Shown here: piece by piece, positions 1 through 64,000 of the stretch | How the letters are laid out: every line of letters starts with the position of its first letter | How positions within the stretch are numbered: the stretch's first letter is position 1 | Assembly (NCBI RefSeq): GCF_037975245.1 | Contig: NC_092572.1 | Coordinates: forward strand, 9,754,001-9,818,000 | Length of the DNA: 64,000 nucleotides | Source: Apostichopus japonicus | Lineage: Eukaryota > Echinodermata > Holothuroidea > Aspidochirotida > Stichopodidae | Direction: 5' to 3' | Notes under the pieces: generated by a model | The model's input: the letters and a program-made list of their open reading frames with translations, nothing else | Database searches by the model: none | Told to the model about the DNA's origin: nothing | Translations under genes and position numbers: made by a program

Positions 1-2637
1 GCTCGGCGCACTGTACGAGCTGATGATCGAGACTCTCTTTTGCATCCGTGGTTCGAACCCCGGGTGATGACGTCTTTTCCCGATCTTTTACAGCAAGTGC
101 CTGCACGGGGAGCTGTAAGTATTAGATTAATCCACCTAATATCTCAGTCCATACAGTGGCGCGATGGCTCGGCGCACTGTACGAGCTGATGATCGAGACT
201 CTCTTTTGCATCCGTGGTTCGAACCCCGGGTGATGACGTCTTTTCCCGATCTTTTACAGCAAGTGCCTGCACGGGGAGCTGTAAGTATTAGTTAATCCAC
301 CTAATATCTCAGTCCATACAGTGGCGCGATGGCTCGGCGCACTGTACGAGCTGATGATCGAGACTCTCTTTTGCATCCGTGGTTCGAACCCCGGGTGATG
401 ACGTCTTTTCCCGATCTTTTACAGCAAGTGCCTGCACGGGGAGCTGTAAGTATTAGTTAATCCACCTAATATCTCAGTCCATACAGTGGCGCGATGGCTC
501 GGCGCACTGTACGAGCTGATGATCGAGACTCTCTTTTGCATCCGTGGTTCGAACCCCGGGTGATGACGTCTTTTCCCGATCTTTTACAGCAAGTGCCTGC
601 ACGGGGAGCTGTAAGTATTAGTTATCCACCTAATATCTCAGTCCATACAGTGGCGCGATGGCTCGGCGCACTGTACGAGCTGATGATCGAGACTCTCTTT
701 TGCATCCGTGGTTCGAACCCCGGGTGATGACGTCTTTTCCCGATCTTTTACAGCAAGTGCCTGCACGGGGAGCTGTAAGTATTAGTTAATCCACCTAATA
801 TCTCAGTCCATACAGTGGCGCGATGGCTCGGCGCACTGTACGAGCTGATGATCGAGACTCTCTTTTGCATCCGTGGTTCGAACCCCGGGTGATGACGTCT
901 TTTCCCGATCTTTTACAGCAAGTGCCTGCACGGGGAGCTGTAAGTATTAGTTAATCCACCTAATATCTCAGTCCATACAGTGGCGCGATGGCTCGGCGCA
1001 CTGTACGAGCTGATGATCGAGACTCTCTTTTGCATCCGTGGTTCGAACCCCGGGGTGATGACGTCTTTTCCGATCTTTTACAGCAAGTGCCTGCACGGGG
1101 AGCTGTAAGTATTAGTTAATCCACCTAATATCTCAGTCCATACAGTGGCGCGATGGCTCGGCGCACTGTACGAGCTGATGATCGAGACTCTCTTTTGCAT
1201 CCGTGGTTCGAACCCCGGGTGATGACGTCTTTTCCCGATCTTTTACAGCAAGTGCCTGCACGGGGGAGCTGTAAGTATTAGTTAATCCACCTAATATCTC
1301 AGTCCATACAGTGGCGCGATGGCTCGGCGCACTGTACGAGCTGATGATCGAGACTCTCTTTTGCATCCGTGGTTCGAACCCCGGGTGATGACGTCTTTTC
1401 CGATCTTTTACAGCAAGTGCCTGCACGGGGAGCTGTAAGTATTAGTTAATCCACCTAATATCTCAGTCCATACAGTGGCGCGATGGCTCGGCGCACTGTA
1501 CGAGCTGATGATCGAGACTCTCTTTTGCATCCGTGGTCGAACCCCGGGTGATGACGTCTTTTCCCGATCTTTTACAGCAAGTGCCTGCACGGGGAGCTGT
1601 AAGTATTAGTTAATCCACCTAATATCTCAGTCCATACAGTGGCGCGATGGCTCGGCGCACTGTACGAGCTGATGATCGAGACTCTCTTTTGCATCCGTGG
1701 TTCGAACCCCGGGTGATGACGTCTTTTCCCGATCTTTTACAGCAAGTGCCTGCACGGGGAGCTGTAAGTATTAGTTAATCCACTAATATCTCAGTCCATA
1801 CAGTGGCGCAGATGGCTCGGCGCACTGTACGAGCTGATGATCGAGACTCTCTTTTGCATCCGTGGTTCGAACCCCGGGTGATGACGTCTTTTCCCGATCT
1901 TTTACAGCAAGTGCCTGCACGGGGAGCTGTAAGTATTAGTTAATCCACCTAATATCTCAGTCCATACAGTGGCGCGATGGCTCGGCGCACTGTACGAGCT
2001 GATGATCGAGACTCTCTTTTGCATCCGTGGTCGAACCCCGGGTGATGACGTCTTTTCCCGATCTTTTACAGCAAGTGCCTGCACGGGGAGCTGTAAGTAT
2101 TAGTTAATCCACCTAATATCTCAGTCCATACAGTGGCGCGATGGCTCGGCGCACTGTACGAGCTGATGATCGAGACTCTCTTTTGCATCCGTGGTTCGAA
2201 CCCCGGGTGATGACGTCTTTTCCCGATCTTTTACAGCAAGTGCCTGCACGGGGAGCTGTAAGTATTAGTTAATCCACCTAATATCTCAGTCCATACAGTG
2301 GCGCGATGGCTCGGCGCACTGTACGAGCTGATGATCGAGACTCTCTTTTGCATCCGTGGTTCGAAACCCCGGGTGATGACGTCTTTTCCCGATCTTTTAC
2401 AGCAAGTGCCTGCACGGGGAGCTGTAAGTATTAGTTAATCCACCTAATATCTCAGTCCATACAGTGGCGCGATGGCTCGGCGCACTGTACGAGCTGATGA
2501 TCGAGACTCTCTTTTGCATCCGTGGTTCGAACCCCGGGTGATGACGTCTTTTCCCGATCTTTTACAGCAAGTGCCTGCACGGGGAGCTGTAAGTATTAGT
2601 TAATCCACCTAATATCTCAGTCCATACAGTGGCGCGA

Positions 2638-2728
2638 TGGCTCGGCGCACTGTACGAGCTGATGATCGAGACTCTCTTTTGCATCCGTGGTTCGAACCCC
2701 GGGTGATGACGTCTTTTCCCGATCTTTT
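2638..2728 (+). promoter_or_regulatory. Representative internal Pol III promoter-like elements of the satellite monomer
   Basis: One monomer is annotated as an example. TGGCTCGGCGC (from 2638) resembles a degenerate A box; GCTC 2640-2643 pairs with GAGC 2656-2659 like a tRNA D-stem around a 12-nt loop. GGTTCGAACC at 2689-2698 is a perfect B box, about 50 nt after the A box, within the tRNA range. T runs at 2714-2717 and 2725-2728 could act as Pol III terminators. The T-arm pairs imperfectly and I see no proper anticodon arm, so it is tRNA-derived rather than a tRNA gene. Transcription is inferred, not shown. Confidence 0.5.
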
Positions 2729-5700
2729 ACAGCAAGTGCCTGCACGGGGAGCTGTAAGTATTAGTTAATCCACCTAATATCTCAGTCCATACAGTGGCGC
2801 GATGGCTCGGCGCACTGTACGAGTTGATGATCGAGACTCTCTTTTGCATCCGTGGTTCGAACCCCGGGTGATGACGTCTTTTCCCGATCTTTTACAGCAA
2901 GTGCCTGCACGGGGAGCTGTAAGTATTAGTTAATCCACCTAATATCTCAGTCCATACAGTGGCGCGATGGCTCGGCGCACTGTACGAGCTGATGATCGAG
3001 ACTCTCTTTTGCATCCGTGGTTCGAACCCCGGGTGATGACGTCTTTTCCCGATCTTTTACAGCAAGTGCCTGCACGGGGAGCTGTAAGTATTAGTTAATC
3101 CACCTAATATCTCAGTCCATACAGTGGCGCGATGGCTCGGCGCACTGTACGAGCTGATGATCGAGACTCTCTTTTGCATCCGTGGTTCGAACCCCGGGTG
3201 ATGACGTCTTTTCCCGATCTTTTACAGCAAGTGCCTGCACGGGGAGCTGTAAGTATTAGTTAATCCACCTAATATCTCAGTCCATACAGTGGCGCGATGG
3301 CTCGGCGCACTGTACGAGCTGATGATCGAGACTCTCTTTTGCATCCGTGGTTCGAACCCCGGGTGATGACGTCTTTTCCCGATCTTTTACAGCAAGTGCC
3401 TGCACGGGGAGCTGTAAGTATTAGTTAATCCACCTAATATCTCAGTCCATACAGTGGCGCGATGGCTCGGCGCACTGTACGAGCTGATGATCGAGACTCT
3501 CTTTTGCATCCGTGGTTCGAACCCCGGGTGATGACGTCTTTTCCCGATCTTTTACAGCAAGTGCCTGCACGGGGAGCTGTAAGTATTAGTTAATCCACCT
3601 AATATCTCAGTCCATACAGTGGCGCGATGGCTCGGCGCACTGTACGAGCTGATGATCGAGACTCTCTTTTGCATCCGTGGTTCGAACCCCGGGTGATGAC
3701 GTCTTTTCCCGATCTTTTACAGCAAGTGCCTGCACGGGGAGCTGTAAGTATTAGTTAATCCACCTAATATCTCAGTCCATACAGTGGCGCGATGGCTCGG
3801 CGCACTGTACGAGCTGATGATCGAGACTCTCTTTTGCATCCGTGGTTCGAACCCCGGGTGATGACGTCTTTTCCCGATCTTTTACAGCAAGTGCCTGCAC
3901 GGGGAGCTGTAAGTATTAGTTAATCCACCTAATATCTCAGTCCATACAGTGGCGCGATGGCTCGGCGCACTGTACGAGCTGATGATCGAGACTCTCTTTT
4001 GCATCCGTGGTTCGAACCCCGGGTGATGACGTCTTTTCCCGATCTTTTACAGCAAGTGCCTGCACGGGGAGCTGTAAGTATTAGTTAATCCACCTAATAT
4101 CTCAGTCCATACAGTGGCGCGATGGCTCGGCGCACTGTACGAGCTGATGATCGAGACTCTCTTTTGCATCCGTGGTTCGAACCCCGGGTGATGACGTCTT
4201 TTCCCGATCTTTTACAGCAAGTGCCTGCACGGGGAGCTGTAAGTATTAGTTAATCCACCTAATATCTCAGTCCATACAGTGGCGCGATGGCTCGGCGCAC
4301 TGTACGAGCTGATGATCGAGACTCTCTTTTGCATCCGTGGTTCGAACCCCGGGTGATGACGTCTTTTCCCGATCTTTTACAGCAAGTGCCTGCACGGGGA
4401 GCTGTAAGTATTAGTTAATCCACCTAATATCTCAGTCCATACAGTGGCGCGATGGCTCGGCGCACTGTACGAGCTGATGATCGAGACTCTCTTTTGCATC
4501 CGTGGTTCGAACCCCGGGTGATGACGTCTTTTCCCGATCTTTTACAGCAAGTGCCTGCACGGGGAGCTGTAAGTATTAGTTAATCCACCTAATATCTCAG
4601 TCCATACAGTGGCGCGATGGCTCGGCGCACTGTACGAGCTGATGATCGAGACTCTCTTTTGCATCCGTGGTTCGAACCCCGGGTGATGACGTCTTTTCCC
4701 GATCTTTTACAGCAAGTGCCTGCACGGGGAGCTGTAAGTATTAGTTAATCCACCTAATATCTCAGTCCATACAGTGGCGCGATGGCTCGGCGCACTGTAC
4801 GAGTTGATGATCGAGACTCTCTTTTGCATCCGTGGTTCGAACCCCGGGTGATGACGTCTTTTCCCGATCTTTTACAGCAAGTGCCTGCACGGGGAGCTGT
4901 AAGTATTAGTTAATCCACCTAATATCTCAGTCCATACAGTGGCGCGATGGCTCGGCGCACTGTACGAGCTGATGATCGAGACTCTCTTTTGCATCCGTGG
5001 TTCGAACCCCGGGTGATGACGTCTTTTCCCGATCTTTTACAGCAAGTGCCTGCACGGGGAGCTGTAAGTATTAGTTAATCCACCTAATATCTCAGTCCAT
5101 ACAGTGGCGCGATGGCTCGGCGCACTGTACGAGCTGATGATCGAGACTCTCTTTTGCATCCGTGGTTCGAACCCCGGGTGATGACGTCTTTTCCCGATCT
5201 TTTACAGCAAGTGCCTGCACGGGGAGCTGTAAGTATTAGTTAATCCACCTAATATCTCAGTCCATACAGTGGCGCGATGGCTCGGCGCACTGTACGAGCT
5301 GATGATCGAGACTCTCTTTTGCATCCGTGGTTCGAACCCCGGGTGATGACGTCTTTTCCCGATCTTTTACAGCAAGTGCCTGCACGGGGAGCTGTAAGTA
5401 TTAGTTAATCCACCTAATATCTCAGTCCATACAGTGGCGCGATGGCTCGGCGCACTGTACGAGTTGATGATCGAGACTCTCTTTTGCATCCGTGGTTCGA
5501 ACCCCGGGTGATGACGTCTTTTCCCGATCTTTTACAGCAAGTGCCTGCACGGGGAGCTGTAAGTATTAGTTAATCCACCTAATATCTCAGTCCATACAGT
5601 GGCGCGATGGCTCGGCGCACTGTACGAGCTGATGATCGAGACTCTCTTTTGCATCCGTGGTTCGAACCCCGGGTGATGACGTCTTTTCCCGATCTTTTAC

Positions 5701-8700
5701 AGCAAGTGCCTGCACGGGGAGCTGTAAGTATTAGTTAATCCACCTAATATCTCAGTCCATACAGTGGCGCGATGGCTCGGCGCACTGTACGAGTTGATGA
5801 TCGAGACTCTCTTTTGCATCCGTGGTTCGAACCCCGGGTGATGACGTCTTTTCCCGATCTTTTACAGCAAGTGCCTGCACGGGGAGCTGTAAGTATTAGT
5901 TAATCCACCTAATATCTCAGTCCATACAGTGGCGCGATGGCTCGGCGCACTGTACGAGCTGATGATCGAGACTCTCTTTTGCATCCGTGGTTCGAACCCC
6001 GGGTGATGACGTCTTTTCCCGATCTTTTACAGCAAGTGCCTGCACGGGGAGCTGTAAGTATTAGTTAATCCACCTAATATCTCAGTCCATACAGTGGCGC
6101 GATGGCTCGGCGCACTGTACGAGCTGATGATCGAGACTCTCTTTTGCATCCGTGGTTCGAACCCCGGGTGATGACGTCTTTTCCCGATCTTTTACAGCAA
6201 GTGCCTGCACGGGGAGCTGTAAGTATTAGTTAATCCACCTAATATCTCAGTCCATACAGTGGCGCGATGGCTCGGCGCACTGTACGAGCTGATGATCGAG
6301 ACTCTCTTTTGCATCCGTGGTTCGAACCCCGGGTGATGACGTCTTTTCCCGATCTTTTACAGCAAGTGCCTGCACGGGGAGCTGTAAGTATTAGTTAATC
6401 CACCTAATATCTCAGTCCATACAGTGGCGCGATGGCTCGGCGCACTGTACGAGCTGATGATCGAGACTCTCTTTTGCATCCGTGGTTCGAACCCCGGGTG
6501 ATGACGTCTTTTCCCGATCTTTTACAGCAAGTGCCTGCACGGGGAGCTGTAAGTATTAGTTAATCCACCTAATATCTCAGTCCATACAGTGGCGCGATGG
6601 CTCGGCGCACTGTACGAGCTGATGATCGAGACTCTCTTTTGCATCCGTGGTTCGAACCCCGGGTGATGACGTCTTTTCCCGATCTTTTACAGCAAGTGCC
6701 TGCACGGGGAGCTGTAAGTATTAGTTAATCCACCTAATATCTCAGTCCATACAGTGGCGCGATGGCTCGGCGCACTGTACGAGCTGATGATCGAGACTCT
6801 CTTTTGCATCCGTGGTTCGAACCCCGGGTGATGACGTCTTTTCCCGATCTTTTACAGCAAGTGCCTGCACGGGGAGCTGTAAGTATTAGTTAATCCACCT
6901 AATATCTCAGTCCATACAGTGGCGCGATGGCTCGGCGCACTGTACGAGCTGATGATCGAGACTCTCTTTTGCATCCGTGGTTCGAACCCCGGGTGATGAC
7001 GTCTTTTCCCGATCTTTTACAGCAAGTGCCTGCACGGGGAGCTGTAAGTATTAGTTAATCCACCTAATATCTCAGTCCATACAGTGGCGCGATGGCTCGG
7101 CGCACTGTACGAGTTGATGATCGAGACTCTCTTTTGCATCCGTGGTTCGAACCCCGGGTGATGACGTCTTTTCCCGATCTTTTACAGCAAGTGCCTGCAC
7201 GGGGAGCTGTAAGTATTAGTTAATCCACCTAATATCTCAGTCCATACAGTGGCGCGATGGCTCGGCGCACTGTACGAGCTGATGATCGAGACTCTCTTTT
7301 GCATCCGTGGTTCGAACCCCGGGTGATGACGTCTTTTCCCGATCTTTTACAGCAAGTGCCTGCACGGGGAGCTGTAAGTATTAGTTAATCCACCTAATAT
7401 CTCAGTCCATACAGTGGCGCGATGGCTCGGCGCACTGTACGAGCTGATGATCGAGACTCTCTTTTGCATCCGTGGTTCGAACCCCGGGTGATGACGTCTT
7501 TTCCCGATCTTTTACAGCAAGTGCCTGCACGGGGAGCTGTAAGTATTAGTTAATCCACCTAATATCTCAGTCCATACAGTGGCGCGATGGCTCGGCGCAC
7601 TGTACGAGTTGATGATCGAGACTCTCTTTTGCATCCGTGGTTCGAACCCCGGGTGATGACGTCTTTTCCCGATCTTTTACAGCAAGTGCCTGCACGGGGA
7701 GCTGTAAGTATTAGTTAATCCACCTAATATCTCAGTCCATACAGTGGCGCGATGGCTCGGCGCACTGTACGAGCTGATGATCGAGACTCTCTTTTGCATC
7801 CGTGGTTCGAACCCCGGGTGATGACGTCTTTTCCCGATCTTTTACAGCAAGTGCCTGCACGGGGAGCTGTAAGTATTAGTTAATCCACCTAATATCTCAG
7901 TCCATACAGTGGCGCGATGGCTCGGCGCACTGTACGAGTTGATGATCGAGACTCTCTTTTGCATCCGTGGTTCGAACCCCGGGTGATGACGTCTTTTCCC
8001 GATCTTTTACAGCAAGTGCCTGCACGGGGAGCTGTAAGTATTAGTTAATCCACCTAATATCTCAGTCCATACAGTGGCGCGATGGCTCGGCGCACTGTAC
8101 GAGCTGATGATCGAGACTCTCTTTTGCATCCGTGGTTCGAACCCCGGGTGATGACGTCTTTTCCCGATCTTTTACAGCAAGTGCCTGCACGGGGAGCTGT
8201 AAGTATTAGTTAATCCACCTAATATCTCAGTCCATACAGTGGCGCGATGGCTCGGCGCACTGTACGAGCTGATGATCGAGACTCTCTTTTGCATCCGTGG
8301 TTCGAACCCCGGGTGATGACGTCTTTTCCCGATCTTTTACAGCAAGTGCCTGCACGGGGAGCTGTAAGTATTAGTTAATCCACCTAATATCTCAGTCCAT
8401 ACAGTGGCGCGATGGCTCGGCGCACTGTACGAGCTGATGATCGAGACTCTCTTTTGCATCCGTGGTTCGAACCCCGGGTGATGACGTCTTTTCCCGATCT
8501 TTTACAGCAAGTGCCTGCACGGGGAGCTGTAAGTATTAGTTAATCCACCTAATATCTCAGTCCATACAGTGGCGCGATGGCTCGGCGCACTGTACGAGCT
8601 GATGATCGAGACTCTCTTTTGCATCCGTGGTTCGAACCCCGGGTGATGACGTCTTTTCCCGATCTTTTACAGCAAGTGCCTGCACGGGGAGCTGTAAGTA

Positions 8701-11700
8701 TTAGTTAATCCACCTAATATCTCAGTCCATACAGTGGCGCGATGGCTCGGCGCACTGTACGAGCTGATGATCGAGACTCTCTTTTGCATCCGTGGTTCGA
8801 ACCCCGGGTGATGACGTCTTTTCCCGATCTTTTACAGCAAGTGCCTGCACGGGGAGCTGTAAGTATTAGTTAATCCACCTAATATCTCAGTCCATACAGT
8901 GGCGCGATGGCTCGGCGCACTGTACGAGCTGATGATCGAGACTCTCTTTTGCATCCGTGGTTCGAACCCCGGGTGATGACGTCTTTTCCCGATCTTTTAC
9001 AGCAAGTGCCTGCACGGGGAGCTGTAAGTATTAGTTAATCCACCTAATATCTCAGTCCATACAGTGGCGCGATGGCTCGGCGCACTGTACGAGCTGATGA
9101 TCGAGACTCTCTTTTGCATCCGTGGTTCGAACCCCGGGTGATGACGTCTTTTCCCGATCTTTTACAGCAAGTGCCTGCACGGGGAGCTGTAAGTATTAGT
9201 TAATCCACCTAATATCTCAGTCCATACAGTGGCGCGATGGCTCGGCGCACTGTACGAGCTGATGATCGAGACTCTCTTTTGCATCCGTGGTTCGAACCCC
9301 GGGTGATGACGTCTTTTCCCGATCTTTTACAGCAAGTGCCTGCACGGGGAGCTGTAAGTATTAGTTAATCCACCTAATATCTCAGTCCATACAGTGGCGC
9401 GATGGCTCGGCGCACTGTACGAGCTGATGATCGAGACTCTCTTTTGCATCCGTGGTTCGAACCCCGGGTGATGACGTCTTTTCCCGATCTTTTACAGCAA
9501 GTGCCTGCACGGGGAGCTGTAAGTATTAGTTAATCCACCTAATATCTCAGTCCATACAGTGGCGCGATGGCTCGGCGCACTGTACGAGCTGATGATCGAG
9601 ACTCTCTTTTGCATCCGTGGTTCGAACCCCGGGTGATGACGTCTTTTCCCGATCTTTTACAGCAAGTGCCTGCACGGGGAGCTGTAAGTATTAGTTAATC
9701 CACCTAATATCTCAGTCCATACAGTGGCGCGATGGCTCGGCGCACTGTACGAGCTGATGATCGAGACTCTCTTTTGCATCCGTGGTTCGAACCCCGGGTG
9801 ATGACGTCTTTTCCCGATCTTTTACAGCAAGTGCCTGCACGGGGAGCTGTAAGTATTAGTTAATCCACCTAATATCTCAGTCCATACAGTGGCGCGATGG
9901 CTCGGCGCACTGTACGAGCTGATGATCGAGACTCTCTTTTGCATCCGTGGTTCGAACCCCGGGTGATGACGTCTTTTCCCGATCTTTTACAGCAAGTGCC
10001 TGCACGGGGAGCTGTAAGTATTAGTTAATCCACCTAATATCTCAGTCCATACAGTGGCGCGATGGCTCGGCGCACTGTACGAGCTGATGATCGAGACTCT
10101 CTTTTGCATCCGTGGTTCGAACCCCGGGTGATGACGTCTTTTCCCGATCTTTTACAGCAAGTGCCTGCACGGGGAGCTGTAAGTATTAGTTAATCCACCT
10201 AATATCTCAGTCCATACAGTGGCGCGATGGCTCGGCGCACTGTACGAGTTGATGATCGAGACTCTCTTTTGCATCCGTGGTTCGAACCCCGGGTGATGAC
10301 GTCTTTTCCCGATCTTTTACAGCAAGTGCCTGCACGGGGAGCTGTAAGTATTAGTTAATCCACCTAATATCTCAGTCCATACAGTGGCGCGATGGCTCGG
10401 CGCACTGTACGAGCTGATGATCGAGACTCTCTTTTGCATCCGTGGTTCGAACCCCGGGTGATGACGTCTTTTCCCGATCTTTTACAGCAAGTGCCTGCAC
10501 GGGGAGCTGTAAGTATTAGTTAATCCACCTAATATCTCAGTCCATACAGTGGCGCGATGGCTCGGCGCACTGTACGAGCTGATGATCGAGACTCTCTTTT
10601 GCATCCGTGGTTCGAACCCCGGGTGATGACGTCTTTTCCCGATCTTTTACAGCAAGTGCCTGCACGGGGAGCTGTAAGTATTAGTTAATCCACCTAATAT
10701 CTCAGTCCATACAGTGGCGCGATGGCTCGGCGCACTGTACGAGCTGATGATCGAGACTCTCTTTTGCATCCGTGGTCGAACCCCGGGTGATGACGTCTTT
10801 TCCCGATCTTTTACAGCAAGTGCCTGCACGGGGAGCTGTAAGTATTAGTTAATCCACCTAATATCTCAGTCCATACAGTGGCGCGATGGCTCGGCGCACT
10901 GTACGAGCTGATGATCGAGACTCTCTTTTGCATCCGTGGTTCGAACCCCGGGTGATGACGTCTTTTCCCGATCTTTTACAGCAAGTGCCTGCACGGGGAG
11001 CTGTAAGTATTAGTTAATCCACCTAATATCTCAGTCCATACAGTGGCGCGATGGCTCGGCGCACTGTACGAGTTGATGATCGAGACTCTCTTTTGCATCC
11101 GTGGTTCGAACCCCGGGTGATGACGTCTTTTCCCGATCTTTTACAGCAAGTGCCTGCACGGGGAGCTGTAAGTATTAGTTAATCCACCTAATATCTCAGT
11201 CCATACAGTGGCGCGATGGCTCGGCGCACTGTACGAGCTGATGATCGAGACTCTCTTTTGCATCCGTGGTTCGAACCCCGGGTGATGACGTCTTTTCCCG
11301 ATCTTTTACAGCAAGTGCCTGCACGGGGAGCTGTAAGTATTAGTTAATCCACCTAATATCTCAGTCCATACAGTGGCGCGATGGCTCGGCGCACTGTACG
11401 AGCTGATGATCGAGACTCTCTTTTGCATCCGTGGTTCGAACCCCGGGTGATGACGTCTTTTCCCGATCTTTTACAGCAAGTGCCTGCACGGGGAGCTGTA
11501 AGTATTAGTTAATCCACCTAATATCTCAGTCCATACAGTGGCGCGATGGCTCGGCGCACTGTACGAGCTGATGATCGAGACTCTCTTTTGCATCCGTGGT
11601 TCGAACCCCGGGTGATGACGTCTTTTCCCGATCTTTTACAGCAAGTGCCTGCACGGGGAGCTGTAAGTATTAGTTAATCCACCTAATATCTCAGTCCATA

Positions 11701-13544
11701 CAGTGGCGCGATGGCTCGGCGCACTGTACGAGCTGATGATCGAGACTCTCTTTTGCATCCGTGGTTCGAACCCCGGGTGATGACGTCTTTTCCCGATCTT
11801 TTACAGCAAGTGCCTGCACGGGGAGCTGTAAGTATTAGTTAATCCACCTAATATCTCAGTCCATACAGTGGCGCGATGGCTCGGCGCACTGTACGAGTTG
11901 ATGATCGAGACTCTCTTTTGCATCCGTGGTTCGAACCCCGGGTGATGACGTCTTTTCCCGATCTTTTACAGCAAGTGCCTGCACGGGGAGCTGTAAGTAT
12001 TAGTTAATCCACCTAATATCTCAGTCCATACAGTGGCGCGATGGCTCGGCGCACTGTACGAGCTGATGATCGAGACTCTCTTTTGCATCCGTGGTTCGAA
12101 CCCCGGGTGATGACGTCTTTTCCCGATCTTTTACAGCAAGTGCCTGCACGGGGAGCTGTAAGTATTAGTTAATCCACCTAATATCTCAGTCCATACAGTG
12201 GCGCGATGGCTCGGCGCACTGTACGAGCTGATGATCGAGACTCTCTTTTGCATCCGTGGTTCGAACCCCGGGTGATGACGTCTTTTCCCGATCTTTTACA
12301 GCAAGTGCCTGCACGGGGAGCTGTAAGTATTAGTTAATCCACCTAATATCTCAGTCCATACAGTGGCGCGATGGCTCGGCGCACTGTACGAGTTGATGAT
12401 CGAGACTCTCTTTTGCATCCGTGGTTCGAACCCCGGGTGATGACGTCTTTTCCCGATCTTTTACAGCAAGTGCCTGCACGGGGAGCTGTAAGTATTAGTT
12501 AATCCACCTAATATCTCAGTCCATACAGTGGCGCGATGGCTCGGCGCACTGTACGAGCTGATGATCGAGACTCTCTTTTGCATCCGTGGTTCGAACCCCG
12601 GGTGATGACGTCTTTTCCCGATCTTTTACAGCAAGTGCCTGCACGGGGAGCTGTAAGTATTAGTTAATCCACCTAATATCTCAGTCCATACAGTGGCGCG
12701 ATGGCTCGGCGCACTGTACGAGCTGATGATCGAGACTCTCTTTTGCATCCGTGGTTCGAACCCCGGGTGATGACGTCTTTTCCCGATCTTTTACAGCAAG
12801 TGCCTGCACGGGGAGCTGTAAGTATTAGTTAATCCACCTAATATCTCAGTCCATACAGTGGCGCGATGGCTCGGCGCACTGTACGAGCTGATGATCGAGA
12901 CTCTCTTTTGCATCCGTGGTTCGAACCCCGGGTGATGACGTCTTTTCCCGATCTTTTACAGCAAGTGCCTGCACGGGGAGCTGTAAGTATTAGTTAATCC
13001 ACCTAATATCTCAGTCCATACAGTGGCGCGATGGCTCGGCGCACTGTACGAGCTGATGATCGAGACTCTCTTTTGCATCCGTGGTTCGAACCCCGGGTGA
13101 TGACGTCTTTTCCCGATCTTTTACAGCAAGTGCCTGCACGGGGAGCTGTAAGTATTAGTTAATCCACCTAATATCTCAGTCCATACAGTGGCGCGATGGC
13201 TCGGCGCACTGTACGAGCTGATGATCGAGACTCTCTTTTGCATCCGTGGTTCGAACCCCGGGTGATGACGTCTTTTCCCGATCTTTTACAGCAAGTGCCT
13301 GCACGGGGAGCTGTAAGTATTAGTTAATCCACCTAATATCTCAGTCCATACAGTGGCGCGATGGCTCGGCGCACTGTACGAGCTGATGATCGAGACTCTC
13401 TTTTGCATCCGTGGTTCGAACCCCGGGTGATGACGTCTTTTCCCGATCTTTTACAGCAAGTGCCTGCACGGGGAGCTGTAAGTATTAGTTAATCCACCTA
13501 ATATCTCAGTCCATACAGTGGCGCGATGGCTCGGCGCACTGTAC

Positions 13545-16500
13545 GAGTTGATGATCGAGACTCTCTTTTGCATCCGTGGTTCGAACCCCGGGTGATGACG
13601 TCTTTTCCCGATCTTTTACAGCAAGTGCCTGCACGGGGAGCTGTAAGTATTAGTTAATCCACCTAATATCTCAGTCCATACAGTGGCGCGATGGCTCGGC
13701 GCACTGTACGAGCTGATGATCGAGACTCTCTTTTGCATCCGTGGTTCGAACCCCGGGTGATGACGTCTTTTCCCGATCTTTTACAGCAAGTGCCTGCACG
13801 GGGAGCTGTAAGTATTAGTTAATCCACCTAATATCTCAGTCCATACAGTGGCGCGATGGCTCGGCGCACTGTACGAGCTGATGATCGAGACTCTCTTTTG
13901 CATCCGTGGTTCGAACCCCGGGTGATGACGTCTTTTCCCGATCTTTTACAGCAAGTGCCTGCACGGGGAGCTGTAAGTATTAGTTAATCCACCTAATATC
14001 TCAGTCCATACAGTGGCGCGATGGCTCGGCGCACTGTACGAGCTGATGATCGAGACTCTCTTTTGCATCCGTGGTTCGAACCCCGGGTGATGACGTCTTT
14101 TCCCGATCTTTTACAGCAAGTGCCTGCACGGGGAGCTGTAAGTATTAGTTAATCCACCTAATATCTCAGTCCATACAGTGGCGCGATGGCTCGGCGCACT
14201 GTACGAGCTGATGATCGAGACTCTCTTTTGCATCCGTGGTTCGAACCCCGGGTGATGACGTCTTTTCCCGATCTTTTACAGCAAGTGCCTGCACGGGGAG
14301 CTGTAAGTATTAGTTAATCCACCTAATATCTCAGTCCATACAGTGGCGCGATGGCTCGGCGCACTGTACGAGCTGATGATCGAGACTCTCTTTTGCATCC
14401 GTGGTTCGAACCCCGGGTGATGACGTCTTTTCCCGATCTTTTACAGCAAGTGCCTGCACGGGGAGCTGTAAGTATTAGTTAATCCACCTAATATCTCAGT
14501 CCATACAGTGGCGCGATGGCTCGGCGCACTGTACGAGTTGATGATCGAGACTCTCTTTTGCATCCGTGGTTCGAACCCCGGGTGATGACGTCTTTTCCCG
14601 ATCTTTTACAGCAAGTGCCTGCACGGGGAGCTGTAAGTATTAGTTAATCCACCTAATATCTCAGTCCATACAGTGGCGCGATGGCTCGGCGCACTGTACG
14701 AGCTGATGATCGAGACTCTCTTTTGCATCCGTGGTTCGAACCCCGGGTGATGACGTCTTTTCCCGATCTTTTACAGCAAGTGCCTGCACGGGGAGCTGTA
14801 AGTATTAGTTAATCCACCTAATATCTCAGTCCATACAGTGGCGCGATGGCTCGGCGCACTGTACGAGCTGATGATCGAGACTCTCTTTTGCATCCGTGGT
14901 TCGAACCCCGGGTGATGACGTCTTTTCCCGATCTTTTACAGCAAGTGCCTGCACGGGGAGCTGTAAGTATTAGTTAATCCACCTAATATCTCAGTCCATA
15001 CAGTGGCGCGATGGCTCGGCGCACTGTACGAGCTGATGATCGAGACTCTCTTTTGCATCCGTGGTTCGAACCCCGGGTGATGACGTCTTTTCCCGATCTT
15101 TTACAGCAAGTGCCTGCACGGGGAGCTGTAAGTATTAGTTAATCCACCTAATATCTCAGTCCATACAGTGGCGCGATGGCTCGGCGCACTGTACGAGTTG
15201 ATGATCGAGACTCTCTTTTGCATCCGTGGTTCGAACCCCGGGTGATGACGTCTTTTCCCGATCTTTTACAGCAAGTGCCTGCACGGGGAGCTGTAAGTAT
15301 TAGTTAATCCACCTAATATCTCAGTCCATACAGTGGCGCGATGGCTCGGCGCACTGTACGAGCTGATGATCGAGACTCTCTTTTGCATCCGTGGTTCGAA
15401 CCCCGGGTGATGACGTCTTTTCCCGATCTTTTACAGCAAGTGCCTGCACGGGGAGCTGTAAGTATTAGTTAATCCACCTAATATCTCAGTCCATACAGTG
15501 GCGCGATGGCTCGGCGCACTGTACGAGTTGATGATCGAGACTCTCTTTTGCATCCGTGGTTCGAACCCCGGGTGATGACGTCTTTTCCCGATCTTTTACA
15601 GCAAGTGCCTGCACGGGGAGCTGTAAGTATTAGTTAATCCACCTAATATCTCAGTCCATACAGTGGCGCGATGGCTCGGCGCACTGTACGAGCTGATGAT
15701 CGAGACTCTCTTTTGCATCCGTGGTTCGAACCCCGGGTGATGACGTCTTTTCCCGATCTTTTACAGCAAGTGCCTGCACGGGGAGCTGTAAGTATTAGTT
15801 AATCCACCTAATATCTCAGTCCATACAGTGGCGCGATGGCTCGGCGCACTGTACGAGCTGATGATCGAGACTCTCTTTTGCATCCGTGGTTCGAACCCCG
15901 GGTGATGACGTCTTTTCCCGATCTTTTACAGCAAGTGCCTGCAAGGGGAGCTGTAAGTATTAGTTAATCCACCTAATATCTCAGTCCATACAGTGGCGCG
16001 ATGGCTCGGCGCACTGTACGAGCTGATGATCGAGACTCTCTTTTGCATCCGTGGTTCGAACCCCGGGTGATGACGTCTTTTCCCGATCTTTTACAGCAAG
16101 TGCCTGCACGGGGAGCTGTAAGTATTAGTTAATCCACCTAATATCTCAGTCCATACAGTGGCGCGATGGCTCGGCGCACTGTACGAGCTGATGATCGAGA
16201 CTCTCTTTTGCATCCGTGGTTCGAACCCCGGGTGATGACGTCTTTTCCCGATCTTTTACAGCAAGTGCCTGCACGGGGAGCTGTAAGTATTAGTTAATCC
16301 ACCTAATATCTCAGTCCATACAGTGGCGCGATGGCTCGGCGCACTGTACGAGCTGATGATCGAGACTCTCTTTTGCATCCGTGGTTCGAACCCCGGGTGA
16401 TGACGTCTTTTCCCGATCTTTTACAGCAAGTGCCTGCACGGGGAGCTGTAAGTATTAGTTAATCCACCTAATATCTCAGTCCATACAGTGGCGCGATGGC

Positions 16501-17505
16501 TCGGCGCACTGTACGAGTTGATGATCGAGACTCTCTTTTGCATCCGTGGTTCGAACCCCGGGTGATGACGTCTTTTCCCGATCTTTTACAGCAAGTGCCT
16601 GCACGGGGAGCTGTAGCTATTAGTTAATCCACCTAATATCTCAGTCCATACAGTGGCGCGATGGCTCGGCGCACTGTACGAGCTGATGATCGAGACTCTC
16701 TTTTGCATCCGTGGTTCGAACCCCGGGTGATGACGTCTTTTCCCGATCTTTTACAGCAAGTGCCTGCACGGGGAGCTGTAAGTATTAGTTAATCCACCTA
16801 ATATCTCAGTCCATACAGTGGCGCGATGGCTCGGCGCACTGTACGAGCTGATGATCGAGACTCTCTTTTGCATCCGTGGTTCGAACCCCGGGTGATGACG
16901 TCTTTTCCCGATCTTTTACAGCAAGTGCCTGCACGGGGAGCTGTAAGTATTAGTTAATCCACCTAATATCTCAGTCCATACAGTGGCGCGATGGCTCGGC
17001 GCACTGTACGAGCTGATGATCGAGACTCTCTTTTGCATCCGTGGTTCGAACCCCGGGTGATGACGTCTTTTCCCGATCTTTTACAGCAAGTGCCTGCACG
17101 GGGAGCTGTAAGTATTAGTTAATCCACCTAATATCTCAGTCCATACAGTGGCGCGATGGCTCGGCGCACTGTACGAGTTGATGATCGAGACTCTCTTTTG
17201 CATCCGTGGTTCGAACCCCGGGTGATGACGTCTTTTCCCGATCTTTTACAGCAAGTGCCTGCACGGGGAGCTGTAAGTATTAGTTAATCCACCTAATATC
17301 TCAGTCCATACAGTGGCGCGATGGCTCGGCGCACTGTACGAGCTGATGATCGAGACTCTCTTTTGCATCCGTGGTTCGAACCCCGGGTGATGACGTCTTT
17401 TCCCGATCTTTTACAGCAAGTGCCTGCACGGGGAGCTGTAAGTATTAGTTAATCCACCTAATATCTCAGTCCATACAGTGGCGCGATGGCTCGGCGCACT
17501 GTACG
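13545..17505 (+). repeat. Two copies of a 12-monomer (1,980-bp) higher-order block
   Basis: The diagnostic T variant (GAGTTGATGA) occurs at 13545, 14535, 15195, 15525, 16515, 17175 and 17505. The gaps are 6, 4, 2, 6, 4 and 2 monomers, so the 13545-15525 block recurs exactly at 15525-17505. The second block also has private changes near 15944 and 16615 that the first lacks, so these arose after duplication. Confidence 0.65.
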
Positions 17506-20500
17506 AGTTGATGATCGAGACTCTCTTTTGCATCCGTGGTTCGAACCCCGGGTGATGACGTCTTTTCCCGATCTTTTACAGCAAGTGCCTGCACGGGGAG
17601 CTGTAAGTATTAGTTAATCCACCTAATATCTCAGTCCATACAGTGGCGCGATGGCTCGGCGCACTGTACGAGCTGATGATCGAGACTCTCTTTTGCATCC
17701 GTGGTTCGAACCCCGGGTGATGACGTCTTTTCCCGATCTTTTACAGCAAGTGCCTGCACGGGGAGCTGTAAGTATTAGTTAATCCACCTAATATCTCAGT
17801 CCATACAGTGGCGCGATGGCTCGGCGCACTGTACGAGCTGATGATCGAGACTCTCTTTTGCATCCGTGGTTCGAACCCCGGGTGATGACGTCTTTTCCCG
17901 ATCTTTTACAGCAAGTGCCTGCACGGGGAGCTGTAAGTATTAGTTAATCCACCTAATATCTCAGTCCATACAGTGGCGCGATGGCTCGGCGCACTGTACG
18001 AGCTGATGATCGAGACTCTCTTTTGCATCCGTGGTTCGAACCCCGGGTGATGACGTCTTTTCCCGATCTTTTACAGCAAGTGCCTGCACGGGGAGCTGTA
18101 AGTATTAGTTAATCCACCTAATATCTCAGTCCATACAGTGGCGCGATGGCTCGGCGCACTGTACGAGCTGATGATCGAGACTCTCTTTTGCATCCGTGGT
18201 TCGAACCCCGGGTGATGACGTCTTTTCCCGATCTTTTACAGCAAGTGCCTGCACGGGGAGCTGTAAGTATTAGTTAATCCACCTAATATCTCAGTCCATA
18301 CAGTGGCGCGATGGCTCGGCGCACTGTACGAGCTGATGATCGAGACTCTCTTTTGCATCCGTGGTTCGAACCCCGGGTGATGACGTCTTTTCCCGATCTT
18401 TTACAGCAAGTGCCTGCACGGGGAGCTGTAAGTATTAGTTAATCCACCTAATATCTCAGTCCATACAGTGGCGCGATGGCTCGGCGCACTGTACGAGCTG
18501 ATGATCGAGACTCTCTTTTGCATCCGTGGTTCGAACCCCGGGTGATGACGTCTTTTCCCGATCTTTTACAGCAAGTGCCTGCACGGGGAGCTGTAAGTAT
18601 TAGTTAATCCACCTAATATCTCAGTCCATACAGTGGCGCGATGGCTCGGCGCACTGTACGAGCTGATGATCGAGACTCTCTTTTGCATCCGTGGTTCGAA
18701 CCCCGGGTGATGACGTCTTTTCCCGATCTTTTACAGCAAGTGCCTGCACGGGGAGCTGTAAGTATTAGTTAATCCACCTAATATCTCAGTCCATACAGTG
18801 GCGCGATGGCTCGGCGCACTGTACGAGCTGATGATCGAGACTCTCTTTTGCATCCGTGGTTCGAACCCCGGGTGATGACGTCTTTTCCCGATCTTTTACA
18901 GCAAGTGCCTGCACGGGGAGCTGTAAGTATTAGTTAATCCACCTAATATCTCAGTCCATACAGTGGCGCGATGGCTCGGCGCACTGTACGAGCTGATGAT
19001 CGAGACTCTCTTTTGCATCCGTGGTTCGAACCCCGGGTGATGACGTCTTTTCCCGATCTTTTACAGCAAGTGCCTGCACGGGGAGCTGTAAGTATTAGTT
19101 AATCCACCTAATATCTCAGTCCATACAGTGGCGCGATGGCTCGGCGCACTGTACGAGCTGATGATCGAGACTCTCTTTTGCATCCGTGGTTCGAACCCCG
19201 GGTGATGACGTCTTTTCCCGATCTTTTACAGCAAGTGCCTGCACGGGGAGCTGTAAGTATTAGTTAATCCACCTAATATCTCAGTCCATACAGTGGCGCG
19301 ATGGCTCGGCGCACTGTACGAGCTGATGATCGAGACTCTCTTTTGCATCCGTGGTTCGAACCCCGGGTGATGACGTCTTTTCCCGATCTTTTACAGCAAG
19401 TGCCTGCACGGGGAGCTGTAAGTATTAGTTAATCCACCTAATATCTCAGTCCATACAGTGGCGCGATGGCTCGGCGCACTGTACGAGCTGATGATCGAGA
19501 CTCTCTTTTGCATCCGTGGTTCGAACCCCGGGTGATGACGTCTTTTCCCGATCTTTTACAGCAAGTGCCTGCACGGGGAGCTGTAAGTATTAGTTAATCC
19601 ACCTAATATCTCAGTCCATACAGTGGCGCGATGGCTCGGCGCACTGTACGAGCTGATGATCGAGACTCTCTTTTGCATCCGTGGTTCGAACCCCGGGTGA
19701 TGACGTCTTTTCCCGATCTTTTACAGCAAGTGCCTGCACGGGGAGCTGTAAGTATTAGTTAATCCACCTAATATCTCAGTCCATACAGTGGCGCGATGGC
19801 TCGGCGCACTGTACGAGCTGATGATCGAGACTCTCTTTTGCATCCGTGGTTCGAACCCCGGGTGATGACGTCTTTTCCCGATCTTTTACAGCAAGTGCCT
19901 GCACGGGGAGCTGTAAGTATTAGTTAATCCACCTAATATCTCAGTCCATACAGTGGCGCGATGGCTCGGCGCACTGTACGAGCTGATGATCGAGACTCTC
20001 TTTTGCATCCGTGGTTCGAACCCCGGGTGATGACGTCTTTTCCCGATCTTTTACAGCAAGTGCCTGCACGGGGAGCTGTAAGTATTAGTTAATCCACCTA
20101 ATATCTCAGTCCATACAGTGGCGCGATGGCTCGGCGCACTGTACGAGCTGATGATCGAGACTCTCTTTTGCATCCGTGGTTCGAACCCCGGGTGATGACG
20201 TCTTTTCCCGATCTTTTACAGCAAGTGCCTGCACGGGGAGCTGTAAGTATTAGTTAATCCACCTAATATCTCAGTCCATACAGTGGCGCGATGGCTCGGC
20301 GCACTGTACGAGCTGATGATCGAGACTCTCTTTTGCATCCGTGGTTCGAACCCCGGGTGATGACGTCTTTTCCCGATCTTTTACAGCAAGTGCCTGCACG
20401 GGGAGCTGTAAGTATTAGTTAATCCACCTAATATCTCAGTCCATACAGTGGCGCGATGGCTCGGCGCACTGTACGAGCTGATGATCGAGACTCTCTTTTG

Positions 20501-20765
20501 CATCCGTGGTTCGAACCCCGGGTGATGACGTCTTTTCCCGATCTTTTACAGCAAGTGCCTGCACGGGGAGCTGTAAGTATTAGTTAATCCACCTAATATC
20601 TCAGTCCATACAGTGGCGCGATGGCTCGGCGCACTGTACGAGCTGATGATCGAGACTCTCTTTTGCATCCGTGGTTCGAACCCCGGGTGATGACGTCTTT
20701 TCCCGATCTTTTACAGCAAGTGCCTGCACGGGGAGCTTAATCGGCCTAATATCTCAGTTTCAGTC

Positions 20766-21317
20766 AAATTATATTCGACGACATAGTGAATCATCAAAAA
20801 AATTACAGCCCTTTAGGCGTTCCATAGGAAACGATTTGACAAGTCTATGTTCCCATAGTAGTATACGCCCAGTCATGTGGTCTCTAAGTCTAGATAGAAG
20901 TTTTCACTAGCTAAACGCTACCCATCACCGCATAGCTGACAAGTTGGCCTTTCATGGCACTATCAATTTTCCGTATAATGACCATGTAGATTTTTTGCTT
21001 TCCGAGCCGGAACTTTTCGTCACTTGTAAACAAACCTCTTCACTCATTGGTAAACAAATTTCCTACGCTGCTCCTGGGAGGCCTAAAGGGGTCTAAAATT
21101 TCCTCAATTGACCCACTTTTCTCACCACATGTACTTCCATTGATGCTTTTCAACATGCAAGCCATAAAAACTAGATTATAATTGATAACAGGTCACAAAA
21201 GATGTTCCCCAGCCGCTTTTTGGCACTTTTCCTGAAGGCGAACAATCGGGCGGATTGATACAGACTCTAATAGGAGTATGCCACCATAACGCGGATCGCA
21301 AAGTTACCAACCTGAAG
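20766..21317. other. Intergenic, nothing recognised
   Basis: AT-rich unique-looking sequence between the satellite edge and the minisatellite. The only open frame overlapping it starts inside the last satellite monomer and has no recognisable domain. Confidence 0.6.
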
Positions 21318-21655
21318 CTATCCCAGGATTCATCACAGGATTCATCACAGGTTTCATCCCAGGATTGAGATTCATCACAGGATTCATCCCAGGATTAAGA
21401 TTTATCACAGGACTCATCCCAGGATTCATCAGAGGATTTAGATAATAGATTCATCACAGGATTCATCCCAGGATTCAGATTCATCCCAGGATTCAGATTC
21501 ATCACAGGATTCATCCCAGGATACATCATAGGATTCGTTCCAGGATTCAGATTTATCCCAGGATTCATCACAGGATTCATCACAGGATTCATCACAGGAT
21601 TCAGATTAATCCCAGAATTCATCCCAGGATTCAGATTTATCACCAGATTCATTCA
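21318..21655. repeat. 12/18-bp minisatellite (GGATTCATCMCA type)
   Basis: Degenerate tandem repeats of a 12-bp unit (GGATTCATCACA / GGATTCATCCCA) mixed with 18-bp units that add AGATTC. Because units are multiples of 3, the minus strand reads as an 85-residue open frame of N-P-G/V-M-N repeats. There is no signal peptide, splice site or flanking coding sequence, so it is treated as a repeat and not a gene. Confidence 0.9.
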
Positions 21656-22270
21656 CCGGAGTTATTAATGCAGCGGGATGTTCGTCGAAAAGTTCTTTCA
21701 TTTTCATATTTCGTGACGCAAATTTGGGGGGGGGGGGATGGAAAAATGAAGTCACCGAAGCTCCAGGAGGAATTGTCAGGAGCAACTCATTAGTTTATCA
21801 CAACAGAATGACTTGGCCTTTGAAGAGAAATTTGGCTAAAATTCGCCAATTGTTTTCGTTAATCGGATAATACATGGACTGGTTCCACGAAATCCCATTC
21901 TGTACACTGCTGTACTGCAGCTATAATAATGTAGCGTTTAGTTCCATTTCGTGGTAAAACTAAAGACTTTTTCTTGGTGACTTATCTTTAAGCTTATAGT
22001 ACCATATGGCGATTTATGGAGTATTTGGAATCATCAAACTTTGTATTGCATAAGGCTGGTAGGCTCATGATCTTGATACTTCCAGAGGTTCAACCAACTT
22101 TCCCAGCAGTTGCTGTGGTACAGTAGGTAAGAAGTATTAAGATGAATGACTTTGTTTATTTATTTCCAACCACTAAGTAACCAAAGAGTCTTTTAACATA
22201 CTTTGTTTTCGTCTAGTTATAATCAGTCTTCTTTGCACTCATTACTTTGCTAGGATATATAGTGAAGGTT
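21656..22270. other. Intergenic, nothing recognised
   Basis: Unique-looking sequence with an 11-base G run near 21727. No coding potential or transposon ends were seen. Confidence 0.55.
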
Positions 22271-24600
22271 TCATAATTGACACACCCCCGCAATTGACGC
22301 ACCTCCAGAAGGGAACCTAAACTTTTTGCAGTGAAGGAGAGTTATATATTCCATGAATTTGAATCCATTACAGATATGTGCTGATCAAATTGTGTTTTTT
22401 TAAAAGCCTTCCCCCAGTTTTGCAAGTTTCTTGGTATTTGAAAATGTTACTCCCTAAAAGTAACCAAAATTACCTTAATATGATACCACTACTCTCTGAG
22501 ACTGACCTGTCAGAGCTTAGCGGCTCAGAGCAAAGCAAACAGCATCAAAAGTCAATAAATGTATACTTAGGCCAACATTACAGTTAGCTTATTGACGAAT
22601 GCGTCAGTGTAGGCAGGGGTATGAAAGAACTTGACACGGAATACATTTTGTGGCCTAATTCTGCTTCAGTGTACGATGCGTAGTCACAAAAAATAAATAC
22701 TTTGAGATCATTTCAATTTTGAGGAACTACACATATAAAAATCTCATACAGTTGAGTGATTTGTACTTTTCGTTGATAGACATTATTAATCAAATCATTA
22801 AAGGGTGTGAAGACTCATGCAAAAAGAAACGTCTAATGCCGGTAATCTGACCTAGTTTCGAATGAGGTGTAACAGAAGTGTTAGACACCACTATTGATCC
22901 TAGAAAATACACACACAGCCAGGGTTGGCCGGTTTTTACCGGGCGGTTTTTACCGCCCCGGTAGAAACAAGTTTTTTACCGGTTTTTACCGGGAGGTTTT
23001 TCCCACCTATAAGTGGGAAAAACTGGGAAAAACCGGGAAAAACCTCAAATTATAATTTACCTCATAATAAACCTCATAATTAAAAACTCATGTGGAACTT
23101 GTGGAGGAGCATAGAATCTACAAGAAAATGGCACCTTATGGTAGGGGGTTGGGTTACATCCAAAGAACAGCTATGATCTATAACTTGTGAGTTTACCGAT
23201 TAGACTATTATAAATAATTCAAATAAATAATATATTGGATGCTCAAATCAACCAACTTTATTTTCCTATCGAGATGCATAATTCCATTATCTAGAGAATG
23301 GACTCGTATCAAACTGTTGGTGCCTCCTAGGACTATGGTTCGTCATATTATACATGCCACATTAGTCCGCTCAGATCCAAATGATGATTCACATCCAAGA
23401 ACGATCACTTCATGTGTACTCTGTTCACACTTCGCACTAGGCACTGCACTATGCTTATATTGCTTATAGGCACTGTACTAATTAAGTGACTGTTGTGACA
23501 TCAACTAATTTGAGAATAAGTAACAATTGGAACAGTTACTTGTGTTGTTGATACTCCTACCTCTTCAGTTAGCCTATACACAGGAAGTGCCCAGTATCAC
23601 CTCACCTGTCCACCTCAAAGTGTTTAATCACTCATGCATGAAGTTGTATAATAATTGGACCATGTTTGCATCAAGGTAAACAGTCTGGTTGTGTGAATGG
23701 CTCCATAGGGCCATTGTGCGTTTAATACTTTAATTGGGCCCATGTGCCTTACAAAGTTTCAAAGCAGTTTCTATTGAGCCCCCTGGATTGAAGTTCACCT
23801 CAATAGACTGTTGCCTACTGTATTAATGGAATGAACTGTCTGAGCATATAATATTATATTATTATATGATTCCTTGTCCCTTTGAGGCTTTGGATGCCAT
23901 GGTTCGCCACTTCGTTCTATCCTCCGCTGTTCATGCCACATAATAGGCCTGAAGAATTTAGGAGGGGTGAATGTCCCAGTGTAGACCTATAATGGTTTGG
24001 GCAATAGGCAATGCATACTGCTAAAGAGATCGTGACAGAATAACTATACATGTGCAATACGAAAAATACTCTTTTTTCCACAAAAAGTAGAATAAGAATG
24101 TGATAAAATAGCTCAAAATGAAGCTAAGAAACTCATATTCAATAAAATATGCCTGTCATGAAACAATATTGTGCCTACTGATGACCCTGCATTTTACGGA
24201 CAATTAATACTAGTTTTCGAGACTGAGGCGGTTTTTACTGGTATTTACCAGTTTTTCCCGGTTTTTACCTGGTTTTTACCGCTTAGTGGGAAAAACAGGT
24301 TTTTCCCGGGAAAATGCCAACCCTGCACACAGCTTGCTACCATCGGTAATTGGACACAAATGTACAGTCAGTATGTACAGCTGCGGTCAATACCCACAGC
24401 ACAGTGTATAAACGATACAGCGATGGACATCTTAGGTCCGGCTAAAAAATAAATAACAAGGTATCATGTTTCATTTTTGTCTGCATTTTGTAGCGACACA
24501 AACAAAAGGTCACTTGCAAGCAACATAAAGTTAACTTTTTCAGATGGCTGCACTCGGTCTGGGGGGACTATTCAATGCCTTTTAGGTGCGTCAATTATGA
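22271..24600. mobile_element. Probable older DNA element with 16-bp inverted ends, split by a hAT insertion
   Basis: TCATAATTGACACACC at 22271-22286 matches, in inverted orientation with one mismatch, the sequence at 24585-24600 (AGGTGCGTCAATTATGA begins at 24584). A second internal copy (CAATTGACGCACCT) follows the left end at about 22291-22304. A complete hAT element lies inside, so this element was there first. No target duplication or transposase remnant was found, so the superfamily is unknown and the call rests on the inverted ends alone. Confidence 0.5.
22920..24325. mobile_element. hAT-type non-autonomous DNA transposon, 1.4 kb
   Basis: The ends are inverted: CAGGGTTGGC at 22920-22929 and GCCAACCCTG at 24316-24325. 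They are bordered by the exact 8-bp direct repeat CACACAGC at 22912-22919 and 24326-24333. An 8-bp target duplication with CAG-starting ends is the hAT signature. Both ends have subterminal tandem inverted GGTTTTTACC / GGGAAAAACC motifs (about 22930-23045 and 24228-24310), the kind of clustered motif hAT transposases bind. The interior (23050-24220) encodes no recognisable transposase, so it would depend on a relative elsewhere. Confidence 0.92.
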
Positions 24601-26693
24601 GCCCACCATGCTACTACTGCGCAGATTGATAACATTTGTCTCAATTAACAAGTTTACCCTTGGAAGCTAAAGAAGTAAAGAGTAAATATTTGATTGTTCA
24701 TCTTGCTAGAGATTCCTTTAAAAGACCTAAGTCTGTACTATGTTGGCCCCAATTTTAATATGTTCTTTCGCTTTGTGAATGTATATATTGTTACGTTGGG
24801 GTGTGCTCCGGCTCAATTAGTTTGGGCTCTGTTATTAAATAAGTATAATGAACAACAGATAAAGAGAAACTCCAGACATAGATAAAATTGTATAGAATAT
24901 GAGCTTTATTGCTGGAGTGTATCTGAAGTACACTCTCTGAAGTCTGGAATCTTAGTCTTTTACATATTAAAAAACAACAGTATTTAAGTCATTTCAACTT
25001 CCTGTGAGGGGGCAATAACCTCTCTGTGACATAAACTCTTGGTCTTACTTATAATTACTAAGGCACATGGAGATGACTATGACTAACTTTATTTGTAATA
25101 CACATGAGATGCAACAGGTTGTCATCTGTGTTTAAGCATGAGTATTTCATGGAATTAAGACAAAGGGGTCTTCTACGAATATGATGTGGGTGTAGGGTGA
25201 ATAACTCATGAACAGGAAGTAAGCAGTTACTCTTAAGACAAAGAGGCATGGAAGCAAATGTTTAAAGTAATATGATGGGGATATAACTACATACCACATT
25301 ACAATATGCAAAACTCCTTGGCAATGGTTTTAGAATGGCATATTCAGCAGGAACTGCTTCTTGTGTAAATATCTTGGTTTTACCATCATTAGCTATGTGG
25401 CCTGAAGAAAGTAAACTTAAGCAGACTTAGAAAATACAATAAATGTTGTTTTTTGGCTGATTAGGTAAAAAATTCAATGAGAGATTGAGCACAAAGTATT
25501 TGCAGTGTTAATTACCCCCTTATGAACTGACATGACGTTCACAGCAACAACCAGCCTGCAAGCACTGTCAGATCCTACGGGAGATGAAAACGCCTTGAAA
25601 TGCTACATGTTAATTTCATCTCAAACCGAAGAGCAAGTTCGCAAGTTCACTGTCATAGCACATGGTAGAGAAACTTTTGATTTTCTTGTTAAATGTCACT
25701 CCCTGAGCGGTGAGCAACATCATATAGCAACCTATTTGTTGCCAAGAGTTTCAATGTTTTTCTAATTTTACGATGTTTTTACCTAATACTAATTGAATAG
25801 CATATTATGATGTTACTGTAGGTAAGTGGTTGTCCGGTTGATCAACTTCAAAATATAATCATACCAGGGAGTTGTTCCATAACAACTCCCTGATCATACT
25901 ACATAAGCCAGCTTCCTAGGCTAAATAATGTTTATCATTAATTGTTACAAAAAAGTTTTAAAAAGAAAGCACTGCAAGCTAACGTGTTTGTTACTTGCAA
26001 TGGGAATGCAATAGGGCACAAGAAACTGGGGTTGCAGAAAATTAGACAGACATGACATGAAATGCCCCTTACAGAAATTGACACAAATTATGCAGCCTTG
26101 CATCCAATGATAATCATTTGAGTCAACAAATCCACTGTCTCTGATTTCCTGGCTATGAGTCTTATCTGTCTAAGAAGGTATAAATCTTTCTTTGGAATGA
26201 CAGTAACATAATATTTAATCACTCTGAAAGAAGCCAACTCTGAAGCTATCCCAGCATATATAATTAAAAAGTGGTCTTGCCTGGCCGTGCAATTTGTGTA
26301 CACAAGAGTGATAAGCACCCAGCTTTACAGCTGGAAGTGGGAACTCCAATATCAACTTTCTGCTGAAAACCAGAGTTGTGGCCTATACAGTATATCAGGA
26401 ATTCAAGAGTGTTCTATTCTGTAAGGGTCACTTTCATAGCATGTGTAGTATAATTGCACTAGCCTAGGTTCTCAGTGTTAGGGAAAGTTGTGTGGTATGT
26501 GGTTACTGTAAGTGAAAATTCTTACAGTGTGGACACTGGCATTTGAAGTTACTTGTGTTCACAAAATGGTTAACACTTGGGAATGATTTAAACGGCTTCA
26601 GTTTACATGGTTCTATTGCTTTTGATTTCTCTTTTGCTAACTGTTTTGGCAATTTCAGAAATCTGTTCAGGTGATGCAAAATTTATTTTGCAG
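24601..26693. other. Intergenic; possible minus-strand exon and poly(A) signal only
   Basis: No gene could be assembled. On the minus strand an exon-like stretch at about 25305-25406 follows a CTTCAG acceptor and reads 35 residues including FTQEAVPAEYAILKPLPRSF before GTATGT, and AATAAA (minus) lies at 24905-24910. On the plus strand 25532-25765 is open for 77 residues without a recognised domain. A 28-bp palindrome at 25865-25892 is listed separately. Confidence 0.35.
25865..25892. mobile_element. 28-bp hAT-like palindrome with 7-bp flanking repeats
   Basis: CAGGGAGTTGTT (25865-25876), a 4-nt spacer, then its perfect reverse complement AACAACTCCCTG (25881-25892). The 7-bp direct repeat ATCATAC abuts both sides (25858-25864 and 25893-25899). 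It looks like two hAT-type ends joined with almost no interior, an extreme deletion derivative or MITE remnant. A plain hairpin is the alternative; the flanking repeats argue for insertion. Confidence 0.6.
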
Positions 26694-26803
26694 GTGGTTC
26701 AATTCCACCAACAGAAATGACCCAGCCATACAGTTTCAAGAAGGAATACAAAGACATAAACATATATCTACCGATATCCGACAGTGAAACAGTTAGTTTC
26801 ACA

Positions 26804-27170
26804 CAAGGGCGTAGGAACCAGGGGGGCTGGGGGGGCGCCAGCCCCCCAGTGAAAAATGTGGAGGGGCGGAAGTATCATTCCGCCCCCCCGGTTTGCAAGT
26901 CAGAAAACCCCTTTTTCATTTCCAAATGAGAAAAAAAAATCTCATTTGGAGCACCAAATTGCATCTAAGGCCAGGTGAAAATACAAAATTAAGTTTACAA
27001 AATGGAGTGGGTGTTGAAGTGTGCTATATTGCACCAAATTGCATCTGAGGCCACCTGGAAATGCAAAAAATTCCAAAGGGGAGGGGGACACCCCCTCCCC
27101 TTAGACCCCTCCCCCAGGCTGGCCATCAGTCTTCAGCTCCCCCACTCAAAAGTACCTTCCTACGCCACTG
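26804..27170. mobile_element. hAT-type MITE, 367 bp, GC-rich
   Basis: The left end CAAGGGCGTAGG (26804) is the imperfect inverse of the right end CCTACGCCACTG (ends 27170). The exact 8-bp direct repeat GTTTCACA flanks it at 26796-26803 and 27171-27178, the hAT target-duplication length. The interior has G/C-rich inverted tracts (GGGGCTGGGGGGGCGCC and its complement) and no transposase. Open frames crossing it are artefacts. Confidence 0.9.
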
Positions 27171-27178
27171 GTTTCACA

Positions 27179-27864
27179 CATGGGGGGCAATCATGAGGGA
27201 GGGGAGAGGGACGGGGACAAGTCTCCCCCAATATTTTAGGTAGGGGATATAGTATATAATATCCCACCAATATTTTGTGGCATAGTTTATTTTGTGTGGC
27301 TATGAATAGAAAATAATGCATGACATTATTTATCCAAATCATATTTGGCGGTGGTGAAACCTTCATCCAACACATGCTGCATGAGGTAAATGACACTTCG
27401 AGGTCGTTTCTTTGATCTGTGACCGTATAGTTGCCACTCATCATTATTATCATGTCTGTACATCTATTGTGTATGAGGCTTAATTGTATAACGTTATTTT
27501 CAATTTACTGCGTAGTAGTGTCATTCTTTTTATTTTCTTGACACCAGTTTGTTTTGATACTCCTAACTATAATAAAAGTTAAATACTGGGTACCGTTTCG
27601 AGACAAATGTTGGTTATTTCCTTTCTACGTTGTTATTAAAGTTTAACAACTAACATGAACATTGATAGTGATTTTGTGTTTTGTAGGAATGAACATGATC
27701 AACCAACAGTCTACCGTGCGTTTATCACACGGATAATGCAGGAACGGGGTCTCAACGATATTTTTGGATGAACTACAGTAACTCTATATGGCTTCGTGCA
27801 TTACTTGCGCCATATATCCGTTCGTGCATTATCCGATCTGCAATGAAAGCAAGAATTGAGACTG
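27179..27864. other. Intergenic, nothing recognised
   Basis: AT-rich spacer between two mobile elements. No exon or element ends were found. Confidence 0.5.
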
Positions 27865-27873
27865 TTTTGGTTA

Positions 27874-28159
27874 CAAAGTGGCTATTGTTACGACTAGTCG
27901 TAAGAATAATTCCCGACTACGCATGCGCAGTTGCTATTTTCATGACCAGGGGTACTATTTTTACAACGAGGAGAAACAATAATTTCCGGTTAGGGTTAGG
28001 GTAAGGGTTAGGATTGAGGTTTAGGGTTATGTTTAGGGTTAGGGTTACCCCTACTACATGCGCAGTTGCTTTATTTACTTTACTGCGCTTGAATTTGCCT
28101 TTGTCGTAAGAATAGTTTATAAATAATTGCTACGACTCGTCGTAAGAATAGCCACGGCC
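27874..28159. mobile_element. Fold-back (MITE-like) element containing telomere-like repeats
   Basis: The ends form inverted repeats: GTGGCTATTGTTACGACTAG from 27879, and at the right the inverse of GTGGCTATTCTTACGACGAG ending about 28155. The 9-bp direct repeat TTTTGGTTA sits on both sides (27865-27873 and 28160-28168), consistent with an 8-9-bp target duplication (hAT or Mutator-like; undecided). The interior holds two copies of a CATGCGCAGTTGCT motif flanking a degenerate (TTAGGG)n tract at about 27986-28047. No coding capacity. It ends 199 bp before the OXSM start codon. Confidence 0.75.
27986..28047 (+). repeat. Interstitial telomere-like (TTAGGG)n tract
   Basis: About ten imperfect TTAGGG-type hexamers (GGTTAGGGTTAGGGTAAGGG and variants) lie inside the fold-back element. 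Because they sit inside an inverted-repeat unit with flanking direct repeats, they probably belong to the element and do not mark a chromosome end or fusion point. Confidence 0.85.
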
Positions 28160-28358
28160 TTTTGGTTAACATCTAGTTATTTTAAAATGGTAACATTTGC
28201 CCAAACTGTGTTACGTTAACCCTCAGTAATTAAACAATGAAACAAACACCACCCCAAATGGCACCCAAAGATCGATTACTATTTCACTGTGACGAATACT
28301 GGACCGAATTTGCTTGAGGTGAGTTTACGAACTTCAACTCGATCTCGAAGAGAAGAAA

Positions 28359-31300
28359 ATGAAGAAGACCGTAGTCGGGCCTGCATCTATATTTCTCTTC
28401 TGTAGCGCGAAAAGAACTTTAAATATTCCATTTAGAAGCCAAAGTAGCTCGAGTGGTATAGTGAGTGAAAATGGTAGAGTAAGGGTTGGAGTAACAGGAT
28501 TAGGTAAGTGGATTGTCATATTATCTCAATTATGAAGGTTCCAGAGTTGTGCATGTACTAGATTCGCGATTAGGCCTAACCTACTTAGATTGTTGTGTAG
28601 TATCAGCATGGTGTACGGTAACTTCGCGTGTTCCCTAAATTCGCGTTACTGTGTTATACATAAGTACAGTAGTTGCACAAATAGTCAAATTGTAACCACT
28701 TTCATTCACAATTTCAATATACAAAGCATGAACAAATGCAGCCAAAACAAGGCATCATCAACTTTGTGATCTAAGACACTTTCATGGATTATTCCACAGA
28801 GTCAGGGAAATTTTTCCTTGCTTTGAGCAGTTTGACTCCCAACCTTTACAAGTATAAATTTTCTATTTCCCGCGGAATCTGATCAACTTATTGATGAAAT
28901 CACATAGCTGAATTGAAAGCACTAAGCCACCGAGCAAAGTAAGCTAGATGATAGATCGTGATCACAGTTATCGTTTAAAATAACTTTAATGCTATTACTA
29001 AAGCGAATATACAGTATACCTGTAGGCCTACCATCTTTAATACTATCCTAGTATTTCTACAGTATTTGTAACCAGACCCTGGAAGCGGAAATCATCACAA
29101 AGGATCACAAGGATTTAAATCAAAGCCCCCCTCCCCTCCAAACCCCCCTCCCCCCTTCAGCACAAGTTTGTAGCTGGTATAAGAAGCTTTATGATTTTGG
29201 TGGGACTTCAGGAGAATGTCAGAAATCTCTTACCAGACCTTGATCAGTTGGTCACAGCTAAAAAAATAAAAATGCAGGGTAGTCTGCACTGTAGGTTAAC
29301 ACTGATAACTTACAGTGTCCAAATACAGTACAAAGTAATCACATTACATGAATGTTATGAAGATGACCAAACTGATCAGAACTTGTTCATTTTTTGTTGT
29401 TGTCTGAAATCATTATTTTCATACCATCACAGTCTGTTGTGAATAATTTATATCTTCCAGGAGTTGTAACACCGTTGGGGATTGGTGTCAGCAATGTATG
29501 GTCAAAATTACTTCAAGGCAAGAGCGGCATTGGATTGCTGAGTGGAGAAAAATATGAAGGAATACCAAGTAAAGTAGGTAAGATGTTTGACGGTGAAGCA
29601 CTAAACCAATTCTTTCGTCTTCATGTCTTTTGTGGGTTGCCAAACAAACTTTGGCAAATCTTTTCACTGGTCACTGAGTTATTACAGTACTAGTATCCTT
29701 GATAGTTTGCAAATTGTGTTTAATCAGAATTCATGTCTGTAATCAGTATGAAATCATGTTTGTCAATACTTACCTGTACATTTCTACTCAGTGTAATTTT
29801 TTTTAAATGCTTTTGCAAATTTAGCATGATTAATCTGTTTGATAATATTCATCTGCAGTAAATTATTTCTGTACCCAATATTGCTTCGTGTAATTAATAT
29901 GCTTAATTGTTATATTTACATTTTTAATATGTATTAATTATTTGATGAGATTTAATGTGCTTTTATCAATATTATTTGATGCTTACCAACAGCTGGATTG
30001 GTTCCAAGAGGCAAGGGGGAAGGCCAGTTTTATGCTCCGAGTCACCTTACAAAAGCTGTAAGTACAGTATGAGTGAAAGTGTGTAAAGCTATTGATCCAA
30101 TTTAGCCTTGTGTTGAACTGAGATCCAAGTACAATATAAAGTCACATGTTTGGGGGGCTACTAGTGGGTGCCCCCAGTTTAGCTCCTGATATCACCATTT
30201 ACAATTTTGGAACCAACAAATCGTCTAGTTTGTAAAATTTTTATCTTCAACCTATACGTGTACAGGCATATTTGTGGTAGGCCACAAGGAAACCAATATC
30301 ATTACAAATAAACTTAGCTGTTTATAAAAATGTGGCTTTAAATGATAAAGTTACAATGATTGATTGTATCTATAACATTTATTTGCAACCCAGTTCTCTT
30401 GAACTTTGGAAAGAGTCTTTCTTACTAAATTCATGAGATGATAGTTTTAATCCAGGCAGATTATTTAAAAAACACAAAAAAACTATCAGCTATTAGTGTA
30501 GCCTAATTACAAGGCTGAAAGTAAGGCTTGGTCAGGGCAAGGCCATTGGGCCTCTTTGTTATAAATTTGGGAGGGCCCCAAGGTCATCAAATAGGGCACC
30601 AAGGTCAAACATTGTTTGGTAGTAGGGCACCAAGGCCAAAAACAATTATGTTGCTGAACAGTCAAAGAAGCATCAGTATTACCTGTAGCTTTATGTGATA
30701 TTATGAATATGAAGCAGAACACATTACACATACTATTGGTTCAAATCATAATTTTGTAAAATGGTTTAATGAATCTTCTTGGAATTGCATTCAAGTGAAA
30801 GGGCACAGATGCCAAATTACAGCCAAGGAATTTGGGCATGACAGCCGTTGTGACCTTCCACAATGGGTGTTTTTGTAGGCTATCCTGGAGAAATACAACA
30901 GCCTTTGTTTACACTGAGTTATGTAGTTGTCCAGTTGTATCTAGTCTTGCTAACATTGCATACAGATAACAACAAATGTTGAATCTAACAGCCAGTAAAT
31001 AGCATGTCTTTGGACCAGGAGAAGGCACTATACAGAGGTTTTACTACAGAACTAATAAGTAGTAAAGTGGGTGACTCTTGAGTGGAGTGGGAGTTGGTTA
31101 ATAATGTAAAAAAGACAGCTGTGTATAAGAAGTATGATAAAGATTCTGGAAATCTCTTGTTTTTACTTATCCTGTAGGAGTTGAAGATAGCAGAAGATGT
31201 GACTCAGTTTGCTCTTGTTGCCTCAGAGGAAGCCCTCTGTCAAGCCAAATGGAAACCGACATCAGATCAAGATGAACTGGACACAGTAAGCTTTTGATTT

Positions 31301-34300
31301 TGAGAGAACAAATGTTGAATATGAGAAAGAAAAAGATCAAAATATAAAATAGAAGTTATAAAATAAAAAAAAAGAGGGAAAAAAATAAAAGCACTCAATC
31401 TGAGTAGTTCTGCAAACTATTTAGTTGCTTTTTCTTACTTCTCTTAAGTCAATTAAATTAGCCCATCTCTAGGGCAAGTTTTTGATCAGTACTTTAATTG
31501 TCTGCAATGACCAAATTTCTGTTTGGACAATCAACGTCAGCTTTTGAGATCGCCAGGCGAAGGACTTGTTGTTTACTTAAGATGCTGATGGCATTGTAAC
31601 TAAATACTGTACCTTCAAAATAGTAGATTGGCATCGCCCCGTCACCTTGGAGGAACTGAAATTAAACAAAAAATAGTAGTAGGCCGTTGATCCACTCAAA
31701 GGGGAATCTTAATGGCCCAAAGTTTGTGTTCTATTCACCAAATCCACACAAATCTCTTGCCATATATACCTTGGTTGTTCTTTTGCTACTTTTTTTGGGC
31801 ATCAATATTTGTTTGGACCATTAAGAAGTACAGTAAACACTGGTTATCCAAGGGATAACCTGAAAGAATCCTCAAATATCTTGTCCAATTGGTTATAATA
31901 AAGATTTTGTTTTGTAGGGTTTGGCCGTGGGTGTCAGTTTACCAGGACTCCAGGAAATTGTTGACACTGGTAGAACACTAGAGACAAAGGTAAGTCATCT
32001 GTTTTGTTCCATTTTACATAATGAAAAGAAACAATTTTGATTTGTATCAATCTAGAACATTCAGTGAACAACACTTACTGGTCAGTTATACGCAACTAAC
32101 AAATTCCAGTAACTAGGGGGGGGGGAGGGGAGGGGTTGTATTTGTCACTACGTCGTGTATTTATTGACAAACTTCAATGGAGTCATACTAAGATAAAAGC
32201 ACACGTCTTGTCTATACAAACTGCAAGTAATACCAAAATAACAGAACACTTCTTGTCTCTTTGAACTCTCTTTAAACTAAAAGTAATAACTGCCTCCCAA
32301 TCCATTCAAAACCCTATTTAAAGAAAGCATGCACAACACGCACCGTTCAAACAAATCTTGCATCTCAAGCAACACGCACCACCGACACAAGCATAAACAA
32401 TCTTAACACCCGCACACATGCACAGTTGGCGTGCACATTAATTCAATCACACGTTACAATGTGATAGAACTTGAATGGATCAGCATTTGTAAGGGAAGTA
32501 GGATTTGCAGGTTTTTCTTGTGGGAGACATTTTGGTTTGTATAAACTTATAGGAGTGCAGTCATTTTTGAAGCATAGTCTGAGAGAAATTGAGATATTCC
32601 CTTGCCCCCCCCCCTTATCCCATCCCTGACAACCTCTGCTATAGGCAATACTAATTTCTTAATAGATTACTGTATCATCATTACCTGTGACAATAACTTC
32701 AGCACAAAGTAAAGACTCTGTTTATTCTCCTCTCTCTCTCTCCATGAAACCAATTAGTGTCCCCATTAAGTCACTGTATCATTACCAGTGACAGTAGTTT
32801 AAAGAACCAGTGACATCCTTTAATATAACCTTTTGTTTTCCATTTGTCTACAGGGGTACCGCAAAGTCAGTCCTTTCTTTGTGCCAAGGATCTTACCTAA
32901 TCTCACAGCTGGACACATTGGCATCAGGTATGGCTTCCAGGTAAGAGTGATGTACACAGAGAAAGGAAGGAATCAGAAGGGGACAATCAAATAATCCCTT
33001 CTGCTGTGCTCTGCCATGTGGTTATTTGGCCTCTTTCCTATTCAGATCTATAAAGAATCCATGATTGAGATGTATCGAATGTCTCCCTTCATTAAATCTT
33101 CTGTTTTCGTTTAGAAAAAATAAGACACGTATTACTTGTTGCCAATTTTTGCTATAATACAAAATCGACAGGTAGAGGTTGTACCCATTGCCCTTACCTC
33201 TCCACGATGGTACTACTCCTCTCCCTCCTCAACAGGGCCCCTTCCCCACCAGATTACTATGTAAACTATATATCACATAGATCTGTTATGTACACATCTG
33301 TCATGACCTATATGAGAACTCTTGCCCCTCTACATAACGTAGCTGCTCCTTCCATGCACCCCCACCAGGTGAGACCCATCTGCTAACACCACTGGTAGTA
33401 TCTGGAAGTTTTCTCTAACTGTTTTTTATTCCTTTACTCATAGGGACCTAACCACTGTGTGTCGACGGCATGCACCACAGGCTGTCACGCAGTTGGTGAT
33501 GCCATGAGGTTTATCCGTAATGGTGATGCTAAGGTCATGGTAGCAGGAGGAGCGGAGGCCTGCATATGTCCGGTAGCGATGGCAGGCTTTTCAAGGTATT
33601 AAGAAATGCAAGTGATTGTTTTTTTTCCTCAAGACTAGTATCAGACTTTTCTTCTTCTGTATCTGTCAAAAGGAAGAAAATAAAATCTAACGGATAGAAA
33701 TGTGAAGATGGCAAAACACCTCTTAAACATCTTTTTCTTTGCTGAAACCTGTTAAATAGTTATATCTTCACAAGTGATCTGTTTTACCAACAAATTTTAT
33801 CCTTAACTATTCATAAATATTGTTATTATTTTGTCAGAAAAAAAATGACTAAGTGAAAGTGTTACATGATAATAACAATGTATTCATGTCATGGTTAAGG
33901 ATCAAATAATAATTTATTATTTATCACAGCTTTGTCTGTGTGGCATGCCTTAGCAAATGTTTCAGCTAGACAATAACTGTCTTTATGTTCTCAGAAGTAA
34001 ATGCTGAAATAAGGAAACAGATTCAATGGAATTTATGAATAAATTTGTTGTGCATATATTTTAGGATGCTAAAATTTCTAGAAGTAATCTCCTACAGTAA
34101 ACTATTTTTAACAGCTATTTGGATGATAAATATATTAAACCATGTGACAGCAAACAATACAAATGTGCTGCCCTATGAAGTAGACCATTTGTGATCCTCG
34201 GTCAAAACTTTATCCCTTATCATTTATATTTCCCAGGGCGCGTGCTCTCAGCACCAAGTATAATGACAGACCATTAGAATCTTCCAGACCTTTTGATGCA

Positions 34301-37300
34301 AAGAGAGATGGTTTTGTGATGGCTGAAGGAGCAGCAGTACTCATATTAGAGGTTTGGACTGCTGAGGTTGATCTGATCAATCAAAAATACCCATATTTAG
34401 ATGGTTACAATTGTCAGTCAACAATTTGCCTGTTGGAATATGGATTTATTTTAGCTACTAGTAGTATGTGTGTCTGCAAGATCAAGGGTAGGGACAGTTT
34501 ATAGTGGGGGTGGGGGAGGGGAGGATGGATGTTGCTTAGTGGCAGGATTCCACGATCGATTAGATCAAAGTATTGTTTACTTGTACACGGCACTTTAGCT
34601 CAATTGCCTCTTAGCAACCAGGTGTATAAACAGGGACTTATGTATATAGCTTGTGTATATAGTTGTGTGCACTGGATTGTGGCTGCATCCTTCGGGATAC
34701 TCTATAAAGGACCCATAGATGTGGTGCTGTGTAATGCTCAGACAGCAACGTGCTGAATTGTTCACAGCTTGTGTGTCTTGGTTTGACAGTTTAACCATTG
34801 AAAGTTATTTGACAGAGCCTGTCAACCCCTAAATTTGTAAATCTTGAGAGATTTGAAAAGACAAAACCCAGGGGGTTGGTACCTGAAACCAGGAGATTTT
34901 ACAAACTATTGTAAAGTCCAGTAAGACTCTGAGTGTTGGAATGTCAGGTATAGGAAAGCCATTGATACAAATAAACAATCAATTTGTAAACTTTAAATTG
35001 ATAATTTCCTTTCTTATCTGACTCTTTAAAGCTAACACTTGTCATGTTTTCTCTCACTTAGGAGTGGAATCATGCGGAGAGTAGAGGGGCAAACATTCTA
35101 GCAGAGATACTCGGCTACGGTCTTTCAGGTGAGGTTGAACAACATTTGTAGCAATAAAAGGAATCTTGTTAGAATAATAGATGATAACAAAGTGCTGTGA
35201 ATCAAACAGAATAAACAAGGAAAATGGGATATTTTGCTAGAAACATAAAAAAAATCAAAATCACAAGGGAGTCTAATATCAACAAAGCTTTAGTTTCTCA
35301 AAAGACTCATCTACAACTTTTGCCATTTTTTGTACAAATTTTACTGGTTCCTTTATTCTATTGGAATATTTACAGATTTATTTGATGGTCACATGTATAT
35401 TAATTTATTGCACAATTATTGTTATATGTGTTTTCTTGTTTCTTTTGAGAACTAAAGTACTCATTTTCAGTATTCTCCCTGTAAAAGTCTAGTTTGATAT
35501 ATGCAGATGCTGGGAAATTCAATGCTAATGGTACCAGTAAATAAAGGACCATATTTCATGTTCTACATTGGTTTACCACTCACAACTTTACATTTAATGT
35601 AAACAAATGAGTTAACCTATGATACATTATTCTGTGAAGTCTAGTTACTACTGTCCCAAGCTCTGCTAGTCAAGTAAATTATACTTTTTCCCATCCAATG
35701 ACAGGTGATGCCAGTCACATCACCGCCCCCAGGGAAGATGGATTCGGTGCACAACGGTGCATGATGGCTGCCCTTAGGGATGCACGTGTCAGAGTCGAGG
35801 ATGTTGGATATGTTAACGCTCATGCGACTTCAACACCTCTAGGTAAGGTGAAAGTATTGTAACATTCAGGTAATGGTGTGTCACCCAATGAAACAGAAGT
35901 CACATTCCAGTTTGTGATGTTTCCATTTAAAGGGAGTAGTCATTAATAAATGTAAAATATGTTAGAAATGTTGAAGTTTAAAAAAACATTGCAACTGTCG
36001 AAATCAAGATCTGATCACATCACTAAGGAGGGATGGGGGGGGATGGGGTTATCATGTTGGAGAGAATCACAGCACTGGGATAGGGTAGGTGAGTTGGAAG
36101 ACAGTTGTTCCCTTTATTTGGTGAAAATTCCTGTTTCCTTGCTGCAAGTAGTAGTTCTTCCCTCCCCTCTCCCCTCCAGCCATCCAAACTGTTTAAACCA
36201 GTGGCTGCACTTGGTGAATGGATTTCTTAATATTTTTGAAGTACTCCAGTAAATTTAACAGATTTGAGAAGTCCAATTCATTTCCTGGAAAATTTGCTAG
36301 TACCCTAATGAGAGACTAAGTTTTTTATGCACCTAATGGGGCAATGATTGGTTATAGAGTTTGAAACATTAATTGTATATTTATTGCTCCCGATGGTACC
36401 GTAATAAGTTGTCATACATTTTTAAGGGACATTTTACATTTGCAGATTCATTTTTGCTGATTTTGTGAATTACCAGATGAGAAAGATGATAACTGTGAAT
36501 ACTAAACAAAGTGATCAGAACATGTTCATTAACAATTACATTCAGATTTATATCTCATATTATCGTACAGAAAAAAACAACATAACATACGGCACAGTAA
36601 TAAAATAACATAGTATGAAAATAGTGATTCTGTTAATAAGGCTAGTGACAATAGAACCAAAAAAAAGTGAAGAATGATAAGAATCTCAATTCAACAAAAG
36701 ATATTTACAAAATATAAGGAAAAAAAAAAATATGGTACAAATGGGTATGATCAGGACCAGATTATGCAATGGGAAGATCAGATCAGTGCTTAAGGCCCCC
36801 CAAATTCAAGGGGCTTGAAAAGTAAAGCATCCCCCTGAGGTCACAGACTGCTGTAAACACTGCCAAGAAAGACTTCTATTTTTGGGTTGTGCATTCAAAC
36901 TTTAATTGGGATGTGGTAAGAATATGGTGCAGTAGGACCACCAGAGGTTGTTTAACCTGGCACTGGGCGATGAACAAGTTCATTATCACTTCATCTTTCA
37001 GGCGATGAAATTGAGAATCGGGCAATCAAGTCTGTCTTTGGTTCTCATGCCAACAACCTGGCTGTGTCTTCCACCAAAGGAGCGACCGGTCATCTGTTAG
37101 GTGCTGCTGGAGCATTAGAAGCTATATTCACTGTACTAGCATGTCTACATGTAAGTGATAATTAGCTTAATTATCTTCTATGTTGAAATATAATTTAAAT
37201 ATACACTTTACATTGAGCATGGATTAGTGGTTGGAACCACTGATAACGTGGCGTGTTAGCTCAGTGGTAAACCCTGGTGCCTTTCAATCATAAGGTCCCA

Positions 37301-37740
37301 AGTTCGAGCCACTCCAAGATTAATGTGTGTCCTCCAGTTACAGAGTTGTTGACAATTGACAATTCATAATCATGGACATTAAAGATGAATGTAAGCAGCT
37401 TTAATGCGGCTTTGATAAGCCGATGATGGCTTCATCGCGAGTTCCTGCTTGCAGGAGGATCTAAACTACATACATACATAATCTGAAGTACTACTGTGAA
37501 GTTATTTAAACTATTCTACTCCTTCCTAAAGTATTTTTTATTTTCATCTCCCATTTTCCTCTCTTCCAGGGTCAGCTGCCTCCGACAATTAATCTAGAAG
37601 AGACAGATGATGAATTTGATCTGAATTACGTGCCTAATAAATCTCAGGTTTGGCTGGGAGATGAAAGACGGATAGGGCTCACAAACTCTTTTGGGTTTGG
37701 TGGTACCAATGCCTCTTTATGCATTGGCAGTGTCAGATGA
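28359..37740 (+). CDS. OXSM: Mitochondrial 3-oxoacyl-[acyl-carrier-protein] synthase (beta-ketoacyl synthase)
   Basis: Condenses acyl-ACP with malonyl-ACP in mitochondrial type II fatty acid synthesis, the pathway that supplies octanoyl-ACP for lipoate. Twelve exons join in frame into 461 codons, close to the human protein: 28359-28503, 29461-29577, 29993-30057, 31178-31285, 31918-31989, 32854-32940, 33444-33595, 34237-34351, 35062-35128, 35705-35842, 37002-37150, 37570-37740. Residues 1-33 are basic and Ser-rich with few acids, as in a mitochondrial transit peptide. The thiolase-fold Cys-His-His triad is intact: Cys208 in STACTTG (exon 7), His349 in [10 protein letters not shown] (exon 10) and His386 in [12 protein letters not shown] (exon 11), with the C-terminal GFGGTN loop at 447-452. 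All introns are GT-AG; the intron 8 donor (GAG|GTTTGG) is weak. The start is the first ATG with a targeting peptide. No TATA box was seen. Identity is very secure; exon edges are by hand. Confidence 0.96.
28504..37569. other. OXSM introns 1-11
   Basis: Introns run from about 0.4 to 1.2 kb and are AT-rich. Beyond the SINE in intron 11 (37151-37569) I see only simple sequence: pyrimidine/purine-rich tracts near 29130 and 32116, a C run near 32605, and short A/T runs. In intron 3, a pair of similar GGGCACCAAGG motifs lies at about 30593 and 30625. No further exons or RNA genes were found. Confidence 0.6.
37248..37480 (+). mobile_element. tRNA-derived SINE in OXSM intron 11
   Basis: A head of about 75 bp contains a perfect A box (TTAGCTCAGTGGT, about 37256-37268) and a B-box-like AAGTTCGAGCC (about 37300-37310), at tRNA-like spacing. 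A tRNA-unrelated body of roughly 150 bp follows, ending in a short CATA repeat tail (ACATACATACATA, to 37480). This is the standard SINE layout, sense to the gene. No clear target duplication was found, so the edges are approximate. The partner LINE is not identifiable here. Confidence 0.8.
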
Positions 37741-38223
37741 CAGTGGTATGAATATTCATGTCTTTGACGGACAAGGGAAAGAACAGACGAAGGCGTTGTA
37801 AGATGTTAATTCCTGATCAGTCCTGATGAAATATCGATGTTCGATGGAAGCTAATTTCCGATTCAGGAATGAATAGAGCTACAACATGACTATTCCAAAC
37901 TTAAATATATGACATTTAACAAAGTCAAATGGGAAGGCGACCGATGATATGATCCTTTGATATGTCAAATTTACCACTTTTCATGGTTCTTTTGTATAAT
38001 ATTTACAAACCAGTTAGAGCAGAATTTTGGATGTTCTTGAACTCAATAAGCATCTGCTCTTTCATGAATATAAGCGTGCATGCATAGGTTACAATTGTTG
38101 TTTTGACATGTACAGTACCTTGAAATTGAAATGTTAAAGTGTACTTTGTGCTGTTGTGTAAGTGCACCATTTTACATATAAAGTGTGTTAAACTGTTTTA
38201 TATTCGGTCGCTACTGCAGTAAT

Positions 38224-38229
38224 ATTAAA
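38224..38229 (+). terminator. Probable OXSM poly(A) signal (ATTAAA)
   Basis: ATTAAA lies about 480 bp past the stop codon in AT-rich 3' UTR-like sequence and before the hAT element at 38320. It is the best candidate on the strand, but there is no transcript evidence. Confidence 0.4.
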
Positions 38230-38319
38230 GGCTTTACTATGCATTGAGCTGCATATCATTGTCAGAGATTACCAAGACATATTACAAATATATACCTTGC
38301 TAGTCGTCACTCCTTAATT

Positions 38320-38644
38320 CAGGGGTGGGCAACCTTTTTGAATGAATGGGCCAGATATAAGGGGTGAAAAATTAGCTGGGCCGCACCTAACCAACGACCT
38401 GCTGTTGATTTCAAACCTTTGATTCCGAACTTTCAAGCAGTAAGTGTGTGTACTTAATTTGTATTAACAAAAACACAATGTCAATACAGTACAGTTGATA
38501 ATTAATGGGGATAATAGGCCTACCTGACTTTGTGATGATGTAAAGTAGATTGATTTTTCTTCTTTTTCTTGAGACATCTCTCGGGCCACAAAAAATAACT
38601 GGCGGGCCCCATGTGGTCCGCGGGCCATATGTTGCCCGTTCCTG
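38320..38644. mobile_element. hAT (Charlie-like) MITE, 325 bp
   Basis: The left end CAGGGGTGGGCAACCTTTTT (38320) and the inverse of the right end, CAGGAACGGGCAACATA (38644), are imperfect inverted repeats. The exact 8-bp direct repeat CCTTAATT flanks at 38312-38319 and 38645-38652. CAGGGGTSGGCAA ends are typical of Charlie-type hAT families. There is no transposase inside. Confidence 0.93.
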
Positions 38645-38753
38645 CCTTAATTGAACAACATATTTGGTTAGTTTAGGTTAGTAGAAAAAAGGATCAGGAA
38701 GGACACTCAAGTCCCTATCAAGGATCCTATAGGAGATAAAAAGAAAAAAACAC

Positions 38754-39040
38754 TCAGACATGATTACAATGATTAAAGTGCTTGTCCAAAGCATTTTTAA
38801 ACCCATTGACACTACTTGCAAGTACAACTTTCTCAGGCAAACCGTTCCACCCATTCACAACCCTGTAAGAAAAAAAAGTTATGCCGAATATTAAACCTAC
38901 TTTGTAACTTCTAGAGTTTAAGACAATGACCTCTGGTACAACTACTATTAGCAAACATGAAAATGTCAGTGAAGGATAGATTGTCAAACCATACAAAATG
39001 GAAACTGGAAACTGTGTAAACTGATGGAGGAGAGATGTGT
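38754..39040 (-). pseudogene. LINE reverse transcriptase C-terminal remnant
   Basis: The minus strand encodes a fragment with FFSYRVVNGWNGLPEKVV (roughly 38810-38870) followed by a VNGFKNALDKHF-like end and a stop at 38754. The pattern FFSxRxVxxWNxLPxxVV...FKxxLD is the common C-terminal tail of CR1/L2/Rex1-type LINE ORF2 proteins, after the reverse transcriptase core. Nothing upstream of about 39040 reads as reverse transcriptase, as expected for a 5'-truncated copy. Family assignment is from the motif only. Confidence 0.7.
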
Positions 39041-39240
39041 AGGTTTGAGGGAATAGAACATGCCAAATTTCTACTTAGAAATGTCATTAAAACACTATGA
39101 TGACGTTCGCATCAAATGGGAAGTACAGCATAATGAGAGAAAACATCACATTAAACCATTTAACTGGCAAATCTGGATGATGTTAATCATTCGCTGGTTC
39201 TTTACTATCATGACCAATTATACTTTCATATTCTTCTTTT

Positions 39241-39472
39241 AATAAAGAGAACCACTTCTGTGCAAAAAATGTTTTTCTAATAAGCTTTATGCTCTATTGA
39301 AGTTTTTTAGAAGGGAAGAACACAATAAATGGTGATTGAGAGAGAGCGAGAAAAGTAAAATGTCATTTTGGTTTTTTGTTGTTGTTCATGTCTATGCTAT
39401 TGGAATACTATTTTCCATTAATTTCATTCAGTGTCCTGGAAATTTTCAGCATCCGGGACACTTTGAAGAGCT
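39241..39472. other. Spacer, nothing recognised
   Basis: Short AT-rich stretch with a GA-rich run (GAGAGAGAGCGAGA, about 39338) before the 6.2-kb element. Confidence 0.5.
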
Positions 39473-40038
39473 TTAAAGGTCAAGCGACACGTAAACTTGA
39501 CTTTGCATAATATTAAACTTAACAATTCTTACATTAACAAAAACCCAACACCGCGATTTTTTTCCGTCTCCAAAGGGGTAGAAATCGGTAAAAAGTACTA
39601 TTACGTAATAGATTCAGTGACGTCACGGGGGAGCGCAGAAGAGTGCAAACTGTATATGTTCTGCGCAGTGCATTGGGTATGGAGAAATCTCAAACTTCTC
39701 GAAAATATTACCTTTTTCAGCAGTCTGTTACAAGAAAGTTAAGATTTGGATTAAGATGAAAAATCACAAATTGATACATAAGACATCGAACAAAACATCC
39801 ATTGACTTCTTTTTTCATAAATTCCTTGCATTTTCTTCCTATCAAGCAACAAAAAACTCCGCAAAAATCGGCTAGATTGACTCGTTCAGGGAAAGCCGAA
39901 AACAAATGACGTCATTTGTTTACCAAGTAGAAAGTGAACGATATCGTCGCATACGATATTGCTACCACACACAGTTTCTATACACGCACTGTAGTACGCA
40001 TATATACACAGCACAGCAAAGCTTATACATATCGCGAA

Positions 40039-41876
40039 ATGGCTGCCGGTGGCATTGACACACAGTATTTAGATACCAACGGCGAAGAAGTAAGGGAAAT
40101 GGAGGACGATCGTGGGGAAGTTTTTCCCTATATGTTCGAGCCGGAGACCAGCGAAGAGGAAGCGGGATCGGACAGCGATGTCGAAATTGATCGTCTTGAC
40201 GGAATATAACGGTAACGTTACGCCAAGCGTACTATACTTTGTATAGGATAGTTGTGTCACTAGTTAGGCCTAGAACCGATAAATGTTTCCTAACTTTGCT
40301 CATACACTTAGCTAGCCAATTTGTTGATGGGGCAGCAAAATTAACATGAATGTGCGGTCGAGTAAAGTTAAGGAAGTTACTATTTTCCTTAAAAGTTGTG
40401 GCAGCACATGCCCCAGGAACATGTCACACAGACATGTTTCATTTGGTTAGTAGATTGAAGGAGCCAATTGGAAGAGTGCACAACAAATTCAGAGGTGGCC
40501 TATTATTAATTTCCTAGCAGTTGTAGGCCTAAGTGGCAAATTAGTGAAGTTACCACAAATCAGGGAAAGGGTGGGGGGGGGGGGAGGGAGAAGGTGGCAC
40601 CTCACACCAGCTTTTTGTCATTTCCGCTTGAGCTAATTTCATAACCAGATTTTCTCAATCTAGGGAATGGATTCAGAAGTGGGAAAGAGTTGGAAACGAG
40701 GCAGTATCGGCCTGTTTTATTTTCCTTTGCAGCATTGTCCCAACAGAGGCAAGACTTCTAAGAAGAGGCTACCCCTTCCTTACTAGTGATGTTACTTGTA
40801 AGGAGCTTCAACAGTACAGTAGATTGCCCTTCAGAGGTGCCACTTTTCTATTTTGACATGTTAGTACAGTATGTCCCAATAAATGAGGTTGGTATGAAGT
40901 CATTGAATTGGCTCTTTATTATTTGAACTGGTTTGTATTGTTTACAGGTGTCATTGTGGCCAATGTGCTGTGATGCCTACAGCAAGGGAGTGTAGATGCT
41001 GCAGCGAAATAGATAAGGACTGTGATGGATGAAGAAGGTGCTGCATGCATCACCTTACACCCAGGTTTTGAAGCTATGTGCCTGAACCCATTGTTTCTTC
41101 AGACAGCCTACTACTGTACATGTACCGTCAACAGTATGGTGGACGTGCACAGGAAAACAGGATCCAAGAGTAAGTCTAGAATACATTATTTTTGTTGTTA
41201 TTCATTGCTCTGACCTGCTGTTGAAAGATGTAACAATACAGAGGGTGTATTCATAGTTTAGTTTTGTTTCGTTGTGAAAGGAATAACATTAAGATATAGA
41301 TTTGATCAAGAAAATTTGTGCACCATGTTCAAAACCTGCTTCTGATTAGGTCATTTTGACCAAAAACTGGTGTAATGCCCTTGAGGTTAACCCTTATCAT
41401 GCTGACTGACATAGTAATCATTAACACTGAGCCATGGAACCAAATGCCACAAAAAAAATGTCCACCATGCTTGTGTACGATCCATTTACAAATTTTAGTC
41501 CCCGAGATGATGACAATGATTAGTTTGTATAAATGGCATAGCTAGGCTTACTTTAGGGGAGGCAGATTTAGGGGCCAAGCAAATTCTGGAAATCATATAG
41601 AAATTTATTTTAAAATTGACGTCCCCAGATGGCTACCAAGCTTTTGTGTGTCTTCATCTTTTATAGCTGGTTTTCATATGATTATTTTACAGGAAATACA
41701 GACACACAGCATACAGACAACTTGCACGGATGAGCTAGCAGTTTTTAGGGAAGGAGTTTTGTGTTGTTCTCCCATCCTATGCAGTAAGGAGGATTAGAGA
41801 AGCTTTACCATCTGAACAGTATGAAGGATTTAAATTATCAAGACTGAGAATGTGGACTGTTTATGCCAAGTCATAG
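40039..41876 (+). pseudogene. P2X7 ballast-domain-like (Cys-rich zinc domain) pseudogene
   Basis: Three exons are visible: 40039-40211, 40948-41169 and 41693-41876. Exon 1 encodes a start followed by an acidic segment with FPYMFEPETSEEEAG. Exon 2 begins CHCGQCAVMPTARECRCCSE, then ITLHPGFEAMCLNPLFLQTA; exon 3 has YRHTAYRQLAR and LPSYAVRRIREALPS. These are the hallmark blocks of the cytoplasmic ballast domain of P2X7 receptors, also found as stand-alone genes in many invertebrates. No P2X channel domain is present. The copy is dead: TAA at 40207-40209, frameshifts near 41015-41022 and 41110, and TAG at 41736-41738 where relatives have Trp. Splice sites and phases still join, so decay is mostly point changes. 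It sits inside the TTAA-flanked element, convergent with the THAP gene. Confidence 0.85.
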
Positions 41877-42732
41877 TATCATTTCTGCCAAGTTTTATAG
41901 AAACAGGGTTCAGTGCTGTCTGTTTTGTGGCTGAATGGTGAACATTTTGGAATTCCAGCTTACATTTTTCTGGTTCATGGTATTAACTACAATCTTGGAT
42001 GAAATTTTACATTTTCAAGTTTGGGAAGTACATAACAGTAATAAATAATAAAAACTCAAGTTAATTTTTTGTATGTATTCTCTCTTGTAAGCAAAGCTGT
42101 CACTTCTAGTAGCCTGCCAACAAAATCTGGATGATTGAAATCTCAAATATACTAGGTTAAAATAGAAGAATAGTTTGAATTAAGTACCCTAAACCACTAT
42201 GTCAATGGGATCTGGAGAGCTTAGGCTTTCTTTTATTTTAATAAAATTGTAATGAGAATCAATCTGAAATTGTTCATTAATCCATGGAATATCAAGGTTA
42301 CTTGATCATAAATGAGATAAAAAAAATCATATTTTATCCCATGCGGGGAACAAACAGCAATTTCTGTCAATTCTTTTCGAGAAAAACAAAAAATTGGCAA
42401 CATGTTTGAAACACCAAAGTTGCATACAAATAGTAAGTCTGCATGAAATTTACATTTATGAAGTCTAAGCTCTCTAGAAAGGAATACTTGTCATTGGAAC
42501 TTTTTTTTAAATATAATGTTATCATTACTAATAGTTAGTTACAATGGAAACCAGATGTAAGTAAAACTTGAATGTAAAACTTGCAACTTCCCTAAAGGCT
42601 GGTAGCGACCTGTTAATTAACACTGGTCTGCAGCTGTGCCATACACCATGTGAACAGACGATTCACAGAGTCGATTGCTCCCCACTACAATGAAACAAAA
42701 TTAGAACTTGGGAGGCCATCAACTACAGTACT

Positions 42733-45290
42733 TCAGCAAAGCTTTTGAAATCTGCTTCGGTGTTGTTTTATGGCATCCTCATTGTTCGGATGAACATAGG
42801 AGCTTGCAAGGGGTGGGGGCTCTTTTCTGACAGGAACAGGACACTCCTCTCCCAGAGTTCCACTTCTGCAGAAGTTGTTGCAAGCAGTCAAGAAGTTCCC
42901 ATACATAATCTGTAGAATAGTAAAGATATGAAGAATAATATAATAATAGTTCATAAAAACATACCATTTAGATAGAGGCATTCCAATCACTCCATTTCGG
43001 TCAATAGGCATGGCACAGTTGTCGGTCAAGTCTTTGGATGCCCAACTAATGCGACAGCTGAGTACACCTCAATTCGTGTGGATACATGGGTCAGGTTTTA
43101 CCTGACAACTTGTGCCTGAACAATTCCGATATATTTTTTACTGATTACAACAAAAACCCTACACCTGTTTGTGCACCTAATATTATGGATTATGTAATCT
43201 TCAGCAGGATGTGTGGTCATTGTCTCAGTAGCTTAACCACTGTTTATGTAGTAAAGTAAACATGTGGACAGAGTAGCATCCTGTCCCATCCCCTTGTAAT
43301 CCCATGGTAAAAGAATGTATAAGATGCAACTTTCACCATTTGTATTCAGTAGCAGATATCCAGCCAAGTTAAGATATAATATACTCTGTAAAATCCAACT
43401 ACTTGTTTGTGCCTTTATTTCTTGTTCACATACAGCTGTGACAACTCTACCAGATACAGTATGTATATGCTAATTGAAGTAAAGACTGATGGCCTCACCA
43501 CACATCCCAGACTGCCCCACAGTGTTGGTGTCAAAATTAATAACGATCCTCTTTCCAGAAAGTTATGGCACCAATTGATTTTCCAGACTAATCTACTATC
43601 AATCTTGAAAATTACCTTGAAGGGTCATCTTTGTCATGTTCAGATGAGTTAACTGATGGAGTGTAGTCCGGACTACCTGGCGGTTTTTCGGTGTATCCTG
43701 ATGTGGATGCCACAGCAGCAGACGGACCATCATCGCCACTGTGAGATGGCCCTGGTTGCTTTGATGGTGTTCTTGTCTATGTTGGTCCAGTCAGCAACTT
43801 CAATGGTGGTAGGGGGACCAGTGAACACTGGACTTCTACATGTGTTACATTCACTGAAAATTAGAATAAACGCTTATTATACCACACACATACAGTATAG
43901 GTTGCTCTTGGACAGGGGTCAGCTGCCTAGATGGTTCACTTATCTTTTCTGAAGGAGAGCATATCCTCCTGCTTTATGTGGCTGCAACCATGAGCATTGC
44001 AAATGACTTCAGCTTGGTTTCATATAGTATAACTACAATGTAATCTCCCTTCTCTCAGTAACTATTGCTGTAGCCTTTATATTTTCCTGTGAAGCCATCA
44101 GGTATAGCCTCCTCAACCACTCTCGTCAGGCAGGCGGATATGATGGATAAAATACAATGTATATTATCCCCTAGTCAGCCTGCCCGATGTGCAGTTTTGA
44201 TTGCTATTTTGCTTTCAACAAGTACTGTTTCTAAAATTTTGGCCCCTGTACTCACTTCTGCTATAGAATACTCTATAGATGTATGAAAGTTTTCCATTCT
44301 TGCTTGTATTACCCTAGCTTACACTTCTCTACCACATTTTCTCCCCCAACCCCCCTGCCTCCTTTTTGTCTGGTAGCTTGCCCCCCCCCCACATATACAT
44401 GCCTCAATGTTTTACTGGTGGAGATTCCTTGTATCCCGTTCAAAACTGACTACTTAAATCTTTAATGCCTGTCACCACCCTCCCCTCCCCCATTTCCCAA
44501 CTGTTTTTCGGTAATATCAAGCACATGTCTATAAGATCATGCTACCTTTAGATGGAGATGTACATTCTGCAGAATCCTGCCTTTATTTTCACTGCAGTTG
44601 GTTGGGGAACAGCTTCTAGTTTAATCTAAGTATTGAAAATTGGGAAAGAAAATAACAAGGAAGTTATGAAAGTTCATTTAAGAAAGCAGTTTGATATGTT
44701 TGAAAGTACCTGTCACAAGCGTTTTCTCTTGCAACAAAAATTGCAGCCCTACCAACAAAAATGGCAAAATATAAGGATGTCATTTACTGTGAAACATATG
44801 AGCTATGACTCTTGAGTATATAGATAGGTGGGAGCACATTATAATATTGGGCAAAATGACATGTAAACATCTTATGCTTGTTATTCTGGATTTTTTCATG
44901 ATGTACCACAAATCAGTTAATATAGCCCTAGCCTACGCCTAACTTCATCGTCGCCGTACCTAATTTAGGGCCTAATTAACTGAACGAAATTATAAGAATC
45001 AGGCTACTGTAAGATAGTAATAATACCAAGTTAGTCATTGTTGTAGTAGGCCTAGGCCAGAAAATACACTTACTCTTTTCCCATCCAGCTTCGCAACTAC
45101 TGGTCTACTTGTTTTTATATCTCCTCGAGATTTGAAGATACTTTCTCCAAATAGAGAAGGAACGGCATTGTCTTGTAGACGGCGAGCTGTTGGTGTTCCA
45201 AGTCCAAGTTGCGCGGATAGGCGATAGGAAATCGAAACTTTAACTGGTGAAGGGCGCGCTGCACACATAAGATTCGCTCGAAGGTCCAAG
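42733..45290 (-). pseudogene. Decayed THAP-domain, transposase-like gene
   Basis: Several minus-strand exon pieces can be read. At 45290-45074 the frames contain VCSAPFTS and, after a shift, TARRLQDNAVPSLF, matching the C-x2-H-F part and the AVPxxF end of a THAP DNA-binding domain; the second zinc His is Pro here. It ends at a GTAAGT donor. At 43853-43616 an exon bounded by TTTTCAG and GTAATT encodes FTGPPTTIEVADWTNIDKN, then after a one-base shift a Ser/Pro-rich linker with SPDYTPSVNSSEHDKDD. At 43029-42967 and 42909-42733 are GVIGMPLSK and a tail with PPPLASSYVHPNNEDAIKQH, ending in HRSRF. THAP domains occur in Kolobok- and P-type transposases. The catalytic core was not identified, so transposase is inference. 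Frameshifts show it is not functional. Confidence 0.5.
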
Positions 45291-45662
45291 CCAATCTTTA
45301 CTTATAGGCAGCTAGGCTGGCTGAGTGCACTGGTACTAAGCTATCGCTGTATACAGTGTTGACGAACACGAAACTTTCTTGTACTGTTGTGCACCCATTC
45401 TCATCTGATATTTTGTTTACTGTTCGTGACGTTTTGTTTACGGCTTTGATCTCGGTTAGCATATTAGGCATACTTAGTTTTGGTAACATTGGCGGTTCCC
45501 CCGTGACGTCATTATCTTTCGGAATTAGCTTGGTTATTAACTTAATTAAAACAGCAAAGAAACAATTGTGGAACTCCAAATTTGGAATATAGGGTTTTGA
45601 TATGTAGCTTTTCAATTTGTGTAAGTTTGAAGGAAATCTGTTACGTGTCACTTGACCTTTAA

Positions 45663-48600
45663 ATGTAGATCGCCGTATATATCCGGCAACAATGTCCGTA
45701 TTAACTTCATGTGAATGTGCGCGTTTATAAAACCGACAAGGGTTGTTCAAGCAATAATATTTGTATGATTTCTATAAGAGGATATACCCTCACCGCGAAC
45801 TTCATGCCTCTTGACTCTTCTACCAAAAATAACTAAATTGATGTTTAATAATGTAAAAACAGAGTAACACGAAAAATATATTTGTATTTTGAATTAGAAG
45901 ATCCTCGTGGAATCCTGGTAATATTACATGTGCAGGCCAAATATAGATGTATAATTACGTTTAGGCCTACTATATCTACAAATGTAAGTTGGCAGGATTA
46001 GCAGACACAATGTACAAGTCCATAGGCATGCGCATAGGCGTGTGCGTAAAAGGTTTTAGAAATATAATGACGGCGCTATCTGGATTATAATGGAAAATTC
46101 ATCAGTGGCTCCCGTACAATGAAATGAATAACGAAAGCAGTTGTTCCTCTGAATGACGTGAATGTGTTAATTTCATTCTCAAGCCGCCAGTGGCAGAGAA
46201 TTTGACCAATAAAGTAAGCTGTTGATAAGAAGTAATTCAATTGAAAATTATTAATAAATTAAAAAATGTGGGCAAATGGTTGATATCCCCTGTTCCTTAT
46301 TGATTTAAACAGCAACATAGCAAAGTAAGATGATTACTTATAATTATTTAAAAGCCGTGTACACCTTAATATCTCCGATCATCCATAAAAGGAAAACATA
46401 TGGGCTTGTTCTCATTAAAAAAAAGATGTAATAAAAGCTTATTTTTGTTTGTATTGTTCTATTTTTATGATCCAAAATAAAATAAAACTATATACGAATA
46501 TCCCATTTTCTATCACGATTTCTGTCTAAAAATTGTAGTCCAGCAATTCATTAGGTCCCCATCCCATATTATTAATTCCCGGGTTCATTAATTCCGACGA
46601 GTGATATATGCATAAAAGAAGAAAACAACAAAAGTACACTTTTCCATTCTGTACAGGTTTCAGCTATACTTCAGTTAGACCAGAGTATCCAAATCACTGC
46701 TTGGACACAACACGTTTGGCGCAAGAATCTCTATAATAAAGGTCAAATGGACAATATCTTTCTGATAGGGTGATATTTTATATCTTTCTCTTTGAATGCG
46801 GAAGGGTTAGACTATCTCCTCTCCCCTCTCAATAAACGCCGTTTCTAAGATATTTACAAGATAGATTCCAAGATTGGAACACAACAGTTGATAAACACTT
46901 TAATTTGCCATTATGCTTGTAGTCAGACCTCCCTCATGATTACTTATTTTCTCATAAAAGTCTTATGGTAAGACTGGTGTGAGATAAGTATGAAATACTT
47001 TTTGGAACACTACAGGAAAAAAAACACACCCGAGGATACGCCATTATAACAGATTCGTTAACACATTAACACTCATTATCTTAAAGCACTGATTGCTAAG
47101 GTTTCTTCTTACGTTTTGCAATTAGATACACGATCACGCTGTGGTGATAATTTAATAATTCCTGGTCACTAACGAAACACATTGACTTGATTGAAGTTTA
47201 TATATTACTTAAACACTTATCACATAAAACACCTACAGATTGCTGAAGTGCTCTTCTGGTTTTTAATGATTAGATGCAAGATATATAATAACAAACAGAG
47301 TCATTGAAACAAGGAAGGATATCAACATAAAAGATGATATAAGTGGTGGTCTTTACTTTACAATTAACTCGTGTTCAAGGGGTTGTAAACTCTTCTAATA
47401 GGTTACCTAATTTCCCCCGTTTTTCTGTATGTTTTAGTTTTGAAAACTGCTCAGATAATTCCAGTAGGTTACTGGATAACGAATCCACTTAGCATATTAT
47501 TCAAGCCAGCAGGATTTTCTAGTTACCATTTCTCAATAATGATCGTGATTACAAACATATAGAGTGCAAAAACGACACGACTGGGTTAGATTTTCCCCCG
47601 ATATCCAACTGTAACATTCACAAAGCTGTATAACCTCGTCCTGAATTAGGTCTTGATCACCGCCGCCGCGATGCTTGTCAGGTCTTATAAATTATATGAT
47701 ATGTCTTTGGCTTCATAAGGAATTTGGTGCAACAATAGTTCAGAATTCTATCTTTACCAGAAATATTGCATGAAACATACATATATAGTGACTGAGTAAA
47801 CTGAGTGAGGGATAATAGAGATACAGTGATAAAGACTGGACATGTGAAATTCTCATTTTTCTTTTCCTCCTCAAAATTGCGAATGTTTAAACTCAAGCTT
47901 TCCACTACCTCATTTAAAATTTTGATCAGAAGTTTTCGACAAAGTATGAGATATATGAAACAAAAATATCGATCTTTTTAGTACCTGACATGAGGTTAGT
48001 ATTGTATCGATTCATCTGCATATCCATTGCTGTTTTGGAGTGCATCTATATTTAGATATGAGAGGGCCTAAACAAACTTCTGTCCTCCACTTGGCAGTCT
48101 GAGGGGAAAATTCCGACTACTCCTTTGTTGTTCTATATCTATCTCCTTGCATGTTTATTTATTATATCCATATCATTGCTTGTTTATTTTAGATTGCAGG
48201 TCCAAGAGTGAATGCGCTTTGTTTACCTATCTGAGTTTTATGACCCTGTGGGTGGCAAACATTTGAATTATCCTGCAATCGTTTATCAGACTTTGAACTG
48301 ATAGAACTTGAATATTTGCTTTCGTTTTTACCGCGGTAGCATAATTAATGTATTTGACAATCAATTAGCATAACGGAAGGTCAACATAAGACAATGGAAA
48401 ATGCTATAATATCTTTAATCTCTCGTGGGTATAAAAACAAACAAACAGACAACAACATTTTTTGGTGGTGACTCTGATGTGGTGGTGTCTGATAACGAGT
48501 GATGTTGAAAGAGTGTTGTCTTGAAACAAAAAGTCCCTTTCTTAAAGATTACAGCATAATTAAACTACTACGTATTGAAAAAAATCAATAAACACTTCCT

Positions 48601-50676
48601 AACAGTCAATTTGTCATTGTCTACATTTTCGTTTCATTTTCGTTGTTATACTTTCAGACGATTTGTACCATGTTAACGAAAACATCAGTCCTACTATGTG
48701 AACTCAAAGCTCGGACATGAGTATAATGTTGAACTATATTTTATGTATTAATGTAAAAGTGAATTCATGTGATCCGTGTGTAGAGGCAAACAAAGACCTC
48801 TACATTATTCCATATTGCTATGAAGACAAGCATGGATTAATTATTTACTGATAGGACTTTGCACTGTTAGTTTTAGGTGTATAGCCGTATACAATGTTCA
48901 CAAGGCACATATGCTGTACACGCTACACGTACATCTAAATAGCGAGACAACTTTGACGAAGAAAAGGCATGAAGACAAATGTTATGAAAGCGGTATACTA
49001 AGGAAGACTAACAGTTGTAGTTTGGAGGTAGGTAACATAGTTTGTGCAGGACTAATCCATTGCGGAATCGATTATAGGATATGAACTTTAGACTAGTCTT
49101 GTAGCGATGTTGTAGTCTTACAGATACATTCATAGCATGTAATGGTTAGTTTCGTTTCTCATATGCATAGCAGAACTAAACACAAGAAAGCAGTGTTCAT
49201 ATTTTGTGATGATAACACATAAAGGTAAGACATAGCATCACATTAAAATTTACATATGTTCACCAATTATATTATTCTACGCCGCCATTATATAAACTAC
49301 TTTTCATCTAATTAAGTTTTGTAAAAAAATGTGCAGAGAAAATTATTCAGAAAAGAAATAATTTAAAAAAGAAAGACGCTAAACGTATACATTTTCTAGA
49401 AACGTGTCTATATCACCAGCAGCATATTCAGGACTAGATGAGTAAAATCAGTGCAATGCATATAATGTAAGGAATAGTAAACAGGTTAACTAAGTGGAAA
49501 CTTAATTTGGAAACTTGAGTTACAATGCCTAAATGATTAACAATTAATATAGGCTAACAGGATGGTCATGACATGTGAGCAAATAGGGCAAATAGTAATA
49601 TTTCAATATTCAAGTGCCGACTAGATTTATTAGCATGTGAGGTTGATGGCAAATTAACTCTCTTTTCGTTTCATGCAAAAATACGCCGTATCAATATAAC
49701 GGGAGAATAGTCACTATTGAGAAAAGAGTCTGCTGAGTGTGCATATGATGTACTGCTTGAACCTCATAACTTCTGACAAGGATGATTCAATTCCTGTAAA
49801 GAAATGGAATATAAGGAAAACCGAAGAATTAGCGAGTTTGTTTCAGAAGTAAAACATACATTAATCTTAAATAAAGCAATTTTTCAACGTTATGATGGAC
49901 GACACAGGATAAAACTCTTCTACTCGTTTCAGCCCGATCTTTCCTTCGATTTTCATATATATAGTGTATTCTTGCCTTTTGTTTCTTCTTGAAACCTTTT
50001 ATTAAGTTTGGATTAAACAACTTACAACAACAACAACAACAACAACACAAGCTTCCAAAATTGAGAAATTTCGTCTTCAGGTAAATCATTTGTTTATATT
50101 TAGCGACGGAGAGGAAAATAACTGAGAGACAGAGATGATCCAATAAAACACGCGGCCAATTCCATGCTTTCAAAACAGTGCTGAACTTATTAGTTCTTCT
50201 GTTTCTAAGTTAGAAACAAGTTTGTCAGAAAGCAGTGCTTGCTTTCTGTTTTTATTGTGTTGGTGGTTGGGGTGTTAGGGTGTAGTGAAGCTTCGTTTGC
50301 ACATACACAGTAACGGTTACAACAAGGCAATATCAAATAGCAAGAAATGTTTAATGGTTAGACCTTTTAGACAAGAAAAATAAATATTGTAGACTTTAAG
50401 TAATTTAAATAATAAACACCTCAGTCGTCTCTGTGATGTAATAGCAGCTAACCTTACAAACTTAGAACAAGATAAAGATACCCCCCCCCCAAAAAAAAAA
50501 AAAAAAAAAAGAATGAAAACCCGACTTACACCCTACTTAAAATCGTAAGTTAAGGTCCCAAACTTTGGTCTGTTGCATGGTTAGATTTTCCGTTCGCTTT
50601 GTCTTTTGAAACTAGTTCATACACTAGAACACACTCAACATAATCAATTTCTCTTTCTGTGTTACTTTTCAGCGCC
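45663..50676. other. 5-kb AT-rich intergenic / upstream region
   Basis: No gene, RNA or mobile element was recognised. It contains scattered A/T runs and a CAA microsatellite (50025-50046). A C10-A20 run (50481-50510) and a 9-bp-arm hairpin (CAGAAAGCA...TGCTTTCTG, 50226-50248) lie close to the receptor gene. TTACTTTTCAG directly before its start codon looks like a splice acceptor, so a 5' non-coding exon and the promoter probably lie somewhere in this stretch. Confidence 0.5.
50025..50046. repeat. (CAA)n microsatellite
   Basis: Seven perfect CAA units; no coding context. The overlapping minus-strand open frame merely reads it as a cysteine run. Confidence 0.95.
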
Positions 50677-53600
50677 ATGGCCATGAAGCTAATCATTCTC
50701 CTGTTTCTTTTACATCAGTTTCACGCAGGTAACAATGTTTTACACGTTTTATGCTTTCGAAGTAATTGTAAGCCATAGTGTGCCAACATCACAATGGCTT
50801 TGAATGAACTATGTATAGAAAATGGTTTAGATACAGCAGTTTCAAATTTGAAGGATATCTAAGAGTTATTAGCTTGCGTAGGGCAAGTTGTAGTTTGTGC
50901 ATTAATTATGCGTAACCCAATGTGGAAGCTTAGGCTATATATCCAAATGTCAATTCTGTATGTTAGTCATGTGTCCATGTCCCTTTACTATCGGTTACAG
51001 TTGCTTCGGTAATATTGAAAGGAACACCTATCTCAACCCATCCATTTGGAAGCAAAGTAAAGTTGACTTGTGTCAAGGAAGACGGTGCATTGGTATGGAC
51101 AACTTCCAGTAGTGACATTTTGTTTATCGATGAAGCGAGGTATTCGAAGGATGAAAAATACGAAAATTTTGAAGTGGACATTTCAGGAAATCAATCAAGT
51201 ATGATAATAACTAACGCATTATTTGAAGACGAAGGAGAATACAGCTGTAGTGACGCCAACGGCAAAGAAACTATTCTAGTAAAACTCGAAGGTAGGCCTA
51301 ACATTTGTAACATTTAACATTGTTTTTGGTAAAGAATAACCATTCACCTGGGGTGATCACCGCTTGGTGACCACATAGAACGACATTTTGTAGAGAAACA
51401 GCTAATGATTTTACTCTACTATTTTATTCCCTTAAACCGAGTAATTATGAATTTGTTTGCTTTCATTGGTTAATCAATGACTGTCTTGTATTTGCTCTCT
51501 CTTGTGATTCTTTCATTACGTTTGTCTTGTAAAGACCATTGTCTATTACTCTTGCCTTCAATCTCCCGTTATTATGATGTTATTCTCCAAGGAACCAAGT
51601 TTAATGTTCTCTTCAGGAAATTCAATGATCTGTTATGGTTTATTTGTCTACCATTTTTACAACTCTCTAACTATATTCCTAATATCAACGCTGTGAGACT
51701 ACGAATGCTATGCCCGCTTTTTTTTCTACAAGGCATGGTTGGTAAATAAGAAAGGAATATTATTTTACGTTATTTTGTACGTTATTTATGCTATGGTGAT
51801 GTGGGGGTAATTGTTCATCAAATATTGTGACTAAATCATTATTTTATAAGCATAAGATACTATAGCATTTGGTATCCAAAGTTTACTGTTGTTTTCCTGC
51901 CTGATGTAGAATTCTGATCCTTCCGTTTGTTTATTTAGTTGCCCCAAGACTAAGAATTTCATATGGTGGACGTCAAGATCCAGGACCACATTTACCAAGC
52001 TTGTCATCTCCTAGCATTTCCATCACATGTCTTGCCCAAGGAGCAAAACCCGAAGTATCGATTAGATTTAAAGTAGGAGAAAGTGACTGGTTATCTCCGA
52101 CAAACAACGAGATAGCACCTCGTGGAGTACTGTATGATACTAATGCTACGCTGAATTTTCAATTTATTGATGACCCAAACGGAAATGTAGTTACGTGTGA
52201 GACTTCGGGACAATCCAGTATTAATCCGATAGCTGAAACCCAAACACTGAGTAAGTTGAAACAACGATGATTGACAAAACTCCTTGAGTGGCTCTAATTT
52301 ATTACATTAAGAAAATATTTGTTAACAGTTTCTAGTGCACTTTGATTGGAAGAGACTACACAGATATCTCATAAACCCATAGATGTGTTTAAACTAATGT
52401 GGCTTTACATATGACACTTTTCCAATCTAAGAAAGGTTGCATTATTATCAATTGCATTGTTGTACAGCATTATTGGAACTGCATTACTGTTACTGAAAGA
52501 CTTGAATGCAAGAAACATGTCCACGTTTTCAGTCGTGATTAATCCAATTCAATAATTTGTTCGAAAATGATTCTAAGTTTGGTAAAATTAATGCTTTTAA
52601 CATGATCCATCAGCAAAACGTCAAGGCTCAAAAAGTACTAAAAACCCAAACTTATCGGCACAGTAAGTAAACTATGAGCAACAAACAGTTACCCCACACA
52701 CCCACCCGAACCGCACCAACCCCACACCGAATTATGGTAAAGGTGGTACAAATTATACCACTTGGTCAAAGCTTTTAGTAAAGACAACATTCAAATTGAA
52801 GGATGCACATTTTTATCACACCACTCCAGTCAATCATTTTAGTAATAACTTACACTATATTTGAACGATTTTCCTGTTACATAGTGACACCAAATTGCAT
52901 ACTCGAGGTGAACAACATTGAAGCAACCTGTAATTGTACATCCAACCCACCTGTGTATAAGTACATCATATCCACCGATGGCAAGATGGAAGTCCGCAAA
53001 ACCATTAATTTGGAGGATTTGGGAGGTTCCAGTATTAGTTGTACTGGCGTGAACTACATCGGCGCTGGAACATCTAAGGCCATCGTAGTGGAATCAGCAA
53101 CAGGTCAGTTACTCAGATTTAATGTATTTAGGAAAAGATATATTGGATCTATACCCTCAGTTGGCACTTGAGAAATTACGATATCAGCCATTGAACGGAT
53201 GTTGAGAGTTCCTGCTCATTCTTTGATCTTGGTAAAGTTACTTAATATGTTACCTTTAATGCCATTAACTTCGTGAAGATTCAGTCTGGTAGTTGAAAAA
53301 ATAACGAACTTCATTCTACCAACAGGCTCACCATTTCCAGTCTATGTGATCATCATTGTTTGCTTGGTAGTTTTTATTCTTGGCGCTGTCATCGTATTAG
53401 TGGTATACTATCGATGTAAGAAAAGTAAATCAAAAAATAGTAAGTTTCACTGTCTATTATTCTGTTTCTATAGCTTTTGGTTTCGTGTCAAATTTGTACT
53501 GATGTTAAAAATAATCTGTGTTATAGTAGTGTCTGTGATCTGGTTAAAACAACTGTGTTACACAGACCTTCAGTATAACAGAGATTTTGTTCGTCAAAAT

Positions 53601-56600
53601 TGCGTACAGTAGATGAAAAATATTATATAAAGAATTATATATACATAGTCCAAACGTTTTACAGGTTGTTCAGTCAGCTACACGTATGCATGCGGTTTTT
53701 AATGACATCGAGTATAACGTAAAAATGGATTGTAACATTAACAGCTTTCTTATATGAAGGATAGAAGCATTGTACGAATGACTACTTTTAAAAGTTATAA
53801 TAATGTTCAGAATCGTTGCAAATTTATCTATACATTCTAAGAAGTTTACTGTCGTCAAACATTTGCATAAACCAAGTGTGCTTTGTAAAGAAGGCAAGGA
53901 ACAACTTTTGCCAGGATGCTCTTGATGAAGTGCTGGGATTATCAAATGTTGCAGTGAGTTACTCGCCAACTATCAAATCACTCTGCACGTTACATAAAAT
54001 CGGTTAAATGTCTTGCACCATTTACTTACACAATAATTTATTAATAGTTTTACTTCGGTAGGAGCTTGTAGTTTTAGTTTTCCTGTCATCATTTCAAATT
54101 CTTACCAGAATAGCTAGACTAATTCATTAATACATTACTTATGAGATAACTATAGACTTAGGCTAGGTGTGAAATTTTTGAAATCGAAAGAACGCAATGA
54201 AGACATTCTTACTTTTCATTTCAGTTACGTTTGGCCATTAGGACTTCATATTGAATGCATGGAGCACTTTTAGAGAAGCTTTTTTTTTATATTCGGGGAT
54301 ATTTAAATGACAACACATACGAAAAATAATGCGTATTCCAAGAATATATATCAAGAAGCTAGAATCAGACAACAAAAATGTTCTATTTACTTACCTTAGT
54401 TTGACTGGAGGCGGGGGGGGGGGGGAATTTAAGGATAGTGTGAATAAATGTTGTCTCTGTCTTTCCACATTTTACATTTCCGAATATTGAAAAGATGGCT
54501 ACTAGCTCAAAATTTTAACTGCGTCTGATATTGGACAAAATAAGAGAATGCTGGATGTAAGTTTATATATTTTATTCGTCATAACGTCGTGTATAAACAA
54601 TTTTTCGTTATAAAATTTGCTTAAATTTTGGTTACGCAAAGCCTCACCATTAAATGTAACAAGAAAATATCACCATACAGACTGAAGTTTTACTGAGGTT
54701 TAGCAGCAGCTGCTAATCTTACCCTTAACCCTTTATAAACTTGTTCTTCATGACATATGGAAACTAACCATTCTGTATATTAATTTATTCAGATCGCAAA
54801 CAAGGAGACCATTCCCAAAATGATCCCTCTGAAACACAGAAGCTTGTAGACAGGGGTAAGCAGTACATTAATCTGATATTAATATAGAACTTTCTCAGTT
54901 AAAAACCCATTCAGTGTTCCTACATGGTGCTTTATTTTGCGTTGACGACGGTAACAAAAACTCTTTCACCGGAAATTCGGAAGGACCTCCAAAAGATGAG
55001 TGGTTTAACTGTTACACTTGCAGGTTTTAGCAACTGTTACATCAGGTCATAATATTACAGATAGATACACCAAACCGGTCAAAATGTTAATTGGAATCAC
55101 TTCGTTTTTTTTTTAATTTTCTCATTTAATAAGAAATGCATACATTGCTTGACAACCCCTAAACGTTTGGTTACGTACAGCCTCACCATTAAATATAACA
55201 GGAAAACGACACCAGACAGGTTGATATTTTTCTGAATTATAAGTGGTTTACAGCAGCTGTTACTTAACAACCGCTTAAAAATGTGTTGTTCATGACATAT
55301 GGAAACTAACCATTCTGTATATTATTTTATTCAGATCGCAAACAAGGAGACCAATCCCAAAATGATCCCTCAGTAACAGAGAAGCTGGTAGAGAAGGGTA
55401 AGCAGAACATTAATCTGCTATTAATATAGAAATGTTCATTTAAAAACTCATTCAGTGTTCCTATATGAGAGCTTTATTTTGCGTTGACGACGGTAACAAA
55501 AACTCTACCACCGGAAATTCGGAAGGACCTCCAAAAGATGAGTGGTTTAACTGTTGCACTTGCAGGTTTTAGCAACTGTTACATCAGGTCATAATATTAC
55601 AGATAGATACACCAAACCGGTCAAAATGTTAATTGGAATCAGTTGGTTTTTTTTTTTAATTTTCTCATTTAATAAGAAATGCATACATTGCTTGACAACC
55701 CCTAAAAGTTTGGTTACGTACAGCCTCACCATTAAATATAACAAGAAAACGACACCAGACAGGCTGATATTTTTCTGAATTATAAGTGGTTTACAGCAGC
55801 TGTTACTTAACAACCGCTTAAAAATGTGTTGTTCATGACATATGGAAACTAACCATTCTGTAAATTATTTTATTCAGATCGCAAACAAGGAGACCATTCC
55901 CAAAATGATCCCTCAGTAACAGAGAAGCTGGAAGAGAAGGGTAAGCAGAACATTAATCTGCTATTAATATAGAAATGTTCATTTAAAAACTCATTCAGTG
56001 TTCCTATATGAGAGCTTTATTTTGCGTTGACGACGGTAACAAAAACTCTACCACCGGAAATTCGGAAGGACCTCCAAAAGATGAGTGGTTTAACTGTTAC
56101 ACTTGCAGGTTTTAGCAACTGTTACATCAGGTCATAATATTACAGATAGATACACCAAACCGGTCAAAATGTTAATTGGAATCACTTCGTTTTTTTTTTT
56201 AAATTTTCTCATTTAATAAGAAATGCATAAATTGCTTGACAACCCCTAAAAGTTTGGTTACGTACAGCCTCACCATTAAATATAACAAGAAAACGACACC
56301 AGACAGGCTGATATTTTTCTGAATTATAAGTGGTTTACAGCAGCTGTTACTTAACAACCGCTTAAAAATGTGTTGTTCATGACATATGGAAACTAACCAT
56401 TCTGTATATTAATTTATTCAGATCGCAAACAAGGAGACCATTCCCAAAATGATCCCTCAGTAACAGAGAAGCTGGAAGAGAAGGGTAAGCAGAACATTAA
56501 TCTGCTATTAATATAGAAATGTTCATTTAAAAACTCATTCAGTGTTCCCATAGAATGCTTTATATTGCGTTGACGACGGTAACAAAAACTCTACCACCGA

Positions 56601-59600
56601 AAATTCGGGAGGACCTCCAAAAGATGAGTGGTTTAACTGTTGCACTTGCAGGTTATATCAACTGTTATATCACGTCATAATATTACAGATAGATACACCA
56701 TCCAGTCAAAATGTTAATTGGAATCTGTTGGTTTTTTTATAATTAACTAATTAAATAAGAAATGCATACATTGTTTCACAACCCCTAAAAGTTTGACTAC
56801 GTACAGCCTCAACATTAAATATAATATATAAAAGTTCCCAGAAAAGCTGACAATGTACTGAAATGTAGGTGCTCCCTGTTATCGATATGTAACCTTTACA
56901 TGTTCAACAGTTGAAGATAGCAAAGAAAATTCCACCAAAGCGCCTGCAAGACCTTCTAGTGGTCAGTGCTTTGACAGCATTTTTCCCTTCTTAGATACTC
57001 TTAGAAACCATCATAAATTAGAAAATGGTTCTTCATATGATGATGAAAATTTGTCGAGATATACAAGGAATCTGTTCTTTCGTTTCACATTGTCAGTTAT
57101 GATTCACTAATAAAATATCACAAGCTCAACAACTATGCGTCTGCTCGGAATAAATGGGGACAATATTTATATAATTAGACTTATTCCTTTCTTACATTTT
57201 TCTTTGATGACCTCGAAAAGCATAACTACGGTACTAGAAGAAAATAAACAGTTTAGGTAGTAGTCTCAATCATGAGTAACATTAATCATACAGGGATCGG
57301 TTCTTTGAATAATCCGAATTATAATGTCATCTAACTAGTACATGACCACAGCATTGATAAATCAATGAAAAAGACAACAGTCGATAAAGATTGCCAAGAT
57401 TATGTAAACATGAAATATCATATTGATCTAAATATCTCACGGATAAATGTTTATTTATTTTCATATTGCTAACTGCTCTGTCTCAGTATTTGGAAGATAT
57501 TTAATACTTAATACAACACTGGTTACCCAATATCTAAGCTGATTTATTTATGGAACATGTATCATCGGGGAGATTCGGAATTTAACAAGAAGTAAGTATC
57601 TTGCAATAAATGCACTAGCGCCGTATTCATTTTAGATTAATCACAAAAAAAAATGTTGCTATGCACAAAACATTTGTAAAAGGGTTTTGAATGCTGCGTC
57701 GTATTTGAAATTCCGTTTTTTCTTTTTTTCTCCTTTTACTAGCAACAAAGCCAGAAGAGGCTGGAGTAAAAAATGTAAATGTTCGAGGTAATAAAAGCAT
57801 TGAAATTTAATATTTACGTTCTACTACATTCTTCCATCTCCTTGTAGCAAACTAAATTGTACATGATTTTTAGCCTTCAAATCATTCCGTTTGAATTGCT
57901 CTTAGAAATCCAGGAATTATAATAATCATTGTGTTACGATGCAATTGAATATAAACTGTGATATGTCAATTGAAATGGTTAATTCGGATAACTCGAAATA
58001 TGATGTTTTTAATAATGCGATAAACGCATTTCGATCAGTTAGCCTTGAATATTTAAAAATGACTATACTTTTGTTAGCATTTTAAAGGTTACTTATTATC
58101 ATAGTAATAGTCTATGTTAAAATATAATTGAATCGAAGAAACATCTAATTGGTTAAGGTATGTTTGAATCTTCCTTAAAACTAAATTTTAAATATAATTT
58201 TTGTAGAGTCATTCGATATTCGTTTATTCGTTATTCGTACTTTTTAACCTGATTAAGCTTGAATATCATACATGACATCGTATTTTAAATACAAGTTGAT
58301 TTGTTTGTTCTCTTTCAGTTTCGTCACAAACAACTACCAGTGGAACAATTATTGGTAGGATTTCAGACGCATAAGTGAATGATCGAATTCTCGGAATTGC
58401 GCTAGGGTTGGGAAGAGGGAATGCTGATTTGTTGTAAAATACTCAAAATTTCGTACTTCTTAACCTGATTAAGCTTGAATATCATACATGACACCGTACT
58501 GGATGTGATAATGAAGGAGTTCACTGAGGGGTTTATGATTGTAAATGTGATCTTACTTCCACTAAACCATATAGGCTTAAGCTCCAATCGTTAACATAAA
58601 CCAAAGCAATAACAAAGGTATGATGTATATTTTAAAATAAAATTTTACCAAACCATTCAATGTTTTCTTTTCGAACATAGTAAAAAACTTGAAGGATCAA
58701 GGTTTTTTTTTTTCAAATCATGTTTCTATTGCTTTCTTCAAGGTGTTGTTAAAAAAGAAGACAACATTGACGATTCAACAGAAACCAGTGAACCTAATTC
58801 GAAAGATGAGCGTTCAAAGATACCTAAAAGTAAGTATAACATCAGTCAACAGAAATACTAGTGAAATAAACACCATTTCCATTATAAAAATATAATACAT
58901 TGAAAAGTATAGGCTCACAAGGAATCAATCGATTTGAGTAAGAATACGATAATTGCAACCCCTAACAAGCACATTAAATAGATATAAGCTCTTGAAAAAG
59001 GTGTTAGTAATTCACATTGCAAGTAACAGTGGATATAAGTGGAACGGTCAGCCAAATCAAACGGTTTTATGTTACCCTCAACACCAGTCTAACTCTCCAA
59101 CGGTTCAAATTTACATTGACATGTTATGTAAGTAGAATGCGTTCTATCAATCAATGCTGTACAATGTTTCATTAATTAGAATTTTGCAGGAATATTGGAT
59201 CGCAATGTAATTAATATTGTATCCAAATAAAAATAAAACAAATTGTTAGCAAACTGCTTATCCACTAAAGAGCCTATTGAAGAATGTGTAGAAATAAGAG
59301 GGCCTGGCGTTTCGATCCAAGTAGGGTCCTGCTAGGATCGAAACGTCAGGCCCTCTTACTTTTACACATAATATTTGTATCCATTATTATATCAATATGT
59401 AATATGTGGCTCTTCTTAGAGAAAGGGCTGCAGTAACTGATCTAGCATCATTTTAGCGATACCCTACCTTATATCATACTGTATTTGCTTAAAGATTCAA
59501 CAACTGGTGATAGCTCCGAGCCATCAGTATATTCGAGTGGTAAGTGGTTGATTACATTAAGATTTGGAGCGTTATATTATTATCGTATTTTATTCCACAG

Positions 59601-60574
59601 AAAAGTATGTAGTGTTTTAAAATAGATATGGTTAAATTACTGCATTTAGAGTAAAAGAAATCGATTACATTATGTTAGTTACAATATTTTCTCTCATTTA
59701 GTCAATTGCCAATAATATGAAGTTGCCTATTTTTTTGTTGTTATGAATATTCAAATTGTCAAATGATGAACTCTCAGAATCCTTTTGCAAATGGAACCCA
59801 TTGACTAAAAGAGCACTGTCTATAAGTCTCATTCTTTTCTTAAATTTTTGTTGATGACCTCGAAAAGCATAACTACATTAGGCCTACGAGAAGAAATTAA
59901 ACAGTTTAGGTAGTAGTCTTAAACATGAGTAACATTTATCATACAGTGATCGTTTCTTTCAATAATCCGAATTCTAATACCATCTAACTAGTACATGTTC
60001 ACTAGTATAATGAATCAATGAAAAAACAACAGTCGATTAATACTGTCAAAACAATTTAAACATAAAATATTCTATTGATCTAAATATCTCATGGATAGAT
60101 CTTTATTTAGTTGCACATTTCTGAATGCTCTGCCTCAGTATTTGGAAGATATTTAATACTTAATACGACACTGGTTACCCAATATCTAAGCTGATTTATT
60201 TATGGAACATGTATCATCGAAGCGATTTTGAATTTAACAAGAAGTTTGTATCTTACAATAAATGCATTAGCACCGTATTCATTTTAGATTAATCAAAAGT
60301 AACATGCTATGCTCATAACATTTGTAAATGGTTTCGAATGCTGCGTCGTAATTGAAATTCCGTTTTCTCTGTGTTTTTCTTTTACTAGCAACAAAGCCAG
60401 TAGAAGCTGAAGTAAAAAAAGGAAATGTTCGAGGTAATAATAGCATTGAAATTCGGATACTTACGTTCTACTACATTCTTCCATTATAATATTTCCATCA
60501 CCTTGTAGCAAACTAAATCAAACGTGATTATAAGCCTTCAAATCATTCTGTTTGAATTGCCCTTAGAAATCCTG

Positions 60575-60606
<32 letters not shown>

Positions 60607-60811
60607 GTGTTACGATGTAATTAAATATAAATTATGATATGTCAATTGAAATGATTAATTCGGATAACTTGAATATGATGTATTTAATAATGCGATAAAA
60701 GCATTTCCATCAGTTAGCCCTAAATATTTAAAAATGACTAAACGTTTGATAGCATTTTAAAGGTTACTTTTAATCATAGTAATAGTCTATGTTAAAATAT
60801 TATTGATATTG

Positions 60812-60859
<48 letters not shown>

Positions 60860-62134
60860 TTTGCAAAAAGGCTGTCAACAGACTAATATTATATTGGTAC
60901 ACAAAATCTGTTTAAAAAATAAGGTTGATAATAAAATGGTGTTTACACATGCGATATGTGTTACGTGATTATTTGAATTATTAATCTGCTTTGAAATGAA
61001 ACTTTAATTTTTATATCTTCTTTTCAAGATATGACAAAGCGATGGGGGAAAAATGCTTCGAACGATCCGCCTGAAAAGTTTCATGATGGTAAATGAATGG
61101 AAAAAAAATGATTTGTGATAAAATATCAAGCGAAGAAGGATTACATTGGTTCAGATTCAACTGAACTCTTCCCTAATATGCAATAAATACTTTTCCAAGA
61201 AAGTTATCTCATCAGTTTCTTTTAATACTGTAGACTATCTGTTTTGAGCCACAATAAAACTTTACTGGAAACCTTGCAGTATCGATTGTTTCATTGAACC
61301 TGTTCTTGGTATTTGTTTATACATATAAATGTTTTCATTTTTTTTTCTTTGAGAAGTTTACAGGTAAAATTGTAGAAATGTACGATTATCGACCAACGTA
61401 ATGTCAAAGTAGATACGAACACAAACTTCATATGACGAGAGAACAAAAACCTTGTATATATTCATACCTATTGCATAGTTATCTATATTTAACGAAGTTA
61501 AGTGCGCCGTTTGTCAAAAGGAAAGTTTCTGGGAAGGTAGTTTTTTGTTGTAAAACTAAATGGTTGTATTCAAGAGCATTTATTTAGCTTCATTGTTGGA
61601 TACATGCCATTGTAAAATGCAAACATTATTCATTCGACTTCGTGTTTTTCCCTTATATTAGATAACGTGAAGAAAGAACTTGCCGAACTACTTAAAGGAG
61701 ATAAGAGTGGTAAGAGCACCATTGAGCATTCATGATCTAAATATTTCTTGGTCATTTTGATAATTGTCAGTAATTTCTACAGCGACTTTCCGATCTTGAT
61801 CTTTTCTAACAGTTAACCCCCCCCCCACCCCCGCCTCAATAAACAATTTTTAAGTTATATGGATAATTCGGCGAGTTGCGTGCAGTCGCTTAGCAGAACA
61901 CATCAATAAGCTTCTCTCTGCTACATGTTATTACGCGTCAATTTCCCCGCCGATGCGAAAGTGATGTGCACTTTCATCAGGCTCACTTTTTATGTACATA
62001 ACTAAATATCCTTCGTAAAGCACTGATACACTGCACCAGGATTCACAAAACTCTTCTTTGCAGGAATACATGACCTAAAGACATACAGTACTATAAGAAT
62101 AAACAATGCAAAATTGCAAGTCTTGCGGAAGTAG
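50677..62134 (+). CDS. Three-Ig-domain type I transmembrane receptor-like protein
   Basis: Eighteen exons close in frame into 575 residues: 50677-50728, 51001-51291, 51939-52250, 52885-53103, 53326-53439, 54793-54855, 55335-55397, 55878-55940, 56422-56484, 56911-56961, 57743-57787, 58319-58354, 58743-58829, 59495-59539, 60389-60433, 61029-61088, 61662-61709, 62064-62134. Residues 1-17 are a signal peptide; the start has a strong CGCCATGG context. Ig1 (18-114) has Cys41, Trp50 and DEGEYSC (Cys100); Ig2 (115-218) has Cys145/Cys201; the short Ig-like third domain (219-291) has Cys234/Cys271 plus Cys223 and Cys236. A helix at about 297-319 is followed by basic RCKKSKSK. The tail is hydrophilic, Lys/Glu/Ser/Thr-rich, without an evident ITAM or ITIM. 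Sequons occur at Asn81 and Asn183. Every internal exon is phase 1-1. Probably a cell-surface immune or adhesion receptor; no orthologue recognised. Small tail exons could be missed or alternative. Confidence 0.8.
50729..54579. other. Receptor introns 1-4 and most of intron 5
   Basis: Introns of about 0.2-1.4 kb separate the Ig and membrane exons. Nothing beyond simple sequence was seen, including a 14-base G run near 54413. Read-through frames past exons 2, 4 and 5 end in stops within the introns. Confidence 0.55.
54580..56880 (+). repeat. Tandem 543-bp duplications, each with a 63-bp exon
   Basis: A unit of about 543 bp is repeated. The landmark CCTCACCATTAAAT occurs at 54642, 55181, 55724 and 56268, and a diverged fifth copy is at 56807. 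The first four copies carry the 63-bp exon (54793, 55335, 55878, 56422) with its TTATTCAG acceptor and GTAAGC donor; the fifth half-copy leads into exon 10 instead. The middle copies are almost identical in both intron and exon, so the expansion is recent. Each exon encodes one 21-residue tail repeat (D/N-RKQGD-H/Q-SQNDPS...EKL). Confidence 0.95.
57190..58135 (+). repeat. Segmental duplication, copy 1 (with 45-bp exon)
   Basis: About 945 bp similar to 59822-60806, including the exon at 57743-57787 (ATKPEEAGVKNVNVR) and its splice sites. Similarity covers both flanking introns, with scattered substitutions and small indels, so this duplication is older than the 543-bp array next door. Confidence 0.92.
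59286..59367. repeat. 33-bp-arm inverted repeat in receptor intron 13
   Basis: The arms 59286-59318 and 59335-59367 are inverse copies with three mismatches around a 16-nt loop; the core AGGGCCTGRCGTTTCGATCC is shared. In RNA this would form a long stable hairpin. It could be a small fold-back element or the end of an unknown repeat family. No target duplication was seen. Confidence 0.85.
59822..60806 (+). repeat. Segmental duplication, copy 2 (with 45-bp exon)
   Basis: Partner of 57190-58135, about 2.6 kb downstream. Its exon at 60389-60433 encodes ATKPVEAEVKKGNVR. A (TAA)n run at 60576-60606 has expanded where copy 1 has only a short ATAAT stretch. Confidence 0.92.
60576..60606. repeat. 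(TAA)n microsatellite
   Basis: About ten units, within the second copy of the segmental duplication. Confidence 0.95.
60816..60855. repeat. (AT)n microsatellite
   Basis: Twenty AT units just past the end of the duplicated segment; possibly the breakpoint of that duplication. Confidence 0.95.
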
Positions 62135-64000
62135 GCGTTTGGCAATTTTATATGTAGAAAGCAAAGCTCCGTCATATTGTTTACCCAATTTAGGAATCTT
62201 TTGTATCATATAAAACAGCTATTCCCGCGTAATCACACTAATAACTGCAAAAAAAATAGCATAAAAGGAAACCCACATTACCCAACTTTTTTTTCCAAAA
62301 TAAACATGGTACTAAAAAACATGCTCATTAATTCCACTTTTAAATTTGTATATTTGTAGATAAAAGTTCCAATTTTCCAAATAGTTTGTACATATTCAAG
62401 TCTTTTCAATATCCGAGCTGTTTTCTCGAAAGAGAAGCCAGTGAAGAAAAATTCAATTTGAAACCGTTGCATTCATATGCTGAATGTTCGGCAGTTGATT
62501 ACTCATCCAAAAGTGAAATAAAATAGTAATATTTATTTTAACTGCTAATTATATCTTTTAAAATTATGTGAATTTTTATTAGTAAATGAACCCATTCTCA
62601 AATGGATACAACAACACAACTGTAGTGTTGGACATTTTTGAATTATTACTTGGACGCTAAATAACAATTGTAATTGGGGGAGTTTGCTGAGTTAGCCTTG
62701 ACATCAATATCTATGCAAGGTGTTCTCGGTTATTACCCAGTTATCCCAGTAAAAATTAGTGCCAATCCTTTGCAGCTTCTGATGAAGATTAGCTAACATG
62801 CATCTTTGAAGCAAGTGTCTATGCCATAGCTCTCCCATAGATCTAACTTCACATAGTGTTATTTCATGACCAAAAAACAAAAACAATTGTGGCACAAATG
62901 GTGATATTAAAGTTTCTTCTATTTGGTTGCAACATTATGAATAAGATAAAATGTGTTGAGTAGTTTAACGTTTTTGTTATGTCTTCGCGAGGCTACTCTG
63001 ATAAGTTTATAGGAAGTCTTAGTAGTGAATATTCAGACTGACAGTGTACAGATTAAAGGATCGCCATTTTAAATTGCCTGTAGGGGTGAAATTAAAATAT
63101 TATGGCAAACTATACGGATACTTTGCGTTACGGTTTACTTGTTACAGATAATTTCTATTCGTGCCTGTTTCGTGTTATTTGCATCATCATCAAAAAAACA
63201 AAAAATATTATGAGTGTCGATACTCTCCTTGTTGTTTAAAACATTTTGTAAGAAAACTCCCCTTAAGGTTTTCTACCACTCATCTGACAGTTTATAGTCA
63301 TAACACTGGAGCAAAGTATGTCGAAACAGTAGTAGTAAATATCTTCACCGAACCCTCAATTAATATTCTACACAGAAAAAAACCATGAACGAAAAGTAAG
63401 ACATCAAAAATACATGATATGTAAGGTGGCACAGATTTAATAGTTACAACATTTTTTATTTATTCAACTTCATTTGGCGTCATATGTAGCCCTTTTCGTT
63501 GATCTCATTGTTATACAGATCTCACTACGGCATAGCCGTATCATTATTTGCTTACGCATCTCTAGTTTGAGTCGATTGATTAATTTCTGCACCCTAAAAA
63601 TATTTTTTTTCAGCATTTATTAATTTGACAATGTACGGTCTTGCGTACCCGACTATGTATCTTTGCAATTAAGGTATGATAAAGGAATGTTACAATTCTT
63701 GGAACGAGTTGACAACCAACTTCAAATTTTACCCAGAGACCAACTGATATGATCAGTTGATTTGTGTAACGAAAATGTGTCCTCCTTGACTTTTACCAAG
63801 GAGATTTTACTTCCTGTACCAAGGTTAGCTAATGTTAATCACGGTAAAAAAGAATCATGCTGAATCGTAGGTATTCTACTGAGCGAAAGCTAATTCAAAT
63901 CCATTTGAAACGAATTCACATACTACTTGTATTAAAAATATACCAAGCTGTTAATCCAAGTGTGGTGAAATATAGATTAGTTTAGTTTCACGTCGTCAAG
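62135..64000. other. Receptor 3' region and intergenic DNA
   Basis: AATAAA motifs near 62300 and 62517 are candidate poly(A) signals for the receptor gene. Beyond them no exon, RNA gene or mobile element end was recognised up to the window edge. Confidence 0.5.

Follow-up and report, generated by a model that had tools for sequence, protein, structure and literature searches.

A 64,000-nucleotide stretch of the Apostichopus japonicus genome (the window) was analysed, and a transposon copy of 6182 bp, unstranded and assigned to the non-autonomous Kolobok elements, was located at 39477..45658 (Table 1). A preliminary description had claimed inverted ends, TTAA on both sides and a shared subterminal block. 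All of these were confirmed. The ends agree at 17/18 bases, and the terminal pattern gave 186 matches in the genome against 2 for a reversed control. The subterminal block corresponds to TGACGTCACGGGGGA, present at 142 bp from one end and 148 bp from the other, and a symmetric TGACGTCA palindrome lies close to the ends of two of the transposon families described below.

Table 1. Features of the transposon copy (window positions)
Feature	Position	Strand	Basis or remark
Left TTAA target-site copy	39473..39476	.	Sequence and copy comparison
Whole transposon copy	39477..45658	.	End-to-end genome matches; exact ends in 13/13 copies
Left terminal inverted repeat AGGTCAAGCGACACGTAA	39477..39494	+	17/18 bases same as other end
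Subterminal palindrome TGACGTCA	39618..39625	.	Position 142 from left end; at 142-144 in 12/13 copies
Putative KolX first exon, acidic N-terminus	40039..40212	+	Open frame; limits and splice donor predicted
KolX exon 2, Cys-rich ballast start (CHCGQC...CRCC), frame broken	40948..41169	+	Uninterrupted in L022, L023, L025
KolX last exon (YRHTAYRQL...LPSYAVRRIRE...YEGFKL), in-frame TAG	41693..41878	+	Sequence and copy comparison
Probable last transposase exon remnant, end NNEDAIKQHRSRFQKL	42733..42915	-	Assigned by eye from C-termini of intact transposases (..KCHKSRF)
Probable second transposase exon remnant (SECNTCRSPVFTGPPTTIEV...)	43612..43857	-	Homologous stretch in L049; exon limits predicted
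Transposase THAP exon remnant, retaining the C-terminal half (AVPSLF), N-terminal half lost	45074..45301	-	Comparison with L049, Pfam
Subterminal palindrome TGACGTCA	45504..45511	.	148 from right end; 13/13 copies
Right terminal inverted repeat AGGTCAAGTGACACGTAA	45641..45658	-	17/18 bases same as other end
Right TTAA target-site copy	45659..45662	.	Sequence and copy comparison

Other copies of the segment were searched for, as had been suggested, and 12 with the same ends at TTAA were identified. Among the best 26 of 292 candidates, which were scored, the query was matched over its full length (1-6182) at 11 other genome places, and the twelfth copy consisted of query 209-6182 plus 1-41. The terminal base was identical and adjoined TTAA in 13/13 copies (window and 12 others), and the flanks were unlike each other. 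We also examined empty sites. When the best 40 of 2076 candidates were scored, matches spanning the joined flanks were found elsewhere in the genome for 6/12 copies, with identities of 93-98%. The empty-site length was equal in L003, L006 and L009, and differed by 1, 3 and 7 bases in L001, L002 and L008; there is therefore no second TTAA there, and the lengths point to a single TTAA at the empty sites. An empty site of the window copy itself was looked for in the genome and not found; a repeat makes up part of the left flank and ends 8 bases before the junction. The window element is a real transposon, crippled yet recently mobile.

Remnant genes in the window copy

Two convergent, spliced-looking genes had been proposed within the element, and both were recognized, with ballast-domain sequence on the + strand. 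In the aligned copies this ballast gene (KolX) is part of the repeated unit. Exon 2 is frameshifted and the last exon carries a stop in the window copy and its 12 sisters (13/13). The older copies L022 and L025 have no interruption in either exon tested, and L023 and L024 are mixed. As KolX is broken in every copy of the window subfamily, the protein is not needed in cis.

The second gene had been described as a THAP gene. This held for the C-terminal half of the domain, including the AVPSLF box; an intact domain is not present, the N-terminal half being deleted and no Pfam domain being detected at the remnant. The catalytic exons of the transposase are missing, and the L016 transposase gave no tblastn match to the window copy at E 1. 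On the other hand, L049, a relative with 86-89% identity and the same left end, has a complete THAP exon (E 3.9e-16) as well as catalytic exons, with the motifs GDGRRDSPGH, VTDRH and DVWH. KolX was not found within the 9 kb examined at L049. An autonomous copy with exactly these ends, harbouring both an intact THAP transposase and an intact KolX, was looked for and not found. With half of the THAP domain gone, the catalytic exons absent and the KolX frame broken, the window copy is an internally deleted derivative.

Pairing of ballast and transposase genes in the genome

We examined the surroundings of ballast (P2RX7_C) matches throughout the genome, the counts covering ranks 1-89 of the 150 ranked. 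A Kolobok-type transposase was present within 6 kb of 30 of the 50 best matches, and the two genes were arranged tail to tail in 30/30 cases. The remaining 20 had no transposase match within this distance; convergent transposase fragments were recognized at three of them, L014, L015 (weak, E 0.001) and L018, and none was seen on examination of L020 and of the lower-ranked L021. Of the matches ranked 51-89, most of which are short or decayed exons, 1/39 had a transposase match within 6 kb. At C17:20707092-20715426 the matches were ordered KolX, transposase and THAP, the transposase pieces containing stops. The convergent order of KolX and transposase recurs in four or more lineages, between which protein identities are just 44-62%.

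Three more KolX families were identified, each with inverted ends of its own at TTAA: L016 (14.1 kb), L029/L030 (10.7 kb) and L019 (3.2 kb, ends taken from one copy). The inverted ends differ among the four families in all, every one of which lies at TTAA, and the termini of the window, L016, L029/L030 and L019 families are AG..CT, corresponding to the 5'-RR..YY-3' form. No inverted ends bounded by TTAA were found at L013 and L031, and a first pass revealed none for L014, L015, L016 (where the stretch was too short), L017, L018, L020 and L021. In L016 and L029, KolX and the main transposase frame are both open. Catalytic-type residues D198, D265 and E416, together with the D of DxxH, were present in 5/5 aligned transposases, and the H of DxxH in 4/5. 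The KolX-paired relatives thus have a DDE arrangement with C/DxxH between the second D and the E (H missing in 1/5), which can be followed up to DVWH in L049. A script pattern for an intact THAP had no match in L016 and L030, and equally misses the THAP of L049, so that the blank result does not speak against a THAP there. The L016 transposase had no PDB match up to E 1, and a scan of viral contigs with the L013 KolX gave no relative. The proposal that the ballast protein is a partner of a Kolobok-like TTAA transposon is borne out by the 30/50 pairings, the uniformly convergent order, its recurrence across lineages and the 6/12 empty sites. Kolobok-type transposons in this genome thus regularly carry the ballast gene as a partner.

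Homology of KolX to the P2X7 ballast domain

KolX proteins matched the Pfam family P2RX7_C with E values of 5e-33 to 2e-35. In the PDB, P2X7 was the only protein matched up to E 1, and the best alignment (L013, E 1.5e-23) extends over the C-terminal ballast domain (PDB 6u9v, 9e3m), with seven conserved Cys in common. These correspond to L013 KolX positions 53, 55, 58, 69, 70, 77 and 143, where Cys was counted in 13/13, 13/13, 15/15, 15/15, 15/15, 14/15 and 14/14 rows with letters, respectively. In the immune receptor P2X7 of vertebrates the ballast is fused to the C-terminus, whereas KolX is a small separate protein. A ballast-P2X fusion in A. japonicus was not supported: the five P2X matches are all clustered on contig C15, with no listed ballast match among them.

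The preliminary description regarded the link between the ballast domain and Kolobok as undescribed. This did not hold, as Kojima and Bao (2022, PMC9587614) had published that KolX of Kol0 Kolobok elements, a protein with seven conserved Cys, has the ballast fold and was captured by P2X7. They also note a few piggyBac families with a KolX-like C-terminus. In our literature search this was the one paper found that ties Kolobok KolX to P2X7 (contents of PMC9319628 aside). The Kolobok superfamily with its Kol0 lineage (Kapitonov and Jurka 2007, cited in PMC9587614; Kojima and Bao 2022) shares with the A. japonicus elements the TTAA duplication, RR..YY ends, a DxxH DDE transposase, the KolX ballast protein and, in the relative L049, THAP; the window copy differs in being deleted and broken. 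The available part of the 2022 paper makes no mention of the symmetric TGACGTCA palindromes seen in the A. japonicus copies. NANOR-like/ZCD proteins of animals resemble KolX in that, in invertebrates, their ballast domain is free-standing (Rump et al. 2020, PMC7016195), and the words 'transposon' and 'transposable' are absent from the text of that paper. Xenopus Kolobok transposases, for which THAP, DDE and H2CH motifs are reported (PMC6004289), combine THAP and DDE as do the A. japonicus relatives; the words 'KolX' and 'P2X' are absent from that text. What is added here beyond the 2022 paper is the genome-wide convergent layout, the empty sites, the TGACGTCA palindromes in two families and a single-copy ballast exon.

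Possible role of KolX and alternative explanations

We consider it very likely that the window harbours a non-autonomous, internally deleted copy of a Kolobok DNA transposon that bears THAP and, like Kol0 elements, carries KolX. In complete elements of this sort, a transposase with THAP and DDE is encoded tail to tail with KolX, which is a small ballast protein of zinc type and a homologue of the P2X7 C-terminus. Binding of the transposase to the inverted ends would be followed by excision of the element and its insertion at TTAA, duplicating this sequence, and the window copy was presumably mobilized in trans by intact relatives. KolX may aid transposition as a protein partner; this partner would be supplied in trans, because copies with dead KolX still spread. 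One guess is that it acts as a zinc-stabilized adaptor of the transposase-DNA complex.

KolX might instead be passive cargo, a host gene once captured, with no role in transposition. The window subfamily did multiply with dead KolX in all 13 copies, no KolX accompanies L049 in the stretch examined, and 7/8 loci where a THAP exon precedes the transposase lack a ballast match (ranks 1-89) within 12 kb. We nevertheless find passive cargo improbable: the same convergent order is maintained among the divergent lineages, the main transposase and KolX frames are open in L016 and L029, and KolX appears to be under purifying selection. The dN/dS of KolX was below 1 in 9/11 within-family pairs, which share sequences, and above 1 in two pairs with 10 and 7 substitutions in all. 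KolX and transposase distances were correlated (r = 0.92; 0/5000 permutations as high), the permutation treating near-identical copies as independent, with about four lineages behind the value.

That the window element is of the piggyBac type, which also uses TTAA, is extremely improbable. Its AG..CT ends are of the 5'-RR..YY-3' form, by which Kolobok is distinguished from piggyBac, its relatives carry THAP and a DxxH-type DDE transposase, and no piggyBac Pfam family was found among the transposase proteins scanned. We attach just as little probability to the ballast genes being an ordinary host gene family near which transposons merely inserted. Many lower-ranked ballast matches do lack a nearby transposase, and the ballast exon at L045 (C19:11523600-11524450) is single copy with no transposase match within 6 kb; however, the aligned copies include the gene within the repeated unit, and chance insertion would not be expected to give a convergent orientation in 30/30 cases. 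The L045 sequence is an open last exon of 213 aa with a good splice acceptor and a diverged KolX domain, and in the ten frames scanned upstream, Pfam revealed no domain up to E 0.1. This exon may belong to a host gene. We only tentatively entertain the further idea that A. japonicus has at L045 its own domesticated ballast gene, derived from transposon KolX independently of P2X7.

With the Kolobok element and its KolX partner, our results confirm with copy-level evidence from one animal genome that the P2X7 ballast fold is that of a transposon partner gene, evidence of a kind not seen in the available text of PMC9587614. The original function of the fold, which probably lay in DNA transposition, can now be put to the test, and invertebrate genes annotated as 'P2X7-like' may have to be reinterpreted as Kolobok copies. 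If domestication at L045 is true, host genes would have captured the ballast more than once, each time from transposon KolX.

Copies, ends and empty sites of the window element

The element at 39477-45658, which the preliminary description had proposed to be flanked by TTAA and to carry inverted ends, is real. It was used to search the 671.6 Mb genome to which the window belongs (G000), and matches extending end to end (query 1-6182) were found at no fewer than 11 other places. A twelfth match was interrupted by a gap close to its left end, and additional matches were partial; with 26 of 292 candidates scored, this count is a lower bound. Twelve other copies were fetched and, with that of the window, 13 were compared. 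All 13 displayed TTAA followed by AGGTCAAG at the left boundary and CTTGACCT followed by TTAA at the right, and the flanks outside TTAA varied between copies. The sister copies were 97.5-99.3% identical to the window copy, gaps excluded. The terminal pattern TTAAAGGTCAAGNGACACG, with one mismatch or less, occurred 186 times genome-wide versus 2 for the reversed control.

Both flanks of each of the 12 other copies were joined with a single TTAA and searched again (40 of 2076 candidates scored). A place spanning the junction was present elsewhere for at least six of them (L001, L002, L003, L006, L008 and L009), at 93-98% identity. In L003, L006 and L009 the empty site had the length of the query; for L001, L002 and L008 the lengths departed from it by 1, 3 and 7 bases, respectively, and a second TTAA is thus excluded by length, not by letters. 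No such place was found for the window copy itself.

Coding content and pairing with a transposase

On the + strand, the window copy retains exon 2 (CHCGQCAVMPTARECRCC...) and the last exon (YRHTAYRQL...) of a gene for the ballast domain, the Cys-rich C-terminal domain of P2X7 (Pfam model P2RX7_C). The gene had been recognized correctly, though it is broken in 13/13 copies of the subfamily by a frameshift in exon 2 and a stop in the last exon. Both tested ballast exons are uninterrupted in L022 and L025, older copies with the same ends; the second tested exon of the older copy L023 contains an in-frame gap, and the first of L024 is split. Pieces of a transposase gene are found on the - strand. 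A relative with 86-89% identity and the same left end, L049, has an exon that encodes all of THAP (Pfam E 3.9e-16) and exons bearing GDGRRDSPGH, VTDRH and DVWH. Aligned to L049, the window copy is missing the catalytic exons as well as the N-terminal half of THAP, where the alignment shows a gap of ~180 bp, and its THAP frame had no match in Pfam. The proposed THAP domain is a remnant in the window. Because half of THAP and the catalytic exons are missing, the window copy is a non-autonomous deletion derivative, presumably mobilised in trans.

A search of G000 with P2RX7_C gave at least 150 scored matches from 471 candidates, of which the 89 best-ranked were tallied. A transposase, whole or in pieces, lies tail to tail with the ballast gene in L016, L013, L014, L017 and L018. 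When the L016 transposase served as query (93 pieces; run on 82 of the 93 rows, then rerun on all 93), a transposase was detected within 6 kb at 30 of the 50 best-ranked matches, a tally that counts several copies per family and has at least four lineages behind it. The nearest transposase was convergent in all 30. At 6-12 kb, two further convergent pairs and one same-strand neighbour were present. Among the 20 loci without a match within 6 kb, L014, L015 (weak, E 0.001) and L018 were found on reading to hold convergent fragments, and L020 to hold none. Pairing is no universal rule, as shown by ranks 51-89, in which decayed copies and short last exons predominate: a transposase lay within 6 kb in 1/39 (C17:20707092, convergent, with a THAP match beyond at C17:20715157), and none was seen on reading L021, a locus of this class.

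Between the representatives L013, L016, L029 and L031, the transposases are 44-59% and the ballast proteins 46-62% identical. Their distances over 15 loci were correlated (r = 0.92), with 0/5000 permutations equally high, a result inflated by near-identical copies among the loci. The guess that ballast is a partner or cargo of a Kolobok-like transposon holds, in that ballast genes accompany a Kolobok-type transposase as its partners. The convergent layout described in the window recurs in every pair within 6 kb among the ranks tallied. The window's own two genes are remnants. Apart from these, seven loci drawn from 53 of 145 THAP rows carry a THAP match upstream of transposase relatives, with no ballast match of ranks 1-89 within 12 kb, and may be Kolobok families without KolX, the free-standing ballast protein of transposons.

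Ends of other families and a subterminal palindrome

Features and their coordinates
Feature	Location	Length	Ends (left / right)	Terminal match
Window element	39477-45658	6182 bp		17/18
Palindrome TGACGTCA in window	39618-39625; 45504-45511
L016 element		14,114 bp	AGGCGATATCGCTCGT / AGGTGGGATCGCTCGT	13/16; next best of 66 TTAA sites 8
Repeat present at dozens of other places, left part of L016 element	L016 1-1590
L029/L030 element		10,703 bp in L030	AGGGGCGTGGTCGTCA / AGAGGCGTGGTCGTGA	14/16; next best 8
L019 element (one copy)	L019 1462-4682 (G000:C6:10834000-10841500)	3.2 kb	AGAGGCCATGACACGA / AGTGGCCATGACACGA	15/16 among 529 TTAA pairs
Open frames like LINE-type endonuclease and reverse transcriptase (by eye), beside L019 element	L019 ~5076-6884
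KolX exon, transposase (with stops), THAP: full set of window element type, matches only	G000:C17:20707092-20715426
Transposase relatives with THAP match 2.5-5.2 kb upstream, same strand	C7:5561592; C16:8066965; C17:20577774; C16:3188260; C7:974897; C7:5987637; C16:26391097
Single-copy last ballast exon, L045	G000:C19:11523600-11524450
P2X receptor matches	G000:C15:15099425-15190968	~90 kb

The right end of the L016 family was seen in three copies with differing flanks and its left end in one; the left end of the L029/L030 family was seen in two such copies and its right end in one. The ballast exon of the L019 element has decayed, and dozens of P2RX7_C matches with equal score presumably belong to this family. 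The same end test revealed no convincing TTAA ends within the stretches read of L013 and L031. TTAA is the target common to four families with four different end pairs, all of which start with AG and end with CT.

The palindrome TGACGTCA, which is the cAMP-response element, lies 142-144 bp from the left end in 12/13 copies of the window family, 148 bp from the right end in 13/13, and 183 bp from both ends of the L019 element. When the outer 250 bp were block-shuffled, it appeared in both ends in 0/20,000 cases for either family. It is symmetric in two families that have different inverted repeats; the same check found it absent in L016 and only at the right end in L030. It may serve as a promoter or as a binding site.

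KolX and its possible role

The link between ballast and Kolobok is correct and not new, since Kojima and Bao 2022 (PMC9587614) already identify KolX, with its seven conserved Cys, as the fold of the cytoplasmic ballast in P2X7. They also report TTAA duplications and RR..YY ends for Kolobok, a Kol0 lineage coding for transposase and KolX, and an origin of P2X7 in which KolX was fused to a P2X4-like gene. Free ballast proteins throughout animals are reported in Rump et al. 2020 (PMC7016195), in whose text a word search gave no mention of transposons.

L045 is an open last exon of 213 aa with a good splice acceptor and AATAAA downstream. Over the whole domain, its best other matches in the genome are 36-38% identical. 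No transposase match to the L016 query was present within 6 kb, no Pfam domain was found in ten frames of the 10 kb upstream (L048), and it is not near P2X matches. L045 may be a domesticated host gene. The P2X receptor matches spread along C15 correspond to at least one canonical P2X gene whose introns are very long.

In 5/5 aligned transposases we found D198 (GDxRxDSPGH), D265 (TDxH), D288 of DxxH and E416 (LESF), putative catalytic residues from the Kolobok motif order; the His of DxxH is kept in 4/5 and is Pro in L041. In Pfam, the transposases of L016 (E 3.6e-8) and L031 (E 3.6e-11) matched PF20700, 'Mutator-like transposase', and that of L029 had no match. Against P2RX7_C, the L016, L014 and L013 ballast proteins gave E 5e-33 to 2e-35, and a PDB search with that of L013, with a cut-off of E 1, matched P2X7 only (best 1.5e-23). 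The seven Cys positions are kept in 13/13, 13/13, 15/15, 15/15, 15/15, 14/15 and 14/14 of the rows that have a residue there.

As is general for DDE transposons, and in line with the empty sites, the transposase would contact the ends via THAP, cut, and insert at TTAA, with KolX expressed from the opposite strand. Because copies with dead KolX spread, KolX would either act in trans or be dispensable. That it is pure cargo is disfavoured, since dN/dS within families was below 1 in 9/11 pairs (lowest 0.03), pairs that have sequences in common; the two values above 1 come from 10 and 7 substitutions in total. These ratios favour a protein in use. Our guess is that KolX would be a zinc-stabilised adaptor within the transposition complex.
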